Shown here piece by piece: positions 1 through 34,458 of a DNA stretch of 34,458 bases. Origin of the DNA: a virus. Numbering within the stretch: position 1 is the stretch's first letter; each line of letters starts with the position of its first letter. The notes under the pieces were generated by a model. That model did not search any database and was not told the DNA's origin. It saw nothing but the letters and a program-made list of their open reading frames with translations. Location: the IMG/VR virus record IMGVR_UViG_3300046837_000164, positions 1-34,458 of that record; one strand, given 5' to 3'. The position numbers and the translations under genes are program-made.

Positions 1-127
1 TCCGCCGGCGCCGCCATCGGGTCCGCCCGCACCGTCGGCACCCGGCGCACCGCCGCCGGCTAATCCGGCAGAGTCGGCGGCCGACCAGCAGTTGACCGCG
101 CTGGACGAGGACGAGCAGGTTGCCAAG
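1..127. repeat. Terminal direct repeat, left copy (circle closure)
   Basis: Bases 1-127 are identical to 34332-34458. The repeat lies inside the portal gene and the reading frame is continuous across it. An exact 127-base end overlap is what a de Bruijn assembler using k=127 leaves on a circular contig, so I read it as an assembly overlap and not as a biological terminal repeat. The unique circle is then 34,331 bp. Confidence 0.93.
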
Positions 128-175
128 TTTGTGTTTCATATGAAACGCGAGATGAATGATGCCCGCGCAGCCTGA
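1..175 (+). CDS. Phage portal protein, C-terminal end (gene split by the cut of the circle)
   Basis: This is the 3' end of the gene that starts at 33046; base 1 is the third base of a codon. Codons from base 2 encode a Pro/Ala/Gly-rich stretch, then an acidic segment ([11 protein letters not shown]) and a basic tail ending in NDARAA before TGA at 173-175. The last bases overlap the start of the collagen-like gene (ATG at 156), a usual arrangement in this genome. The part before base 128 duplicates the end of the window. Confidence 0.92.
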
Positions 176-776
176 TCGCGCGCTGATGCGCGCCGTTGCC
201 GAGGTGATGCTGTCGGAGGAACGCGCGCGCGCGGCGGCCGACCGGGAAATTGCCGCCGATCTGGTGCGGCTGCGCGAGCGGATCGACGAGGTTGGAGCCA
301 TCATCGAATTGAGGGTGACGGCAGCAACCGCACATTTGAAAAACGGCGCCGATGGCTTGCCGGGGCCGGCCGGCGAAGCTGGGCCGCCAGGGCCACAGGG
401 ATCACCAGGACAGGCTGGCGACCAGGGGCCGCCGGGAGAAGCGGGCCTGCCGGGCGTGCCCGGCGCCGACGCCAGGCAATGGCGGCACCGCCGCGGTTAC
501 AATCCGCAAGCGTCCTATGAAGATGGCGATGTGTGTGCCCATGACGGCGGATCATGGCTGGCGCTGCACGACGATCCGGGGCCGCTGCCGGGCGACGGCT
601 GGGCGCAACTCACCGTGCGCGGGCAGCGTGGCAAGCCCGGCGACAAGGGCGACCGCGGGCCGACAGGTCCGGAAGGACGCGGCATTGCCGACCTGTATAT
701 CAGCGAGAACGGCGAATCCCTGGTGGTCGCACTCTCGGACGGCACGCTGCGCGATGTCCCGTTGGTGACACGATGA
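156..776 (+). CDS. Collagen-like protein with an embedded carbohydrate-binding-like module
   Basis: Predicted 206 aa. Residues 1-60 are charged and helical and could trimerise. Residues 64-105 are 14 uninterrupted Gly-X-Y triplets (for example [11 protein letters not shown]). Residues 109-155 have a W/Y/GDV/W pattern ([21 protein letters not shown]) recalling small chitin-binding modules of the CBM5/12 type. Residues 156-173 are six more Gly-X-Y triplets, followed by a short beta-rich end. Phage collagen-like repeats usually form trimeric fibres. The position between portal and head-tail connector suggests a head or neck fibre rather than a tail fibre, which is inference. ATG 156 and ATG 159 are both possible starts, and either overlaps the portal 3' end. 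The stop overlaps the next ATG. Confidence 0.85.
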
Positions 777-1426
777 GCGGCAACTGGGGACATAGTTTTG
801 TGGTCGTGCAGCCGCCGGGGCCGATCGAGACCGATCTGGTGACGCTGGCGGATCTCAAGCTTGAGCTAGGCATTACATCCACGGCCGAGGACGCGGCGCT
901 GCAGGCGCGCATCACCCGGCTGTCGGAACAGATTGCGGAATATTGCGATCGTATCTTGGCGCTGATCGCTGTCGAGGAAACCTTTGCCTTCAACGGCGGC
1001 GGCCGACCATGGCCGACGGCGCCCGGTGAAACGCCGGGAACCGGCATCCCGCTGGTGCTGATGCAATACCCGGTGACCGAGATCACATCCCTGACCCGCG
1101 ACGGCACCGCCATCGATCCGGCGGAATATGACCTCAACGCCTTAAGCGGCCTGCTCTGGCCACGCTCGGGTTCGTGGGGCGGCCGCATCGTGGCGCAGTA
1201 TTCAGGCGGCTATGACCTACCCGATGGTGCGCCGGCGACATTGCAAAGCGCGGTGATCGAGGCTGTGCGCCAGCGCCGGGCCTACTCGTCGCGCGATCCG
1301 TCGATCCGCGAGGTCTCCCACGACATCACCCGCGTCGGCTATTACTCGGAGCCGCTCAACTCGACCAGCGGCCTGTCGCAATCGGTGGCGGGATCGCTCG
1401 ATCTGTTCCGCCGGCAGTATGTCTGA
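773..1426 (+). CDS. Head-tail connector protein (gp6-like / phiE125 gp8-like)
   Basis: 217 aa from ATG 773, which overlaps the collagen-gene stop by ATGA. The frame is open further upstream to 554, but that part is only a shadow of the collagen gene. The N-terminal helices (VTLADLKLELGI...AALQARITRLSEQIAEYCDRIL) match the layout of the phage gp6-like head-tail connector family (LxxVKxxLRI...D..I...I..A...IE...). A central strand region (YPVTEITSLTRDGTAIDPAEYDL) and the C-terminal helix (LQSAVIEAVRQRRAYSSRDP) fit the phiE125 gp8 group. Connectors of this type form a ring beneath the portal and help close the channel after packaging. Its position directly after the portal region supports the call. 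Confidence 0.8.
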   Translation: MSGNWGHSFVVVQPPGPIETDLVTLADLKLELGITSTAEDAALQARITRLSEQIAEYCDRILALIAVEETFAFNGGGRPWPTAPGETPGTGIPLVLMQYPVTEITSLTRDGTAIDPAEYDLNALSGLLWPRSGSWGGRIVAQYSGGYDLPDGAPATLQSAVIEAVRQRRAYSSRDPSIREVSHDITRVGYYSEPLNSTSGLSQSVAGSLDLFRRQYV

Positions 1427-1465
1427 CCAATCACGCATCATTGCAGAATATTGCGAGGTCACACC

Positions 1466-1693
1466 ATGTCGTTGACCGGCTTGTTGTTGGGAATTATCAA
1501 CGTCGCCATCGTCGTCGCGGTCCTGATTTTGATTGGCTACATCATCCTGTGGTTCATGGGGCTGCTCGGCTTTCCAATCCCGGCGATGGTGCAGAAGATA
1601 TTCATGGTTATCGTCGCCTTGATAGCTCTGTATATGCTGGTCGCGCTACTGGTCGGTATTCCCACGCTCCACATCGTTGGGCCGCTGCATTAG
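1466..1693 (+). CDS. Small two-helix membrane protein, function unknown
   Basis: 75 aa. ATG 1466 is preceded by GAGG at 1455-1458, a good ribosome site, so this start is preferred over the TTG at 1451. Almost the whole protein is hydrophobic: one membrane segment around residues 4-35 (LLLGIINVAIVVAVLILIG) and a second around 42-66 (IFMVIVALIALYMLVALLV), joined by a short loop. It sits inside the head-tail joining genes. Two-helix proteins of this size can be holins, but a holin candidate already sits next to the endolysin at 14179, so this could be a second holin or antiholin, a superinfection-exclusion peptide or something unrelated. Clear coding signal; role open. Confidence 0.7.
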   Translation: MSLTGLLLGIINVAIVVAVLILIGYIILWFMGLLGFPIPAMVQKIFMVIVALIALYMLVALLVGIPTLHIVGPLH

Positions 1694-1695
1694 CG

Positions 1696-2055
1696 ATGGC
1701 CCTCGACTATAGCGCCCTGCTGTTCGATCCGGTGTACGGCGAACTCGGCGTGCCGGCGGTGCTGACCGTGCCGGGCGGTACCGATCTTGCCATCACCGTT
1801 ATTGATGACACCCGGCCGAAGGACCTGCCGGTCCCCGGCACTTCCGGCGCGGTGGTGCATAGCGTCGGTCCCGGCGCCTTTGCCCGCATTCCCGAACTGG
1901 CGGGCCACGGCATCGTGCGCGACGACTATCTCGACGCGGTGCTGGCATTCAACGGCCGCTCCTGGATCGTGCGTTCCTATGAACTGCGCGGCTCACCGAA
2001 CGGCGAGGATCTGGGCGAGGTACGGTTCCTGCTGAAAGAGGCGGCGCTCGGGTGA
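1696..2055 (+). CDS. Head-tail joining protein (putative)
   Basis: 119 aa from ATG 1696, just after the upstream stop. The frame is open to 1441, but that upstream part is a shadow of the membrane-protein gene. The protein is beta-rich with a hydrophobic core (VPAVLTVPGGTDLAITVIDDT) and ends in a strand typical of stopper/adaptor proteins (SWIVRSYELRGSPNGEDLGEVRFLLKEA). Order is the main support: connector, this gene, a terminator-like gene, then the tail tube, as in HK97/lambda-type modules where FII-like head-tail joining proteins occupy this slot. No catalytic motif is seen. Confidence 0.6.
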   Translation: MALDYSALLFDPVYGELGVPAVLTVPGGTDLAITVIDDTRPKDLPVPGTSGAVVHSVGPGAFARIPELAGHGIVRDDYLDAVLAFNGRSWIVRSYELRGSPNGEDLGEVRFLLKEAALG

Positions 2056-2504
2056 AGGACGTGCGCGAGAATGTCCTCGCGCGTCTGCTCGAACTGGTCG
2101 CCGACATTCCGAGCATCCGCTCGACGCAACGCAACAACGTCGACATCACCGAACTGCAGTTGCCGGCCGCGCTGTTGTTCGACGGCGACGAAGAAACCGA
2201 AGGCGCCAGCGATCTCTCGGCGCGGTTATCGCCGCGGCCGTATCCGACCCGGATGACGCCCATCATCTCGATCGTGCAGCAGGCCGACGCGGTCGGATCG
2301 GAAATGACGGCGTTCCGCAGTCAGTTGGTCAAACTGGTCCTGAACGACACCGAACTCAACACGATCGTCAATGCCGGGCGGCTCGGCAACGGTGCCATCC
2401 GTTACCTCGGCTGCAAGACCGAGTTTGGCTGGGGCCGGCTGACGCATGGCGTGCTGAGCCTTGAATTCCTGTTCAAGTATTCCCTGAAAATAGAGGAGCT
2501 ATAA
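2052..2504 (+). CDS. Tail terminator / tail completion protein (putative)
   Basis: 150 aa starting at GTG 2052, which overlaps the upstream TGA (GTGA). It has an N-terminal helix (KDVRENVLARLLELVADIP), then short strands and helices ending with the tail-terminator-like LGCKTEFGWGRLTHGVLSLEFLFKYSL. Lambda gpU-like terminators have this size and lie immediately before the major tail tube gene, as here. They cap the growing tail tube and bind the head connector. Assignment is by order and general pattern; sequence similarity cannot be checked here. Confidence 0.6.
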   Translation: MKDVRENVLARLLELVADIPSIRSTQRNNVDITELQLPAALLFDGDEETEGASDLSARLSPRPYPTRMTPIISIVQQADAVGSEMTAFRSQLVKLVLNDTELNTIVNAGRLGNGAIRYLGCKTEFGWGRLTHGVLSLEFLFKYSLKIEEL

Positions 2505-2506
2505 CC

Positions 2507-3040
2507 ATGCCAACGGCACCGGATGTCCAGAACTATCACATCGGCAAAGGCATCGTCAGTTTCAAGGAAACCGGCGGCGTCGATTATGTCGACCTCGGCA
2601 ACGCGCCAAAGTTCATCTACACACCGGCGGTCACCAAGAAGGAGCATTTCAGCAGCCGCGAGGGAGTGAAAACAAAAGATTTCACCGCCGTGACGCAAAT
2701 CGGCGCGACCATCAAAGTCACGCTCGACGAGATCACCGGCGACACTCTCGCCATCTTCGCGCTCGCCACCACCGACACGACGACACCCGGCGAGGTCACC
2801 CTGTCTGGCCTGTCGAAGGCCGAGTTTGTCGGCGAGCTGAAGGTGGTAGGCACCAATGACATCGGCCAGCAGGTCGACTTCGACGCCACGGTCTCGTTCA
2901 TCCCGTCCGGTGATTTTAGCTTTATTACCGACACTGACGACTTCACGACCATCGTACTTGAGGCCGAGGTGATGAAGGGCACCGCCGGTGATTTCGGCGT
3001 CTGGACTGTCCGCGACACCGCCCCGCCGGCAGGACCGTAA
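2507..3040 (+). CDS. Major tail protein (tail tube subunit)
   Basis: 177 aa with a strong ribosome site (GAGGAG at 2493-2498) before ATG 2507, suited to a highly made structural protein. The sequence is beta-rich with the tail-tube style start (NYHIGKGIVSFKETGGVDYVDLGNAPKFIYTPAV), a KEHFSSREG turn and a C-terminal beta segment (DDFTTIVLEAEVMKG). It lies directly before the chaperone/tape-measure block, the standard place for the tube protein that polymerises around the tape measure. Confidence 0.82.
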   Translation: MPTAPDVQNYHIGKGIVSFKETGGVDYVDLGNAPKFIYTPAVTKKEHFSSREGVKTKDFTAVTQIGATIKVTLDEITGDTLAIFALATTDTTTPGEVTLSGLSKAEFVGELKVVGTNDIGQQVDFDATVSFIPSGDFSFITDTDDFTTIVLEAEVMKGTAGDFGVWTVRDTAPPAGP

Positions 3041-3042
3041 CC

Positions 3043-3510
3043 ATGGCTGACCTATTAGACATCGCACCCTCGACCGCGGTCGAGGTGGTTAAGCTCGACG
3101 GCCAGCGCATCGTCGTGCGCGGTCTGCATGGCGATGCCATCGCCGCGATCGTGGCGCGGTTTCCCGAACTGGCTGCTCTGCTCGGCGGCATGAGCGGCAA
3201 TATCGGGGCGCGACTGATCGAACGGTTCGGCGGCGCCATCGGGCCGATCATCGCGGCCGGCTGCGGCCATCCCGGCGAGGAGAAATACGAGCAGCACGCC
3301 GCCACGCTCTTGGTGGAACATCAGTTGAAACTCTTGAAAGCCATCATCGGGCTGACATTCCCAAACGGGATAGCCGCCTTCGTCGAGACGGTGACGAGCG
3401 TGCTCGGCGCAACGGACGAGGCGGCAAAGACCATCAAGGTGCGCTTGCGGGCCTCGCGACAGCCATCACCGCCCTCATCCGACGCGGCTTCCCGCCCGCC
3501 TTTGCAATGA
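3043..3510 (+). CDS. Tail assembly chaperone, zero-frame product (G-like)
   Basis: 155 aa from ATG 3043, two bases after the tube stop. Helical protein (EVVKLDGQRIVVRGLHGDAIAAIVARFPEL...). The first ~130 codons have strong GC third positions. The last ~20 residues (RQPSPPSSDAASRPPLQ) look non-protein-like, and at the same place the -1 frame becomes coding and leads straight into the small ORF at 3507. This is the G/GT arrangement of lambda-like tails, in which a minority of ribosomes shift by -1 and make a longer chaperone that recruits tube subunits to the tape measure. A shift would give a product of about 205 aa. Confidence 0.75.
   Translation: MADLLDIAPSTAVEVVKLDGQRIVVRGLHGDAIAAIVARFPELAALLGGMSGNIGARLIERFGGAIGPIIAAGCGHPGEEKYEQHAATLLVEHQLKLLKAIIGLTFPNGIAAFVETVTSVLGATDEAAKTIKVRLRASRQPSPPSSDAASRPPLQ
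3360..3429 (+). other. Candidate zone for a programmed -1 frameshift in the tail chaperone
   Basis: Two candidates are visible. CCCAAAC at 3360-3366 fits the X XXY YYZ rule in frame, but it lies about 70 bases before coding quality switches frames. GGCAAAG at 3423-3429, in phase as G GCA AAG, sits close to the switch, but only its A-site codon (AAG to AAA) re-pairs well. The -1 frame is open throughout and has no ATG, GTG or TTG before 3507. The exact slip site is not settled. Confidence 0.45.
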
Positions 3511-3659
3511 CGCTGACGCCGCGCCAGATCGCCGCCTATCTCGAATTCAGCGACCGGCTCGATCGGATCGAGCGCGCCAACGCGCTGACGATCGCGGCAC
3601 TAGGCGCACAGGGCGAGGGCAAGGATATCGAGAAGACGATTAAGGAATGGGGCGGGTGA
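3507..3659 (+). CDS. Tail assembly chaperone, -1-frame extension (T-like domain)
   Basis: 50 aa from ATG 3507 (ATGA overlap with the zero-frame stop). It begins MTLTPRQIAAYLEFSDRLDRIERANAL, a pattern like the small protein that follows the tail chaperone in many rhizobial and gene-transfer-agent-like tails. The same frame upstream of the ATG also reads as good protein (TAITALIRRGFPPAFA) with GC-rich third positions but no start codon. So I infer that the main product is a frameshift fusion with the 3043 gene. Separate translation from the coupled ATG is the alternative. Confidence 0.7.
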   Translation: MTLTPRQIAAYLEFSDRLDRIERANALTIAALGAQGEGKDIEKTIKEWGG

Positions 3660-3847
3660 AAATTATGGCGCCGCTGTCCACGCAATTTGCCGAGGATGGA
3701 CCCATCCAAAATAATGAATGGCCAGGTGTTGCCGCCATGATGACGCCGAAAAAAACGGCCGCGAGGGCCAGCATCGCGGCCATGAAGCTCTTCGTATTGC
3801 TGCTCATCTTTCCTTCTTTCGCCTATCCCACCGGGACAGAAAACTAG
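3647..3847 (+). CDS. Possible small protein with a C-terminal hydrophobic segment
   Basis: 66 codons from ATG 3647, or 61 from ATG 3665, overlapping the chaperone end. The only notable part is a basic stretch (TPKKTAARASIAAMK) followed by LFVLLLIFPSFAYP, which reads like a short signal peptide or one membrane helix near the C-terminus. Codon quality is weaker than in neighbours and no convincing ribosome site sits at a proper distance. The rest of the 3660-3918 gap shows nothing else. It may be a small membrane peptide or simply spacer DNA. Confidence 0.3.
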   Translation: MGRVKIMAPLSTQFAEDGPIQNNEWPGVAAMMTPKKTAARASIAAMKLFVLLLIFPSFAYPTGTEN

Positions 3848-3918
3848 CACCGATGGCTGCCGCCCGACTTGACGGATCCGGCCACCGAATTGCGCATCCG
3901 TGCCAAAAATGACTGAAA

Positions 3919-4473
3919 ATGCCCGCTAAATTCACGGTAACGGTCGACCAACCGGCCTGGCTCAAGATGATCCGCGACAAGCAGCGCCCGGTAGCCACGG
4001 CGGCGGTGCAAGCCCTGCAGGACGTGGCCGCCGAGGCGGTACAGGAAGGCCGCAGCAATATCGGCAGTGCCGGCCGCTTCACCGGCAAATGGCAGTCCGG
4101 CCTGCAGTTCAAACTGCAAGACGCGCAAGACGGCGGCGAGCCATCGCTGCAAGCCAAGGCTACCGTGTTTCACAGTTATGGCCTCGCCTCGGTGTTCGAG
4201 TTCGGCGCCACCATCGAGGGCAAGCCGCTGCTCTGGATACCGACCAAGCCGGGGGCGCCATCGGCCCGCCGCTCGGGCAAGAAACTGGTTTCGGCGACCG
4301 TGCGCGGCACGCCCATGCTGTTCGACGCCAACGACAAGGACCGCCACCGCAAGCCGCTCTATATCGGCGTGCCCTCGGTGAAGATCCCGAAGAAGTTCAA
4401 CATCATCGAAATCATCAAGCAGAACGCCGCCAAGCTCGGCGAGGCGTTCCTTAAACGCTTCAAGGATACCTGA
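3919..4473 (+). CDS. Phage structural protein, DUF6441-like (neck/tail completion)
   Basis: 184 aa. ATG 3919 is the only sensible start because a stop in frame lies at 3910. An N-terminal helical region (KQRPVATAAVQALQDVAAEAVQEGRSNI) is followed by GRFTGKWQSGLQFKL, a VFHSYGLASVFEFGATI strand, PLLWIPTKPGAP and a long C-terminal helix. This order (WxxGL...vFexGatI...LWIPt) resembles the DUF6441 proteins often found next to tail genes, and more distantly HK97 gp10-like tail-completion proteins. It lies between the chaperone and the tape measure. Role in virion assembly is inferred from position. Confidence 0.6.
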   Translation: MPAKFTVTVDQPAWLKMIRDKQRPVATAAVQALQDVAAEAVQEGRSNIGSAGRFTGKWQSGLQFKLQDAQDGGEPSLQAKATVFHSYGLASVFEFGATIEGKPLLWIPTKPGAPSARRSGKKLVSATVRGTPMLFDANDKDRHRKPLYIGVPSVKIPKKFNIIEIIKQNAAKLGEAFLKRFKDT

Positions 4474-4479
4474 CACACC

Positions 4480-6237
4480 ATGGCCAACAGGATATCGGTC
4501 GAGATCGCGCTCGAGGGCGGCGCCGAGATCGAGAAGCAGCTCGCCGACATCGGCCAGGCCGGGCAGAAGGCGTTCCTCGACATCAGCAAGGCGGCCGAGC
4601 AGGCCGGCGGATTCAAGAACCTCAAGCCCGAAGAGGTGACGCAGAAGCTCAAAGACCTCGGCGTCACTGGCGCCGATGCACTCAACAAGATCCAGGGCGC
4701 GGTGCAAACCGCGACCCGGCTCGAAACCGTGGTGCAGGGTGTGGCGAAGGTGGAAAATGCCTTCGCGGCGCTGGGCAGAGCGGCCTTAGCATTTGGCCCG
4801 GCCATTGTCGGGGGCATGCTGCTCGCCGCCAAGGAAATAGCTTCTTTCTCGGCCGAGATCACCAAGGCCAACGCCGAGGCCGTAAAACTCGGACTGTCGA
4901 TCACGCAGTTCGACAAGCTGCGGCTAAGTCTGGAGGGCGCCGGCATATCGGCGCAAGGCATTAGCGCCGGGCTGGAGGGGGTCAAGAGCGAACTCGACAA
5001 GTTGGCGCTGCAGCAAGTTGCGGCCGACTTCAACACGCTGAAAACCGGCGTCGGTAACGGCTCGGACGCACTGCAGCGGCTGCAGGCGACGGCCAAGCAA
5101 TTCACGCCGGCCGGCACCGCCGCCGCCGAGGCGCTGCTGAAGCTCAACATCCCGCTGCCGGGCATGGCGCAAACCGTCATCACCCTTTCCAACACCGGCA
5201 AGGCCGTGGGGGTGCTCGACAACGAGTTGACCAAGCTCGGCCCCAACCTCGCCAGACTCCAACTACTCACCGGCGTCCAGTTCAAGCCCGGCGACACCCT
5301 TGACGTTGCTATACCAAAGATCATCCAGGCGTTGCAGAAGATACCGGACCCGGCGCAGCGGGCGCAGGCCGCGCTACAGTTTTTCAAGCAGGGCAGCGCC
5401 GAATTTTCCCAGGCGATGCAAAACAACAGCCTGTCGTCCGATAATTTCAAGGCCAGTGTGACGCGGGACGCGCAAGCGATCACGCAGGCTCAACTCGACG
5501 TGGCTTCTAAGGTGGAGGAAAGCCAGAATAAGATCTCAGCCGCGTGGAAGCGGTTTGATCTTAGCACCGTGGCGAGTGAGATCATTAATCTCGGCAAACT
5601 GCTCGCCGGCATTGAATGGGGAATAGCAACCGAGGCTTTGACAAAGTTTGTCACGACGCCGGTCGCCAATGCCTGGCAGTGGATCGTCGACACGTTCTGG
5701 AGCGTCATTGGCAAGGTCAACGCCGCCGCGGCGGCTGCGGCGCAGCAGATCAAGGACTTTGTCACCACGCCGGTCGCCAACGCCTGGCAGTGGATCAAGG
5801 ATACGTTCTGGGCGGTGGTGAAAAGTCTCGGCACCCTCGGCGGCGGCGCATCACCGGATGTCGGCGGCGGCGGTGGCCACGCGGCGGGCGGCATGGTCGG
5901 CGGGCGCGGTAGCGGCACCAGCGACAGCAATTTGGCCTGGGTGAGCCGTGGCGAATACATCGTGCCGGCGGCAGCAGTGGCGCAGCCGGGCGTGTTAGCC
6001 TTGCTGGAAGCCTTGCGGCACGGCATGGGCAACTTTGCGCTCGGCGGCATGGTGCGCGGGCCGCTCGGCCTGCCGGCCTTTGCCGGCGGCGGCATGAACA
6101 ACGTCACCATCGCATTTCCAGGACTGCCCGAGATCACCGGGCTGCGCGCCTCGTCCGGCGTGGTCGACGAATTGCGCCGCGCCGCCGCCATGGCGCAAGT
6201 CCGCTCGGGCGGTCGCAAGCCGAGCCGCTACACCTGA
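4480..6237 (+). CDS. Tail tape measure protein
   Basis: 585 aa. It sets tail length and is carried inside the tube. Coiled-coil-like helices fill residues 1-130 (IEKQLADIGQAGQKAFLDISKAAEQ). A hydrophobic segment lies near residues 100-130. A duplicated 18-residue block (FVTTPVANAWQWI) lies at about 390-407 and 427-444. The C-terminus is the Gly-rich AGGMVGGRG...GEYIVPAAAV typical of tape measures in this group. At about 0.15 nm per residue the length predicts a tail of roughly 85-90 nm, which is inference from the known scaling. No peptidase motif is seen. Stop and next ATG overlap (TGATG). Confidence 0.88.
   Translation: MANRISVEIALEGGAEIEKQLADIGQAGQKAFLDISKAAEQAGGFKNLKPEEVTQKLKDLGVTGADALNKIQGAVQTATRLETVVQGVAKVENAFAALGRAALAFGPAIVGGMLLAAKEIASFSAEITKANAEAVKLGLSITQFDKLRLSLEGAGISAQGISAGLEGVKSELDKLALQQVAADFNTLKTGVGNGSDALQRLQATAKQFTPAGTAAAEALLKLNIPLPGMAQTVITLSNTGKAVGVLDNELTKLGPNLARLQLLTGVQFKPGDTLDVAIPKIIQALQKIPDPAQRAQAALQFFKQGSAEFSQAMQNNSLSSDNFKASVTRDAQAITQAQLDVASKVEESQNKISAAWKRFDLSTVASEIINLGKLLAGIEWGIATEALTKFVTTPVANAWQWIVDTFWSVIGKVNAAAAAAAQQIKDFVTTPVANAWQWIKDTFWAVVKSLGTLGGGASPDVGGGGGHAAGGMVGGRGSGTSDSNLAWVSRGEYIVPAAAVAQPGVLALLEALRHGMGNFALGGMVRGPLGLPAFAGGGMNNVTIAFPGLPEITGLRASSGVVDELRRAAAMAQVRSGGRKPSRYT
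5647..5811 (+). repeat. Internal tandem duplication in the tape measure gene (unit 111 bp)
   Basis: The 54 bases at 5647-5700 recur at 5758-5811 with 6 mismatches. The encoded blocks differ at one of 18 residues (WQWIVDTFW versus WQWIKDTFW). The period is 111 bp (37 aa), in frame. Most changes are silent, so the protein block appears to be under selection. Confidence 0.85.
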
Positions 6238-6614
6238 TGCCGGCCTATACGCTGCTCGCCATCGACAATATCGACTTCTCGCAATACGCCGTGCGCGGCA
6301 TCACCATGACGCTGGCGCCGATCGACCAGAGCAAGAATCTGGCGCGCGACTGCCGCGGCCAACTGGCGGACATCTCGGTGGCGCAGTTCCGGCAGTACAA
6401 GGTCTCGATCACCTGTACCGACCACGAGGCGCCGGTGCTGACCGATGCGTGGCCGGGCGCCGACATCACCATCACTTGCATTCCCGGCCTTGGCGCATCC
6501 AACGGCTCGGGCGACGTGCTGACCATTCTCGCCAAGGTAACGAACTGGAACACCTCGCGCGACGAATGGGCGGCCGAAGTGGCGTGGACGTTGGAAGCGG
6601 AGCAGCGCGCCTAG
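6237..6614 (+). CDS. Minor tail protein (distal-tail region), putative
   Basis: 125 aa starting at ATG 6237, overlapping the tape-measure stop. Beta-rich: YTLLAIDNIDFSQYAVRGITMTLAPI, KNLARDCRGQLADIS, QYKVSITCTDHEAPVL and a C-terminal VAWTLEAEQ. It sits directly after the tape measure, where distal tail or baseplate-adaptor proteins of siphoviruses are found. I do not recognise a named family; the structural role comes from order. Confidence 0.6.
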   Translation: MPAYTLLAIDNIDFSQYAVRGITMTLAPIDQSKNLARDCRGQLADISVAQFRQYKVSITCTDHEAPVLTDAWPGADITITCIPGLGASNGSGDVLTILAKVTNWNTSRDEWAAEVAWTLEAEQRA

Positions 6615-8486
6615 ATGCCTGCCGGAATGCCTTATTTCGCCTGGATCGATCCCGGCGAAACAACATTCGGCTCGGAGCATCTGCGCTGGGACGAGGACGT
6701 GTTCTCGTTCACGCTGGCGCAGGACGAGGGCAACCCGGCGAGCCTGACGCTGGTGGTGCGGCGCCCGCGCAATTCCAGCGGCAATCCCATCGGCCTGCTC
6801 GGTCCCGGCCGCAAGATATGGGCCTGGTTCGCGCTCGACTGCGGGCCGGATCTGATCCGCTTCCGCGGGCGCTTGGTCGGTGTTCCCACCACCATATTCG
6901 AGGAACTGGTGACGCTGGAATTCGTGGCGCGGCCGATCGACCTGGTGACGCAGAAGAACGCGCTCGCCGACAGCCTGCGGGTGCTGCCGTATTACGACGA
7001 GGCGGTGATCGATCCGACCCGGCGCACCGATCCCGAGGTCGTGCTGGAGGGCTACAGCGCGATCTGGCATTACGACCGTGAGACCCATGTGCTCACCATC
7101 TCCGACGAAATCACCGGCGAGGACGGGCTGGTCGAGTTCGACGGCGCGAGCGAAGACGGCAAGGTGTTGTATGACGGGCTCGGCCTGACACTCACCAGCG
7201 GGCCACTGACGCGCGTCGATATCAGCGCCGAATTCGCCTGGACCCAATTGGCGCAAGGCACCGTCGAACTGACGAAAGCCCTGCTTTCGCAGTGGCCCGG
7301 CGCCGGCCCGAATTATATCAGATCGTTTTACATCAATAAGGATAGCTGGCCGAAGACCGGGGCTTCGCTCGGCGACGGTTGGATCGCCGCGGAAGCAACA
7401 GCGTTTGCGCCGTCCTACACTCCCATTACCGTCACCGGTGGCAGCACCGCCACCGTGAAGTTTCCCGACGACGGCTGGTCCGGCCCAACGTCAATGACCA
7501 CGACAGTGTCGCAAACACGCACCTCGGTGAACACGCCGCCGGGCTCGTTCGATCTTCCGGGCGAGCTGCCCGTCACCAAGACCAGTGCGTCTTTCCAGGA
7601 CACTGGTGGGGGCGGCACAGCGCTGACTTCATACTCTTACAGTTACTCGCAGAGCACGACAGTACAGGTGATGCAGCACACCACGGTCTCGCTACTGGCT
7701 GGCTATGCGGCCAAGCGGCAGTGCACCGAAGTGGTGACCTTCTCGCTAATCGCCGACGTGCAGCACGTGCTGACCGATCCCGATGACGGCGAGGCGCTGC
7801 TGATCAACGACATCAAGTCGGTCAACCTGAGCGAGCCGATCAGCGACGGCTCGGTGCCGATCGGCGATGTCAGGCGGCGGTCCTATATCACGACCGACCG
7901 CGGCAATCAGAGCCTGGAGCATCTGATTGCGCTCGGGCGGGCGCATCTCTTGCAGCGGTCGCGGGTGGTGGAAATCGCGATCAAGCCGAAACTGTCGCGC
8001 CTGCCGGAAATCACGCTGCGCAAAAACGCCTTCCTGGTCGAGCCGCGCATCGGCGAGGCATTGGGCAAGATCATCGGCTACTCGGTGGGACTGAATGGCT
8101 CGGACGGTCGCGTCGATTGCCAACTACGCATCGGCTGCGCCATCGGGCGCGGCGGCTCGGCGGTGGCGGATGGCGGCGATCCGACCTATTGCACCGTCGA
8201 CTATACCGGCGCCGACTACCAGCATTTCACCGGGCGCACGGTGTTGTTCGATACCTCGGTCGGCTACCAGCCGCCGAATGCCGATCCCAACGATGACGGT
8301 CTCAACTTCCTGTCGCCGCTTAAGCCGGATGACGTGATCGAGATCCCACTCACCGTTACGCACGCGCCGGACGGCGAGCGGGCCACGTTCAAGCTCAAGA
8401 GCGTGACCGGAGAATTTTCCTCCGATTACGGCTTACAGGTCACCGACCTGAAGATTCCGACCGGCTACAACCTCGAGGCGGTGTGA
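6615..8486 (+). CDS. Tail tip / baseplate hub-like protein
   Basis: 623 aa, directly after the previous stop; ATG 6627 is an alternative start. Residues 1-110 are beta-rich (FSFTLAQDEGNPASLTLVVRRPR, IRFRGRLVGVP), like the hub domain of tail-tip proteins. Residues around 160-190 (YDRETHVLTISDEITGE) and 430-500 (KLSRLPEITLRKNAFLVEPRIG) recall segments seen in the large tail proteins of gene-transfer-agent-like and rhizobial phages. A Thr/Ser-rich central stretch looks like an insertion. It probably forms the tip that organises the fibres encoded downstream. Stop overlaps the next ATG (TGATG). Confidence 0.65.
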   Translation: MPAGMPYFAWIDPGETTFGSEHLRWDEDVFSFTLAQDEGNPASLTLVVRRPRNSSGNPIGLLGPGRKIWAWFALDCGPDLIRFRGRLVGVPTTIFEELVTLEFVARPIDLVTQKNALADSLRVLPYYDEAVIDPTRRTDPEVVLEGYSAIWHYDRETHVLTISDEITGEDGLVEFDGASEDGKVLYDGLGLTLTSGPLTRVDISAEFAWTQLAQGTVELTKALLSQWPGAGPNYIRSFYINKDSWPKTGASLGDGWIAAEATAFAPSYTPITVTGGSTATVKFPDDGWSGPTSMTTTVSQTRTSVNTPPGSFDLPGELPVTKTSASFQDTGGGGTALTSYSYSYSQSTTVQVMQHTTVSLLAGYAAKRQCTEVVTFSLIADVQHVLTDPDDGEALLINDIKSVNLSEPISDGSVPIGDVRRRSYITTDRGNQSLEHLIALGRAHLLQRSRVVEIAIKPKLSRLPEITLRKNAFLVEPRIGEALGKIIGYSVGLNGSDGRVDCQLRIGCAIGRGGSAVADGGDPTYCTVDYTGADYQHFTGRTVLFDTSVGYQPPNADPNDDGLNFLSPLKPDDVIEIPLTVTHAPDGERATFKLKSVTGEFSSDYGLQVTDLKIPTGYNLEAV

Positions 8487-8881
8487 TGGGCTTCGAGGTT
8501 GTCGTTCGCCCGGTGGTATTTCCAAACATTCGTCCGGCGCCGGCGCGCGTGCTTCCGTTGGAAGCAGATCCGACGCAGGGAATGGTGGTGATCAGCGGCA
8601 ACGGCATACTGACCGTCAACGAGTCTTACAGCGCCAACGTCAGCGTATCGCGGCAAGTACCGCAGAACGAGGAAGTGCGGCAATACGACAAGGACAGGGT
8701 CTATCGGGTGGACTCTGCCGGCGCGGTCGACAAGTCGACCTACGTCGATGTCGAGCGCCTGAAGAAGGTCCGCCTCGCCAGCGGGGACACGCCGGTCAAG
8801 ATGATTTATGCCGTGCCGCCGCAAGTCGACAACGTCGAGACGATAGAGGTGGACAATACACGGAGGGCCAACGGCTCATGA
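8486..8881 (+). CDS. Tail tip-associated protein, hypothetical
   Basis: 131 aa from ATG 8486, which overlaps the upstream TGA; a GTG at 8483 would add one residue. It is beta-rich at the start (GFEVVVRPVVFPNIRP) and more charged later (QNEEVRQYDKDRVYRV, STYVDVERLKKVRL). It is tucked between the hub-like protein and the first fibre gene, so a tail-tip role is likely. No family recognised. Confidence 0.55.
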   Translation: MGFEVVVRPVVFPNIRPAPARVLPLEADPTQGMVVISGNGILTVNESYSANVSVSRQVPQNEEVRQYDKDRVYRVDSAGAVDKSTYVDVERLKKVRLASGDTPVKMIYAVPPQVDNVETIEVDNTRRANGS

Positions 8882-8910
8882 CGCGCAACAATAACGTGGT
8901 CACGGCATGA
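8878..8910 (+). CDS. Ten-codon bridging mini-ORF
   Basis: ATG at 8878-8880 overlaps the stop of the upstream gene (ATGA), and the TGA at 8908-8910 overlaps the ATG of the downstream gene (ATGA). The peptide is MTRNNNVVTA. It fills the whole gap, so ribosomes could pass from gene to gene by stop-start coupling. The peptide itself probably has no function. Confidence 0.4.
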   Translation: MTRNNNVVTA

Positions 8911-9701
8911 CCATCTATTACGTCACCTCCGGGGCCTGGGGATCGGGCACCGGCACGCCGAACTCAGCGGCACAGGTCGACGGCAATTTTTATGATGTCG
9001 ACCAGCGCATCGCCGCGTTGAATGCCGACCTGGCCGAAGGCAAGCGCATCGACAGCATTACCTACACCGACAACAGCATGACGATCCTGTTCACGGACGG
9101 AACGTCGACGACCATCCCGCTGCCGATCGCCACCATCACCTACGTCGGGCAATGGCTCAATAGCACGCCCTACACGCGCGGCCAGATGGTGTCGCAACGC
9201 TCGCTCGGCATGTTCCAGGTGCTGGTCGACCACACGACGCCGCCGCTGCCGGCGATCTTCGACCCGAACGCCGTCGATGGCAGCGGCAACCCGCTCTATG
9301 CCTTCTGGATGCCACTCTACGATGTTAATTACGATGCGGCGATCTTCGTGCCCGGCAGCGTCCAACGGGTGGCCGGCGAGGCGCTGTTCCAGGCCGTCGC
9401 CAACCGCAGCATGCGCCTGGTGAGCGGCAACGCGCACGCCTATGCCTATCTCGATGTAGCGATCGGCGCCGGCAGCAACATCATTCTGTCGATCCAGAAA
9501 AATCGCGTGCAGATCGGCACCATCACGTTCACGGCCGGCGCTACGCCAGATGCCGGCGGCGGCCAGACCGGCGCATTCAACATTCCGGCCACCACCGACT
9601 TTGCCGAGGGCGATGTCTATGCTATCCGGGCGACATCATCCAATAACGCCACACCGTCCGGGCTGTCGGTAACGCTGCCGTTCCTGCGCACGGACATCTG
9701 A
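8907..9701 (+). CDS. Tail fibre-like protein
   Basis: 264 aa. It starts TIYYVTSGAWGSGTGTPNSAAQVDGNFYDVDQRI, then has a helical stretch and a beta motif (ITYTDNSMTILFTDGTSTTIPLP). Next comes a W-Y-GQMV module (QWLNSTPYTRGQMVSQRSLGMFQVLVDHTTPP) like the small adhesive repeats of phage fibres, and a jelly-roll-like C-terminus. It lies first among the fibre genes. The downstream gene starts almost at once. Receptor-binding or fibre-base role inferred. Confidence 0.6.
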   Translation: MTIYYVTSGAWGSGTGTPNSAAQVDGNFYDVDQRIAALNADLAEGKRIDSITYTDNSMTILFTDGTSTTIPLPIATITYVGQWLNSTPYTRGQMVSQRSLGMFQVLVDHTTPPLPAIFDPNAVDGSGNPLYAFWMPLYDVNYDAAIFVPGSVQRVAGEALFQAVANRSMRLVSGNAHAYAYLDVAIGAGSNIILSIQKNRVQIGTITFTAGATPDAGGGQTGAFNIPATTDFAEGDVYAIRATSSNNATPSGLSVTLPFLRTDI

Positions 9702-9702
9702 T

Positions 9703-10701
9703 TTGGCGGACAATGTCGGGGCATATTCCCAGGATGTGCTGACGCGCATCACCAACGTGAACTGGGGTGGCGGCGGCATCTATGTAACCGGCTCGCAATT
9801 ATTCTTCACCAACGAGATCAGCAACGTCTTCACCAACATTGCATCGAAGGACGACGACGATCTCACCAATTGGAATGTAACTTTCAGCTCGCCGCGGGGC
9901 GACGGGTTCATGATGTCGGAATATCCCGGCAGCTCTCTTTGTGCCGCGGTCAGTCCTGATCCTGAAAAGCCGAGCACCCCTATTTTTGTGCTCGGCGGGC
10001 TGAACGACCAGGATGACAAGCCGCGCGCCGCCATGATGTTAACGTCGTCGGACGGCAAAACCTGGACGCCGAAAACATTCGTGGAGTCGGGCGAGGTTTA
10101 TCTGCTGACCTGGGACGAGGCAAAGAAGGCGATTTACGCCGGGATGCGGGACTATTCTAAACTCACCGAAGAACACATAATTTATGATGTAGTGCTGGCG
10201 TCGAGCGACGGCCTGACCTGGACTGAAGCCGAAAGAAAACCCGACGCGGGCTATTGGAGCAGCCCGGTCGAAAAGTATTGCAGCGACAAAGTGAAGGACG
10301 TGCACGGCAACAACGTCCCGACCAGCGTGTTCGGCTATGACGACAGAGCCGACATCCTGATCACGCCGGATCCGGTCTCGATTTCGTTTGGGGTCAGCTA
10401 TCCGATCGGCGAAAAGATCCAGCACGGATTTCAACTGAAAATCATCCGGGGTCCGGCCAACGAATTCCCCGGCTCCGAGACGATGGCGCTGCCGGCGGGC
10501 ATGGACCGGGTCTGGGCGGTGGCATACGCCGCCGGCATCTGGCAGGCGGCCGGACAGGCCGGCGACGATCCGGGGTCCGGTGTTGTTGCCACCTCGGTTG
10601 ATGACGGAGCCACCTGGGAAATTACACTTGTGACTGCGGCGGGCTATGTTTTTTCCAGCATGGCCGCCGGTTCCGCCGGTTCAGTGAATGCTGGTCTGTA
10701 G
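9703..10701 (+). CDS. Tail fibre protein with Asp-box (BNR-like) repeats
   Basis: 332 aa, apparently from TTG 9703, one base after the upstream stop; no better ATG is available in frame nearby. Three Asp-box-like motifs are visible: SSDGKTW, SSDGLTW and SVDDGATW. Such motifs mark beta-propeller proteins, including sialidases and many non-enzymatic adhesins. No sialidase catalytic arginine triad or FRIP motif is evident, so I read it as a glycan-binding or structural propeller on the tail and not an active sialidase. Confidence 0.6.
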   Translation: MADNVGAYSQDVLTRITNVNWGGGGIYVTGSQLFFTNEISNVFTNIASKDDDDLTNWNVTFSSPRGDGFMMSEYPGSSLCAAVSPDPEKPSTPIFVLGGLNDQDDKPRAAMMLTSSDGKTWTPKTFVESGEVYLLTWDEAKKAIYAGMRDYSKLTEEHIIYDVVLASSDGLTWTEAERKPDAGYWSSPVEKYCSDKVKDVHGNNVPTSVFGYDDRADILITPDPVSISFGVSYPIGEKIQHGFQLKIIRGPANEFPGSETMALPAGMDRVWAVAYAAGIWQAAGQAGDDPGSGVVATSVDDGATWEITLVTAAGYVFSSMAAGSAGSVNAGL

Positions 10702-11119
10702 CGTCAGCCAGCCGGCCCGGCGGGTTGCGATCGCGGCCGGCGTTGCCGAGGCGGCAGCGGCGCTCGACGCCCTGGCCGCCGGTATCGTGTTTGCCGCGCT
10801 GGTCGACGACCCGGCTTCGGCGAGCGATCGCCTCGATGCCTTTCTCGGCCAGATCATGCGCGAGACGGCGACGGCCGCCGCCACCGTCAATGCCGGGCTC
10901 ACCTATGCGGTGCGGATCGACGAGGCGGCGTTTGCCGCCGTGTTGCTTACCGGCGCGGTGCCTACTGCGATCAGCGCGGCGGTGGCGGAAGCGGCGAGCG
11001 CGGCCGATGCACCCGATGCCGCCAAGCTGGCTGGTGCGCGCTTCGAGGGCGTGCTGGCGCTCGACGGGCCGATCATGCCGACGACACCAGAACCGACTGT
11101 GATCTATTTAGAGGGATAG
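10688..11119 (+). CDS. Ala-rich protein within the tail-fibre cluster, hypothetical
   Basis: 143 aa from ATG 10688, overlapping the upstream gene by 14 bases. Very Ala-rich helical content (VAEAAAALDALAAGIVFAAL, AVAEAASAADAPDAAKLAG) with a short C-terminal strand. It may be a fibre chaperone or fibre-shaft component, judged only from position. A ribosome site for the next gene (AGAGGGA) lies at its 3' end. Confidence 0.5.
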   Translation: MLVCSVSQPARRVAIAAGVAEAAAALDALAAGIVFAALVDDPASASDRLDAFLGQIMRETATAAATVNAGLTYAVRIDEAAFAAVLLTGAVPTAISAAVAEAASAADAPDAAKLAGARFEGVLALDGPIMPTTPEPTVIYLEG

Positions 11120-11123
11120 TTCC

Positions 11124-13577
11124 TTGGCCTTCGCCGACACGACCTGGTATTGTAACGCAGGCAATCAAAGCACGACCGGCTATTATGCCGTGCCGCAGTT
11201 CGCTGCGTCGCATGCCTATTCTGCCGGGCAGATCATTCGTCAATTGACGGCGCCGGCTGTTGGATCGGAGCGATGCTTTGTCTGTATTGTTGCCGGAACG
11301 TCTGGCACAGAGCCTGCATGGACTGTAACCAGAGGCGCGAAGAACACGTCGACGACACCGGTGTTCCAGGAATGCACCGGCGCGTCGGCGGTCAACGGCG
11401 ATCTCGCCAATACGCCGACCTGGACCGTGCAGAAGGCGGCCGGCACACCGACGCTGGGCGCCATCATCCAGCGCAACAACGGTGCCAGTTATCAGATCTG
11501 CTCGACGGCCGGCACGCTCGGCGCCTCCGAGCCGGCGTTCAGCGACACTGCCGGCACGACGACCACCGAAGGCACAACCACATGGACCTCGCTCGGCCCG
11601 GTCGGCAATTTCACCGGCGGCCAGGCCCCGCATGCGCGGCTGGCCAGTGCCTGCACGTCAACCTGGTTTGCGACGGGCAATACGATCTATGTCGGCGATA
11701 ACCATGCCGAGGCGCAGGCGACATCGATGACGATCACGCCGGCCGGCACCGGTGTTACCGCAAGCCTCGGCAGGATCATCTGCCACAATCATTCCGGCAG
11801 CTATCCGCCGGCAGCGACGGACTTGCGGACGACCGCCACGGTCTCGACGACGGCTGCGGCTTCCATCACGTTCAATCCGAATGGAGCATCCTACTACATC
11901 TATGGCATCGGCTTGCAGGCCGGTGTGGGTGCGTCCACACCAAACACGTTCATTATCCTGACGCCGCTGAATGCCTATTACTACTTTGATAATTGCAGCT
12001 TCAAGATCGCCGGCACCTTCACCAATCAGATCCTGCAGATCAGCTCGTCGGCGAATGCGGGCGCGGTGGTTTGGAACAACTGCACGGTCAGTTTTGCCGG
12101 TGTGTCGCACTATATCGACGTGGGGACGGCGCAGTTTGTCTGGCAGAATACCGGCCCGGTGCTGGCGAGCGGCTCGTCGGTTCCGACCGGCCTGCTCGGA
12201 TCATCAGCCAGCGGCCGCTTTAGCAACGTGACGATGGAAGCGCTTGATCTGAGTCAGTTGACCGGCAACTTGCTGTCGACCGGCAACACCCTCATGGGAA
12301 ACTGGCTGATCAAGGACTGCAAGTTGAATGCAGCCATGTCGATTGCAACGCCTCCAGAATACGGCCATACGATGCAGCTCGTGCGTTCCGACAGTTCCGG
12401 TACCGCCTACAAGTCGGCGCGTTATCAATACGAGGGCACCGAGACCACCGAGACCTCAATCGTCCGCACCGGCGGCGCCGTCGATCCCAACGGCCAGGCG
12501 CAAACACGCAAGATCGTCACCACCGCCAACGCGCAATGGCTGCGGCCGTTCAAGGCGGAACCCTATGCGATCTGGAATCCGACGACCGGCTCGACCGTCA
12601 CCGTGACGGTGTACGGCACGGTGAATTCCTACTACCTGCCGTTCAACGATGAGATCTGGATCGAGGTGGAATATCTGGGCGCGTCGGGATCGCCGCTCGG
12701 CACTATTCTCACCACCACCAAGGCGAGCGTGTTGGCGGGCAACCTGCCGGTGACGGCTGACACTTCGGTCTGGAGCGGGGTGTCGCTGCTGACCGTCGAC
12801 GACGAACCATCGCCGCGCACCACCTATATGACTTTCGACGGCGCGCCTACGAGCGTGACGCTGTCGAGCGGCAACCTCACCGTGACACATGGCAACACCA
12901 GCATCGCCGGCGTCAACAGTTCCGACTTCGGCGGCCCGGCGGTCGGGCAGCTCGGCGTCAAGCAGTATTTCGAAATCAAGCTTTTGACCTCGACATCGAA
13001 CGGCAACAGCATCGGCTACATGACGCCGACTGACGCAATCACGGCGGCGCCGGCTTCCGGCAACAACAAGACCGGCGTGATCTTGGGCTCGGCGTCGTCA
13101 CTCATCTACACGCCGAACGGCATCTCGACCGGCAAGGATCTGGGCGCGGTTGCCGTCAACGACGTGATCGGCGTGGCCTATGACGGGGACAATTCGCTGC
13201 TCTGGTTCCGCAAGAATGCCGGCAACTGGAACGGCGATGCCAGCGCCAATCCGGCCACCGGCGCCGGCGGCGTGGTTGCTACTATCCGGCAGGGCTATAC
13301 GCCGTATGTCGCGTTTATCGTCGGCGGCCCCTCGACCGACGTGATGACGGGCAACTTCGGCCAGACGACCTTTGCGTTCACGCCACCGTCAGGCTTCAGC
13401 GCTGCGGATGCATCTGGCGGCGGCGGTGGCGGTGGTGTCGCCGGATGGTCGTCGTTCAAGCTCGTGGCCACGCTATCATCGCCAAAGCCACAACTCGCCG
13501 GCTACATCCACGCCCGTGTGCGCGTCGGCAAGGCCGGCACAACCTACTACATCGATCCCAAGGTAACGCTTTCCTAA
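11124..13577 (+). CDS. Large tail spike/fibre protein with a SPRY/lectin-like domain
   Basis: 817 aa from TTG 11124 with AGAGGGA upstream. The N-terminal ~170 residues contain two related beta modules: AYSAGQII...CFVCIVAGTSGTEPAW and ...GAIIQRNNGASYQICSTAGTLGASEPAF. The middle has the Asn/Ser/Thr-rich short-strand pattern of a beta-helix (YYFDNCSFKIAGTF, VVWNNCTVSFAG). Residues around 565-750 (YFEIKLL...SIGYMTP...DVIGVAYDGDNSLLWFRKN) match the layout of SPRY/concanavalin-like sheets. A poly-Gly linker (GGGGGGG) precedes a C-terminal strand region. Probably the main receptor-binding spike. Confidence 0.65.
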   Translation: MAFADTTWYCNAGNQSTTGYYAVPQFAASHAYSAGQIIRQLTAPAVGSERCFVCIVAGTSGTEPAWTVTRGAKNTSTTPVFQECTGASAVNGDLANTPTWTVQKAAGTPTLGAIIQRNNGASYQICSTAGTLGASEPAFSDTAGTTTTEGTTTWTSLGPVGNFTGGQAPHARLASACTSTWFATGNTIYVGDNHAEAQATSMTITPAGTGVTASLGRIICHNHSGSYPPAATDLRTTATVSTTAAASITFNPNGASYYIYGIGLQAGVGASTPNTFIILTPLNAYYYFDNCSFKIAGTFTNQILQISSSANAGAVVWNNCTVSFAGVSHYIDVGTAQFVWQNTGPVLASGSSVPTGLLGSSASGRFSNVTMEALDLSQLTGNLLSTGNTLMGNWLIKDCKLNAAMSIATPPEYGHTMQLVRSDSSGTAYKSARYQYEGTETTETSIVRTGGAVDPNGQAQTRKIVTTANAQWLRPFKAEPYAIWNPTTGSTVTVTVYGTVNSYYLPFNDEIWIEVEYLGASGSPLGTILTTTKASVLAGNLPVTADTSVWSGVSLLTVDDEPSPRTTYMTFDGAPTSVTLSSGNLTVTHGNTSIAGVNSSDFGGPAVGQLGVKQYFEIKLLTSTSNGNSIGYMTPTDAITAAPASGNNKTGVILGSASSLIYTPNGISTGKDLGAVAVNDVIGVAYDGDNSLLWFRKNAGNWNGDASANPATGAGGVVATIRQGYTPYVAFIVGGPSTDVMTGNFGQTTFAFTPPSGFSAADASGGGGGGGVAGWSSFKLVATLSSPKPQLAGYIHARVRVGKAGTTYYIDPKVTLS

Positions 13578-13590
13578 CAGGAGAAATATC

Positions 13591-14175
13591 ATGACCGACG
13601 AACGCGCGCCCGCGCGCGAATGCGCCGACGCATCCATCATCCGCGGCAGCGGTATCGACGAGCAGGCGCAAGCACACGGCCACTATACGGTCGAGTGCAT
13701 CGGCGACGACGGCAAACTGAAATGGCGCGACACGATCGAGAATGTGGTCTGCACGGTCGGTAAGAACTTGATGCTCGACGCAGCCCTCGCCGGCACGGCC
13801 TACACGGTAACCGGGCCGTACATGGGACTGATCTCGGCGACCTCGTATTCGGCGGTGGCGGCGGGCGACACCATGACCTCACATGCGGGCTGGCTGGAGG
13901 GCGGCGGCACCAACGCACCGACCTATTCCGGCAACCGCAAGACCGCGGTGTGGTCGGCGGCGACGGCGGGAGCAAAATCGTTATCGGCGGCGCTGTCGTT
14001 CGCCATCACCAGCTCGGGCACCATCAAAGGCGCGTTCCTCAATTTCGGCACCGGCGCGGTCAACACCAAGGACGACACCGGCGGTGTGCTGTGGTCGGCC
14101 GGCACCTTCGCTACCGGCGACAAGGCGGTGGTGAACGGCGACACATTGAACTGCTCGTATAGCTCCAGCTTGTAA
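13591..14175 (+). CDS. Tail fibre-associated protein, putative
   Basis: 194 aa with a clear ribosome site (AGGAG) before ATG 13591. The segment HGHYTVECIGDDGKLKWRDTIENVVCTVGKNLMLDAALAG resembles the start of many phage proteins encoded just after tail fibres in rhizobial phages. The rest is beta-rich and Ser/Ala/Gly-rich. It probably caps or attaches to the spike. It is the last structural gene before the lysis genes. Confidence 0.55.
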   Translation: MTDERAPARECADASIIRGSGIDEQAQAHGHYTVECIGDDGKLKWRDTIENVVCTVGKNLMLDAALAGTAYTVTGPYMGLISATSYSAVAAGDTMTSHAGWLEGGGTNAPTYSGNRKTAVWSAATAGAKSLSAALSFAITSSGTIKGAFLNFGTGAVNTKDDTGGVLWSAGTFATGDKAVVNGDTLNCSYSSSL

Positions 14176-14178
14176 CCC

Positions 14179-14454
14179 ATGATCGACAAAGTCCGGTCGT
14201 GGTTTGCCGACAACCAGGCCCTGGTTTATTTCCTGGTGGCACAGGCCACCGCGATTGCTGTCGGTGGTGCCAGCCTGATTGCGTATTCGGTCAATTTAGA
14301 AAACAGGGTCACAACATTGGAGACGAGGGGTAGCCCACATCTCAACGTTATTGACAACCGGCTGACGGTTTTGGAGTCGCTGACGAAATCGAACAAGGAG
14401 TCGATCGATCGGGTGGTGACGGCACTGACCAAGGGTGTGGGAGATAAGCCATGA
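14179..14454 (+). CDS. Holin-like single-span membrane protein
   Basis: 91 aa directly before the endolysin, with ATGA overlap into it. One membrane segment lies at about residues 14-37 (ALVYFLVAQATAIAVGGASLIAYSV), followed by a coiled-coil-like cytosolic or periplasmic tail (LENRVTTLET...NRLTVLESLTKSNKESIDRVV). Single-span proteins with a coiled-coil tail beside endolysins are often holins, antiholins or inner-membrane spanins. The location supports holin, but sequence alone cannot separate these. Confidence 0.6.
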   Translation: MIDKVRSWFADNQALVYFLVAQATAIAVGGASLIAYSVNLENRVTTLETRGSPHLNVIDNRLTVLESLTKSNKESIDRVVTALTKGVGDKP

Positions 14455-15011
14455 ACGAAGGTCGCAGTTTAACGCCGGCCGGGGCGAACCTGATCAAACA
14501 TTTTGAGAGTTGCCTGCAGAAGCGGGGAGAGTTGTATCATCCCTATCACTGTCCGGCTGGCGTTCTCACAATTGGATGGGGCCACACCAATCACCACGGG
14601 AGGAAATTCGATGATGACTCTCGATGGACGATGGCGGAATGTAATCAAGCGTTTCTGGAAGATATGGGGGGATTTGAGCGCGATGTACGCAAGGCTGTCA
14701 CAGTTCCTCTTGAGCCGTACCAGTTCGACGCCCTCGTCAGTTTCACATACAACGTCGGATCAGGAAACCTCAACAAAAGCACCCTCCTCAAAAAAGTGAA
14801 TGCCGGCGACTTCGAAGGCGCGGCCAAGGAGTTTGCCAAGTGGAACAAGGGCGGCGGCAAGGTGCTGGCCGGTCTGACGCGCCGGCGCGCGAGTGAATCA
14901 TTATTGTTCCAGAACATTCCCGACGAGAACTACGACGGCAAGCCCGACAAGGTGATCAAACCGCTCGACCTCGGCAACATGCCACAGCAGGTAGATGCGC
15001 CGGATGAGTAG
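14451..15011 (+). CDS. Endolysin, GH24 lysozyme family (muramidase)
   Basis: 186 aa, ATG 14451 overlapping the holin-like stop. T4-lysozyme-like domain: LIKHFES supplies the catalytic Glu19, and CPAGVLTIGWGHT supplies Cys34 and Thr40, standing for the T4 E11/D20/T26 set. The classic Asp is a Cys, as in several phage GH24 enzymes. Other family marks are DALVSFTYNVGSGNLNKSTLL and GLTRRRASESLLF. It has no signal peptide, so it needs the holin for release. It cleaves the MurNAc-GlcNAc bond of peptidoglycan. A ~25-residue tail (GKPDKVIKPLDLGN) follows the domain. Confidence 0.93.
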   Translation: MNEGRSLTPAGANLIKHFESCLQKRGELYHPYHCPAGVLTIGWGHTNHHGRKFDDDSRWTMAECNQAFLEDMGGFERDVRKAVTVPLEPYQFDALVSFTYNVGSGNLNKSTLLKKVNAGDFEGAAKEFAKWNKGGGKVLAGLTRRRASESLLFQNIPDENYDGKPDKVIKPLDLGNMPQQVDAPDE

Positions 15012-15135
15012 GCGCGAACTGCGGCACGAGCTGCGGGTGTTGCTGCGGCTGCTGGCCGAGGTGATGCGCGAGGACCAATGCCATCGCCGCATGCGTCACG
15101 CCATCATGCGGACGATCGAGCGGCTGTCAGTTTAG
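15004..15135 (+). CDS. Small Arg-rich protein after the endolysin, hypothetical
   Basis: 43 aa from ATG 15004, overlapping the endolysin stop by 8 bases. The peptide is strongly helical and charged (SRRELRHELRVLLRLLAEVMRED...HRRMRHAIMRTIERL) with no membrane segment. Codon third positions are GC-rich like the neighbours. It is the last rightward gene, and its 3' end overlaps the convergent AP2-like gene by 32 bases. Function unknown; it is too short to be a typical Rz spanin. Confidence 0.5.
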   Translation: MSRRELRHELRVLLRLLAEVMREDQCHRRMRHAIMRTIERLSV

Positions 15136-15313
15136 CCTTCCGGTAGGCCGCGGTCGCCGCTTTGGGCGTAGAAAAGTGGCCGAGTTGGATAACCCGGCCA
15201 CCAATAGTAATCCGCGCCTTGTAATAGACGTAGATCGCATCCTTGCCTTTCAGCTTTCCGCGGCGCCGCTTGTAGCGGACGGTTTCTATGCTGACGCCGG
15301 GATAGCCTTTCAC
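15104..15313 (-). CDS. Mini AP2-like DNA-binding protein
   Basis: 69 aa from GTG 15313, which overlaps the stop of the exported-protein gene (GTGA), so the two are probably translated together. The N-terminal part is basic (YKRRRGKLKGKDAIYVYYKARITIGG). The C-terminal part, RVIQLGHFSTPKAATAAYRKAK, matches the AP2/ERF pattern (LGxFxTxeeAAxAYxxA). AP2 domains bind DNA through a three-stranded sheet and in phages usually occur within homing endonucleases; here there is no nuclease part. It could regulate the block it belongs to, or be a relic of an HNH-AP2 element such as that at 18961. Confidence 0.7.
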   Translation of the reverse strand: MKGYPGVSIETVRYKRRRGKLKGKDAIYVYYKARITIGGRVIQLGHFSTPKAATAAYRKAKLTAARSSA

Positions 15314-16077
15314 ACCGCTGCAGCGTTCTTGCGGCGACGAGCCAGCCCCACCATGAACATGCCGGCCGCGATCAGACCAGGGATACCCGCACCGACTATG
15401 GGAGCTGGCACCGCTGCCGTCGGTCCCGGCTCAATGAAGAACGAATCCGGCCCGTCATTGAGGCCCGACATGCGAGCGACGAAGAGAACAGTGTCGCCCA
15501 CACTGACACCATTGAGCGTCAAGCCGCTGATCGTGTAGTCGGGGAACCCGGTGCCATTGTTGATGTCCGGCACGTTGCCGGCAGTGCCGCCCGTGAACGA
15601 CGACAGTACCGTGTGGGTGGTTAGATCGAGGAAGTAGAATGAGTTGAGAGTCTGCGCGGTGCCGGTATCGTTGATGTCGACACCGATCGAGAAGCCTAAG
15701 CTGCCGGGAGTCGCACCATTGGCCAACAGGAACGTCAGCAGCGGACTGCCGCTGCCGATTGTGTAGCCGGTGGCGAAGGTGTTATCGGCCAAGAAATTCC
15801 GGCCGCCGTTGCCCTGGTCGCTAAAAGCCTCGATGGTCGTTAGGTTGCCGCTGTTGCTGTAGTCGTTATAGCCGAAGCCAGCCGGTTGCTGCGGCTGGTT
15901 CTCGCCCGAGATAATCGCTGGAGCATTTTGCGGCTGGTTGCCATTCGGCACTGTGGCCGACAGCGTCAGCGTGGTGCCGGTGCCTGTCCAATTCTGACCG
16001 CCCAGAATGATGTCGGCCTTCGCTGACACCGGTAACAGCATCAGCGCGGCGGCTGATGCCAGTAGCACATTTCTCAT
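15310..16077 (-). CDS. Exported protein with PEP-CTERM-like C-terminal sorting signal
   Basis: 255 aa; GGAG lies 8-11 bases before ATG 16077. Residues 1-21 form a signal peptide (RNVLLASAAALMLLPVSAKA, cut likely after AKA). The body is beta-rich and low in Lys/Arg (LGFSIGVDINDTGTAQTLNSFYFLDL). The C-terminus has the tripartite sorting layout: VPAPIVGAGIPGL, a hydrophobic helix (IAAGMFMVGLA) and a basic end (RRRKN). This VPxPxVGAGxPGL variant is common in Bradyrhizobium-type PEP-CTERM proteins, which depend on a host exosortase. So the phage probably expresses an envelope-anchored or secreted surface protein in the lysogen. It runs against the lysis genes next to attP, the usual place for cargo genes. 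Confidence 0.85.
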   Translation of the reverse strand: MRNVLLASAAALMLLPVSAKADIILGGQNWTGTGTTLTLSATVPNGNQPQNAPAIISGENQPQQPAGFGYNDYSNSGNLTTIEAFSDQGNGGRNFLADNTFATGYTIGSGSPLLTFLLANGATPGSLGFSIGVDINDTGTAQTLNSFYFLDLTTHTVLSSFTGGTAGNVPDINNGTGFPDYTISGLTLNGVSVGDTVLFVARMSGLNDGPDSFFIEPGPTAAVPAPIVGAGIPGLIAAGMFMVGLARRRKNAAAV

Positions 16078-16120
16078 GAGAGTTCTCCGTCAGGTGCCAG
16101 GATCCTGAGAGGCACCGCGC

Positions 16121-16151
16121 AGCCCACCGTATGGGCAGGGCGGTACGTCCG
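16121..16151 (-). promoter_or_regulatory. 31-bp leader element, copy before the exported-protein gene
   Basis: Matches 16700-16730 at 29 of 31 bases. It contains GCCCA-N5-TGGGC; the two mismatches both fall in the 5-base loop. It begins 43 bases upstream of ATG 16077, right after the methyltransferase stop. It may be a promoter or operator, or a transcribed hairpin, shared by both genes. Confidence 0.55.
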
Positions 16152-16153
16152 TT

Positions 16154-16696
16154 TCATGGGTTGGCCTCGAAGAATGCCTGCGAGAATCCGGCCGGCGTTT
16201 CACTCCGCCTCGCCGCCCGGTGAGGTGATGGCGGCAGCAGGTGCATCCTGCTGCCCTCGGTCGCCGGCACTCGTGCCTTGTATGGAGCGTTGAAGCGGCC
16301 CCAGAGGCAGGTACGTTTCGTGTAGGCGTCGCCATAGTCGGCCGGATCGAACAGCATCACCGGCTCGCCCAGCCAGCGGTTCAGCCGCCCGACCGGATTC
16401 TCGATGACCCACCACTGCGGGCGGTGAATGAGGATGATCCGGCAGGCGGCGTCGACCGCGGACAGACCGTCGAGCAGGACCTCTTCGCCCTTGCCCGCCC
16501 ACCAGCGCGCCCCGCTGCCGGCAAACTCGGTGCATGGTGGCGCCGCCAAGACGCCGCGCACCGGATAGGGCAGCGCCTCGAACAGACGCACGTCCTCTCC
16601 GTGCTTCAGATCTATCTGCCTCACGTCGTAGCCGGCCTCGCGGTACGGGCGTGACCAGTTGCCGGTGAAGTCGAAAAGGGAGAGGATCGTCAGCAT
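16154..16696 (-). CDS. Compact cytosine-C5 DNA methyltransferase-like protein
   Basis: 180 aa from ATG 16696; the frame is open to 16774, but the 31-bp leader lies there. Motif-I-like LTILSLFDFTGNWSRPYREAGYDV binds AdoMet in this family. Residues 53-55 are PPC with the nucleophile Cys55, and residues 98-100 (IEN) correspond to motif VI. It is half the size of normal Dcm enzymes and lacks an obvious QxRxR motif VIII and a large target-recognition domain. Small proteins of this kind are common in phages and are usually annotated as methyltransferases, but activity is unproven. It could protect phage DNA from host restriction. Confidence 0.7.
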   Translation of the reverse strand: MLTILSLFDFTGNWSRPYREAGYDVRQIDLKHGEDVRLFEALPYPVRGVLAAPPCTEFAGSGARWWAGKGEEVLLDGLSAVDAACRIILIHRPQWWVIENPVGRLNRWLGEPVMLFDPADYGDAYTKRTCLWGRFNAPYKARVPATEGSRMHLLPPSPHRAARRSETPAGFSQAFFEANP

Positions 16697-16699
16697 TTC

Positions 16700-16730
16700 A
16701 GCCCACCTGATGGGCAGGGCGGTACGTCCG
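16700..16730 (-). promoter_or_regulatory. 31-bp leader element, copy before the methyltransferase gene
   Basis: Near-identical to 16121-16151 (29 of 31). It ends three bases before ATG 16696, so its 3' part also supplies AGGTGG as a ribosome site. The hairpin GCCCA-N5-TGGGC would cover that site. Its location before a second leftward gene makes a regulatory role more likely than chance. Confidence 0.55.
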
Positions 16731-16758
16731 CGTGCGGGGAGAACGAAGAGAGATTCTC

Positions 16759-16784
16759 TCCACGTCCCCTCCACGTCTGGGTGT
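16759..16784 (-). repeat. Degenerate copy of the integrase 3' end
   Basis: 23 of 26 bases match 16943-16968, inside the integrase gene. On the minus strand it reads TPRRGGDVER, compared with TPKRGADVER near the integrase C-terminus. The two copies flank attP. It may be a relic of another integrase left by a past integration or recombination event. Confidence 0.6.
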
Positions 16785-16787
16785 TCC

Positions 16788-16839
16788 GATTGGTGCTGAT
16801 TGGTGCCGGTTTGTTCCGGCTAGTGCCGAGGAAGTGCCC
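16788..16839. promoter_or_regulatory. Short direct repeats beside attP, possible integrase arm sites
   Basis: GATTGGTGC occurs at 16788-16796 and 16798-16806, ten bases apart. Weaker relatives (GCTAGTGCC at 16819 and GAAGTGCCC at 16831) follow. Short repeats in helical phase near the core are what arm-type binding sites of tyrosine integrases look like. There is no direct proof. Confidence 0.35.
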
Positions 16840-16845
16840 GTAAAA

Positions 16846-16892
16846 TGGTGGGCGCTGTAGGGATTGAACCTACGACCTCTCCCGTGTGAAGG
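16846..16892 (-). other. attP core: 3' part of tRNA-Val(CAC)
   Basis: On the minus strand these 47 bases equal tRNA positions 30-76: anticodon loop TTCACAC (anticodon CAC), variable loop AGGTC, T-arm GTAGG-TTCAATC-CCTAC, acceptor strand AGCGCCC, A73 and CCA. No 5' half of the tRNA is present, so it is not a tRNA gene. Tyrosine-integrase phages carry such 3' fragments to restore the host tRNA on integration. It lies 29 bases past the integrase stop. The host attB should be the 3' half of its tRNA-Val(CAC) gene. Confidence 0.85.
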
Positions 16893-16920
16893 GACAACCG
16901 ATATGTGCAATATCAACATC

Positions 16921-17946
16921 TTAAGCCTTTCCGCGCTTTCGTTCCACGTCCGCTCCACGTTTGGGCGTCGGCAACAATGCGGCCTGCTGCGCCTCGCTGG
17001 TGGGCTCGCTATGGGCATATCTCTCCACTGACGCCATGTCTGCCCAAGCTCCTGTACGGGTGAGGCCGAGTGCATCGAGCCCTCCGTATAGTCTCATCCA
17101 GGTCGCATAGTTATGACGGAAAACGTGAAAGGCGGTTCGCGCAGGAAGATCAATCCCGGCGTGGTCACAAGCCTCACTAAAAATGTCCCGCAGCCGACCT
17201 CCGTTATGGAAACGGAACAATCGCCCATTCCTGGCAAGGGTGCGAGGGTGTCCGGCAAGGGAGGCGACGACGACGGGCGGCAGATACACGGCACGGGGCT
17301 CTCCCGTCTTGGTGTCGGGGACGTAGGCATATTCCCGCTGCAGGTCGACCTGCTCGCATTGCAGCCCAAGCCCTTCTGACAACCGCAGGCCGGTGTAGTT
17401 GAGAAGCGTACAGAAGATGCCAAACTCGGCATCAATCTTGGATGCTTCGTCCAGCAGTGCAAATGTCTGCTCTGGCTTGAGCCAGAATGTCCGTTTGCTG
17501 CCGCGCCAGCCTTTCGGCCGCTTAATCTTTTTCTCGATCCCGACATGTTTCAGGATGGCAGAAACCGGTGTGTAGACTTGCCGGTTGCGCGTTGATGCCG
17601 GTGAGGCCGGATAGAGTTCGTTGGCCAAGGTGTCGATCGCCACTTGGTCAATGTCGGACAGAAGCTTCGTCGGCCATTTGTTGCAAATGGCCTCGACATA
17701 TTGCCGTTCCCCGCCGGCCAGCATGTAGGCTTTTGCTGCGCTCAAGAACAACTCCGGGTCGGCGACCTTGGCGGGATTGGAAAACTCACCACGCTCCGCT
17801 TGTCGCTTCCAGGTACTGAAGATCGTGGCAGCGGCTCGCCTCTCGCTAGCGCCCGTACTTCGGTCAAGAGCGATGCCGAGGTATTTCCCTCGGACGTACC
17901 AGAACGGCGTTTTGCCCTGACGGGGAGGGACGAGTTTCCAGGGCAT
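16921..17946 (-). CDS. int: Tyrosine recombinase (phage integrase)
   Basis: 341 aa, ATG 17946. It integrates and, with the excisionase, excises the phage at attP/attB. Catalytic set: Arg188 in NYTGLRLSEGLGL, Lys213 in TKTGEPRAV, His274-x-x-Arg277 in FHVFRHNYATW, Trp301 in place of the usual second His, and the nucleophile Tyr310 in ASVERYAH. The N-terminal part (DRSTGASERRAAATIFSTWKRQAERG) fits the arm- and core-binding domains. It is the last gene of the leftward early operon and points at attP. The excisionase-like frame overlaps its first 205 bases. The basic end TPKRGADVERKRGKA has a degenerate copy beyond attP. Confidence 0.96.
   Translation of the reverse strand: MPWKLVPPRQGKTPFWYVRGKYLGIALDRSTGASERRAAATIFSTWKRQAERGEFSNPAKVADPELFLSAAKAYMLAGGERQYVEAICNKWPTKLLSDIDQVAIDTLANELYPASPASTRNRQVYTPVSAILKHVGIEKKIKRPKGWRGSKRTFWLKPEQTFALLDEASKIDAEFGIFCTLLNYTGLRLSEGLGLQCEQVDLQREYAYVPDTKTGEPRAVYLPPVVVASLAGHPRTLARNGRLFRFHNGGRLRDIFSEACDHAGIDLPARTAFHVFRHNYATWMRLYGGLDALGLTRTGAWADMASVERYAHSEPTSEAQQAALLPTPKRGADVERKRGKA
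16943..16968 (-). repeat. Integrase 3'-end segment duplicated across attP
   Basis: Partner of 16759-16784 (23 of 26 bases). Here it is part of the intact integrase reading frame, encoding the region around TPKRGADVER. Confidence 0.6.
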
Positions 17947-18104
17947 GGCATGGCCTCGATCAGGCGGGCTACATCTTCGTCGGTGAATAACTTTTTCCGA
18001 CCGAAAGACCGATAGTAGGGGTAATCCCGGATAAAATCCTGCAAGCTGCGGCGGCTTATCCGCAGCTTTGTGGCCGTTTCGTCCATGGTGTGGAGAGCAG
18101 TCAT
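17742..18104 (-). CDS. Excisionase-like small HTH protein
   Basis: 120 aa from ATG 18104, overlapping the stop of the RecT-like gene (ATGA). The N-terminal 50 residues (DETATKLRISRRSLQDFIRDYPYYRSFGRKKLFTDEDVARLIEAM) fit the MerR-like winged helix of excisionases and AlpA-type regulators: a helix-turn-helix, a basic wing and an EDVxxLIEAM end. Residues after ~52 are encoded out of frame within the integrase gene and look non-native, so the working domain is N-terminal. It would bend DNA at attP and steer recombination to excision. Overlap with int couples the two. Confidence 0.75.
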   Translation of the reverse strand: MTALHTMDETATKLRISRRSLQDFIRDYPYYRSFGRKKLFTDEDVARLIEAMPCPGNSSLPVRAKRRSGTSEGNTSASLLTEVRALARGEPLPRSSVPGSDKRSVVSFPIPPRSPTRSCS

Positions 18105-18964
18105 CCGGTTGCCGCGGCCTTATCCGCTTCCGCGGCCGCAGGCTTGAAGCGCCGCCGGAGTGCGGCCTCCATTATCTTCTGGTCGGCCGGCTCGACCGTC
18201 TTCCATGCCTCTTTGAGGGCGGCGCTACCCTTCGCCGCCGCGATCGCCAGCACGTCGTCGAGCCGCGCGATGCGGTCGGTGGTAGTTTCCTCGGCCGCGC
18301 CGAAATCAAAACCCTCAGGCGCGGCCGAGGCATCGGGATCGGACGGATGGGGCTCGTCGATCTCCCGAACTTCTCCCGTTTCCGGGTCGTGTTGGAGCTG
18401 GGCATCCGCCAGCGGCTTGTGGGCATCCCGCGGGACCGCCAGTTCCAGCGGCGCGGGCTTTGGTGCTGCGCGCGGCGTGGTGTCTGCGCCGGGGATGTCG
18501 CCGACCTCGGTCTCGTCGAGGAAGCCGAGCCCGCAGATCGACAGAGTGGCGCGGCGCTTGGCCTTGGTCTCGGCCTTCATCAAGGTGTTAGCCAGCAACT
18601 CGCCGCGCAGGTTGGTGATACTGACGGCGCCGGTGGCAACGTCGGTGCGACCCTTGGCGTTGCGCACCTTGGCGGTGACGATGTAGATGCCTTCGCGCTG
18701 GCTCTCGCTCAGGGCCTCGACCGACACGCCGTGAATGTTTCGGAGTTGGTCGGTGCAGTCACGCAGCGCATAGAGCACCTCCTTGCCGCTCAGCGTGATG
18801 TAAGCGAAAGGCTTTGTCAGCGGGTTTAGGCCGAGGCTTTCACATACCTTAAAGTAATAGTTACTCTTCTGCTCAGGCGTCAGCTTGGAAAGGTCGCCTT
18901 TGATGACAACTCGTTCGATCAGGTCGCCGGGAGTGGATGGGGCCAGGTTGTTCATGTTGTTCAT
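18101..18964 (-). CDS. RecT/Bet-like single-strand annealing protein (putative)
   Basis: 287 aa from ATG 18964 (or ATG 18955); the upstream open frame to 19189 lies over the HNH gene and is a shadow. The core IKGDLSKLTPEQKSNYYFKVCESLGLNPLTKPFAYITLSGKEVLYALRDCTDQLR resembles the N-terminal half of phage RecT/Bet-type proteins (SLGLNPLtkPFxYi...). It continues with a beta-rich VSVEALSESQREGIYIVTAKV and TKAKRRATLSICGLGFLDE. The C-terminus is acidic and Ala-rich. The YqaJ-type exonuclease two genes upstream supports a recombination pair like Exo/Bet. The family call is inference, since the core is not strictly diagnostic. Confidence 0.6.
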   Translation of the reverse strand: MNNMNNLAPSTPGDLIERVVIKGDLSKLTPEQKSNYYFKVCESLGLNPLTKPFAYITLSGKEVLYALRDCTDQLRNIHGVSVEALSESQREGIYIVTAKVRNAKGRTDVATGAVSITNLRGELLANTLMKAETKAKRRATLSICGLGFLDETEVGDIPGADTTPRAAPKPAPLELAVPRDAHKPLADAQLQHDPETGEVREIDEPHPSDPDASAAPEGFDFGAAEETTTDRIARLDDVLAIAAAKGSAALKEAWKTVEPADQKIMEAALRRRFKPAAAEADKAAATG

Positions 18965-19428
18965 TCTCCTAATGAGGCAAATTCTCCAAAATGATCGCGC
19001 GCCGCCGCACAGTACGCAGCATGAGCATCTTGAGCATTTTGAAAACTTCCGAGAAATTTTCCAGCGATCGACGAAAACCATCTGTTCCGTCTCTTGTCGT
19101 AATACGCACCTTTCAGGCCGGATGACGTATCGATATGCCGCCTCACATTCGCGGCGTTTTGCTTTCTCGTTGCGAGTCGCAAATTGCAAAGTCTATTGTC
19201 GGATCGATCACCATTGATGTGATCTATCTCGGCAGACGGCATCTCTCCATATTCGAAGAACCAAGCCAGCCGATGTGCCAAGTAGCGTCGACTGTGAATT
19301 TCTATTTCCCAATAACCACTGCGCATTAAACTTCCAGCACGCGCGCCATAGCGGCATTTATGTCTACTGATCGACCAATGAAAAAATCCCGTGACGGGAT
19401 CATATGTCAATTCATCAAGCGGATTCAT
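18961..19428 (-). CDS. HNH homing endonuclease with C-terminal AP2 domain
   Basis: 155 aa from ATG 19428 (14-base overlap with the exonuclease gene); its stop overlaps the RecT-like ATG (ATGA). The HNH_3 type nuclease is RLAWFFEYGEMPSAEIDHINGDRSDNRLCNLRLATRKQNAAN, with IDHINGD and the N..NLRLAT signature. It is followed by an AP2-like part, GLKGAYYDKRRNRWFSSIAGKFLGSFQNAQDAHAAYCAAARDHFGEFA. This is the classic free-standing phage homing endonuclease. Its GC is visibly lower than that of the flanking recombination genes, which suggests later insertion between the exonuclease and annealing genes. Confidence 0.9.
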   Translation of the reverse strand: MNPLDELTYDPVTGFFHWSISRHKCRYGARAGSLMRSGYWEIEIHSRRYLAHRLAWFFEYGEMPSAEIDHINGDRSDNRLCNLRLATRKQNAANVRRHIDTSSGLKGAYYDKRRNRWFSSIAGKFLGSFQNAQDAHAAYCAAARDHFGEFASLGE

Positions 19429-20212
19429 TTGTACATTCTCGCAATGAGAGTCTACCGGCCCGGTCACGAGTCACACGCACTCCGTGCCCCTCGCACTTCT
19501 TGGCATCGGCCGGGACCATGGCCTTGAGTGTTTTCTCGGCCTGTTCGGCTTGCCGCTTGGCGGCAATGTTCTCCAGCCAGAGCGATGCTTCGGCGCCCCA
19601 TGTGTTGTTGCCTTCCATGTCATAGACCTTGCCCGGTATTGGCGGCACCACCGGCCCGTCGATCTTGACCGGCGGTGTGCGTGACTGCACGCAAGCCATG
19701 AACGCGGTGGCGCGCTGCCATAACTCCGCGCCGTAGTCCTCGTCCCATTCGACGAGGTCGACGATCGGCTCGCGGGCGCCAAGGACGATCGACAGCGCAC
19801 ATTGTTTCACGCCGGTCATCGCCATCTGCCAGTGCAGTTGCGGCTGATAGCGGCTGACCAACACCTCGAATGGCTCGTGGCCGCCGCAGTGTTTCGTCTC
19901 GATCGGACAGCCGTGCAGATCGGACCATCCGTCGAGCGTGCAGGCCGCCCAGCCGTTGGAATGTGCGACGACCTCGCCGCGGCGTGATACCGGGCCGCGC
20001 TTGAGGTCAAACCAGTCGAGGTTCAATTGCTCGGTGCATTCGCCGAGCCGCACCGGCCAGACCTCGGACAAGTCTTCCGGCACAAACGCCGGATCGTCGG
20101 TCAGTTCCAGATACAACGCCATGATCCGGGCGACATCGGCTACCATCAGGCAGGCCACTCTGCTGGCGGTCAGCTTGCCGCGGCGGGCGTCGATCTGGGC
20201 GGGCGTCAGCAT
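19415..20212 (-). CDS. YqaJ-type viral exonuclease (lambda Exo-like nuclease fold)
   Basis: 265 aa from ATG 20212. It would degrade one strand of duplex ends so the annealing protein can act. Nuclease marks: LTASRVACLM near the start, LGECTEQLNLDWFD (Glu), TLDGWSDLHGCPIETKHCGG (Asp and the E-x-K pair), and SRYQPQLHWQMAMTGV (the Q/Y helix). These follow the PD-(D/E)XK order of YqaJ/lambda Exo proteins. A C-terminal helical segment (LENIAAKRQAEQAEKTLKAM) is also normal. Tight overlaps with both neighbours put it in the leftward early operon. Confidence 0.87.
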   Translation of the reverse strand: MLTPAQIDARRGKLTASRVACLMVADVARIMALYLELTDDPAFVPEDLSEVWPVRLGECTEQLNLDWFDLKRGPVSRRGEVVAHSNGWAACTLDGWSDLHGCPIETKHCGGHEPFEVLVSRYQPQLHWQMAMTGVKQCALSIVLGAREPIVDLVEWDEDYGAELWQRATAFMACVQSRTPPVKIDGPVVPPIPGKVYDMEGNNTWGAEASLWLENIAAKRQAEQAEKTLKAMVPADAKKCEGHGVRVTRDRAGRLSLRECTNESA

Positions 20213-20448
20213 CTGTGAGCCACTTCGTAAACGACGACCGCGCCCTGAGCGATGTAACCATCCGCATAGCGGCGAGGCCCGGCAAACACCGCATAGCCGC
20301 TGGTGTCGTCGACGCGGTTCATGATTTCGGTGATCGCATCCTGCACTGCATCACGGCTGGCAGCGGTGATCCGGTAAAGCACACGATTGTGCTGATTGGG
20401 ATCGGGCTCGATCTCAAACACGACGCCATGGGAATTCTTGGCGGTCAT
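20206..20448 (-). CDS. Hypothetical protein in the recombination operon
   Basis: 80 aa from ATG 20448, overlapping the previous gene by 4 bases and the exonuclease by 7. The larger frame to 20616 is a shadow. Sequence: VVFEIEPDPNQHNRVLYRITAASRDAVQDAITEIMNRV, then a Gly/Tyr-rich strand region (SGYAVFAGPRRYADGYIAQG). It looks like a small alpha/beta protein. No family recognised; co-transcription suggests an accessory recombination role. Confidence 0.6.
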   Translation of the reverse strand: MTAKNSHGVVFEIEPDPNQHNRVLYRITAASRDAVQDAITEIMNRVDDTSGYAVFAGPRRYADGYIAQGAVVVYEVAHRC

Positions 20449-20867
20449 TCGCGATATCCCCAACCATACAAGACGGCTGGGCGGCCAGAGGTCGTTCGTC
20501 TGGTCTGATAGATCACGCGCCCCATCTCGTCCGCTATCAGTTTGGACGTGTCGCCGAGATACCAGACCTTGACCGGATTGCCGGTAAGCCGGTCGGTGCC
20601 AATTTTGTAAAGGCACCGGCGCTTAATGAAGAGGTCAGTGCGAATCCGCGCGCTGATCGACTCGTGTTTTCCTTTGCCGCCAGCTTTTTTGGCAGCGATC
20701 TCGCATTCCTCGCATGTCCTGAGCTGTCCGTGCTCGGTCCACGCCTTGAACCATCGTTCACACCGATCCGCCATCGAGCTGGAAAATTCCTCGGCAGCTT
20801 CGGCGGCAGAGGCAGAGGTGGCGCTTTCGGCGACGAAGCCAGGGCCGCCCGGATAATGCTTGTTCAT
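20445..20867 (-). CDS. Hypothetical protein with a Cys pair
   Basis: 140 aa. ATG 20867 has GGAG six bases upstream and overlaps the stop of the preceding small gene (ATGA), so it is preferred over the longer frame to 20981. Features: an Ala-rich helix (SATSASAAEAAEEFSSSMADRCERWFKAWTEHG), CEECE in a basic region, and a C-terminal beta part (RTDLFIKRRCLYKIGTDRLTGNPVKVWYLGDTSKL). It may bind metal or nucleic acid, but nothing is diagnostic. Confidence 0.6.
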   Translation of the reverse strand: MNKHYPGGPGFVAESATSASAAEAAEEFSSSMADRCERWFKAWTEHGQLRTCEECEIAAKKAGGKGKHESISARIRTDLFIKRRCLYKIGTDRLTGNPVKVWYLGDTSKLIADEMGRVIYQTRRTTSGRPAVLYGWGYRE

Positions 20868-21028
20868 TGCCGCTCCGCCTTCGCGCCATGGATTCGATAG
20901 TGCTTGATGGCCTTTCGGATCATGTTTTTTCGCTCGCGCATTGTCGTCGGCAAAACGAAACCGAGCCAGCATCGCCGGCATCGGAAAAGTTTTCTTCCTC
21001 GTTCAGTTGTTCGGACAAGAGCGCGCAT
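20864..21028 (-). CDS. Small C2H2-zinc-finger-like protein
   Basis: 54 aa from ATG 21028 to TGA 20864-20866; the stop overlaps the next ATG. The sequence includes FRCRRCWLGFVLP and, 20 residues after the second Cys, HYRIH, giving C-x2-C-x20-H-x3-H. The spacing is longer than in eukaryotic fingers but fits a small zinc-binding domain such as the Ros/MucR type of alphaproteobacteria. It is very basic, so DNA or RNA binding is likely. The ATG directly abuts the repeated element at 21029-21072 with only a weak GGA as ribosome site. Coding status rests on the overlap and the motif. Confidence 0.55.
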   Translation of the reverse strand: MRALVRTTERGRKLFRCRRCWLGFVLPTTMRERKNMIRKAIKHYRIHGAKAERQ

Positions 21029-21072
21029 GGGGTCCAAAGGAAGGGGTCCAAAGGATCAATCCTTTGGACCCC
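21029..21072 (-). promoter_or_regulatory. Three-copy repeat able to form two alternative hairpins before the zinc-finger-like gene
   Basis: On the minus strand the order is GGGGTCCAAAGG, six bases, CCTTTGGACCCC, two bases, CCTTTGGACCCC, then ATG 21028. The first block can pair with either of the next two. The near pairing makes a 14-bp stem right after the stop of the gene ending at 21080. The far pairing would take up the bases just before the ATG. It could be a terminator, attenuator or processing site. Confidence 0.6.
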
Positions 21073-21079
21073 AGGTTGC

Positions 21080-21961
21080 TTACTCGATCACGCGCAGGAA
21101 GCCCTTCTTGGTATCGAACTTGATATCCTTGATGGTCTTTTCCTCGCGGAAGGCATTCCAAGCGTAGATACATGCCTGGAAATAGTTCGCCGGCTTGAGT
21201 TTGAGATCAGGATCTTTCGTTTCCTTGTCGGAAATATTCTTCAGCCATCCGTCAAGGATCGTCGCTGGCGCGTTGTCCTCATATTCGACGCCACCGCGCG
21301 AAACCTGCTCCCAGAAAGTACGCGCGCCGGTTTCGTTCGCTGTAAACGTCGCATACATTGCGCTGACGACCTGGATCTTCCTCATCTCTGGCGTCTTGAT
21401 GCTGAAGGTGTCGCCGATCCAGCGGATGAAGGAGTGCAGACCAGTTTCGCTGAACAGTTCATATGCCTTGTCGCCGGCGGGGACCGATATGCCTTCGACG
21501 CTGCGGCGCCACCAAACAACGCCATCAACGGCAATCTTGGCCGAGGATTTAGGCACTTCTCGCACGGGCTCATAAAGCCCTTGAAATGCACCAGCCACGT
21601 CGCCTGACGACCGTCCCGACTTACGATCATCAAACTGCTGGAACAGCTGCGCGAGATCTTCCTCCTTTGCTACTTCATACTCGTCCTGGTGGACTTTAAG
21701 CCCTTGGGGAAAATTGCCATTGAGTTCGCACAGCATGGTGCTGCTGTGCTGGCCATTCATCCGCCAACGCTGATTGCCCATCCTTGCGGTAGCCCAGTGG
21801 AAAGTCACAAGCTGACACGGGTCAGCCGTGGCCTTTTCCATTAGATGCTTGACGCGATTAGGGTTGAGATCGCGCTCGGTGGGGGATGGAGTGAGTTCGC
21901 GAAACTCTTGCGCCAGACTTGGCGTAAGATCCTTTACTTCAGATTTCACTAAGCGAAACAT
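21080..21961 (-). CDS. ParB/sulfiredoxin-like domain protein, hypothetical
   Basis: 293 aa, with AAGGA upstream of ATG 21961. The N-terminal 80 residues (LTPSPTERDLNPNRVKHLMEKATADPCQLVTFHWATARMGNQRWRMNGQHSSTML) follow the ParB/Srx-like pattern: a list of loci, a strand, then the G-Q-H-x-x loop that in ParB is GExR. The remaining ~200 residues are mostly helical (FSETGLHSFIRWIGDTF, YFQACIYAWNAFREEKTIKDIKF) and I do not recognise them. Phage proteins of this group may bind nucleotides or cut DNA. It pairs with the HTH protein upstream. Confidence 0.6.
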   Translation of the reverse strand: MFRLVKSEVKDLTPSLAQEFRELTPSPTERDLNPNRVKHLMEKATADPCQLVTFHWATARMGNQRWRMNGQHSSTMLCELNGNFPQGLKVHQDEYEVAKEEDLAQLFQQFDDRKSGRSSGDVAGAFQGLYEPVREVPKSSAKIAVDGVVWWRRSVEGISVPAGDKAYELFSETGLHSFIRWIGDTFSIKTPEMRKIQVVSAMYATFTANETGARTFWEQVSRGGVEYEDNAPATILDGWLKNISDKETKDPDLKLKPANYFQACIYAWNAFREEKTIKDIKFDTKKGFLRVIE

Positions 21962-22018
21962 AGGAACGTCCTTTAGGCACAGGGAAAGCCTTTCCGGTGC
22001 ATGCCGACAACCGGGTGG

Positions 22019-22774
22019 CTACTTGGTCCATTGATCGACGATTTGCTGAAGTTTTCCGGCAAGATAGGCGACCGTGTTCGGTGACATGGTCGCCATATTC
22101 TTTTTGCCTTCGGCTTTCAGGCCGTCGATGATCGGACCGAGTTTCGTAATCAGCTCTTGCGAGCCGATTGTTTGTTTGTTGGGAAAGATGCGGTATTCGG
22201 TGTGCTTTCCGACCTGTTTTTGCTCACATTTCAGGCCGTATGCTTTTCTCTTAATAATTTGCTCAAGTGTTGCTATAACGTGGTCTTCGTCGCGGCCGAG
22301 TTTTTCCGCAATGGTGCCGGGCTTGTGCCACTTGCCATCCGCAAAGTGTTCTTTGATATCCTGACCAATGTGCGGGCGGCGTTTGGCTTGCAGTGAAAGT
22401 TCTTCAGCAATGAGTTTCTGCACAGCGATAAACCGCTGGCGCTCATTGCCGCTCTCTTTTTCTGTTTGCTCCCAGTAACCCCGGAACCGGCGCTCGGTTA
22501 GGTTGGAAGGTAAGGATTCTGGATTTATCACCGTGGTGATAAATCGCAGAAAGCTGCCAAACCGAAGATTGTAGTTAACCCACGTCTGCCCTTTACCCTC
22601 TCGCTTCGCCAGTTCGTCTTGCGTCCAGCCCGAGTGCAAGAACAGCTTGGCGAGTTCCTGGTCGAAACGCGCGCCGGCATGCTTGCGCTGGTCGGCGAGC
22701 TTGGCGCGTTCGGCGTCATACTCGGCAGCGGTCATCCGACTAGTCCGAACAAATGCAATGACGGATTCAGTCAC
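22019..22774 (-). CDS. HTH protein (ParB-HTH-like), hypothetical
   Basis: 251 aa from GTG 22774, which has GGGAGAAG just upstream and overlaps the previous stop by 8 bases. The frame extends to 22831, but that part covers the neighbouring gene; ATG 22735 is an alternative. Residues 38-80 (QELAKLFLHSGWTQDELAKREGKGQTWVNYNLRFGSFLRFI) read as a helix-turn-helix of the ParB central-domain type. A second winged-helix-like part follows (GKWHKPGTIAEKLGRDEDHVIATLEQIIKRKAYGL). It is probably a DNA-binding regulator or partition/replication factor acting with the 21080 gene. Confidence 0.6.
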   Translation of the reverse strand: MTESVIAFVRTSRMTAAEYDAERAKLADQRKHAGARFDQELAKLFLHSGWTQDELAKREGKGQTWVNYNLRFGSFLRFITTVINPESLPSNLTERRFRGYWEQTEKESGNERQRFIAVQKLIAEELSLQAKRRPHIGQDIKEHFADGKWHKPGTIAEKLGRDEDHVIATLEQIIKRKAYGLKCEQKQVGKHTEYRIFPNKQTIGSQELITKLGPIIDGLKAEGKKNMATMSPNTVAYLAGKLQQIVDQWTK

Positions 22775-22976
22775 GGTTCTTCTCCCGATGTGCATCGCGC
22801 ATGGCGGCGAGTTCTTTCCGCCAGTCGTCAAGGTCGTGCTGTGCCCAGAAGATCAGGGTCCGGATCTTGTCCATGGACGCCTGGATGGCATCGCAAGTGG
22901 CGATCGCCTTCAGCCTGTCGTGACGCGACAGGTGGTCGACGACATCGCTAATGGGATCGTTGGGGTCTGACGGCAC
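22767..22976 (-). CDS. First gene of the leftward early operon, hypothetical
   Basis: 69 aa from GTG 22976. Helical and charged: SDPNDPISDVVDHLSRHDRLKAIATCDAIQASMDKIRTLIFWAQHDLDDWRKELAAMRDAHRE. Its ribosome site GGAGAG (22985-22990) is one arm of a 6-bp hairpin. It lies immediately behind the operator-covered promoter at 23004-23047, so it should be the first leftward product after induction. No family recognised. Confidence 0.65.
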   Translation of the reverse strand: MPSDPNDPISDVVDHLSRHDRLKAIATCDAIQASMDKIRTLIFWAQHDLDDWRKELAAMRDAHREKNRD

Positions 22977-22984
22977 GGCGCGAT

Positions 22985-23002
22985 CTCTCCGAAGGTGGAG
23001 AG
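22985..23002 (-). promoter_or_regulatory. Leader hairpin that includes the ribosome site of the first leftward gene
   Basis: CTCTCC-N6-GGAGAG on the minus strand, with GGAGAG eight bases before GTG 22976. Pairing would hide the ribosome site. This may damp leaky translation in the lysogen, but it could also be chance. Confidence 0.45.
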
Positions 23003-23003
23003 T

Positions 23004-23032
23004 TCTCTAGGACAATCCGTCCTAGGCGTCAA
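23004..23032 (-). promoter_or_regulatory. Leftward early promoter (PL-like)
   Basis: Minus strand: TTGACG (23027-23032) as -35, a 17-base spacer and TAGAGA (23004-23009) as -10. The -35 matches the sigma-70 consensus at 5 of 6; the -10 is weak (3 of 6). The spacer is almost fully covered by operator 23007-23025, and the -35 touches operator 23031-23047, a natural arrangement for repression. Confidence 0.6.
23007..23025. promoter_or_regulatory. Repressor operator 1 (leftward promoter)
   Basis: CTAGGAC-N5-GTCCTAG, a perfect 7-bp-arm palindrome. It lies between the -10 and -35 boxes of the leftward promoter. It shares the core TAGGAC-N5-GTCCTA with 23397-23417. Confidence 0.8.
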
Positions 23033-23047
23033 GGACTATTTGTCCTA
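23031..23047. promoter_or_regulatory. Repressor operator 2 (leftward promoter)
   Basis: AAGGAC-N5-GTCCTA, the same core with one outer mismatch. It is centred about 23 bases from operator 1 (near two helix turns), so dimers could bind cooperatively. It overlaps the last codon of the repressor gene. Confidence 0.75.
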
Positions 23048-23341
23048 GATATCTTTAGTCTTGCGCTTCCGGTTAACTACCCGCGCCAGCGGGACAATCT
23101 CGATTGGAGCCCGACCGCGCCCGGTGAATAACCAGCCAATGTCGATCGCACACACGGTGCAGAATCTGGGAACGAGATAGTGAGGGAGCAGGGAGCGGGT
23201 CTCGTATTGCTTATATTTACCCTGGTCTATTTGTAGAACTTCGGCGATTTCGTGCTGCTTCAGCCCGCGGCCGTCCCGCGCTTGCCTCACGCGCTCAATA
23301 AACTGCTGCTTATAAATGCTCTCAGAGGTTTCCCCGGCCAT
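23045..23341 (-). CDS. XRE-family repressor (CI-like), short form
   Basis: 98 aa from ATG 23341. The frame is open to 23530, but codon quality drops before 23341 and operator 3 lies there, so the short form is preferred. Residues 11-50 form an XRE helix-turn-helix (QFIERVRQARDGRGLKQHEIAEVLQIDQGKYKQYE), followed by LPHYLVPRFCTVCAIDIGWLFTGRGR, typical of rhizobial phage regulators. There is no S24 self-cleavage domain, so RecA-driven cleavage is not expected and induction must work another way. Its binding sites are very likely the three palindromes at 23007, 23031 and 23397. Confidence 0.8.
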   Translation of the reverse strand: MAGETSESIYKQQFIERVRQARDGRGLKQHEIAEVLQIDQGKYKQYETRSLLPHYLVPRFCTVCAIDIGWLFTGRGRAPIEIVPLARVVNRKRKTKDI

Positions 23342-23396
23342 GGGATAATTTTGGCCGAGTTTTGCTGTGTAATCGTGGGACACGTTGGTCTTGATT

Positions 23397-23417
23397 TTTA
23401 GGACTGATTGTCCTAAA
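23397..23417. promoter_or_regulatory. Repressor operator 3 (divergent repressor/cro region)
   Basis: TTTAGGAC-N5-GTCCTAAA, a perfect palindrome with 8-bp arms and the best of the three copies. It lies 10 bases before the rightward ATG 23427 and 56 bases before the leftward repressor ATG 23341. Binding here can control both the rightward operon and the repressor itself. Confidence 0.8.
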
Positions 23418-23426
23418 GGGTTGGCC

Positions 23427-23657
23427 ATGTTCGCACCAACCTCATTCAGATCGATCATCGAACTTTGGCCGTCACCGTCACCGGATTCGATGGCGATGGA
23501 AATCGGTGCTGGCATTCCGGCGGTGCGCAAATGGTATCAGCGCGACCGCATTCCGGCTGAGTGGTGGGTAGCCGTTCTCGCTTCGGAGCCGGCAAGAGCC
23601 GCTGGTGTGAATGCGGAGACATTGGCGGCATTGGTCGCTCGCGAAACAGCATCCTAA
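23427..23657 (+). CDS. Cro-like small regulator
   Basis: 76 aa from ATG 23427 (AAGGG eight bases upstream); the upstream open frame to 23385 runs through operator 3. The segment SIIELWPSPSPDSMAMEIGAGIPAVRKWYQRDRIPAEWWVAVL fits the Cro/YdaS-type helix-turn-helix (xxxGixxxaVxxWxxRxxIPxexW). It is transcribed away from the repressor, which is the place of cro. It probably competes for the same operators and starts the rightward early operon. Confidence 0.75.
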   Translation: MFAPTSFRSIIELWPSPSPDSMAMEIGAGIPAVRKWYQRDRIPAEWWVAVLASEPARAAGVNAETLAALVARETAS

Positions 23658-23675
23658 TCGCAGAGCGGGGGGCTC

Positions 23676-24176
23676 ATGCGCGGACCATCCAGCAACGCCG
23701 CCATTCCAGCAAATCAGATGGCTTCCGAAATGGGGCCATCAATGCCCCGCAACGGGGCCATCATCGCGGTCTTCAAGACTTTATTCCCGCAGCACACACG
23801 CAAGGCTTTAGCCCGTCTTTTGGGGCTTTCTGACGGTGCCGCGCGCAAGAAACTAAGCGGCGAGCGCGCCTTCTCATCCGACGAACTCGCCGCACTCCTT
23901 CGCTCCGAACATGGGCTCGACTTTCTGGCGGAAATCATGACCGACGCAAAACCGAAATGGTGGGTGATCGTCAACTCGGCGTTCAAGCTCGGCGCCATGC
24001 GCCGCCACCGGCAGCACCTACAAGAGGCGATCAATGAAGCCGAACGGCTGGGGGACACGCTGGCCCGAGCGGAAACTGCCTTGGGCATTTGCGACGAGGA
24101 CTTTCATCGCCCTCAAATTGATGCGCTGGGCGAGATCCGCCGCGGTCTTCGTGGCCCCTTGGCTCGCCGACGATAG
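23676..24176 (+). CDS. Hypothetical regulator-like protein
   Basis: Up to 166 aa; ATGs at 23676, 23718, 23730 and 23742 are all possible and I cannot decide. The conserved-looking part starts near NGAIIAVFKTLFPQHTRKALARLLGLSDGAARKKLSGERAFSSDELAALLRSEHG, an HTH-like stretch. A helical section (RHRQHLQEAINEAERLGDTLARAETALG) follows. It sits between cro and gcrA-like genes. It may be a CII-type or other early regulator; not identified. Confidence 0.6.
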   Translation: MRGPSSNAAIPANQMASEMGPSMPRNGAIIAVFKTLFPQHTRKALARLLGLSDGAARKKLSGERAFSSDELAALLRSEHGLDFLAEIMTDAKPKWWVIVNSAFKLGAMRRHRQHLQEAINEAERLGDTLARAETALGICDEDFHRPQIDALGEIRRGLRGPLARRR

Positions 24177-24184
24177 GCCATGAC

Positions 24185-24616
24185 ATGCCGCAAGCCTGGC
24201 CGAACGTGGACTGGACCGACGAACGCCGCGAGCAGGTGCGGCAGCTCTGGGAAGCCGGCTTCACCGCCGGCCAGATCGCGCGGCGGCTCAATATCGGCAT
24301 CACCCGCAACGCCATCATCGGCCTGGTGCATCGCAACGGGTTCGTGCGGCCACTGACGCGCAAGAAGCCGCGCAAGCCAACGCCGACCAAGAAGAAACGG
24401 GCGGCGCCGAAACAGCCACGGCCGGTCGCGGTTCACATCACGCCGCCACCGCCGCCGCCACCTCCCACGCCGATCGGCGAGCTGACCATCGAGCAATTGG
24501 ACGACCATCATTGCCGCTGGCCGACCGGCGACAGCCCGTTCCGCTACTGCGGCGATCGCAAGCGCGACGGCTCGTCCTATTGCGAAACGCATCACCGGAA
24601 AGGAACGCACGGATGA
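24185..24616 (+). CDS. gcrA: GcrA-family cell-cycle regulator, phage-encoded
   Basis: 143 aa. N-terminal VDWTDERREQVRQLWEAGFTAGQIARRLNIGITRNAIIGLVHRNGF is the GcrA DNA-binding domain, close to the Caulobacter sequence (WTDERVSTLKKLW...GVTRNAVIGKVHRLGL). A basic and proline-rich linker follows (KKPRKPTPTKKKRAAPK, then eight prolines). The C-terminus CRWPTGDSPFRYCGDRKRDGSSYCETHHR is the GcrA end that in Caulobacter contacts sigma-70. Host GcrA activates promoters with methylated GANTC sites. A phage copy could retarget RNA polymerase to phage promoters or hold the host cell-cycle state. Slightly shorter than the Caulobacter protein because of the linker. Confidence 0.92.
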   Translation: MPQAWPNVDWTDERREQVRQLWEAGFTAGQIARRLNIGITRNAIIGLVHRNGFVRPLTRKKPRKPTPTKKKRAAPKQPRPVAVHITPPPPPPPPTPIGELTIEQLDDHHCRWPTGDSPFRYCGDRKRDGSSYCETHHRKGTHG

Positions 24617-24852
24617 GAACCGGCATGCCGCGTGGCCACCGCATGTTCAAGGGCGCCGACGGCGAGATCCCGATGGACCCGGCCGAGGCAACGGCGCGCG
24701 AGACGGCATCGCAACGGATGCTCGAACTGCTGGCCGAGCAGCATCCCGAGCGCGCCACGGTCAGCCATCCGCACGGCACCCGCTCGCCGCGGCGGATGCC
24801 GATGCCGCCGACCAGCGGCGGCAGCGTCCAGTCGATCGATTTCGAGGGGTGA
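24613..24852 (+). CDS. Hypothetical protein
   Basis: 79 aa from ATG 24613, overlapping the GcrA stop (ATGA); the open frame before it is a shadow. Contains MDPAEATARETASQRMLELLAEQHPERATVSH and a Pro/Arg-rich end. No domain recognised. Its stop overlaps a GTG six bases before the replication-protein ATG. Confidence 0.55.
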   Translation: MRTGMPRGHRMFKGADGEIPMDPAEATARETASQRMLELLAEQHPERATVSHPHGTRSPRRMPMPPTSGGSVQSIDFEG

Positions 24853-24854
24853 AC

Positions 24855-25640
24855 ATGAAGCGTCCTTGGATTCCGCTCCATGTCGGCGACTACACAAAGG
24901 ATACCGGGCATCTGCGCGCCGCCGGCAATGGTGCCTACCTTTCGCTGATCATGCACTACTGGTCGACCGGCGGCTTACCCACCGACGACTACTCGCTCGC
25001 CACCATCGCCAAGATGTCCGATCGCGAATGGCTGCAGCACAAACCCACCATCCAGGCTTTTTTTCACGATGGCTGGAAACACAAGCGCATCGACGCCGAG
25101 ATAGCCCTTGCGGACAAACGCTACGAACGTCGAGCAACGGCCGGCTCAAAGGGCGGAAAAGCTAGAGCAATGCCAGAGCAATGCTCAAGCAATGCTATGC
25201 CAATGCAAAAGCAACCTACAACCTACAAAGAACAAGAAGAAAGAAAGGAAGAAAGGAAAGAACGCGCGCGCGAGATGCGCGCTTCGCCTTCCTTCGACGA
25301 GTTCTGGCAGATCTACCCCAACAAGGTGGGCAAAAGCGCAGCGCAAAAGGCATTTGCTCGAATAGCCCAGGCGCAAACGACCACCTTTGAAATCCTGATG
25401 ACCGGCCTGCGTGCCTACGTCGCTAAGACCGACGACCGGCCGTGGTGCAACCCGGCCACGTGGCTCAACCAGGGTCGCTGGGACGACCAACCCGCAGAGG
25501 CAATCCATGAAACCAGTAGGCGCCAGCAGCGTAGTCCAATCACCGAAGCACTTGACCGACAGGCTGAACGCTACCGATGCAAGGATGGCGACGGCGACGA
25601 AGTACGCGAAAATCTTGTTAGGCTGTTACCGAACAGGTGA
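24855..25640 (+). CDS. Replication initiation protein, DUF1376 (YdaU-like)
   Basis: 261 aa from ATG 24855 with GAGGGG just upstream; GTG 24849 is an alternative. The N-terminal ~90 residues (WIPLHVGDYTKDTGHLRAAGNGAYLSLIMHYWSTGGLPTDD) are a clear DUF1376 domain, found in phage replication proteins that act like lambda O. A low-complexity linker (PEQCSSNAMPMQKQ... EERKEERKERARE) is followed by FDEFWQIYPNKVGKSAAQKAFARI, the C-terminal domain often seen in such proteins. The linker DNA holds five 11-bp iterons and an A-rich purine tract, so the gene probably contains the origin, as lambda O does. Confidence 0.82.
   Translation: MKRPWIPLHVGDYTKDTGHLRAAGNGAYLSLIMHYWSTGGLPTDDYSLATIAKMSDREWLQHKPTIQAFFHDGWKHKRIDAEIALADKRYERRATAGSKGGKARAMPEQCSSNAMPMQKQPTTYKEQEERKEERKERAREMRASPSFDEFWQIYPNKVGKSAAQKAFARIAQAQTTTFEILMTGLRAYVAKTDDRPWCNPATWLNQGRWDDQPAEAIHETSRRQQRSPITEALDRQAERYRCKDGDGDEVRENLVRLLPNR
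25164..25262 (+). other. Probable replication origin: 11-bp iterons plus A-rich purine tract
   Basis: Five units start at 25164, 25175, 25186, 25197 and 25208, exactly 11 bases apart. Units 1 and 2 are AGAGCAATGC, unit 3 is CAAGCAATGC, unit 4 ATGCCAATGC and unit 5 AAAGCAACCT. About 15 bases later comes a nearly pure purine run (25224-25262) rich in A. Iterons next to an easily melted tract inside the initiator gene repeat the plan of lambda ori within O. Confidence 0.65.
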
Positions 25641-26043
25641 GGCCAACGATCCCGAAGTCTACGCTAGCGCGGTCACGCATATCCTCGCGCAATATCCCGA
25701 AGACATCATGCGCTCGGTATCCGATCCACTGACCGGCCTACCCAGCAAGATCGAGTGGTTGCCAAAACTTAAAGAGGTGCTCGCCGCTTGCGAGGAAATC
25801 GCCGGCTTTCGTCGCCGCATGAGCGAATGGGACCAGCGTACCGCGCAGCAATTGGCGGAGCGTGAAAAACTGGAGCAAGCCGGCCCACGCAAAGTGCCGC
25901 AACACATGCTCGATGAATTGGCCGCCGCCGGCCTCACCAAGCAACCGCGACTGCGTGATCTCGAAACGCCGGGCAAGGTGATGGCCAAGTACGGCATCTC
26001 GCAAGCGCAATGGGACGCCATTCCAAATGCAAACCCAAAGTGA
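25507..26043 (+). CDS. Replication-associated hypothetical protein
   Basis: 178 aa from ATG 25507 with AGAGG six bases upstream. This start overlaps the DUF1376 gene by 134 bases; ATG 25585 would give 152 aa. The core NDPEVYASAVTHILAQYPEDIMRSVSDPLTGLPSKIEWLPKLKEVLAACEEIAGFRRRM is a pattern I associate with proteins that follow DUF1376 initiators in rhizobial phages. The helical C-terminus ends in KVMAKYGISQAQWDAIPNA. By place it may be a helicase loader (lambda P-like), which is inference only. Confidence 0.6.
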   Translation: MKPVGASSVVQSPKHLTDRLNATDARMATATKYAKILLGCYRTGEANDPEVYASAVTHILAQYPEDIMRSVSDPLTGLPSKIEWLPKLKEVLAACEEIAGFRRRMSEWDQRTAQQLAEREKLEQAGPRKVPQHMLDELAAAGLTKQPRLRDLETPGKVMAKYGISQAQWDAIPNANPK

Positions 26044-26263
26044 CGTCTACGACGACCGCCGCGAATTGCGCGCCTGGCGGCTCGGCCGTCTCGCCGACCG
26101 ATGCTTCCTGGCCGAATGCCACCGCCGCCAGCTCGATCCCTACTTCGCCGTGTTGGCGCCGCTCGACGCCATCACCGGCACGGACACGGTAGATGCGAAG
26201 GTTCTGCGTCAGGCGATCGCTGACGTTGAAGCTGGCCGGGTGGTCGAGCGTGACGATTTCTGA
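26027..26263 (+). CDS. Hypothetical protein
   Basis: 78 aa from ATG 26027, overlapping the upstream gene by 17 bases. Arg-rich start (VYDDRRELRAWRLGRLADRCFLAECHRRQLDPYFAVLAPLDAI) and an acidic end. GC-rich third positions support coding. The stop overlaps the ATG of the mini-ORF at 26263 (TGATG). Function unknown. Confidence 0.55.
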   Translation: MQTQSDVYDDRRELRAWRLGRLADRCFLAECHRRQLDPYFAVLAPLDAITGTDTVDAKVLRQAIADVEAGRVVERDDF

Positions 26264-26298
26264 TGGCAAAATTTAACCAACCGAGGAAACCACGATGA
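26263..26298 (+). CDS. Eleven-codon bridging mini-ORF
   Basis: ATG 26263 overlaps the upstream stop (TGATG) and its TGA 26296-26298 overlaps the downstream ATG 26295 (ATGA). The peptide is MAKFNQPRKPR. The downstream gene's ribosome site (GAGGAA) lies within it. Same arrangement as 8878-8910. Confidence 0.35.
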   Translation: MAKFNQPRKPR

Positions 26299-26663
26299 AC
26301 AACATCACGACCAACGGGACCAAGCCGCCGACGCCGAACCTGCCGTCATTCCGCACCCAGGCGATGAACGCCTTCATCGAAAGCCAGCAAACGCGTGAGC
26401 ACGAACTCGACACGGCCTACCGCGATCTGGCTGACGCGAGGGTTCTGATCCGCAGTCTCGAAACCGAGTTGGAAGGCGTGCGCTCAAACCTCACCCAGGT
26501 CGAAAGCCGGATGACGACCGCGATCGCCGAGCGCGACCTCGCCAAGGATCAGCAGGTCAGCCTGGCGACCATCCTCAACTCGATCCAGCACCTACTCGCG
26601 CAGGCCGGCGTTCCGACGCTGGCGGCACAAGCCGCCGTCCAAGCCGAAGTTGCGGAAGGTTGA
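26295..26663 (+). CDS. Coiled-coil hypothetical protein
   Basis: 122 aa; GAGGAA lies eight bases before ATG 26295. Residues 30-95 form a coiled coil (LDTAYRDLADARVLIRSLETELEGVRSNLTQVESRMTTAIAERDLAKDQQ), followed by a hydrophobic helix (LATILNSIQHLLAQAGV) and an Ala-rich end. Probably a small oligomeric protein. No further assignment. Confidence 0.6.
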   Translation: MNNITTNGTKPPTPNLPSFRTQAMNAFIESQQTREHELDTAYRDLADARVLIRSLETELEGVRSNLTQVESRMTTAIAERDLAKDQQVSLATILNSIQHLLAQAGVPTLAAQAAVQAEVAEG

Positions 26664-26666
26664 CCA

Positions 26667-26948
26667 ATGGCATCGCGCAAAATCCTAGGATCACACGATG
26701 CGCCGCCGCTACCACCTGACCTCCGCACCCTTGCCGGTGATCGCGTCCTCTCTGCCATCAACGATCGGCTGAATGGCATTGCTGATACGCTGATCGAATT
26801 GCGTGCGCTCGTCCTCGATGTTGTTAACGCTCAGAACCACATAAATGGTTCGCTAGGGGAACCCATCAGGACATTGCGCACCGAGATCAATACTCACCGG
26901 CTATACCTCGCCAAACTGCACGATGAAGCAAATGGTGCGGAAGGCTGA
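26667..26948 (+). CDS. Hypothetical protein
   Basis: 93 aa from ATG 26667, three bases after the upstream stop; its TGA overlaps the next ATG. Helical, with TLAGDRVLSAINDRLNGIADTLIELRALVLDVVNAQNHI. The middle has lower GC than its neighbours. Unknown function in the rightward early operon. Confidence 0.55.
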   Translation: MASRKILGSHDAPPLPPDLRTLAGDRVLSAINDRLNGIADTLIELRALVLDVVNAQNHINGSLGEPIRTLRTEINTHRLYLAKLHDEANGAEG

Positions 26949-27436
26949 TGCCGCGGACAACCACCATCACGCTCGACGCCGACCACGCCATCGCGCCGGA
27001 CGAGTGGTGCGCGAGCTGGGTGCAACGGCGGCTGATCGATGCCTACTCGACGGAACGCCGCCTGCCGCATTTGCGCCAGCGCGCCGTCAGCAACGCCTGG
27101 CCGTCGATGGTGATCGAGTTCTCCGACATCGTCGGCCGCGCCACCGAGGCCCGCGAGCAGGTGCTGCATTCCTGGGAATATGCCGGATCAGGCGTCACTG
27201 CCGTCGACATCGGAAAGATGGAAGCCGCCCACGACTGGCTGCGCATCATCCTCGCACCGTATCCGGAAGAACGCCTGTGCCTGGCGCAATGGGCGACGGC
27301 TATCGCCTATGGGCGATCGCTGCGCCGGTTGCTGCTGAAGCGCCACTGGTCGCGCAGTACGTTCTATCGGTTTGTTTCGGCCGGCGCCCACGTCATCGCG
27401 ATGGAACTGCAACGGCAGGGAAGGCCCGTCACATGA
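26948..27436 (+). CDS. DUF6362-like protein, hypothetical
   Basis: 162 aa from ATG 26948. The pattern ERRLPHLRQRAVSNAWPSMV...REQVLHSWEYAGSGVTAVDIGKMEAAHDWLRIIL...YGRSLRRLLLKRHWSRSTFYRFVSAGAHVIAMELQRQG resembles DUF6362 proteins of rhizobial phages: a small helical protein with an HTH-like end (WSRSTFYRFVSAG). DNA binding is possible, perhaps as a late regulator or a small-terminase-like factor. Its stop overlaps the next ATG (ATGA). Confidence 0.6.
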   Translation: MPRTTTITLDADHAIAPDEWCASWVQRRLIDAYSTERRLPHLRQRAVSNAWPSMVIEFSDIVGRATEAREQVLHSWEYAGSGVTAVDIGKMEAAHDWLRIILAPYPEERLCLAQWATAIAYGRSLRRLLLKRHWSRSTFYRFVSAGAHVIAMELQRQGRPVT

Positions 27437-27774
27437 TCGAGATCATCATCGTTCCGGCCGCTAATGGCCGTTACCGCGCCATCCTCGATCGTCGGGAACT
27501 CATCATCTCGGCGCGCGAGCCATTCTTCGCCGCCGCCCGAAAACTGCTAGCCGAGGGCGTCTATCCCAATATGCCGATCTGCATGCGGCATGAGGGTAGC
27601 AAGACCCGTTCGCTGACCTCGACGGTTGGCAAGGCGGCAAAGTTGGCGGTGATGGAGCGAGACAATGGTGGTGCACCAACCATCATCAAATGGAAGCCGT
27701 CTCCTTTCGACACCGTGCGAGCGCCCGTTGAGAATAACGACGAGACCCTACCCGGACAGCGGGCCGCGGAATAA
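27433..27774 (+). CDS. Hypothetical protein
   Basis: 113 aa from ATG 27433. The same frame is open from 26923, but that part is a shadow of the DUF6362-like gene. The sequence MIEIIIVPAANGRYRAILDRRELIISAREPFFAAARKLLAEGVYPNMPICMRHEG shows a beta-alpha start. It later has a basic part and IIKWKPSPFDTVRAP. No family recognised. Confidence 0.6.
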   Translation: MIEIIIVPAANGRYRAILDRRELIISAREPFFAAARKLLAEGVYPNMPICMRHEGSKTRSLTSTVGKAAKLAVMERDNGGAPTIIKWKPSPFDTVRAPVENNDETLPGQRAAE

Positions 27775-27936
27775 CTCACCCAGCATCTTGCGGATGTGTG
27801 GAACTTATGGCACCACTAGGACCAGCACCCCATGGTAGAGTGGTGGACTACGTGTAGTGGTCCCCCTACCCAGACAGCCTCCCTCCCAGAACAACGAATC
27901 AGCGGCCAACGTCGTGGCAACGAAGGGCTATGTGGT
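27775..27936. other. Gap between early genes with inverted repeats and lowered GC
   Basis: No gene seen. ACCACTA at 27812-27818 is the inverse of TAGTGGT at 27855-27861, and a smaller imperfect hairpin lies around 27845-27863. There is no clear U-tract, so a terminator is not supported. It marks the start of a lower-GC segment that runs through both HNH genes. Confidence 0.4.
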
Positions 27937-28203
27937 GTGACATCCAAGCGACTACACACCCTCACCATCCCCACCAAGCCACACACACCCGAGTTCCTGT
28001 CCTGGTACGGCACCGTTGTTGCCCGTGCCGGTCGTCGGTGTGAAGCCTTCGACCATGCCTACCGCTGCCCCAACAGGTGGCCACAGCATCGCATGTACGC
28101 AGTGCCCATCACTGAGGTGAAGGAAGGCATGCAACCCTTTGATCTGTCTAATGGTCAATGCCTTTGTGCATCGCATTATGCGAGCAAGCATGGCACATCC
28201 TAA
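27937..28203 (+). CDS. Degenerate HNH-type protein
   Basis: 88 aa from GTG 27937, with GAAGGG nine bases upstream; the frame is open to 27832. The arrangement LSWYGTVVARAGRRCEAFDHAYRCPNRWPQHRMYAVPITEVKEGMQPFDLSNGQCLCASHYASK parallels HNH proteins of alphaproteobacterial phages (RAGxRCE...ADHI...D..NGQ.LC.SHH..K). The catalytic DH of ADHI is replaced by VP, and the final HH is HY. The Cys pairs remain. It may be an inactive paralogue kept for structural or DNA-binding reasons. GC is lower than in the rest of the genome. Confidence 0.65.
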   Translation: MTSKRLHTLTIPTKPHTPEFLSWYGTVVARAGRRCEAFDHAYRCPNRWPQHRMYAVPITEVKEGMQPFDLSNGQCLCASHYASKHGTS

Positions 28204-28489
28204 ACACCTGTATGACACCGCACGCTGGCGCTATCGCACACGCAAGCAAGCATTGCTGAATGCTAACTATAGGTGTGCCAAGTGTAACGAAGATCTGCAC
28301 TACACATCACGAGCCCATGTGCATCACATCATAGCAACCGAGTATGCACCGGGGTTGATGTATGATCTGTTTAATCTCGAAGTACTATGCAGGGATTGTC
28401 ATAACAGAGAACATGATCGAGGTTCATTAGGTTGTGATGTCAACGGTTCGCCGCTCGACCCGGATCATCCTTGGAATACAACTGAATGA
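28190..28489 (+). CDS. HNH endonuclease beside the terminase
   Basis: 99 aa from ATG 28190, overlapping the previous gene by 14 bases. Complete HNH motif: CAKC, then RAHVHHIIATEY, NLEVLCRDCHNREH. It starts LYDTARWRYRTRKQALL, the usual lead-in of phage HNH proteins. In HK97-like phages an HNH protein next to terminase is needed for specific cutting at cos and packaging. That would fit here because the large terminase follows 113 bases on. Codon use and GC (about 45%) are unlike the late genes. Confidence 0.88.
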   Translation: MAHPKHLYDTARWRYRTRKQALLNANYRCAKCNEDLHYTSRAHVHHIIATEYAPGLMYDLFNLEVLCRDCHNREHDRGSLGCDVNGSPLDPDHPWNTTE

Positions 28490-28602
28490 AAGGGGGGGCT
28501 ATCGCGGAAATCGCAAACTCAGCCCGCTACCAGCGCCCCCCCTCTCAAAGCGGGACATAGTTCGGTTTTTTTAAATCCTAGGTTGTTCCCGAAGGGTTAG
28601 GG
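28490..28602. other. Candidate cos/packaging region between HNH and terminase genes
   Basis: Non-coding. AGGGGGGG at 28491-28498 is the perfect inverse of CCCCCCCT at 28536-28543. Between them lie several short GC-rich repeats. A T-run (28565-28572) and an A/T-rich stretch follow. This is the normal site of cos in phages with an HNH-terminase pair. I cannot see the cut ends, and a rho-independent terminator is a less likely alternative because the loop is about 37 bases. Confidence 0.4.
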
Positions 28603-30213
28603 ATGGGTCTGCACGGGATAGGTGCGATCAAGGGCAAGAAAAAACCGGACGCTGTGCGAGGGGGTAGTCCTCCACCCTGGGGGAAGAAAACCCTATCGCG
28701 GCTCGACCGGGTGCTTGTGTTCCTGGAATTTTTGCCGATCACCAAAGGCAAGTTGGTCGGACACAATCTAGAATTGTTGCCGTCGCAGCGGGCCTTCGTC
28801 GAGGACTTGTACGGGCGCGAGGAGGGTCAGGTCCGGCTCGGGATATTTTCCGAACCGCGCGGCAACGGCAAGACCGGATTGATCGCAGGATTGATGCTTT
28901 GCCATCTGCTGGGACCGGAAAGCGAGCTGCGCGGCGAGTGTTATTCAGCCGGCATCGACCGGCTGCAGGCCGCGCTGATCTTCAACGAGATGGAAGCGAT
29001 CATTCACGCGGTGCCGGAATTCAAAGCGCGCTGCAACATCCAACGCTTCCGCAAGATCATCGAGGTGCTGGACGGCGACGGCAAGGGCTCGAAATACGAG
29101 TCTCTATCGGCCGACAGCCGGCGGGCGCACGGTTTGGCGCCCAGTTTCTGGGCCTATGACGAGATGGCGCAGGCCAAGGATCGCGTTCTATTCGACAATC
29201 TGCAGACCGCGATGGGCAAGCGCCGCCGCTCGCTCGGCGTCGTGATCTCGACGCAGGCTGCGGATAACGATCACGCGCTGTCGCAATTGATCGACGACGT
29301 TAAGACCGGCGCCGATCCGTCGATGGTGGTGCATTTGCTGACGGCGCCAACGGATGCCGACCCGTTCGATGCGGACGTAATCCGCAGCGTCAATCCGGCC
29401 TTTGGCAAGTTTCTCGACGAGGCCGATGTGCTGGCCGAGGCCGAGCGGGCGCGGCGGATGCCGTCGTTTGAGAGCGCATTTCGCAATTTGCGGTTGAACC
29501 AGCGAATTGCGCCGTTCGGGCGCGACCAACTGCTGACGCCGGATGTGTGGTCGCAGGGCGATGCGCCGATCGACGAGGCGATGTTTGGCGATGGCCGGCC
29601 GGTTTTCGGTGGGCTCGATTTGTCATCGACGGTCGACCTGACGGCGTTGGTGCTGGCCGCCGAGGACGACGCCGGTAATGTGCATCTGCTGCCGCAGGCG
29701 TGGACGCCGGCCGACACGCTGGCGGAACGGATGCTGTATGACCGTGCGCCCTATGATGCCTGGGTACGCGCCGGGCAACTCACTGCGGTGCCGGGCAAAG
29801 CGATCGACTACGACTGGGTAGCGATGGCGCTGGCCGATGCCGGCGCGCGGATGAACCTGTGCCAGGTCAACTATGACCGCTGGGGCATCAAGCAGTTCAG
29901 CCAGGTGCTCGACCGGCTCGGGATCACGGCACCGCTCGAGCCGATGGGCCAAGGTTTTCAGGATATGTCGCCGGCGGTGAAGACGTTTCAGTTGCTGGCG
30001 GTGAGTGGCCGCATCCGGCACGGCAATCATCCGCTGTTGCGCTGGTGCTTTGCCAATGCGGTGGTGACGCGCGATGCCGCCGACAATTGCAAGCTCGACA
30101 AGGCAAAGGCGTATGGCCGCATCGACGTTGCGGTGGCGGCGATCATGGCGGTCGGTGCGCTGAAGGCGACGACGGCAACACCGGAATACGACATTGCGGC
30201 TTTGATCGGTTAG
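28603..30213 (+). CDS. terL: Terminase large subunit (ATPase-nuclease)
   Basis: 536 aa. Packaging motor of the Terminase_1 type. Walker A SEPRGNGKT at residues 83-91, Walker B FWAYDE at 182-187, a coupling segment VVISTQAA near 213-220, and nuclease acids in GGLDLSSTVDLTAL (Asp339) and near the end in GRIDVAVAAIMA. The size is normal. ATG 28603 follows a GGG-rich leader (GGGTTAGGG). No small subunit gene is recognisable beside it. It starts the late structural cluster, and the next gene has its own ribosome site. Confidence 0.95.
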   Translation: MGLHGIGAIKGKKKPDAVRGGSPPPWGKKTLSRLDRVLVFLEFLPITKGKLVGHNLELLPSQRAFVEDLYGREEGQVRLGIFSEPRGNGKTGLIAGLMLCHLLGPESELRGECYSAGIDRLQAALIFNEMEAIIHAVPEFKARCNIQRFRKIIEVLDGDGKGSKYESLSADSRRAHGLAPSFWAYDEMAQAKDRVLFDNLQTAMGKRRRSLGVVISTQAADNDHALSQLIDDVKTGADPSMVVHLLTAPTDADPFDADVIRSVNPAFGKFLDEADVLAEAERARRMPSFESAFRNLRLNQRIAPFGRDQLLTPDVWSQGDAPIDEAMFGDGRPVFGGLDLSSTVDLTALVLAAEDDAGNVHLLPQAWTPADTLAERMLYDRAPYDAWVRAGQLTAVPGKAIDYDWVAMALADAGARMNLCQVNYDRWGIKQFSQVLDRLGITAPLEPMGQGFQDMSPAVKTFQLLAVSGRIRHGNHPLLRWCFANAVVTRDAADNCKLDKAKAYGRIDVAVAAIMAVGALKATTATPEYDIAALIG

Positions 30214-30232
30214 AAAATCCAGGGAGATCGTC

Positions 30233-30352
30233 ATGCACAAGTTGGCGCCCGATAGCAAAGCATCCGCTGCGACCAAGACCTGCAAGAATTGTCAGGCCGA
30301 AATGCCGGCCGAGACTACCAAGTGTCCGAACTGCGGACACCACGTGCCATGA
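30233..30352 (+). CDS. Zinc-ribbon miniprotein
   Basis: 39 aa from ATG 30233, with GGGAG seven bases upstream; the TGA overlaps the next ATG (ATGA). TCKNCQAEMPAETTKCPNCGHH gives C17-x2-C20-x10-C31-x2-C34, a treble-clef or ribbon zinc site. Good ribosome site, full coupling and motif make it a real gene despite its length. Its place between terminase and the capsid operon suggests a packaging or assembly helper, but that is speculative. Confidence 0.7.
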   Translation: MHKLAPDSKASAATKTCKNCQAEMPAETTKCPNCGHHVP

Positions 30353-30693
30353 CCACAATTTCCGTGAAGCCTGCGGTTTTCACTGCACGCGCCACGACAT
30401 CCGCTGCCGTCGACCTGACGGGCACCACCGCCGTTGTTGGCCTGGTCATGCCGGCGACATGGACGCCTGCGGTTGTCACCATCCAGGGCTCGCCGGACGG
30501 GACGACATTCTACGATCTGCATGACGGCACGCCGGGGACAGAATTGGTTTTCAACGTCTCGCCGAATTCGATGGTGATGCTCAATCCGAACCGGATGCGG
30601 TGCTGCAAAGCGGTGAAATTGCGTTCAGGCACCGCGGCGGCGCCGGTCGCACAGAATGCAGCAGTGACGTTTGGCATCGTTGTCGAGAGCTGA
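30349..30693 (+). CDS. Hypothetical beta-rich protein, possible capsid-associated
   Basis: 114 aa from ATG 30349. Beta-sandwich-like: TISVKPAVFTARATTSAAVDLTGTTAVVGLVMPATWTPAVVTIQGSPDGTTFYDLHDG, with WTPAVVTIQGSPDGTTF resembling modules of virion surface proteins. It lies just before the protease-capsid gene. It could be a decoration protein. The next gene has its own ribosome site (GAAGGA). Confidence 0.55.
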   Translation: MTTISVKPAVFTARATTSAAVDLTGTTAVVGLVMPATWTPAVVTIQGSPDGTTFYDLHDGTPGTELVFNVSPNSMVMLNPNRMRCCKAVKLRSGTAAAPVAQNAAVTFGIVVES

Positions 30694-30705
30694 AGGACGC
30701 CATCC

Positions 30706-32685
30706 ATGCTTTATCAGCAGCGCGCGGCGCCGCCGCCCAGCGGCGAGCCGGATGAATTTGTGTTGTCGGATGGTTCGATTGACCGCATGGGCGACGTGGT
30801 CGAGCCGGAAGGATGGCAACTCGACCGGATCAAGAGCGACCCGCCCGTGCTGTTCAACCACGATCGCAACCAGATCGTCGGGCGATGGACCAACATTCGC
30901 GTCAAGGAAGGCAAACTGATCGGCCGGATTGTCTGGACCAAATCCGACAAGTGGCCGATGGGATCTTACATCCGCGACCTGGTGCGCGAGGGCATCCTGC
31001 GCACCGTGTCGGTCGGGTTTCAGCCGGTTGCTAAGCAGCCGCTTACCAAAGAGGCCGATCCGCGTGACGGCCCATGGCGCTTTACCAGGTCTCAGTTGCT
31101 CGAGTGCTCGCTGGTATCGGTTCCGGCAAACCCGAATGCCTTGGCGCTGTCCAAGGATCTGCCGCGCGATGTCCTCGCTACGGTCTTCCGCCAGCCAGCA
31201 GGAAGCCCTGACGAGCTGCGTGCGTTTCCCGCCAAGTCAGGCAAAACCATCGTGGAAACGAGAACGAAAATGCAAACCCAGACGATTTCCCAGAAGATCC
31301 AGGCGGCCCAGCAAAACCTCAGCATGCTGCGCGAAGGTCTCAACGACCTTGCATCCAAGCAAGATCTCGATGCCGAGGAAAAGAAGCGTTACGAGGAAGA
31401 TCTGCCGGCGCAGATCGAGGCGGTGCGCCGCGAACTTGATGCCCACCGGCGCGTCGAGCGTTCCCTGGTCGACGATACCACGCCGGCGCCACCGCAGCAG
31501 GAAATCCTGCCGCCGCTGCCCACCAACAACACGCCGGTGCAGCCGAGGGATGACGGGCGCAAACTGTTTGCCATTCCGAGGAAGAAGGTCGAGCCGGGCG
31601 AATACGTCGCGCGTGCGCTCGCGGCCTGGACCAAGCACCATGTGACCAAGGACCCGCTGGAGAAGATCCTGCGCGATGGTTACGGCAACGACGAGATGAC
31701 CAACGTGGTGCTGCGCGCCGCGGTTAATCCAGCAATGACCACCGTTGCGACTTGGGCAGCAGAGTTGGTGCAGACCAGCAACGTCGATTTCCTCGATCGC
31801 CTGATCCCCAACTTCATCTATCCGCAACTGAAAGCATTGGGGACCAGCTACACCTTCCCCAATGGCACCGGCGTCATGAAAATCCCGGTGCGGGCGGTCA
31901 CGCCGGCGCTGGCGGGCGCGTGGGTTGGCGAAGGCGCCGCCAAGCCGGTCAAGCGCGCATCATTCTCGACCGTGACGCTGTCGCCGACCAAGCTTGCGGT
32001 GATCTCTACCTTCAGCGAAGAAATGGCGATGTACGGACTGCCGTCGATCGAGGGCATCATCCGGCAGGCGATGGCGGACGATACCGGCATTGCGCTCGAT
32101 ACCTACCTGATCGACAACGTCGCGGCCACGGCCGGCGTCCGTCCGGCCGGCCTGCTCAACGGCGTCACGCCGATCACGGCCTCGGCGGCAACACCGGCGA
32201 CGGTGGCGATGGTGGCCGACCTCAAGGCGTTGGTCGCGGCGATCACCGCGGTCGGCGGCGGCGGCCAGGGCAGGGTGATCGCGCTCTTGGTCAATCCGGC
32301 ACAGGCGCTTTCGCTCGGGGCCGCGCAGACCACGACCGGGGATTTCCTGTTCAGCAGTCCCTCCGATGCCGCATCCAGGTTCGGCATGAACTTGATCGTC
32401 TCGCAGACTGTCCCGGCCGGGCGGGTGATTGCGATCGATGCGGCCGACTTTGCCACGGCATCCGGCGACGTGCCGCGCTTTGCGGTGTCGACCGAGGCAA
32501 CGTTGCACGAGGAAGACACGTCACCACTCGCACTCGGGTCCGGTGCTCAGGGTTCGGGTGTGCTGGCGGTGCCAATGCGGTCGCTATTCCAGACCGATGC
32601 GGTCGCAATCCGCATGAGCATGCATGTGACATGGGCCATGCGGAGGCCTTCGATGGTGCAGACCATCGCAGCCGTGACCTGGTAG
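30706..32685 (+). CDS. Prohead protease-major capsid protein fusion (HK97 fold)
   Basis: 659 aa in one frame. Residues 1-165 are an S78-type prohead protease: His52 in FNHDR, Ser102 in RTVSVGF, and the LLECSLVSVPANPNA end. Residues 189-255 are a helical scaffold (delta-like) region rich in Glu/Lys. Residues ~285-659 are the HK97-fold capsid: YVARALAAWTK, NPAMTTVATWAAELV, GTGVMKIPVRA, WVGEGAAKPVKRASFSTVTL, KLAVISTFSEEM, LNGVTPI and a C-terminal AVAIRMSMHVTWAM. The fusion should cut itself apart during maturation. ATG 31270 (residue 189), with GAGAA upstream, could also start free capsid protein (471 aa). Confidence 0.93.
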   Translation: MLYQQRAAPPPSGEPDEFVLSDGSIDRMGDVVEPEGWQLDRIKSDPPVLFNHDRNQIVGRWTNIRVKEGKLIGRIVWTKSDKWPMGSYIRDLVREGILRTVSVGFQPVAKQPLTKEADPRDGPWRFTRSQLLECSLVSVPANPNALALSKDLPRDVLATVFRQPAGSPDELRAFPAKSGKTIVETRTKMQTQTISQKIQAAQQNLSMLREGLNDLASKQDLDAEEKKRYEEDLPAQIEAVRRELDAHRRVERSLVDDTTPAPPQQEILPPLPTNNTPVQPRDDGRKLFAIPRKKVEPGEYVARALAAWTKHHVTKDPLEKILRDGYGNDEMTNVVLRAAVNPAMTTVATWAAELVQTSNVDFLDRLIPNFIYPQLKALGTSYTFPNGTGVMKIPVRAVTPALAGAWVGEGAAKPVKRASFSTVTLSPTKLAVISTFSEEMAMYGLPSIEGIIRQAMADDTGIALDTYLIDNVAATAGVRPAGLLNGVTPITASAATPATVAMVADLKALVAAITAVGGGGQGRVIALLVNPAQALSLGAAQTTTGDFLFSSPSDAASRFGMNLIVSQTVPAGRVIAIDAADFATASGDVPRFAVSTEATLHEEDTSPLALGSGAQGSGVLAVPMRSLFQTDAVAIRMSMHVTWAMRRPSMVQTIAAVTW

Positions 32686-32698
32686 GAGGGTCTTCAAG

Positions 32699-33046
32699 AT
32701 GGCAGACGAAACCAGACAGATCGACGTGATCATGGGGCCGTATCGCGGGCACCGGCTGACGATGACGACGGCCGATGCCGACAGTGCAATAAATAACCAT
32801 TGGGCGACTGATCCGGCCGCCGCGCCGGATGATCACCCACATCCGCCGCTCAGCGAGCAGGAGCGGACCGATGCGCTTGCCTCCGCTACTACCTGGGCGC
32901 AGGCGCAATGGGACGAGGCGCAAGGCATTGCACCGCCCGACCCGCCGCCGCCGGATGGCGGCGAGGGAGGTGTAACGCGCAGGCGTGCCATGAAGCCGGA
33001 CGACGAGGGCCACTACAAGACCCGTCAGGTTGAGCCGAAAACCTGA
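32699..33046 (+). CDS. Hypothetical head-module protein
   Basis: 115 aa. AGGAGGG at 32684-32690, overlapping the capsid stop, gives a very strong ribosome site before ATG 32699. The start has QIDVIMGPYRGHRLTMTTADADSAINNHWATDP. The middle and end are acidic and proline-rich (PPDPPPPDGGEGG), then basic. Its stop overlaps the portal ATG (TGATG). A strong ribosome site in a virion cluster suggests a virion component, but no family is recognised. Confidence 0.6.
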   Translation: MADETRQIDVIMGPYRGHRLTMTTADADSAINNHWATDPAAAPDDHPHPPLSEQERTDALASATTWAQAQWDEAQGIAPPDPPPPDGGEGGVTRRRAMKPDDEGHYKTRQVEPKT

Positions 33047-34458
33047 TGGCCGGCCTTCTGCAGTCACTGGCGCGGATGGTTGTGCCGCGCCAGAAAGCTA
33101 ATCCGGCCGGCGAGGGCAACTATCACCCTGGGCCATATACGACATCGCACGGACTGCTGCCGGCGGCGTGGGGGCAGTTTCTCAATTACTGGCAGATGGA
33201 CTACGACCCGCTATCGCCGGGACAGGGCAACGCGACGGTCGAAGCCTGCGTCTGGGCCTATATCCGGGCGATCGCGCAATTGCCCGGATATCACAAGCGC
33301 GCGCGCGATGACGGCGGCACCGATACCATAACAACCTCGGCCCTGGCGCGGCTGTTGCGCTCGCCGAACGATTATCAGACCACCTCCGACTTCCTGGTGC
33401 ATCTGGTTCGCTCGCTGCTTTACACCGGGAACTCCTATTGGGTGGCGCAACGCAACGCGCGCCAGGAAGTGGTGGCGCTGCACTGGACCAATCCGCGGCT
33501 ATGCCGGGTGCGCGAGATCAGGATTCCGGGGCAACTCTACGGCGAGATCTTCTACGAGATCGGCGATAATCCGCTGCTCAGCCTGCCGAGCCTGGCCGGC
33601 AATCAACTGATCGTGCCGGCGCGCGACGTGCTGCACATCAAGTTGGATACGCGGCGCAATCCACTGATCGGCGAGACCTGGTTGTCGTCACTGGCGCCGG
33701 AACTCTCCACCGATGCCGCAATCCATAATGCGTCATCGACATTTTCCGGCAATATGAGCCGTCCGAGCGGCGTGCTGACTACCGATCTGCAGATCAAGCA
33801 GCCGGATGTCGAGATGCTGCGCACGCGCTGGAACGAGCAGGCCAAGGGGCTCAACGCCGGCGGTGTGCCGATCCTGACCCACGGGCTTAAGTTCCAGCCG
33901 ATCTCGATATCGAACCAGGATGCACAGATTATCGAGCAGCAGAAACTCACCGACACCAAGATTGCCGCGGTGTTCGGCGTTCCGGTCATCCTGCTCGGCA
34001 TCCACCAGACCGTGACGCAGAAGAATTCCGAGGCGATCATGGCGGAATGGCTGGCCTCGGGCCTCGGCTTTGTGATCAACCACATCGAGCAGGGGTTCGA
34101 CAAGCTGATTGGTCTCGACCAGGTGCCGACCGGGCGCGAATGGACCGAATTCGACACCTATGTGCTGCGGCGCTCGCTGTTCAAGGAGCGCATCGACGGT
34201 CTCGCCGCCGGCGTGCTGGGCGGCATCTATTCGCCGAACGAGGCGCGCGCGCTGGAGGGCTATTCCGCGGTCGAGGGTGGCGAGGAACCGCGCGTGCAAC
34301 AACAGGTGGTGCCGCTGTCGTTTGCGCTTAATCCGCCGGCGCCGCCATCGGGTCCGCCCGCACCGTCGGCACCCGGCGCACCGCCGCCGGCTAATCCGGC
34401 AGAGTCGGCGGCCGACCAGCAGTTGACCGCGCTGGACGAGGACGAGCAGGTTGCCAAG
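33046..34458 (+). CDS. Phage portal protein (HK97 type), N-terminal 471 codons; continues at base 128
   Basis: The dodecameric portal forms the DNA channel at the capsid vertex and docks terminase. The frame opens at ATG 33046, overlapping the upstream stop (TGATG), and is still open at the window end. It continues in phase at 128-175, giving about 486 aa, a normal length for the HK97/SPP1-like portal family. Recognisable segments are WAYIRAIAQLPGY and LVRSLLYTGNSYWV near the N-terminus, a central FSGNMSRPSGVL, and TDTKIAAVFGVPVILLG followed by QKNSEAIMAEWL, which are typical of phage_portal proteins. The last ~60 residues are Pro/Ala-rich and probably disordered. Translational coupling to the gene before it is likely. 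It lies downstream of the protease-capsid fusion, not upstream as in HK97. Confidence 0.93.
   Translation, partial: MAGLLQSLARMVVPRQKANPAGEGNYHPGPYTTSHGLLPAAWGQFLNYWQMDYDPLSPGQGNATVEACVWAYIRAIAQLPGYHKRARDDGGTDTITTSALARLLRSPNDYQTTSDFLVHLVRSLLYTGNSYWVAQRNARQEVVALHWTNPRLCRVREIRIPGQLYGEIFYEIGDNPLLSLPSLAGNQLIVPARDVLHIKLDTRRNPLIGETWLSSLAPELSTDAAIHNASSTFSGNMSRPSGVLTTDLQIKQPDVEMLRTRWNEQAKGLNAGGVPILTHGLKFQPISISNQDAQIIEQQKLTDTKIAAVFGVPVILLGIHQTVTQKNSEAIMAEWLASGLGFVINHIEQGFDKLIGLDQVPTGREWTEFDTYVLRRSLFKERIDGLAAGVLGGIYSPNEARALEGYSAVEGGEEPRVQQQVVPLSFALNPPAPPSGPPAPSAPGAPPPANPAESAADQQLTALDEDEQVAK
34332..34458. repeat. Terminal direct repeat, right copy (circle closure)
   Basis: This is the second copy of the 127-base sequence at 1-127. 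It encodes the Pro/Ala-rich part of the portal C-terminus. Joining the two copies restores a single portal ORF that ends at base 175. Confidence 0.93.

Follow-up and report, generated by a model that had tools for sequence, protein, structure and literature searches.

Can a bacteriophage make use of the surface-sorting machinery of its host by supplying that machinery with substrates? The question is raised by a locus within a 34,458-base IMG/VR virus record, which was analysed over its full length and is referred to here as the window. The record encodes a terminase (28603-30213), a capsid-protease (30706-32685), a tape measure protein, a lysozyme and an integrase. Between a DNA methyltransferase-like gene and a convergent lysozyme gene, its minus strand carries two open reading frames, the larger of which (15310-16077) has an ATG start and encodes a 255-aa exported protein with a sorting-type tail. 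This protein, whose N-terminus reads MRNVLLASAAALMLLPVSAKA/D and whose C-terminus reads AVPAPIVGAGIPGLIAAGMFMVGLARRRKNAAAV, consists of a predicted signal peptide, MRNVLLASAAALMLLPVSAKAD (codons 1-22; 16012-16077), a mature beta-sandwich body of the family designated A (15412-16011; assigned from the AF2 model of a relative, L002, and from conserved motifs), and a C-terminal VPAPIVGAGIPGL-helix-RRRK sorting-type signal of the GAGxP class (15313-15411), for which PEP, VPLPA or PEPxxWA tails substitute in relatives. A leader of approximately 75 nt with inverted repeats (16078-16153, minus strand) forms the left boundary of the cassette, and the upstream neighbour is the methyltransferase-like gene (16154-16774, minus strand; phrog_757, E 1e-44). 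The smaller frame (15104-15313) has a GTG start, encodes a 69-aa AP2-like protein and overlaps the stop of the cargo gene by the four nucleotides GTGA, and the phage lysozyme, or endolysin (14451-15011; PF00959, E 9.5e-43), lies convergently on the plus strand. Both frames, their overlap, the signal peptide, the beta-rich body, the tail and the opposed lysozyme are thus as the original prediction described them. That prediction also placed the pair next to attP, and a tyrosine integrase is indeed nearby (16921-17946, minus strand; PF00589, E 1e-15), but the window contains no tRNA genes, and attP is here only putative. The best plasmid match of the integrase, at 37.5 % identity over 96 %, is from Bradyrhizobium elkanii, which only hints at a host within the Hyphomicrobiales.

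The answer that we favour, as reasonably probable, is that the gene is mobile phage cargo whose product is displayed on the host surface through exosortase-type sorting by the host. The signal peptide, as read from the sequence, would direct export through the Sec pathway. To judge from how such tails behave among relatives, the VPxP..GAGxPGL-helix-Arg tail would then be read by an exosortase-type system of the host, which would remove it and deliver the protein to the outside of the cell or into its exopolysaccharide layer, a destination suggested by known PEP-CTERM proteins (PMC1569441). The tail class follows the phage, and hence presumably the host, the body is exchangeable, and the beta-sandwich may alter the envelope or the exopolysaccharide layer.

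The closest known counterpart is the PEP-CTERM/exosortase (EpsH) sorting system (PMC1569441), which has the variants VPLPA-CTERM (TIGR03370) and PEPxxWA-CTERM (NF035944). Common to both are a signal peptide, a C-terminus made up of motif, helix and basic cluster, and diverse unrelated bodies behind one tail, with several such proteins per genome. In contrast to that system, the proteins considered here are phage-encoded, one body family bears several tail classes, the GAGxP tail of the window lacks a curated model, and the exosortase is not on the phage; indeed, no exosortase genes were found in the phage records searched. Sigma-54 sites occur upstream of bacterial PEP-CTERM genes, whereas sigma-54-like sites upstream of the genes of this family show no clear excess over shuffled sequence. 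The original prediction knew of no described phage system of this kind, and the open-access literature searched, with most subscription journals lying outside its coverage, likewise gave no account of phage-encoded exosortase substrates. If the favoured reading is true, an entire class of surface-sorting systems in bacteria, the function of which is as yet little understood, is being exploited by phages, exosortases become tied to phage-host conflict and to the biology of soil biofilms and exopolysaccharides, and one could predict from the tail class of a protein which sorting system an uncultured phage relies on, and thereby reduce the range of its possible hosts.

The body A family is a large one, carried by many soil phages. 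A first scan of IMG/VR gave relatives of the window protein at 50-96 % identity, and a search with the family alignment places body A relatives on at least 218 viral stretches in that database. There are 87 distinct full-length phage homologues, in all of which signal peptide, body and tail are kept. Close relatives of the window protein were found in neither isolate phages nor plasmids, and a scan of 85,000 bacterial and archaeal genomes of GTDB with short exact patterns, a method that misses distant copies, found no body A relatives. The window protein itself matches no Pfam, NCBIfam or PHROG model, and PADLOC gave no match for the cargo. The N-terminal signal peptide expected of a PEP-CTERM-type exosortase substrate is present, and among 34 homologues its residues A19 and A21 are invariant or nearly so. 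Within the body, the motifs GNQ, NGTGFPD and NDGPDSFF are invariant among the closer relatives and mostly kept in the wider set, and a CxxC pair (C33, C36) is shared by all 47 relatives in an alignment that leaves the window out. At the corresponding position of the window protein (15907-15918, minus strand), A-I-I-S replaces CxxC, both cysteines having gone together.

Between relatives, dN of the body is 0.01-0.21 against a dS of 0.14-1.65. Body A is under purifying selection, and so wide a gap marks it as a functional protein rather than a hypervariable one. Hypervariation of the body as an arms race was considered and is ruled out by this selection; the body usually tracks its flanks, and the swaps described below are replacements. 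The mature body of L002 was modelled by AF2 as a beta-sandwich (pLDDT 87, pTM 0.88), an earlier full-length model having been poor (pLDDT 65). Among its structural neighbours, an Akkermansia enzyme scores best with a beta domain (Z 7.6) and carbohydrate-binding modules follow (Z approximately 5-6), but all lie within background. Nothing else in the PDB exceeded that level (the lowest Foldseek E was 0.13), the poor full-length model had no match below E 0.001 in a library of viral structures, and sequence searches against solved structures returned nothing at E 0.5 or better. Since the fold matches lie within background, no activity is supported for body A.

What the displayed body would do is thus a matter of analogy. 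The most likely role, which we propose tentatively and at somewhat less than even chances, is that it hinders the adsorption of other phages and the loss of progeny to cells already infected and to debris, as does Llp, the superinfection-exclusion lipoprotein of phage T5 (PMC9586334). Llp too is a phage-encoded exported protein at the outer membrane, and the analogy is one of function only. Llp differs in being a small lipoprotein of unrelated sequence with a known receptor, FhuA; here there is a sorting-type tail. The chief rival is a role in exopolysaccharide binding and aggregation like that of PepA, a flocculation-associated bacterial PEP-CTERM protein (NF033554; PMC9850573): by tying exopolysaccharide to the cell, the phage protein would promote host aggregation or flocs, which would favour either the lysogen or the transmission of the phage. 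When PepA is overexpressed, soluble exopolysaccharide falls, bound polymers increase and flocs form again (PMC9850573), PepA shares with the present proteins a sorting tail, and the modelled beta-sandwich is of a type found in carbohydrate-binding modules. Moreover, in two of the viral stretches fetched for comparison, which are labelled here with L-numbers (L026:3380-4102 and L102:7165-7914), the gene immediately upstream of the family member encodes another exported protein, of a different kind but also ending in a PEP-CTERM tail, and that of L026 resembles floc_PepA along its length (40 bits, E 3e-10). However, this match falls below the cut-off of 80 bits and belongs to a neighbouring protein, not to the body A family, which has no significant similarity to PepA outside the tail; the fold match, as noted, is within background; and the placement of many copies among late genes, described below, better suits a role in the lytic phase. 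An aggregating function is accordingly regarded as possible but unlikely.

The case for surface sorting, as distinct from simple attachment to a membrane, comes from the tails. Four classes occur among the relatives, namely GAGxP, as in the window, PEP-CTERM, VPLPA-CTERM and PEPxxWA-CTERM. The tripartite layout of a short proline motif, a hydrophobic helix and a basic cluster is found in the window protein and in the full-length homologues listed, and the order of motif, helix and arginines is maintained across all classes. Members with PEP, VPLPA and PEPxxWA tails pass four curated models: TIGR02595 (22.5 against a cut-off of 16 bits), PF07589 (up to 31.5 against 20.7), TIGR03370 (26.5 against 25.35) and NF035944 (41.5 against 35). 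The window protein itself matches none of the four, for which reason its membership among the curated PEP-CTERM substrates is not claimed; it is probable that it works like one. The standing of GAGxP as a sorting signal derives instead from its exchange with classes that have curated models. A tree of 81 bodies, built without signal peptide and tail, requires at least nine changes of tail class, among them four separate gains of PEPxxWA, and well-supported branches force eight gains or losses of GAGxP. A smaller, earlier tree of 56 bodies had only three changes, as opposed to the nine of the wider set.

The classes are also consistent within a phage. All of the 21 distinct sets, that is, stretches encoding at least two different exported proteins with sorting tails, hold to a single class, the classes being assigned by motif rules of our own making and the sets not all being independent lineages. 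When classes were shuffled, 12.4 sets were concordant on average, and none of 200,000 shuffles reached 21. With the sets dropped that had been fetched by their tails, and with a lineage that had contributed two sets reduced to one, so that those remaining had been fetched by body alone, 12 of 12 were concordant against an expected 7.0 (P = 1.5e-4). Such concordance fits a tail that is matched to a host machine. The reading of a PEP-CTERM-like sorting signal in the window is well supported by the behaviour of the tail classes and by the relatives that pass curated models, though not by a match of the window's own tail.

These same observations bear on the view that the product is a plain membrane-anchored periplasmic protein, its helix and arginine cluster a stop-transfer anchor and its likeness to a sorting signal compositional. 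That the window tail matches no curated model would agree with this, as would the shortness and low complexity of tails of this kind. An anchor, however, would not need a known address motif at each change of class, and the passing of four sorting models by relatives, the keeping of class-specific motifs in concordance within a phage and the retention of the whole layout in every class all count against a mere anchor, which we therefore consider improbable.

The GAGxP tail is not peculiar to body A. A search with its motif gave 78 tail-bearing proteins, of which 20 have body A, 20 have an unrelated body, B, and 38 have other bodies; on plasmids no credible match was obtained, where the low-complexity filter probably hides such tails. 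At least 12 further different bodies were seen behind this tail on viral contigs (L315-L385). One 8.5-kb phage contig (L342; also L297) encodes three different GAGxP-tail proteins, and in L345 the terminase is flanked on both sides by GAGxP-tail proteins of different bodies. The tail of L150:1157-1933, VPGPTVGA-VPEPATWAMM, is an apparent chimera of GAGxP and PEPxxWA in which one class is laid over another. PEPxxWA-tail proteins are also encoded in L170, L185, L187, L189 and L190, whose IMG numbers resemble those of isolate genomes and which may be prophages with named hosts.

That the body can be exchanged between signal peptide and tail is shown by pairs of closely related phages. L007, which encodes body A, and L294, which encodes body B, have flanks that are 79-85 % identical over more than 1 kb on each side; the upstream match ends at nucleotide 72 of the gene, where the signal peptide ends, and the downstream match resumes at approximately nucleotide 676, where the tail starts, with no similarity in between. 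In the window lineage, the same clean swap separates L002 from L272 (the same contig as L146), which has the same leader, signal peptide, tail and AP2 gene but carries body B, so that there the signal peptide is kept despite an unrelated body. Bodies A and B are unrelated by profile comparison. Body B (GTGDNVIF...FEHYRIDV; L272-L314) is present on 43 viral stretches and bears GAGxP, VPLPA and PEPxxWA tails. An exchange of alleles within family A is seen between L012 and L062, whose flanks are 95-99 % identical and whose bodies are 74 % identical. The leader is conserved in L001, L002 and L075 as well as in L146/L272 with its unrelated body; its RNA folding is not significant (z -1.84), and Rfam has no match in the window. 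From these patterns, we lean, by a little, towards a wider proposal, in which soil phages would possess a plug-in form of surface display: recombination would swap unrelated bodies between a constant signal peptide and an exosortase tail matched to the host, so that a phage could present an exoproteome of its own through host sorting. Close phages in which bodies A and B stand on the same tail offer a natural experiment on the role of the cargo.

The position of the gene varies from phage to phage. It adjoins the integrase in the window, L001, L005 and L075; lies between terminase and capsid-protease in L017; follows the portal gene in L013 and L048; follows the DNA polymerase gene, with a four-base overlap, in L071; and follows an amidase endolysin in L072. 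Relatives with terminase and capsid clusters like those of the window carry the cargo between those clusters, and the window carries it by the lysis and integrase genes. So varied a set of neighbourhoods marks the gene as mobile cargo, and its status as phage cargo, as had been predicted, is supported. As with morons and lysogenic-conversion genes, this gene is an addition whose position differs from one related phage to another, and in the window lineage it adjoins the integrase. Unlike morons, it often sits within late or replication operons with short upstream gaps, and its body can be exchanged while the address tail stays fixed. Many of the late-operon copies are separated from the upstream gene by only tens of bases, a gap so short that a promoter of their own is unlikely. 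Their positions argue against a role restricted to lysogeny, and expression of the cargo is probably not confined to that state; the lysogenic conversion first envisaged is in keeping with the integrase-adjacent copies but is not supported as a general role, given the many copies that lie in the late operon between terminase and capsid genes or that follow portal, DNA polymerase or endolysin genes.

Late placement might instead mark the protein as a factor of the lytic cycle, accessory to lysis or virion release, and several copies do adjoin endolysins or sit within the packaging operon. Yet the neighbours vary widely, with DNA polymerase and integrase among them, and unrelated bodies are found in similar neighbourhoods, which leaves such a role a little more doubtful even than the plain anchor. 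Host DNA can flank the viral part of an IMG/VR contig, and many bacteria possess PEP-CTERM genes, yet it is very improbable that these are host genes swept into viral contigs: copies are enclosed by terminase and capsid genes or share bases with a DNA polymerase gene, the pattern scan of 85,000 genomes found no relative, and the window itself encodes a terminase, a capsid-protease, a tape measure protein and an integrase.

The AP2-like protein is a companion of one lineage. The original prediction took it to be coupled to the cargo, and the pair does occur, with the four-base overlap, in the window, L002, L005, L075 and L272; however, it is absent from L001, the closest relative, whose cargo protein is 95 % identical, and from nearly all other copies examined. 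Its name derives from matches of the 69-aa frame to the C-termini of HNH endonucleases in PHROG (phrog_953, E 4e-6; phrog_99, E 2e-5), and not from Pfam AP2, to which it has no match at E 1. It is perhaps a small regulator, or else what is left of a mobile endonuclease or other element that brought the cassette. In L271 (2501-2686), an AP2-like protein is encoded with no cargo gene in front of it. The window itself encodes, at 18961-19467 on the minus strand, an HNH endonuclease (HNH_3) with an AP2-like C-terminus, from which the 69-aa protein may derive.

Follow-up and report, generated by a model that had tools for sequence, protein, structure and literature searches.

A candidate replication origin inside the predicted DUF1376 initiator gene of a phage

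Where replication begins on a phage genome known only from its sequence is a question that the genome itself may answer. The stretch of DNA analysed here (hereafter the window) is the 34,458-bp IMG/VR virus record IMGVR_UViG_3300046837_000164, in which an array of short direct repeats lies in the middle of a gene for a predicted replication protein; the question that it raises is whether the repeats belong to an origin or merely to the protein. The segment from 25164 to 25272 is probably a phage replication origin located inside the gene of its own initiator, of which the DUF1376 domain would bind the repeats and open the DNA so that a helicase can be loaded.

The gene (24855-25640, plus strand) encodes a protein of 261 amino acids that consists of a DUF1376 domain, a linker bearing the candidate origin, and a C-terminal domain. 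Its membership in the DUF1376 family is indicated by the match to PF07120 (E 1.2e-19, 70.8 bits against a gathering score of 30.1), and the PHROG matches are a 'primosomal protein' (phrog_9327, E 1.1e-29) and a 'replication initiation protein' (phrog_270, E 7.5e-20). The DUF1376 domain, proposed to bind the iterons, spans residues 4-84 (24864-25106, plus strand); the linker is predicted to be disordered (AlphaFold pLDDT below 50 at residues 109-121); and the C-terminal domain (approximately residues 144-212; 25284-25490, plus strand; phrog_10293 and phrog_35156) is an exchangeable half, of a type present in only 22 loci with the window counted. PF07120 was the only Pfam-A family matched at E 1e-3, with no match to the lambda O family or to RepA_N (PF06970), and PHROG likewise gave no lambda O match. 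A homologue of the cell-cycle regulator GcrA (24185-24616; PF07750, E 3.6e-27) is located directly 5′ of the initiator gene.

The DUF1376 domain is predicted with high confidence to be a winged helix (pLDDT 95-98 by AlphaFold; 89.8, with pTM 0.78, when modelled alone). Structural matches were all weak: 4pql (Z 5.2, rmsd 4.1 over 77), 5kbj (Z 5.2) and 2v79 (DnaD, Z 4.9). These top matches at Z ~5 (VIA) include the N-terminal domains of RepA_N and DnaD as well as ORC2, and since unrelated winged helices tie with them, the likeness of fold is only consistent with a relationship to initiators. The window protein had no match by sequence in the PDB, and Foldseek against the PDB returned nothing significant (E above 0.3).

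Within the linker, five 11-bp iterons with the core GCAATGC occupy 25164-25218 on the plus strand, as units 25164-25174 (AGAGCAATGCC), 25175-25185 (AGAGCAATGCT), 25186-25196 (CAAGCAATGCT), 25197-25207 (ATGCCAATGCA) and 25208-25218 (AAAGCAACCTA). The first three are strong and near-identical and the last two degenerate; the cores start at 25167, 25178, 25189, 25200 and 25211, in exact steps of 11 bp. The array runs into a G-free short tandem repeat, CAACCTACAACCTACAA (25212-25228, plus strand; period 7 by TRF), in which CAACCTA occurs twice (CAACCTACAACCTA, 25212-25225). An A-rich purine tract with one C follows (25227-25262, plus strand), the proposed unwinding region, and directly after it lies the tract CGCGCGCGCG (25263-25272, plus strand). 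A 60-bp stretch around the array has an A+T content of 0.65 against a mean of 0.386 and is jointly the most A+T-rich of the window. When identity at a lag of 11 nucleotides was compared with synonymous recodings, the whole orf scored 25 of 33 matches (p=0.0032) and the linker alone 20 of 24, a value that none of 200 recodings reached. Direct repeats that share a conserved core and fall in phase with the helix are features of an iteron-type origin; the position of the iterons inside a gene, between its DNA-binding and C-terminal domains, and the A+T-rich stretch adjoining them (25227-25262) are features of the lambda-type in-gene layout.

The sequence-only reading of this locus had claimed that the linker of the DUF1376 gene holds five iterons at exact 11-base spacing, with an A-rich purine tract behind them. 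The sequence and repeat finders confirm this, with two small corrections: the fifth iteron is only partial, and the array runs on into the CAACCTA element, which that reading left unnamed. GC skew, which it had suggested as a check on the origin, has no clear turning point here and is uninformative as an origin marker in this fragment.

Relatives gathered by protein similarity alone, together with annotated phage records, provided 142 non-redundant DUF1376 loci, 135 of which have a coding linker. The iteron sequence varies by clade, being AGCAATGC, TGCAAATGCA, GCAATTGC, CGCAATGCGATCG, CAACGGTCGTT or ACGCAGTCCGG. Short repeats that lack G usually stand 3′ of the iterons, for example CACAACCACAACCACA, CAATCACAATCACA, CACTCACACTCAC, CACCTTCACCTT and CCTAACCCTAACCC, with ACAGATACAGAT behind the iterons in a Rac-like group; they encode the SPSPSP, QPQPQP, PNPNPN and TDTDTD stretches of the DUF1376 family. 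On average, the longest run without G measures 21.5 nt, compared with 14.2 nt under recoding (t 11.4), and its median start is 82 nt past the domain. The CAACCTA repeat of the window corresponds to the 6-mer repeats, also G-free, that its relatives have, and was missed by a hexamer detector because its period is 7. A-rich DNA usually comes after the G-free repeats; because the purine strand is not conserved, the tract being pyrimidine-rich in the group with non-coding arrays, only A+T-richness is claimed for the family. In 17 of the 142 loci, the A-rich tract is followed by CGCGCGCG tracts, distributed 10/14/16 over the reading frames, for example at 25263-25272 of the window and in L005, L035 and L172.

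The DUF1376 domain and the iterons travel together. Where two loci have unrelated C-terminal halves, their iterons are the more alike the closer their DUF1376 domains are (Mantel r 0.43, with none of 2000 permutations as high), a correlation to which shared descent of the linker contributes. The genes that follow vary. In the window, an overlapping gene (25507-26043, plus strand) is in the position of lambda P, the helicase loader; its product belongs to no family recognised in PHROG, and its assignment as lambda P was dropped because the profile match is weak (hhalign probability just 17%). Six of ten relatives tested have a lambda-P-like or helicase-primase gene next, namely members of the lambda P family (PF06992) in L103 (E 4e-35), L100 (6e-29), L080 (7e-13) and, weakly, L070, and DnaB-type helicase-primases in L010 and L131. 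In Rac-type phage, DUF1376 is followed by the putative replication protein YdaV, and in two Rhizobium phages (L035 and L036) the gene directly after DUF1376 encodes a DnaA-like protein. The last arrangement, and the annotation of DUF1376 as primosomal, would suit an origin at which the iterons are bound by host DnaA or by a downstream protein while DUF1376 just assists in helicase loading, but the clade-specific motif tracks similarity of the DUF1376 domain whereas the downstream genes vary, and recognition by another protein is unlikely.

The spacing of 11 bp is a property of the family at the DNA level. Identity at lag 11 in the 135 linkers is 0.344, against 0.299 under the synonymous-codon null (t 15.7, and like the other t value an overstatement of independence, since the 142 loci are related) and 0.258 in the control, the same genes further downstream; identity at lag 22 is likewise raised. 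Taken singly, 60% of linkers reach p<0.05 at 11 bp, compared with 3.1% of 867 control segments from other orfs of the same loci, while a period of 10 bp passes in 4% of linkers and 12 bp in 17%. As 11 is not a multiple of three, the encoded peptide differs from copy to copy, and AGCAATGC occurs in frames 0/1/2 with 35/13/18 copies in DUF1376 loci, with zero copies 260-505 nt past the domain in the same orfs. In five non-redundant loci (L007, L113, L121, L123 and L133), the reading frame of a short DUF1376 protein of ~110 amino acids closes 30-39 nt past the domain, and the repeat array lies shortly beyond the stop codon, in DNA that is not coding; in these loci the tract that comes next is pyrimidine-rich rather than purine-rich.

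These observations bear on the possibility that the repeats are mere low-complexity coding for a flexible hydrophilic linker, generated by replication slippage and having no function as DNA. Slippage does produce tandem repeats, and the region does encode a disordered linker (pLDDT <50 at residues 109-121), but repeats of 11 nt do not keep the reading frame, the signal exceeds that of synonymous recoding, the motif is found in all frames, and the array lies beyond the stop codon in five loci. Moreover, the core is conserved while the spacers vary, a pattern like that of binding sites rather than of fresh slippage, and the clade-specific motif tracks the N-terminal domain. Low-complexity coding as the source of the repeats is rejected on the strength of the synonymous-codon null, the frame counts and the non-coding cases, which leaves the absence of any DNA function very improbable.

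The same codon-null scan finds the annotated iterons of lambda O and the repeats of the Tuc2009 rep gene, which served as positive controls. For a held-out sample, PF07120 matches were taken from 398 genomes drawn from one phylum and chosen irrespective of the window; of 22 new linkers, six have p<0.05 at 11 bp (binomial 4e-5). Several distant DUF1376 proteins of this sample (L327, L329 and L339) lack 11-bp iterons. Relatives with the same protein and no iterons, which the sequence-only reading would have counted against itself, therefore exist at a distance, alongside the 60% of the 135 linkers that have them, and the trait is common and widespread rather than universal.

A protein-blind scan of viral contigs for AGCAATGC-N3-AGCAATGC found at least 120 loci. 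Among the matches listed, 63 of 120 loci have a DUF1376 gene, and in these 63 most of the matches fall 7-137 nt past the domain on the same strand. The remainder of the matches listed includes several divergent DUF1376 or Lin1244_N initiators and one endonuclease VII neighbour. In 11 of the matches listed, the pair was rejected as an origin, being a coding coincidence on the reverse strand of the terminase Walker region (GGRGGAKSWGIARALL); these cases (L189, L190, L254 and eight more) are a trap for motif scans. A few matches fall inside the sequence of the DUF1376 domain proper (WSNAKAML); these seem to be accidents of coding in a single clade and were also set aside.

Iterons often double as autoregulation sites, and the GcrA-like regulator gene (24185-24616) is located just 5′ of the initiator gene, so the repeats might instead be operator sites by which DUF1376 or another regulator controls its own operon, with no origin present. 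Such a role is very unlikely: about 300 nt inside the coding region from its start would be an unusual place for an operator, the adjoining G-free repeats and A-rich tract suit unwinding and not repression, and relatives have helicase or lambda-P neighbours. That the element serves DNA packaging (pac/cos) or partition, for which the large terminase gene 3 kb downstream (28603-30213) might speak, is hardly credible given that the neighbours in relatives are replication genes and that it is the DUF1376 domain, not terminase, which the element accompanies.

An initiator-origin unit within the gene, as the sequence-only reading proposed, is thus the best explanation because of the layout conserved at the DNA level across the family, the lambda O control, the order of elements shared with the lambda origin, and the lambda-P-like or helicase-primase neighbours in several relatives. 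On this sequence evidence, the best reading of DUF1376 is a winged-helix initiator with its origin beside its DNA-binding domain, working as lambda O or pSK41 RepA does. We infer binding, unwinding, helicase loading and origin activity as follows. The N-terminal domain would bind the GCAATGC-core iterons, whose 11-bp spacing would line the protomers up along a single helix face, to load side by side. Strain from the bound complex would open the adjoining DNA, both the G-free repeat and the A-rich tract. The single strand thus exposed, perhaps held via the short repeats, would receive the replicative helicase through the variable C-terminal half, the next gene's product or both, much as lambda O passes on to P and DnaB. 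By analogy, the G-free repeats may be single-strand sites for the initiator. The unwinding region of ori2 of Vibrio cholerae has 5′-(G/A)ATCA-3′ repeats by the initiator sites, bound as single-stranded DNA by RctB (review PMC10797057). Many DUF1376 loci have CAATCACAATCACAATCA repeats, which resemble (G/A)ATCA in motif only; ori2 is chromosomal and has a different initiator.

Origins inside initiator genes are already known from lambda O, Tuc2009 rep, pSK41 RepA and repABC RepC. The lambda origin in gene O has its iterons between the DNA-binding and C-terminal parts and then a G-poor, A-rich purine stretch (in order, iterons, gacacaaaagacactattacaaaagaaaaaagaaaag and an inverted repeat), and the helicase-loader gene is next in lambda as PF06992 P-like genes are next in some DUF1376 relatives. 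The two proteins have no detectable homology, and the comparison with lambda O made in the sequence-only reading holds for the working principle and not for descent; the 18-bp iterons of lambda are spaced 20-24 bp, unlike the 11-bp units of DUF1376, and the short G-free tandem repeats are typical of DUF1376 loci and not of the lambda origin. In pSK41 RepA, a winged-helix N-terminal domain binds Rep boxes central in rep, the origin-encoded linker is dispensable, the C-terminal half is host-specific and exchangeable, and chimeric N-terminal swaps occur (PMC5703833). DUF1376 is similar in its central candidate origin and variable C-terminal half, but it is another Pfam family with weak likeness of fold (Z ~5), and RepA_N belongs to plasmids of Firmicutes. 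The record of lactococcal phage Tuc2009 annotates Rep as 'contains origin of replication', and the same scan finds repeats in the gene, although this Rep is a DnaD-like protein with other repeat periods. The repABC plasmid p42d of Rhizobium etli has oriV inside the initiator gene repC, where silent mutations of the A+T-rich region abolish replication (PMC3155836); it shares with the DUF1376 candidate origin the in-gene position in alphaproteobacteria, and differs in that no iterons are reported and the initiator family is another. The literature searched held no paper that links DUF1376 to a replication origin, and as far as that literature shows, what is new is the assignment of such an origin to DUF1376, together with its 11-bp register, its G-free repeat element and the variant with non-coding arrays.

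Two further groups of loci have similar arrangements. In L038 and L041, which encode YdaU in Rac-type prophages, inverted TGTTCAAACA / TGTTTGAACA sites are followed by the ACAGATACAGAT repeats in the linker, a candidate position, judged from the sequence, for the Rac origin oriJ; oriJ is not annotated in the RefSeq stretch examined. Initiators with the Lin1244_N domain (PF14297) have repeats in the gene after the N-terminal domain, and those of Bacteroidota are mixed, with an 11-bp array (TTCAACCACAG) in L320, 21-bp repeats (ATTACGGGAAAAACCGAGGTT) in L313 and 10-bp repeats in others. It may be suggested, tentatively and at slightly less than even chances, that several winged-helix families of phage initiators (DUF1376, Lin1244_N and perhaps others) follow a common origin grammar of clade-specific 11-bp iterons after the DNA-binding domain, G-free repeats of 6-7 nt read as a single strand, and A-rich DNA; that this grammar, and not protein function, writes the SPSPSP, QPQPQP, PNPNPN and TDTDTD repeats common in phage replication proteins; and that the origin and the N-terminal domain form a single cassette that passes from one C-terminal half to another, unrelated one.

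DUF1376/YdaU, a large family of unknown function, would become a family of predicted replication initiators with mapped candidate origins, and for many phages and prophages that are uncultured the origin could then be read from sequence. An explanation as a DNA signal is offered for the odd repeat linkers of phage replication proteins. The modular swapping of initiator-origin cassettes and the G-free repeats as possible single-strand sites are directly testable, and the loci are candidate small replicons for alphaproteobacteria.
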